Source of the DNA: an uncultured Lachnospiraceae bacterium
GTDB taxonomy: Bacteria > Bacillota > Clostridia > Lachnospirales > Lachnospiraceae
Assembly (NCBI GenBank): GCA_905236545.1
Contig: CAJOQO010000140.1
Coordinates: 1 to 10,965, forward strand
Length of the DNA: 10,965 nt
Direction: 5' to 3'
In this document: in pieces, positions 1 to 10,965 of the stretch
How the letters are laid out: each line of letters begins with the position of its first letter
Numbering within the stretch: the stretch's first letter is position 1
The notes under the pieces: generated by a model
The model's input: the letters and a program-made list of their open reading frames with translations, nothing else
Database searches by the model: none
What the model was told of the DNA's origin: nothing
Program-made: the position numbers and the translations under genes

Positions 1-76
1 CAGGACGTGAGCCGCCTGCAGCCCGCAGAACGTAAGCTGCCTGCATCCCGCAGGACGTGAGCTTGCCTGCAGGCAC
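1..76. repeat. three tandem copies of a 25-bp GC-rich unit
   Basis: Units start at 1, 26 and 51. Each begins CAG(G/A)ACGT(G/A)AGC and continues with a CTGCA core; the third copy diverges after about 20 bases. The period is not a multiple of three, so as coding sequence the peptide would change frame each unit. Frame 1 stays open from the window edge to a TGA at 58-60, so this could be the end of an upstream gene's tail, or simply an intergenic minisatellite. Too few copies and no spacers for a CRISPR array. The stretch 77-216 that follows holds no gene I can support. Confidence 0.7.
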
Positions 77-216
77 ACGGATCCGCCGCCGCGAAAAAGC
101 TGACGGTTATAAGGATTCAAATTATTATATGGTTTTCTCTGATTCTGTGTCAATTTGGGAAATCACGAAATTAGCCGCCGCGGATGTGGAAATAAGGTCA
201 TATTGTTGGATTTGTG

Positions 217-225
217 TGGTATGAT
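217..225 (+). promoter_or_regulatory. extended -10 promoter for the DUF624 gene
   Basis: TGG followed by TATGAT matches the TGn-TATAAT extended -10 form common in Bacillota sigma-A promoters. The hexamer 17 nt further upstream (197-202) is a poor -35, which extended -10 promoters tolerate. The predicted transcription start near 232 leaves about 140 nt of leader before the start codon chosen at 375. Confidence 0.55.
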
Positions 226-252
226 AGTAAAACCCTGGGATGAGAGCTGCCT

Positions 253-318
253 TTTATCCCTGGCTTCCGGGGATAAACCTGCCTTTTGTCCCTGTCTTCT
301 GCAAAAATGACCAGGGAA
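253..318 (+). other. hairpins in the DUF624 leader
   Basis: TTTATCCC (253-260) pairs perfectly with GGGATAAA (270-277). A second, weaker pairing follows, between CCCTG around 290 and CAGGG around 312-316. Both lie between the predicted transcription start and the start codon, so they would be part of the leader RNA. No known riboswitch is recognised; a role in control of translation is only inferred. Confidence 0.35.
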
Positions 319-374
319 ACACTGATGATATCAGGTTTTCCTCAACAGTTCCTTCGCCTGGAATGGAGAATAAT

Positions 375-1322
375 ATGCTGAGAGGATTGTTTCATGTGGA
401 TAACCCCGTCATGCGGTTTTTATCGCGTGTCGCGGATGTTCTGATATTGAATCTGCTTTTTCTGATCTGCAGTATTCCGGTCTTTACGATCGGCGCGTCG
501 CTGACTGCGATGTATTACTGCCTCTTTAAGATCAAGGAGGAGGAGGAAGGGTATCTGGTGAAGAAGTTTTTTCATTCCTTCCGCCAGAACTTTAAGCAGG
601 CAACCCTGATGTGGCTGATCATGCTGGCTGTCGCAGTTGTCCTGTTTCTGGAGTTTCTGATGTACCGCGAGTCGCCCGGAACGACAGGCTTTGTTGTCCG
701 CGCCATCGTTCTGGTGGGATGGATCTTCTGGTACCTGATCGGCACCTACGCATTTGCCCTCCAGTCGAAATTCTACAACTCCATCAAAAACACCTTCTCC
801 AACGCGATTCTTCTGATGTTCGCAAACGGCCCCAGGTCTGTCGCGATCCTCGGCCTCACCGCCGCCATCGTCTGCTTTTCGCTGATGCAGAAGAGCACCA
901 TTGTGATCTGGAATCTGATCCTGTTATGGATCCTGTTCGGCTTTGCAGCCATCGGAACGATCAATGTGCAGTTTCTCTACCCGGTGATCCGGAAGCTCCT
1001 TCCGGAGGAGGAGAAGGAGGAAACGCCTTCCGATTATGCATTCAGCGTGAACGAAGGCGCGGATCTGTCCGCTCTCGGCTACAGTCCCGCGCAAAACCGG
1101 ACGGACGGGGCGAACCCGGCCGAACCGGAACAGGACGGCACAGCACAGGCCGAATCAGGGCAGGCCGGCACGGTTCAGAGCGAACCGGATCAGGCCGCGC
1201 CGGATCAGGCTGACATCGCACAGGCCGGATCAGAACCGGCCGCACCGGAGCAGGCCGGCACAGCACAGGCCGAATCAGAGCAGGCCGGCATGGTTCAGAG
1301 CGAACCGGATCAGGCCGGATAA
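375..1322 (+). CDS. DUF624 (YesL-like) membrane protein with repeat tail
   Basis: A 315-residue protein. Residues 1-208 match the DUF624/YesL pattern: the N-terminal motif F-x-x-DNP-x-MRFLSR, then about five hydrophobic segments (roughly 22-46, 76-96, 106-130, 155-172, 178-200), including the characteristic IPVFTIGAS stretch. The family is integral to the membrane and often lies near sugar-uptake or glycan genes, but its biochemical role is not established. Usual members are about 200-220 residues; this one adds about 105 hydrophilic, Ala/Gln/Glu/Pro-rich residues with a 40-residue internal repeat. I chose the ATG at 375 because GGAG sits 6 nt upstream and the family motif starts there. The in-frame ATG at 240 has no ribosome binding site and would add 45 unlike residues. 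The gene converges on the nuclease gene, with 24 nt between the stops. Confidence 0.85.
   Translation: MLRGLFHVDNPVMRFLSRVADVLILNLLFLICSIPVFTIGASLTAMYYCLFKIKEEEEGYLVKKFFHSFRQNFKQATLMWLIMLAVAVVLFLEFLMYRESPGTTGFVVRAIVLVGWIFWYLIGTYAFALQSKFYNSIKNTFSNAILLMFANGPRSVAILGLTAAIVCFSLMQKSTIVIWNLILLWILFGFAAIGTINVQFLYPVIRKLLPEEEKEETPSDYAFSVNEGADLSALGYSPAQNRTDGANPAEPEQDGTAQAESGQAGTVQSEPDQAAPDQADIAQAGSEPAAPEQAGTAQAESEQAGMVQSEPDQAG
1131..1317 (+). repeat. 120-bp-period direct repeat in DUF624 tail
   Basis: Bases 1131-1197 recur at 1251-1317 with three mismatches in 67, giving a 40-residue protein period (motifs such as TAQAES and VQSEPDQA). Shorter CAGGCCGG and GAACCGG elements fill the space between. The high DNA identity suggests recent duplication by slippage or unequal recombination, so copy number may differ among strains. 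Confidence 0.85.
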
Positions 1323-1346
1323 ATGCCTGCCGGTTCAGCCGCATTT

Positions 1347-2162
1347 TCAGATCCGGTATACCGCGTGCGCATTTTCGCGAAGCACATCCGCACAGCGCTC
1401 CGGATCCATCTCCCGCAGCGCCGCAATCTGTTCGATCACATAACGGATATTCCGCGAGTCATTCCGCATTCCGCGGTTTGGCTCCGGGGCAAGGTAAGGA
1501 CAGTCCGTTTCCGTCACCAGCGTCCCGAGCGGAAGCGCGGCGGCCACACGCTTCAGCACCTTCGCATTTTTAAAGGTCACCACGCCCCCGATTCCGATGT
1601 GATATCCCATCTTTACATATTCCCAGGCCAGCTCCAGGCTTCCCGAATAGCAATGGATGACGCCTCCTGTCGCCATGCCCGCTTCATAGGTTTCCCGGAT
1701 CAGATCATAGGTATCCTGCGCCGCGTCGCGGCTGTGAACATTGACGGGAAGCTTCAGCTCATACGCCAGGCGCAGCTGCTCGCGAAACCATCTCTTCTGC
1801 ACCTCCTTCTCCTCCACCATCCAATGGTAGTCCAGGCCGATCTCCCCGACGCAGACAACCTTCTCACCGCAGCACAGCTCCTTCAGATGCCGCATCGCGT
1901 CCTCCCCGCCGGAGAACCGGATCCCTGACGCAGTTTCCTTTCCTTCAAAAACACCCACTTCATCCGGATGAATCCCACACCCCGCATACACGATCGGATA
2001 GATGCGGGCATACTCCGCCGAAGCCTGCGCCCCCTCCATGGAAGCGCCCATGTTTACAACCCATTCCACGCCCCCGGCGGCCAGCTCACCGCCCAAAAGA
2101 GCCTCCCGGTCCGGGTCAAAAGCTTCTTCATCATAATGCGTGTGTGTATCGCAGATCAGCAT
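1347..2162 (-). CDS. tatD: TatD family metal-dependent DNase/hydrolase
   Basis: A 271-residue TIM-barrel metallohydrolase of the TatD family (metal-dependent 3'-5' exonuclease/deoxyribonuclease, cytoplasmic, implicated in DNA turnover and repair). Metal ligands are all visible: the H-x-H pair at residues 7 and 9 (DTHTHYD), E107 in GEIGLDY, H143 in NVHSRDA, H170 in GVIHCYSG and D220 in ETDCPYLAPEP. Length is normal (about 255-270). The reading frame is open far upstream, but the start at 2162 fits the family N-terminus and is preceded by GAGAGGGG about 10 nt away. It is divergent from the DegV gene and read from its own promoter. In many Bacillota this gene lies between metG and rnmV/rsmA; here it is about 2 kb away from metG on the opposite strand. 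Confidence 0.93.
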   Translation of the reverse strand: MLICDTHTHYDEEAFDPDREALLGGELAAGGVEWVVNMGASMEGAQASAEYARIYPIVYAGCGIHPDEVGVFEGKETASGIRFSGGEDAMRHLKELCCGEKVVCVGEIGLDYHWMVEEKEVQKRWFREQLRLAYELKLPVNVHSRDAAQDTYDLIRETYEAGMATGGVIHCYSGSLELAWEYVKMGYHIGIGGVVTFKNAKVLKRVAAALPLGTLVTETDCPYLAPEPNRGMRNDSRNIRYVIEQIAALREMDPERCADVLRENAHAVYRI

Positions 2163-2224
2163 TCGTTCATTCCCCTCTCTCAAACCGCTCCATCTTCTCT
2201 GTACGTACTCCTGTACAGCTCCCG

Positions 2225-2253
2225 ATTGTATCAGGAGCACTGCAAATTGTCGA
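2225..2253 (-). promoter_or_regulatory. sigma-A promoter of tatD
   Basis: On the minus strand TCGACA (2248-2253), a 17-nt spacer, and TACAAT (2225-2230), each one base off consensus, with a TGn extension before the -10. Transcription would start near 2218 and give a leader of about 56 nt. Confidence 0.7.
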
Positions 2254-2294
2254 CATAACCCCACGGATTGTATATAGCGAAGCCCCCTCTTTTC

Positions 2295-2303
2295 TGATAT
2301 GAT
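2295..2303 (+). promoter_or_regulatory. extended -10 promoter for the DegV gene
   Basis: TGA followed by TATGAT, the same extended -10 design as ahead of the DUF624 gene. The -35 position (2275-2280) is weak. Predicted start near 2310 gives a leader of about 100 nt that contains three inverted repeats. Confidence 0.55.
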
Positions 2304-2325
2304 GGTGTGTACAGCGCAGATTATG

Positions 2326-2379
2326 GCGGCAGCTGAAGCTGCCGCGCGCCCGGGCGCAATTCCGCCGGTCGCGGAATTG
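2326..2379 (+). other. three consecutive inverted repeats in the degV leader
   Basis: GCGGCAGC (2326-2333) pairs with GCTGCCGC (2338-2345) around a TGAA loop. GCGCCCGGGCGC (2346-2357) is a perfect palindrome. CAATTCCGC (2357-2365) pairs with GCGGAATTG (2371-2379). No U-tract follows, so these are not ordinary terminators. They lie between the predicted transcription start and the ribosome binding site at about 2396-2402. They could act as an RNA stability or regulatory element, or as protein-binding DNA sites; no known riboswitch class is recognised. Confidence 0.6.
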
Positions 2380-2408
2380 GTTGTTGAACACTCACGAGGG
2401 AGATACGT

Positions 2409-3320
2409 ATGGGTAAAAAGGTCGCGATTCTCACGGACAGTAACAGCGGAATCACGCAGGAGCAGGGCAAAGCACTTGGAATTCCGGTTATTCCGATGCC
2501 GTTCTATATCGATGACAAACTGTTTTATGAGGACATCACGCTGACACAGGAACAGTTCTATAAGTACCTTGAGACAGACGCGGAGATCCATACCTCCATG
2601 CCGGTCGTCGGGGATGTTCTGGACCGCTGGAACAGTCTGCTCAAGGAGTATGATGAGATCGTATACATCCCGATGTCCAGCGGCCTTTCGAGCTCCTGCG
2701 CGACTGCCCGCACGCTGGCCGAGGATTTCGACGGCAGAGTGCAGGTCGTAAACAACCAGAGAATCTCCGTCACGCAGCGGCAGTCTGTACTGGATGCCCA
2801 GGCGCTGGCCCGTCAGGGCTGGGACGCGGCGCGGATCAGGGAGTACCTTGAGAAGACGAAGTTTGATTCCAGCATCTACATCTACCTTCCGTCGCTCAAA
2901 TACCTGAAAAAAGGCGGACGCGTGACCGGTGCCGCCGCTGCGCTCGGAACCCTTCTCAGGATCAAGCCCGTACTGCAGATTCAGGGCGAGAAGCTGGATG
3001 CATTTGCCAAATGCAGAACCGTCAAGATGTCTAAGATGACGATGCTCAAAGCAATTGAAGACGATATCCGGGACCGCTTCCTCTGTGCGGATGATCTGGA
3101 TTCTGTCTGGATCTCCGGCGCCTATTCCGGCGCAAGAGATGAAGAGGTGGAGGAATGGCTCTCGGAGGTGCAGGCCGCTTATCCCGGAAAGAAGATCGTG
3201 ATGCAGCCCCTGTCGCTGTCGATCTCCTGCCATATCGGTCCGGGAGCGCTCGCGGTTACCTGTACGAAGAAGCTCCCGGAGAACAACGGCGAGGATGCCT
3301 GCCGGCCTGATATACAGTGA
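2409..3320 (+). CDS. DegV family fatty acid-binding protein
   Basis: A 303-residue DegV-fold protein. DegV (FakB-type) proteins bind a fatty acid in the cytoplasm; some present it to the kinase FakA, others have unknown partners. Seen here: N-terminal ILTDSNSG (about 7-14), the TSMP segment (62-65) where the family has TSQP, the serine-rich MSSGLSSS loop (89-96), the KKGGRV(T) stretch followed by a long IKPVLQI strand region, and the C-terminal HIGPGALAV motif (about 275-283) of the lipid-head-group site. The start at 2409 has GAGGGAGA 6-8 nt upstream. It heads a plausible run with the DUF308 gene 38 nt downstream. No FakA gene lies in the window, so its kinase partner, if any, is elsewhere. 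Confidence 0.92.
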   Translation: MGKKVAILTDSNSGITQEQGKALGIPVIPMPFYIDDKLFYEDITLTQEQFYKYLETDAEIHTSMPVVGDVLDRWNSLLKEYDEIVYIPMSSGLSSSCATARTLAEDFDGRVQVVNNQRISVTQRQSVLDAQALARQGWDAARIREYLEKTKFDSSIYIYLPSLKYLKKGGRVTGAAAALGTLLRIKPVLQIQGEKLDAFAKCRTVKMSKMTMLKAIEDDIRDRFLCADDLDSVWISGAYSGARDEEVEEWLSEVQAAYPGKKIVMQPLSLSISCHIGPGALAVTCTKKLPENNGEDACRPDIQ

Positions 3321-3358
3321 TCCGCCATGTATCCCGTGTAACGCCAGAAAGGCTACTG

Positions 3359-4087
3359 ATGAGAAAATTGCTGAATGATGTCTCGGCATCCAGCATAATG
3401 GTCGCGGTATTCGGCCTGATCCTGCTCCTGATGCCGTCTCTTGCCAACAGGCTGATCGTGTACGGGATCGGCATCGCGCTTCTGGTTTACGGGGCGGTCA
3501 GGGTCTTCCGCTACAGACAGAGAGACCCCGCGTACGGAATGGCGGGGCACGATCTTTTCATCGGCCTGGTCTGTGTCGTTTCCGGTCTGTTCATGCTTCT
3601 GTTTTCGTCCATTGTGATCAGCATTCTCCCGTTTATCTTAGGCGTGTTCCTGATCTTCGGAGCGGTCCGGTCGATCCAGACCGCATTTGATGTCAGAAGA
3701 TTCCACGGCCTTCACTGGAGCATCCACCTTTTATTCGGTATCTTTTTCGCGGTTGCCGGGATCCAGGCGATCCGCAACCCGTTTGGCACCGCTAAGATGC
3801 TGACCCGTTTTGCAGGCGCCGGCCTGCTGCTCCTGGGACTCTATATGTTCCTGGCCAACCAGAAAGTGAATTCACTCCGGTCGCAGTATATGTCCGGCCC
3901 CGATATCATTGACCAGGATTCCATCCGGCAATCCGGCCCCGATCTCATTGACCAGGATTCCATCCGGCAGACCGATTCCGATCTCATCGACCAGGGTTCC
4001 ATCCGGCAGACCGATTCCGATCTCATCGACCAGGATTCCATCCGGCAGACCGATTCCGATCTCATCGACCAGGATTCCATCCGGTAA
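3359..4087 (+). CDS. DUF308 (HdeD-like) membrane protein with 13-residue repeat tail
   Basis: A 242-residue protein. Residues 1-170 hold six hydrophobic helices in the DUF308/HdeD arrangement: repeated pairs with short Gly-rich helices such as YGIGIALLVYGAVRV and LGVFLIFGAVRSI. HdeD is linked to acid resistance in enterobacteria; the role of DUF308 proteins in Bacillota is unknown. Six helices put both termini on the same side, probably the cytoplasm. The tail is five copies of a 13-residue acidic repeat (core DLIDQDSIRQ) running to the stop codon, which is unusual for the family. I chose the ATG at 3359 because AGAAAGG lies 6 nt upstream. A GTG at 3317, overlapping the DegV stop, is in frame but lacks such a site. 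Confidence 0.85.
   Translation: MRKLLNDVSASSIMVAVFGLILLLMPSLANRLIVYGIGIALLVYGAVRVFRYRQRDPAYGMAGHDLFIGLVCVVSGLFMLLFSSIVISILPFILGVFLIFGAVRSIQTAFDVRRFHGLHWSIHLLFGIFFAVAGIQAIRNPFGTAKMLTRFAGAGLLLLGLYMFLANQKVNSLRSQYMSGPDIIDQDSIRQSGPDLIDQDSIRQTDSDLIDQGSIRQTDSDLIDQDSIRQTDSDLIDQDSIR
3893..4084 (+). repeat. five 39-bp tandem repeats in the DUF308 tail
   Basis: Units start at 3893, 3932, 3971, 4010 and 4049; the last is 36 bp and runs into the TAA. Units 3-5 are almost identical in DNA (one difference gives Gly for Asp in unit 3), and units 1-2 begin SGPD instead of TDSD. Near-identity at third codon positions indicates recent expansion. Confidence 0.95.
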
Positions 4088-4149
4088 ACCGGCACATCCG
4101 GAAACGGTTCAGAAGATAAAGTATTTCGTATATAAAGGAAGGCGCAGAC

Positions 4150-6297
4150 ATGGCAAACAAAGGACCTTATTACATTACAACCGCAATCGCATACGCTTCC
4201 GGCAAGCCGCATATCGGGAACACCTATGAGGCGGTTCTGGCGGACGCGATTGCCCGCTATAAAAGAGCGGAGGGATACGATGTCGTATTCCAGACCGGTA
4301 CGGATGAGCACGGTCAGAAGAACGAGATCAAGGCTGCCGAGGCCGGCATGACGCCGCAGGAGTTTGTTGACAAAAACTCCGCCACCATCCGTCAGATCTG
4401 GGACCGCATGAACACCAGCTATGACCGTTTCGTCCGCACGACCGATCCCTCGCATAAGAAGAAGATACAGAAGATCTTCAAAAAGCTCTACGATCAGGGT
4501 GACATCTACAAGGGTGCCTATGAGGGGTGGTACTGCACTCCCTGCGAGTCCTTCTGGACCGAAAGTCAGCTTGTGGACGGAAAATGCCCTGACTGCGGCC
4601 GGGATGTCTCTCTGGCGAAGGAAGAAGCGTATTTCTTTAAGATGAGCAAATACGCCGACCGCCTGATCGAGCATATCAACACGCATCCGGAGTTCATCCA
4701 GCCCGTTGCCCGCAAGAATGAGATGATGAACAATTTCCTTCTTCCCGGCCTGCAGGATCTTTGCGTCAGCAGAACCTCATTTTCCTGGGGAATCCCTGTG
4801 GACTTTGATCCGAAGCACGTGGTTTATGTGTGGCTTGACGCGCTGAGCAACTATATCACCTTCGCCGGCTATGACCCGGACGGTTCCACGGACGAATACC
4901 GCAGGTACTGGCCGGCTGACCTGCACCTGATCGGGAAGGATATCATCCGTTTCCATACGATCTACTGGCCGATCTTCCTGATGGCGCTCGGCGAGCCGCT
5001 TCCGAAGCAGGTTTTCGGCCACCCGTGGCTGCTGATGGGCGACGGCAAGATGAGTAAGTCCAAGGGCAATGTCCTGTACGCGGATGAGCTTTCCGATCTT
5101 TTCGGCGTGGACGCGGTACGCTGCTTTGTCCTGCATGAGATGCCTTTTGAAAATGACGGTGTGATCACCTGGGATCTGTGTGTGGAGCGGTTCAATTCCG
5201 ATCTGGCAAATACGCTTGGCAATCTGGTGAACCGGACGATCTCCATGACGAACAAATACTTCGGCGGTGTTGTCCGGAATACCGGCGTTACCGATGAACA
5301 GGTCGCGCCGTCCGGCGTCATCAGCGAGGGACAGACCGGCAGCATCGATGAGGATCTGAAGGATCTGGTTCTCCGGACTCCGAAGGCTGTCTCGCAGAAG
5401 ATGGCTGAGCTGCGGGTCGCGGACGCGATCACCGAGATCTTCAACCTCTTCAAGCGCTGCAACAAATATATCGATGAGACTGCTCCCTGGGTGCTCGCAA
5501 AGGGCGATGATCCCCTGAAGAAGGACCGCCTGAGCGAGGTTCTTTACAACCTGGTGGAATCCATCGCGGTCGGCGCCGAGCTTCTGGAATCCTTTATGCC
5601 GGATACCAGCCGGAAGATCCTGTGTCAGCTCAATGCCCATAAGCGCGGCCTTGACCATATGGATCAGTTCGGCCAGTATCCGTCCGGAAGCTCTGTGACG
5701 GATCAGCCGCAGATTCTGTTCCAGCGGATGAAGCCTGAGGATGTGGAGGCCGCTCTTGCGAAGCTGCACCCCGAAGCACAGACCGCTCCGGATGCGGCGG
5801 ATACGGATAAGGCTTCCGCTGCAAAAGCTTCGGATAAAGCTTCTGAAGCAAAAGACTCTGATAAAGCCTCCGCGGGTAAGGGAACCGATCCTGCTTCCGG
5901 CAGGCAGGATGCCGGCGAACCGGCTTCCGGTTCCGCTCCGGCGCCCGGCGTCATGGATGTCGAACCCATGCCTGAGATTTCCATCGATGACTTCGCAAAG
6001 CTTCAGATTCAGGTCGGCGAAGTCATTCAGTGTGAGGAAGTCAAAAAATCCCGGAAGCTGCTCTGCAGCCAGGTGAAGATCGGCAGCGGAACACGCCAGA
6101 TCCTTTCCGGCATCAAACAATGGTATACGCCGGAGGAAATGATTGGAAAGAAGGTTCTGGTTATCACGAACCTCAAGAGCGCAAAGCTCGCCGGAATGGT
6201 AAGCGAAGGCATGATCCTCTGCGCGGAAGACGCGCAGGGCCGCCTGAGTCTTGTAAACCCCGAGCGCGAAGTGGACTGCGGCGCGCAGATCCGTTAA
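4150..6297 (+). CDS. metG: methionyl-tRNA synthetase with C-terminal tRNA-binding domain
   Basis: A 715-residue class I enzyme that charges tRNA(Met) with methionine in the cytoplasm. The HIGH-type signature is HIGN at 21-24 after YASGKP, and KMSKS is at 300-304. A zinc knuckle has Cys at 129, 132, 146 and 149 (CTPC...CPDC). The anticodon-binding helical domain extends to about 535. The C-terminal OB-fold tRNA-binding (Trbp111-like) domain starts near 607 (ISIDDFAKLQIQVGEV) and runs to the end; this domain dimerises the enzyme and helps hold tRNA. Between them lies a low-complexity Ala/Lys/Asp/Ser linker (about 539-606) with three 9-residue repeats, longer than usual and explaining the extra length. 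The start has AAGGAAGG about 7 nt upstream. Only 62 nt separate it from the DUF308 gene, too short for a T-box leader. rsmA follows after 20 nt. Confidence 0.97.
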   Translation: MANKGPYYITTAIAYASGKPHIGNTYEAVLADAIARYKRAEGYDVVFQTGTDEHGQKNEIKAAEAGMTPQEFVDKNSATIRQIWDRMNTSYDRFVRTTDPSHKKKIQKIFKKLYDQGDIYKGAYEGWYCTPCESFWTESQLVDGKCPDCGRDVSLAKEEAYFFKMSKYADRLIEHINTHPEFIQPVARKNEMMNNFLLPGLQDLCVSRTSFSWGIPVDFDPKHVVYVWLDALSNYITFAGYDPDGSTDEYRRYWPADLHLIGKDIIRFHTIYWPIFLMALGEPLPKQVFGHPWLLMGDGKMSKSKGNVLYADELSDLFGVDAVRCFVLHEMPFENDGVITWDLCVERFNSDLANTLGNLVNRTISMTNKYFGGVVRNTGVTDEQVAPSGVISEGQTGSIDEDLKDLVLRTPKAVSQKMAELRVADAITEIFNLFKRCNKYIDETAPWVLAKGDDPLKKDRLSEVLYNLVESIAVGAELLESFMPDTSRKILCQLNAHKRGLDHMDQFGQYPSGSSVTDQPQILFQRMKPEDVEAALAKLHPEAQTAPDAADTDKASAAKASDKASEAKDSDKASAGKGTDPASGRQDAGEPASGSAPAPGVMDVEPMPEISIDDFAKLQIQVGEVIQCEEVKKSRKLLCSQVKIGSGTRQILSGIKQWYTPEEMIGKKVLVITNLKSAKLAGMVSEGMILCAEDAQGRLSLVNPEREVDCGAQIR
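5806..5886 (+). repeat. three 27-bp tandem repeats in the MetG linker
   Basis: Units start at 5806, 5833 and 5860 and encode the 9-residue pattern DKAS(A/E)(A/G)K followed by two variable residues (protein residues 553-579). The linker joins the anticodon-binding domain to the tRNA-binding domain. DNA identity between units is moderate, so this expansion looks older than the one in the DUF308 gene. Confidence 0.8.
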
Positions 6298-6317
6298 GCA
6301 CTGTCCGGAAAGAAAAT

Positions 6318-7184
6318 ATGCAGAGACTATCTGACCCGGGGATGACCCGCAAGGTCATTTCCCAATATGATTTCGACTTTCGCAAGCGGTTCGGCCAGAA
6401 CTTTCTTGTCGATGAAGGCGTTATCCTGAGAGCGCTGGAAGCTGCCCGGGTGAGCAAGGAAGATGTCATCATCGAGATCGGTCCCGGCATCGGAACCCTG
6501 ACACAGTATCTGGCCGAAGCCGCTTACCAGGTAACGGCGATCGAGATCGACAAAAAACTGATCCCGATTCTTTCGGAAACCCTGGCCGGCTGCGATAATG
6601 TAGAGGTGATCCATGCGGATGTGCTGAAGGTGGATCTTTCCGCCATTGCTCAAAAGTACGCTCCGGAGCATTCGCTCAAGATCGTGGCAAACCTTCCCTA
6701 CTACATCACAACGCCGATCCTGATGAATCTCTTCCGGCGCAACGTTCCGGCGCAGTCGATCACCGTCATGGTCCAGAAAGAAGTCGCAGACCGGATGACA
6801 GCACAGCCGGGCAGCAAAGACTACGGTTCCCTCTCCGTCGCGGTCCAGTACTACTCCAGGCCGCGAATCGTGGAGGAAGTTCCGCCGGACTCCTTCATCC
6901 CGCACCCGAAGGTCACCAGCTCCGTGGTTACCATGGAGCTGTATGAGGAACTCCCGGTCCGGGCTCAGAACGAGGAGCTGTTCAACACGGTTGTCCGGGC
7001 GGCGTTCGGGCAGCGGCGCAAGACCCTCGTCAATGCATTGTCCTCCAACGCGGAGATCCCCTTCGGAAAAGAACAGATCGCATCCTGTCTGGATCAGCTT
7101 GGCTTCCCCCCGGCCATACGCGGAGAGAAGCTTTCGATCGGGGACTTCGTTTCGCTCTCCGACTGCCTGTCGGCGTCAGGCTGA
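6318..7184 (+). CDS. rsmA: 16S rRNA dimethyladenosine transferase RsmA (KsgA)
   Basis: A 288-residue S-adenosylmethionine-dependent enzyme that dimethylates two adjacent adenines (A1518/A1519, E. coli numbering) near the 3' end of 16S rRNA during small-subunit assembly. Visible motifs: GQNFL (26-30), motif I EIGPGIGTLT (53-62), the acidic ribose-binding E76 in AIEID, HADVL near 99-103, and catalytic motif IV NLPY (125-128), then the FIPHPKVTS and FGQRRKTL segments of the C-terminal domain. Length is normal. The start at 6318 has GGAAAG about 6 nt upstream; a possible later start is the ATG at 6342. It follows metG by 20 nt, so the two are probably cotranscribed. rnmV, which often precedes rsmA, is missing here. 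Confidence 0.96.
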   Translation: MQRLSDPGMTRKVISQYDFDFRKRFGQNFLVDEGVILRALEAARVSKEDVIIEIGPGIGTLTQYLAEAAYQVTAIEIDKKLIPILSETLAGCDNVEVIHADVLKVDLSAIAQKYAPEHSLKIVANLPYYITTPILMNLFRRNVPAQSITVMVQKEVADRMTAQPGSKDYGSLSVAVQYYSRPRIVEEVPPDSFIPHPKVTSSVVTMELYEELPVRAQNEELFNTVVRAAFGQRRKTLVNALSSNAEIPFGKEQIASCLDQLGFPPAIRGEKLSIGDFVSLSDCLSASG

Positions 7185-7246
7185 CGAACCGATGCGCAAT
7201 GCAGAAAACATCTTTCACAGAGAAAAAAAAGGATGGCCGGAAAGGT

Positions 7247-7286
7247 GGTTCAAATTAGGGATTTCTGAAACAAGTTAATTTGAGCC
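7247..7286. repeat. 11-bp inverted repeat at the edge of the low-GC island
   Basis: GGTTCAAATTA (7247-7257) and TAATTTGAGCC (7276-7286) are inverted copies with a single difference, around an 18-nt centre. No U-tract follows on either strand, so it is not a clear terminator. It sits where base composition falls from the housekeeping to the island DNA, so an insertion boundary or end sequence is possible but unproven. Confidence 0.5.
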
Positions 7287-7306
7287 AGCATTCTTCGGGC
7301 GGGAAC

Positions 7307-7457
7307 AATAGAAAATGGCGTCACAAGAGTAGAAATACTCATGTGACGCCATTTCTTTGAAATATACGCCTAAGGCGCTAACATCTATAAAAAGAAATCG
7401 GGAACATCGACAACCGAAGTTGTATGTCCCCTTTAAGAACGAAGTTCTTTCAATAGT
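7307..7457 (-). ncRNA. candidate AbiF-associated small structured RNA
   Basis: About 150 nt with no open frame of note, bounded on the minus strand by a near-consensus promoter (start predicted near 7457) and a terminator hairpin (7313-7354). In transcript order it folds as follows. AAGAAC pairs with GTTCTT (7449-7435). GGGGACAU (7431-7424) pairs with AUGUUCCC (7407-7400), enclosing ACAAC-UUCG-GUUGU with a classic UUCG tetraloop and a 2-nt bulge. AUUUCUUU (7398-7391) can pair with AAAGAAAU (7358-7351) around the small hairpin CGCC-UUA-GGCG. The terminator stem comes last and shares bases with that long-range pairing. Conserved structured RNAs are known beside abiF genes and have been proposed as RNA antitoxins to the HEPN protein. 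Identity with that class is inferred from position and structure, not from an alignment. Confidence 0.6.
7313..7358. terminator. strong, probably bidirectional intrinsic terminator
   Basis: AAATGGCGTCACA (7313-7325) pairs perfectly with TGTGACGCCATTT (7342-7354). After an A/A mismatch, GAGTA pairs with TACTC around a GAAA loop. On the minus strand the stem is followed by a short U-rich run (TTTTCTATT), and on the plus strand by TTTCTTT. It lies between convergent rsmA (+) and the Abi_2 gene plus its candidate small RNA (-), and would end transcription from both sides. Confidence 0.75.
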
Positions 7458-7463
7458 AGTGAT

Positions 7464-7492
7464 ATTCTATCACCTGCCAGCTATGCTGTCAA
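7464..7492 (-). promoter_or_regulatory. near-consensus sigma-A promoter of the candidate small RNA
   Basis: On the minus strand a perfect TTGACA (7487-7492), an exact 17-nt spacer and TAGAAT (7464-7469, one mismatch). The -35 and spacer lie within the last codons of the Abi_2 gene and its stop codon, so the RNA can be made independently of the gene. The -10 lies inside a 6-bp inverted repeat (GTGATA 7459-7464 / TATCAC 7468-7473), and the -35 forms one half of a 20-bp palindrome. Confidence 0.7.
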
Positions 7493-8387
7493 GAACTTTC
7501 TTGACAAAGCTATAAGAACTGGTGATTATGTTATTGTTTCTAAACCAATCCTTGTTTTGAATCATGCGACCTTCAAAAAATTCTTCTAGTTCATCGTAAC
7601 GTTTCTGTTTGGCAACAGGGCTAGATACAATTTCATCATATGCGTAAAGAAGGCACACAAAATCATAAATGCATTTATTACTGAGCTTTTTGTCTCTTGA
7701 GTTTTCACTAATCGAGGCCACAGTTTTTACCCTATCGACCACACTTTGATGGGCTTTATTATTACCTGGTGCAAGATTATTAATAAGGCAATTACTATGG
7801 GCACAGGCATTTCGTATGTCTCGTACTGAATTGAGCAGAATCCGGTCACCGATTTCCACCCCATATGTTTCGTTATAGAACTCGCAAAGATATGCAAAAT
7901 CTCCGAAGGAAATCAGTTCAACGAAAACCCACGCAGGAAAATAAGGATAATATTTTTCAATTAAGTCCTTACAGTAGGCACTTGCTTTATGAGAGCGAAT
8001 TGTTTTTAATATTCCGAAGGAGTGGTCATTCGCTATAAATTTTTGAATGATTTTATACCCGTCTTCTTCAGAATTTTTCTCAATGTTGTTAAGAAGTTGA
8101 ACTTTCATGAAGTGTTCGATGTCAAGGGCCATTTGAAAAGCCAAGTATCGAATCCGCATGTCAAGTTTTGATAATTCTTGAAGACATGAGAAATCCAATC
8201 CTATATACTGGTCTGCTTTTGGCCCCGTTGGATATTTCTTGTAGTTTGCTCTATATGAAGCCAACTTCATATAATAGTTATTATTTTCCAGAAAGCTTTG
8301 AGCATCTTCTTTTGAAATACGATTAAAAGTAATGCCCTTATTCTCCATATGAGTAACTAGCCCTTCGGCTGTTAATAAATCCTTCAT
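7470..8387 (-). CDS. Abi_2 family (AbiF/AbiD-type) abortive infection protein with HEPN motif
   Basis: A 305-residue soluble protein. The N-terminal pattern (LLTAEGLVTHMENKGI, then FLENNNYYMKLASYR at 32-46) and the central LSKLDMRIRYL...DIEHFMK region (about 72-95) are typical of the Abi_2 family of lactococcal AbiD/AbiF phage-exclusion proteins. Residues 192-197 read RNACAH, the R-x4-H HEPN signature of metal-independent RNases. In such systems phage infection is thought to free the toxin, which stops growth by cleaving RNA. The start at 8387 has GAGGTG about 10 nt upstream. AT-rich composition contrasts with the rsmA side. It is a single-gene unit with its own strong promoter, followed directly by a candidate structured RNA that may be its antitoxin. 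AbiF is favoured over AbiD because of that RNA; the family call is firmer than the subtype. Confidence 0.88.
   Translation of the reverse strand: MKDLLTAEGLVTHMENKGITFNRISKEDAQSFLENNNYYMKLASYRANYKKYPTGPKADQYIGLDFSCLQELSKLDMRIRYLAFQMALDIEHFMKVQLLNNIEKNSEEDGYKIIQKFIANDHSFGILKTIRSHKASAYCKDLIEKYYPYFPAWVFVELISFGDFAYLCEFYNETYGVEIGDRILLNSVRDIRNACAHSNCLINNLAPGNNKAHQSVVDRVKTVASISENSRDKKLSNKCIYDFVCLLYAYDEIVSSPVAKQKRYDELEEFFEGRMIQNKDWFRNNNIITSSYSFVKKVLDSIAGR
7487..7506. promoter_or_regulatory. 20-bp palindrome over the small-RNA -35 box
   Basis: TGTCAAGAA (7487-7495) and TTCTTGACA (7498-7506) are perfect 9-bp inverted arms around CT, inside the 3' end of the Abi_2 coding sequence. One arm supplies the TTGACA of the small-RNA promoter, and the other forms TTGACA on the opposite strand. 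It could be an operator for a dimeric regulator, or a coding coincidence. Confidence 0.4.
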
Positions 8388-8420
8388 TAAACTGGTTCAC
8401 CTCGAATACTATTTGAAAGC

Positions 8421-8449
8421 ATTATACTACAGATATGCTGTTTAGTAAA
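8421..8449 (-). promoter_or_regulatory. sigma-A promoter of the Abi_2 gene
   Basis: On the minus strand a perfect TATAAT (8421-8426), a 17-nt spacer and TTTACT (8444-8449, four of six matches). Transcription would start near 8414, leaving about 27 nt before the start codon, enough for the GAGGTG ribosome binding site. Confidence 0.7.
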
Positions 8450-8579
8450 TGAAAGCGTACTGAGCATAATTAAAAGTAAATTGATGTAATGAAGCTACTA
8501 AGCACACTCCCGATGCCGGGGGCAAGCGCCTATCTCTTTGACATAAAGGTCAGAAGACCGTCGGCCTCTCCCGCGTGCG

Positions 8580-8605
8580 AAAAGGCAAATTCAAAAGGCT
8601 AATTA
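8580..8605. repeat. 13-bp tandem direct repeat
   Basis: AAAAGGCAAATTC (8580-8592) is followed at once by AAAAGGCTAATTA (8593-8605), 11 of 13 bases identical. Short direct repeats beside inverted repeats occur in transfer origins and replication iterons, but two copies alone prove nothing. Confidence 0.45.
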
Positions 8606-8681
8606 ATCCATCCGGGCACGAAACCCCATAGGAAACTGCGAATGTCACACTATTTCTGCTCGATTTTGAATAGGCGCGAAC

Positions 8682-8735
8682 AGACAAAACAGCCGAGAAT
8701 ACACAGAAAACCATGCAGTTTTACGCTCCCGGCTG
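8682..8735 (-). terminator. probable terminator of the hsdS-abiC operon
   Basis: On the minus strand CAGCCGGGAG (8735-8726) pairs with TTCTCGGCTG (8699-8690) through eight Watson-Crick and two G-U pairs, with an inner AAAAC/GTTTT pairing. A U-rich run (TTTTGTCTGTT) follows. On the plus strand the same arms would carry A-C mismatches, so the fold favours the minus transcript. The loop is large for a classic terminator, hence moderate confidence. It lies about 105 nt beyond the stop codon of the Abi_C gene. Confidence 0.5.
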
Positions 8736-8779
8736 CTCCTTGTATCCCCTATGCAATTTCGCGGAAATTCATGCGAGAG

Positions 8780-8828
8780 GGGGCGGCGGTCTCCAGCAAT
8801 AATGGTCACAGAGATTTGACCCCGCCCC
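8780..8828. repeat. GC-rich inverted repeat just after the Abi_C gene
   Basis: GGGGCGG (8780-8786) pairs with CCGCCCC (8822-8828), and after a one-base bulge GGTC (8788-8791) pairs with GACC (8818-8821), enclosing a loop of about 26 nt. No U-tract follows. It could be an RNA stem stabilising the 3' end of the operon transcript, or part of the mobile remnant. Confidence 0.5.
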
Positions 8829-8839
8829 GGTATTACTTA

Positions 8840-9763
8840 TCAAGGTGCGGTGTTAGCTTTGTTTTCTACAGACAAAATGAAGTCTGCCATTGCCATTGCA
8901 GCATTGACAAATAGACGCGCGTGGTGCTCATCAATAGCAATTCTTGATGCTCCCACGCCGTGAGCATCACTGTTTTTGTTCCTCATTTCTGAGATTGAAG
9001 ATACTATCTTCTCCAAGCCTGATAGTAAAGTGTTGATACGCTTATCTGTATTAGCGTCGCCATGCATGTTGTACAGGTTCTTAACTTGCTTATATAAATC
9101 ACCCATATTGCCAGAAGTTGATGGAGTATCGCCTTTTTTCTCTATCACATAGCAGAATACCTCTTCGAGCAGTGTGCGTGACTTATTGATTGCGCTGTCA
9201 TAGTTTTTCTGGTCAACATCAGCCATTGCCCGTGTAGAAATACTTCTAATATATTCACGGTCAATGTTTTTAATTTTAGGTGCCTGGACTTCGACTTTGG
9301 CTCCGATTTTTCTAACGATAAAACGGTCGCCTATAGTTACGAGTTCATTACCGCCAAAATACAATGTACCGTTTATTTTTCCAATGATTGTTTGGACAAA
9401 ATGCGTATATGCAGCATCAATAGCACTCGCCTCATGTCCGGCGAACATGGTGGAAAACTGTTGTTTGCCAAAGAGATATGCTAACAGTTCCGAAGCGCGA
9501 TCTGCTTTTATACAGTATTCAAACAGGTTTTCAAGATACTGCCACCGGCTGAGGTTTACACCTCCCCATGTGTACGTCATTGGCAGCCCGAATAATGTGG
9601 ATAGTCCACACAGGTCGGGGCCGCTCAAATACGGCATGGCGATTTTTGCCGTGGAGCAGTCATCGATGAATTCGTAATCTTCAAATTTAGTGTCACCGTC
9701 CAGTATTGAATAAACACTTTTGTTCATCAATAACCGAAACGGACTCTGCACTTTCTGGTTCAT
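8840..9763 (-). CDS. abortive infection protein with Abi_C HEPN-type C-terminal domain
   Basis: A 307-residue protein. Residues from about 175 match the abortive-infection C-terminal (Abi_C) pattern: YDSAINKSRTLLEEVFCYVI, then a conserved LYKQVKNLYNM, a GLEKIVSSISEMRN helix and DAHG. R261 and H268 (RNKNSDAH) fit the R-x4-6-H HEPN signature of RNase toxins. The N-terminal half (about 1-170) is not recognised and may sense the trigger. The start at 9763 has a full AAAGGAGG 8 nt upstream, located in the 17-nt gap after the hsdS stop codon, so the two are surely cotranscribed and probably translationally coupled. Abi_C genes are often found inside type I restriction operons. The likely role is growth arrest when restriction fails or is inhibited. 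That role is inferred. Confidence 0.8.
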   Translation of the reverse strand: MNQKVQSPFRLLMNKSVYSILDGDTKFEDYEFIDDCSTAKIAMPYLSGPDLCGLSTLFGLPMTYTWGGVNLSRWQYLENLFEYCIKADRASELLAYLFGKQQFSTMFAGHEASAIDAAYTHFVQTIIGKINGTLYFGGNELVTIGDRFIVRKIGAKVEVQAPKIKNIDREYIRSISTRAMADVDQKNYDSAINKSRTLLEEVFCYVIEKKGDTPSTSGNMGDLYKQVKNLYNMHGDANTDKRINTLLSGLEKIVSSISEMRNKNSDAHGVGASRIAIDEHHARLFVNAAMAMADFILSVENKANTAP

Positions 9764-9780
9764 AGATTACGCCTCCTTTA

Positions 9781-10965
9781 TCATTTCTCAAACAAAGGCA
9801 TTAGTTCATCTATCTTTTGAGCAATACGTTTTTGCTCCGCAAGAGGTGGAAGCGGCAGTAAGTATCGTATCATTCTTACCATAGTCAATGTATCGACAGT
9901 TGTACCCCCTGAATTACTCTCAATCTGCTTACGCATCATATCTGATTTCATGACAAATACTAAATAATATGGATTTATGCCTCCAAAGTTTTCAAAGCAG
10001 AGGACAGATGCGTCTTTGTAGTAAAATCGATCATTAGCATTAACAACATAAGTTTTTCCGAGGGTTCCCACGGCGGTTACCATTAGATCATTCTCTTGAG
10101 GAACACCGGTTTTAGAAAACTCAGAAAACAGCTCTTCTGATATGAAAAGATCGTTTTGCACAAAACCTTCTTCTGCTAATTTTGCTATCTCTCTTGCTCT
10201 GTAGAAAGGCACACCTGATTCACGCCAATCAGCCTTATGAACACGTCTTGCAGAAACGATATTTACGACGTCTCCCCATCGAATCCACTTCCAGTTCTTT
10301 GGAATATCGAACAGGATTTCATCTGCTGTAATCTCCGGGAGTGGCTTTTCTTTCTTAATCTTTCCTGCCTTAATGAGCGCCTGTTTCTCCGTCTGTATCT
10401 TCTCATACAGTTCCTCCGCCGTTCCATCCTCCGGCAACTGCTCCGTCAGCTTGCCCTGAATGGCCGCATCGATCAGCTTGGCTTTGAGCGTGGTCAGGTT
10501 ATCGGCATACTGCGCCTGCAGTGTGTCGATAGCGTCGAGAACGGAAAAAGCCTGATCGATCTTCTCAACGATGCGTTGCTGCTCAGCGAGAGGTGGTAAA
10601 GGAACAAGCATAGGATATATGTCTTTGTTATTGATTTGAGGAATAGCTGTTCCAGTGTATAAGTCTCCTAAGTTAATAGAATCGAACCAGCACTTCAAAA
10701 ATAGCAATATCTCTGGAAGTATCATTGTCATTGCCATCGTATTTGAATCGATAAAGATGGGCGTTTTCAAGACTATCCTTTTTTTGTTGGTGAGGATCGC
10801 TCCGCCTCTTTTAGGAAAAATAATGCTCGAAACAGGAATCATTCCATTATTATCGATAGAAGCAAAACGTGAAGAAGTTGTTATCTCCTTTTTGTTCTCA
10901 GGCAGATTCATATCTGCAACTTTAATATATGGAATTCCTTCTTCAGCATCTTCATATTGATTACC
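9781..10965 (-). CDS. hsdS: type I restriction-modification specificity subunit HsdS (5' part beyond window)
   Basis: 394 codons are visible and the frame continues past the right edge, so the N-terminus is missing. HsdS is the DNA-recognition subunit that joins HsdM (methylation) and HsdR (cleavage). The end of target recognition domain 1 (IPYIKVADM near the edge, then PQINNKDIYPMLVPLPPLAEQQRIVEKID) is followed by the central conserved coiled-coil spacer (LKAKLIDAAIQGKLTEQL and EELYEKIQTEK). TRD2 begins at IPKNWKWIRWGDVV and ends with a second LPPLAEQKRIAQKIDELMPLFEK at the stop. Two TRDs imply a bipartite asymmetric DNA target. The central spacer DNA (about 10320-10620) is more GC-rich than the AT-rich TRDs, the usual mosaic of TRD exchange. 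hsdM and hsdR are expected to the right. The Abi_C gene follows after 17 nt. Confidence 0.93.
   Translation of the reverse strand, partial: GNQYEDAEEGIPYIKVADMNLPENKKEITTSSRFASIDNNGMIPVSSIIFPKRGGAILTNKKRIVLKTPIFIDSNTMAMTMILPEILLFLKCWFDSINLGDLYTGTAIPQINNKDIYPMLVPLPPLAEQQRIVEKIDQAFSVLDAIDTLQAQYADNLTTLKAKLIDAAIQGKLTEQLPEDGTAEELYEKIQTEKQALIKAGKIKKEKPLPEITADEILFDIPKNWKWIRWGDVVNIVSARRVHKADWRESGVPFYRAREIAKLAEEGFVQNDLFISEELFSEFSKTGVPQENDLMVTAVGTLGKTYVVNANDRFYYKDASVLCFENFGGINPYYLVFVMKSDMMRKQIESNSGGTTVDTLTMVRMIRYLLPLPPLAEQKRIAQKIDELMPLFEK

Follow-up and report, generated by a model that had tools for sequence, protein, structure and literature searches.

The question raised by this locus is whether the non-coding DNA lying 3' of an Abi_2 gene on the minus strand (past 7470) encodes an RNA of its own, and what such an RNA would do to the protein encoded next to it. 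It was addressed through in silico analysis of the window, i.e. the whole stretch of 10,965 nucleotides, and of homologous loci.

Genomic context of the Abi_2 gene

Four items follow one another on the minus strand, in transcription order: a type I restriction specificity gene (10965-9781), an AbiJ-like gene (9763-8840) situated between it and the Abi_2 gene, the Abi_2 gene of the AbiD/AbiF type (7470..8387, 305 amino acids; the proposed RNase toxin), and the predicted RNA. The ORF convergent with the Abi_2 gene (6120-7184, plus strand) is one which, judging by its own sequence, we take to be ksgA-like. AbiJ is described as another proposed HEPN family (PMC3710099). The relatives with 93-100% identical Abi_2 proteins are uncultured Lachnospiraceae MAGs.

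The main block common with the window covers window positions 7241-9855 for locus L018 and 7241-8831 for L019. The AbiJ-like and type I restriction specificity genes adjoining the Abi_2 gene make up a defence island with it, the L018 block reaching 9855. The block common to L018 and L019 stops sharply at 7241, 57 nt away from where the ksgA-like gene ends, and since the sequences diverge beyond this edge, a mobile defence cassette is suggested.

The Abi_2 protein

The window protein matches the Abi_2 (PF07751) profile with 89 bits, against a curated cut-off of 25.6, and carries the HEPN motif R-phi-x-x-x-H as RNACAH at residues 192-197 (R192-N193-A-C-A-H197), of which the R, N and H are invariant in an alignment of 37 proteins. 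Foldseek comparison of the predicted fold with the PDB returned one significant match, PbAbiF with its bound ncRNA (8VZ6), at 18% identity over the aligned residues; the protein thus shares the fold of this AbiF-type toxin. Cas13d appeared as weak rows in the same comparison. Among PDB sequences, the window protein used alone found no relative, whereas a profile search did find one. The initial annotation had described the protein as an AbiF-like HEPN protein, and this is borne out by the RNxxxH motif and the PbAbiF fold match.

Extent and structure of the RNA

The conserved ncRNA is predicted to be about 69 nt long (7389..7457, minus strand), its ends being derived from the comparison with L020, the homologues and the fold; a weak model match covers 7390-7458. 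Its elements, all on the minus strand, are successively: hairpin 1 (7435..7449; AAGAAC-UUC-GUUCUU), the loop of which is predicted as a C(UUC)G closure, an AAA linker (7432..7434), hairpin 2 with a C(UUCG)G tetraloop (7400..7431), and a U-rich tract 3' of hairpin 2 (7389..7397). The hairpins and the linker were located by folding, and both hairpins have covarying counterparts in homologues. The U-rich tract, recognised from the sequence and present in most homologues, is a probable intrinsic terminator; a terminator scan of 7000-8800 flagged none on the minus strand.

The segment 7300-7470 folds at -59.4 kcal/mol (z -6.83), a stability reached by none of 200 shuffles, and much of it is contributed by a palindrome at 7313-7354. 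The 69-nt RNA alone reaches -19.7 kcal/mol (z -2.49), and 4 of 200 shuffles are equally stable. The region had been annotated as hairpin-rich with C(UUCG)G tetraloops; the hairpins are indeed numerous, but the tetraloop occurs in hairpin 2 only.

The limits of the module are indicated by L020, whose protein is 93% identical and which has only 7384-8453 in common with the window. This block starts just upstream of the predicted Abi_2 promoter and stops, at 7384, just past the U-tract of hairpin 2, so that the unit consists of the gene promoter, the gene, the RNA promoter, the two hairpins and the U-tract. The palindrome (7313..7354, assigned to neither strand), found by folding and as a self-complementary match, is absent from L020 and is a probable two-way terminator between the Abi_2 and ksgA-like genes; together with a small hairpin at about 7366-7378 it lies outside the conserved unit. 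A single RNA of about 150 nt closed by a strong terminator, as proposed at first, is rejected because L020 lacks 7300-7383, and most homologues carry their U-tract directly behind hairpin 2.

Promoters and ribosome-binding site

The promoter predicted for the RNA (7464..7492, minus strand) is composed of TTGACA (7492-7487), a 17-nt spacer and TAGAAT (7469-7464), with 11 of 12 consensus bases and a TG extension of the -10 which falls within the TGA stop codon of the Abi_2 gene. The near-consensus sequence noted earlier at the end of the gene, facing non-coding DNA, is therefore present. Promoter matches in the region are not above chance (6, against 4.0 +/- 2.2 in shuffles), and as this regional count proves nothing, support for the promoter comes from its recurrence at the same place in homologues. 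The Abi_2 gene itself is likely to be transcribed from TTTACT-17-TATAAT (8421..8449, minus strand; promoter scan), just downstream of the start of the L020 block at 8453, and its likely ribosome-binding site, judged from the sequence, is GAGGTG (8398..8403, minus strand), 10 nt 5' of the ATG.

Recurrence behind homologous genes

Homologues were collected at several levels: 11 of 98 related genomes had a match at E <= 1e-3, as did 21 of 392 genomes of the order at E <= 1e-15 and 16 of 398 genomes of the phylum at E <= 1e-30, and GTDB contigs (6 loci), plasmids (21 records) and phages (15 records) supplied others; the sets from genomes, GTDB contigs, plasmids and phages overlap. The viral_contigs scan yielded no relative, and a distant DNA search of plasmids with 7384-7500 gave no match.

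Homologues about 30-53% identical, from Bacillota as well as from phages and plasmids, are followed by this same layout. It occurs behind over half of the strong homologues (at least 200 bits with profile A1) and begins with a promoter and a lead, after which come a small hairpin rich in A, about 1-5 nt of linker, a larger hairpin and, mostly, a U-tract. By eye it was also recognised behind two plasmid genes, one from Lactococcus lactis (L088) and one from Campylobacter fetus (L089); the RNA model weakly supports L089 (E 0.2 at the expected place) and did not report L088. Visual inspection did not reveal the layout behind weak A1 matches (about 60-70 bits, L053-L058), nor the two-hairpin RNA in L022, L023, L035 and L071.

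A strict mechanical rule, with thresholds set once, after the pattern had been seen, accepts 28 of 49 homologue ends (21 fail) against 2 of 463 other ORF ends in the same loci, a contrast that is no formal probability because the relatives are non-independent and only exact repeats were removed. The initial annotation's claim of a structured RNA beside the Abi_2 gene is upheld in this broader form, as an RNA with its own predicted promoter that recurs beside an Abi_2 clade. The automatic hairpin finder picked other hairpins in L006, L007, L042, L052, L063 and L065 and none in L003, L020 and L050; where such missed loci were used in the alignment, their cores were set by eye.

The layout could be explained otherwise, with the hairpins as a mere terminator of the Abi_2 mRNA and the promoter as a coincidence of codons, C-terminal residues such as V-D-N or L-D-S being spelled TTGACA. 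Hairpin 2 and its U-tract are terminator-like, the -35 element overlaps the last codons in many homologues, and promoter matches are, as stated, no commoner here than in shuffles. However, in L005, L008, L047-L050, L065-L067 and L069 all or part of the promoter is found beyond the stop codon (the -10 ends at +25 to +82), still just 5' of the RNA, a covarying A-rich hairpin recurs 5' of the terminator-like one, and the rule accepts so few of the control ORF ends. A mere terminator is thus considered improbable, and a separate RNA remains the preferred reading.

Several further arrangements were seen at individual loci. In L062, RNA copies with an identical 46-nt core flank the Abi_2 gene in the same orientation (1417-1479 and 2500-2562, minus strand). 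In L007, copies also lie on both sides in the same orientation (about 1379 and 2427), the upstream one consisting of promoter and hairpin 1 only. The Abi_2 homologue of L021 (3001-3921) has an in-frame TGA at codon 64, yet a well-folding RNA stands behind it. Streptococcus phages and a satellite phage (L034, L037, L090) carry a different conserved element downstream of Abi_2, GTAAGACTGATT...GAAT. As judged by eye, its arms seem to vary in concert, and it is possibly a third RNA type.

Covariance-model searches

Model R1, built from four loci, was run over 64 sources (252 kb) and returned 22 matches at E values of 10 or less. Fourteen are at the expected place, including all 13 with E up to 1.1; they reduce to 12, since L040 coincides with training locus L006 and L052 is nearly a copy of L042. 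Model R2, built from 15 loci, was run over 67 sources and returned 38 matches. Those at E values of 0.21 or less, 32 in all (31 downstream of the gene and one upstream, in L062) comprise 14 training loci, the duplicates L040 and L052, and 16 new matches in 15 loci. L036 was hit at roughly the expected place (E 1.2), and L068 elsewhere. At E up to 5, R2 did not report the window, L007, L019, L020, L022, L023, L032-L035, L037, L041, L050, L071 and L072.

The best R2 match in the window (7390-7458), obtained in an unfiltered search of 1,501 bases, scores 15 bits (E 0.031), and the palindrome (7308-7362) scores 13.7; given this weak fit, the window RNA can at most be counted as a divergent member, placed by its position and protein clade. 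Within 7200-8700, no comparable model match was found upstream of the Abi_2 gene.

Searched blind, 391 genomes of the class yielded 15 hits, of which three lie directly behind an Abi_2 ORF (67, 52 and 44 bits) and rank within the five best by E-value. One of these three, L073, coincides with L052, which nearly duplicates a training locus. Twelve of the 15 have no A1-type homologue in the fetched stretch and mostly resemble an A-run before a terminator; at 35-45 bits, R2 alone is a poor finder. In L086, a weak RNA-model match (34.9 bits) follows a pair of AbrB-like and RelE-like toxin-antitoxin genes, named by eye, and an apparent Abi_2 gene end (FPPNW type, also by eye) lies about 1.2 kb upstream.

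Covariation and co-inheritance with the protein

Pairing is seen in 96.0% of cells of the alignment on which R2 was trained, compared with 77.2% when shuffled and 46-51% when slid. Sixteen of the 20 pairs change on both sides, 15 of them in hairpin 2, and three of the five hairpin 1 pairs never vary, all counts being taken from a model-fitted alignment (A10), which favours its own structure. Pairs were not counted on MAFFT alignments because the hairpin arms are out of register in some rows. An alignment-free check of hairpin 1, anchored solely on its A-run and U-run, found the next inward pair in 26 of 26 loci and the second in 23 of 26 (shuffled: 13.2 and 12.5), after eight loci, the window included, had been dropped for want of an anchor from a set of 34 chosen for visible hairpins. 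Stems downstream of Abi_2 homologues do covary, as the original proposal of a structured RNA had called for. Single folds of ten members range from z -2.49 (window) to -6.04 (L021), and the minimum-energy folds of L020 and L003 are without a hairpin 1 of standard form.

For the comparison with the protein phylogeny, 37 proteins were labelled by eye from the RNA lead before the tree was made: 33 fell into nine types, three were labelled 'other' and one 'none', and L033 received a label despite an unclear RNA. On the tree these labels require 10 changes, the minimum being 9, while shuffled labels require 26.3 on average and never as few in 200 trials. Types T3 and T7 need two changes each, and support for the T4 group is weak (76/64). 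The window, L020, L003, L004, L039 and L059 form one clade (100/98), designated T1, with a common lead, AUUGAAA, and GAUUU past hairpin 2. This distribution shows the Abi_2 gene and the predicted RNA to be inherited together, with the RNA subtype tracking the protein clade, which by itself does not amount to contact.

Tracking of the clade bears on the possibility that the RNA acts as a regulatory sRNA, pairing with an mRNA (abi_2 or that of a phage) instead of binding the protein. A short RNA that has a promoter and a terminator to itself, next to a gene in need of control, would suit that role, and AbiD1 is reported to be controlled at the RNA level (PMC2661086). The window RNA, however, is mostly base-paired and, lying on the same strand as the Abi_2 gene, is not antisense to it; its subtype follows the protein, and the nearest solved relative (8VZ6) binds its own ncRNA directly. 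Pairing with an mRNA is accordingly regarded as unlikely, and binding of the protein is retained as the favoured reading.

Proposed function

Taken over all loci, the comparisons strongly support the view that the two-hairpin RNA is the conserved partner of an AbiD-like Abi_2 HEPN protein. By analogy with the known AbiF RNAs, from which its function is carried over since it is not RF03085, this RNA is probably an antitoxin that holds the HEPN RNase in check by direct binding, in a variant of the AbiF systems. In the mechanism that we infer, the Abi_2 gene and the RNA would act as a single module. The Abi_2 protein, a putative HEPN ribonuclease, would be expressed from its own promoter, and the second promoter, at the gene end, would give a short separate two-hairpin RNA with its own terminator. 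Binding of this RNA to the Abi_2 protein (probably a dimer, as in PbAbiF) would block a non-specific RNase activity, and phage infection that disturbs RNA synthesis or removes the RNA would free the RNase and stop growth.

That the RNA instead activates or guides the nuclease, as a non-CRISPR guide or sensor, is very unlikely, even with AbiD/F proteins grouped with Cas13 HEPN domains (PMC12165695) and the weak fold rows to Cas13d, for no long variable guide-like stretch is present, both lead and linker are short and similar among members of a clade, and the known AbiF RNAs are reported to inhibit (PMC12373285, PMC12737573).

Beyond the inhibitory role proposed here, a wider reading is put forward tentatively, as a real possibility that we stop short of favouring. 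The Abi_2/HEPN family may have swapped its RNA partner several times, each RNA staying with its protein clade (RF03085, the two-hairpin RNA of the AbiD-like branch, and the third RNA of Streptococcus phages), and the two-hairpin RNA may be an undescribed antitoxin class with its own promoter. If so, the RNA antitoxins of HEPN toxins would be more diverse than the single abiF family of Rfam, and the AbiD-like branch would have a defined, directly testable RNA partner. AbiF toxins are a proposed source of Cas13, and the system would then help in asking how an inhibitory RNA of a HEPN nuclease could become a guide, as is proposed for the passage from AbiF to Cas13.

Comparison with known systems

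RF03085, the abiF RNA of Rfam, reportedly goes back to Weinberg 2017. Like it, the window RNA is small, structured and located beside an Abi_2-type gene; RF03085 itself is a 37-position hairpin with the consensus core CAAGCCUCUCAACGAUGC, whereas the window RNA is formed of two hairpins. Its covariance model, the check first suggested for this region, gave no match in the window (E <= 1), in 7290-7510 (E <= 10) or in L003-L007, L009, L013 and L020 (E <= 2), and the window RNA is thus not RF03085. Other Rfam candidates, WsnRNA46 (27 bits) and several microRNAs, were rejected as far below gathering scores, the best ones corresponding to the long palindrome. In L024, RF03085 stands 45 nt downstream of an Abi_2 ORF (A1 only 41 bits, C-terminus FPTDW). 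Matches to RF03085 in L025, L026 and L029 are possible orphan RNAs, with no A1 match among ORFs of at least 120 amino acids in the fetched 3 kb.

In PbAbiF/AbiFr of Prevotellaceae (PDB 8VZ6; Zilberzwige-Tal et al., Cell 2025), the ncRNA is reported to be an antitoxin (PMC12737573, PMC12373285), one AbiFr being bound per PbAbiF monomer and blocking its RNase activity (PMC12737573). The window RNA differs in being two simple hairpins beside a protein of 18% identity, in a system known from sequence and prediction. The covariance models AbiF5_iter3 and diverse_rna_xinsi of Zilberzwige-Tal et al. (PMC12804078) may already cover the two-hairpin RNA. Among the titles and abstract openings surveyed, none describes such an RNA behind AbiD-like genes.

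The C. difficile AbiF is reported as toxic in C. difficile and E. coli and as neutralised by binding of RCd22 (PMC12373285). Common to both systems are an Abi_2/AbiD/F protein, for which a toxin role is proposed here, an adjoining structured RNA and an intrinsic terminator (PMC12373285). According to the same source, RCd22 lies upstream, contains two RF03085 motifs and has a promoter in common with the gene through a terminator (PMC12373285); in contrast, the window RNA is downstream, with separate promoters predicted for it and for the gene. AbiD1 of L. lactis is likewise an AbiD-type protein regulated at the RNA level, a control predicted for the window, but the RNA described for it is a 50-base terminated transcript upstream of abiD1 (PMC2661086), not downstream as here.

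Type III toxin-antitoxin systems (ToxIN, TenpIN, CptIN) also combine a protein RNase with an RNA antitoxin, as is proposed for the window. Their RNAs are described as repeats upstream of the toxin gene (PMC12373285), whereas the window has one copy, downstream, and a HEPN fold. Instead of tandem repeats upstream with a common promoter, the window has a single two-hairpin unit downstream with its own predicted promoter; the other type III-like feature, a structured RNA gene conserved beside the toxin gene, is present.
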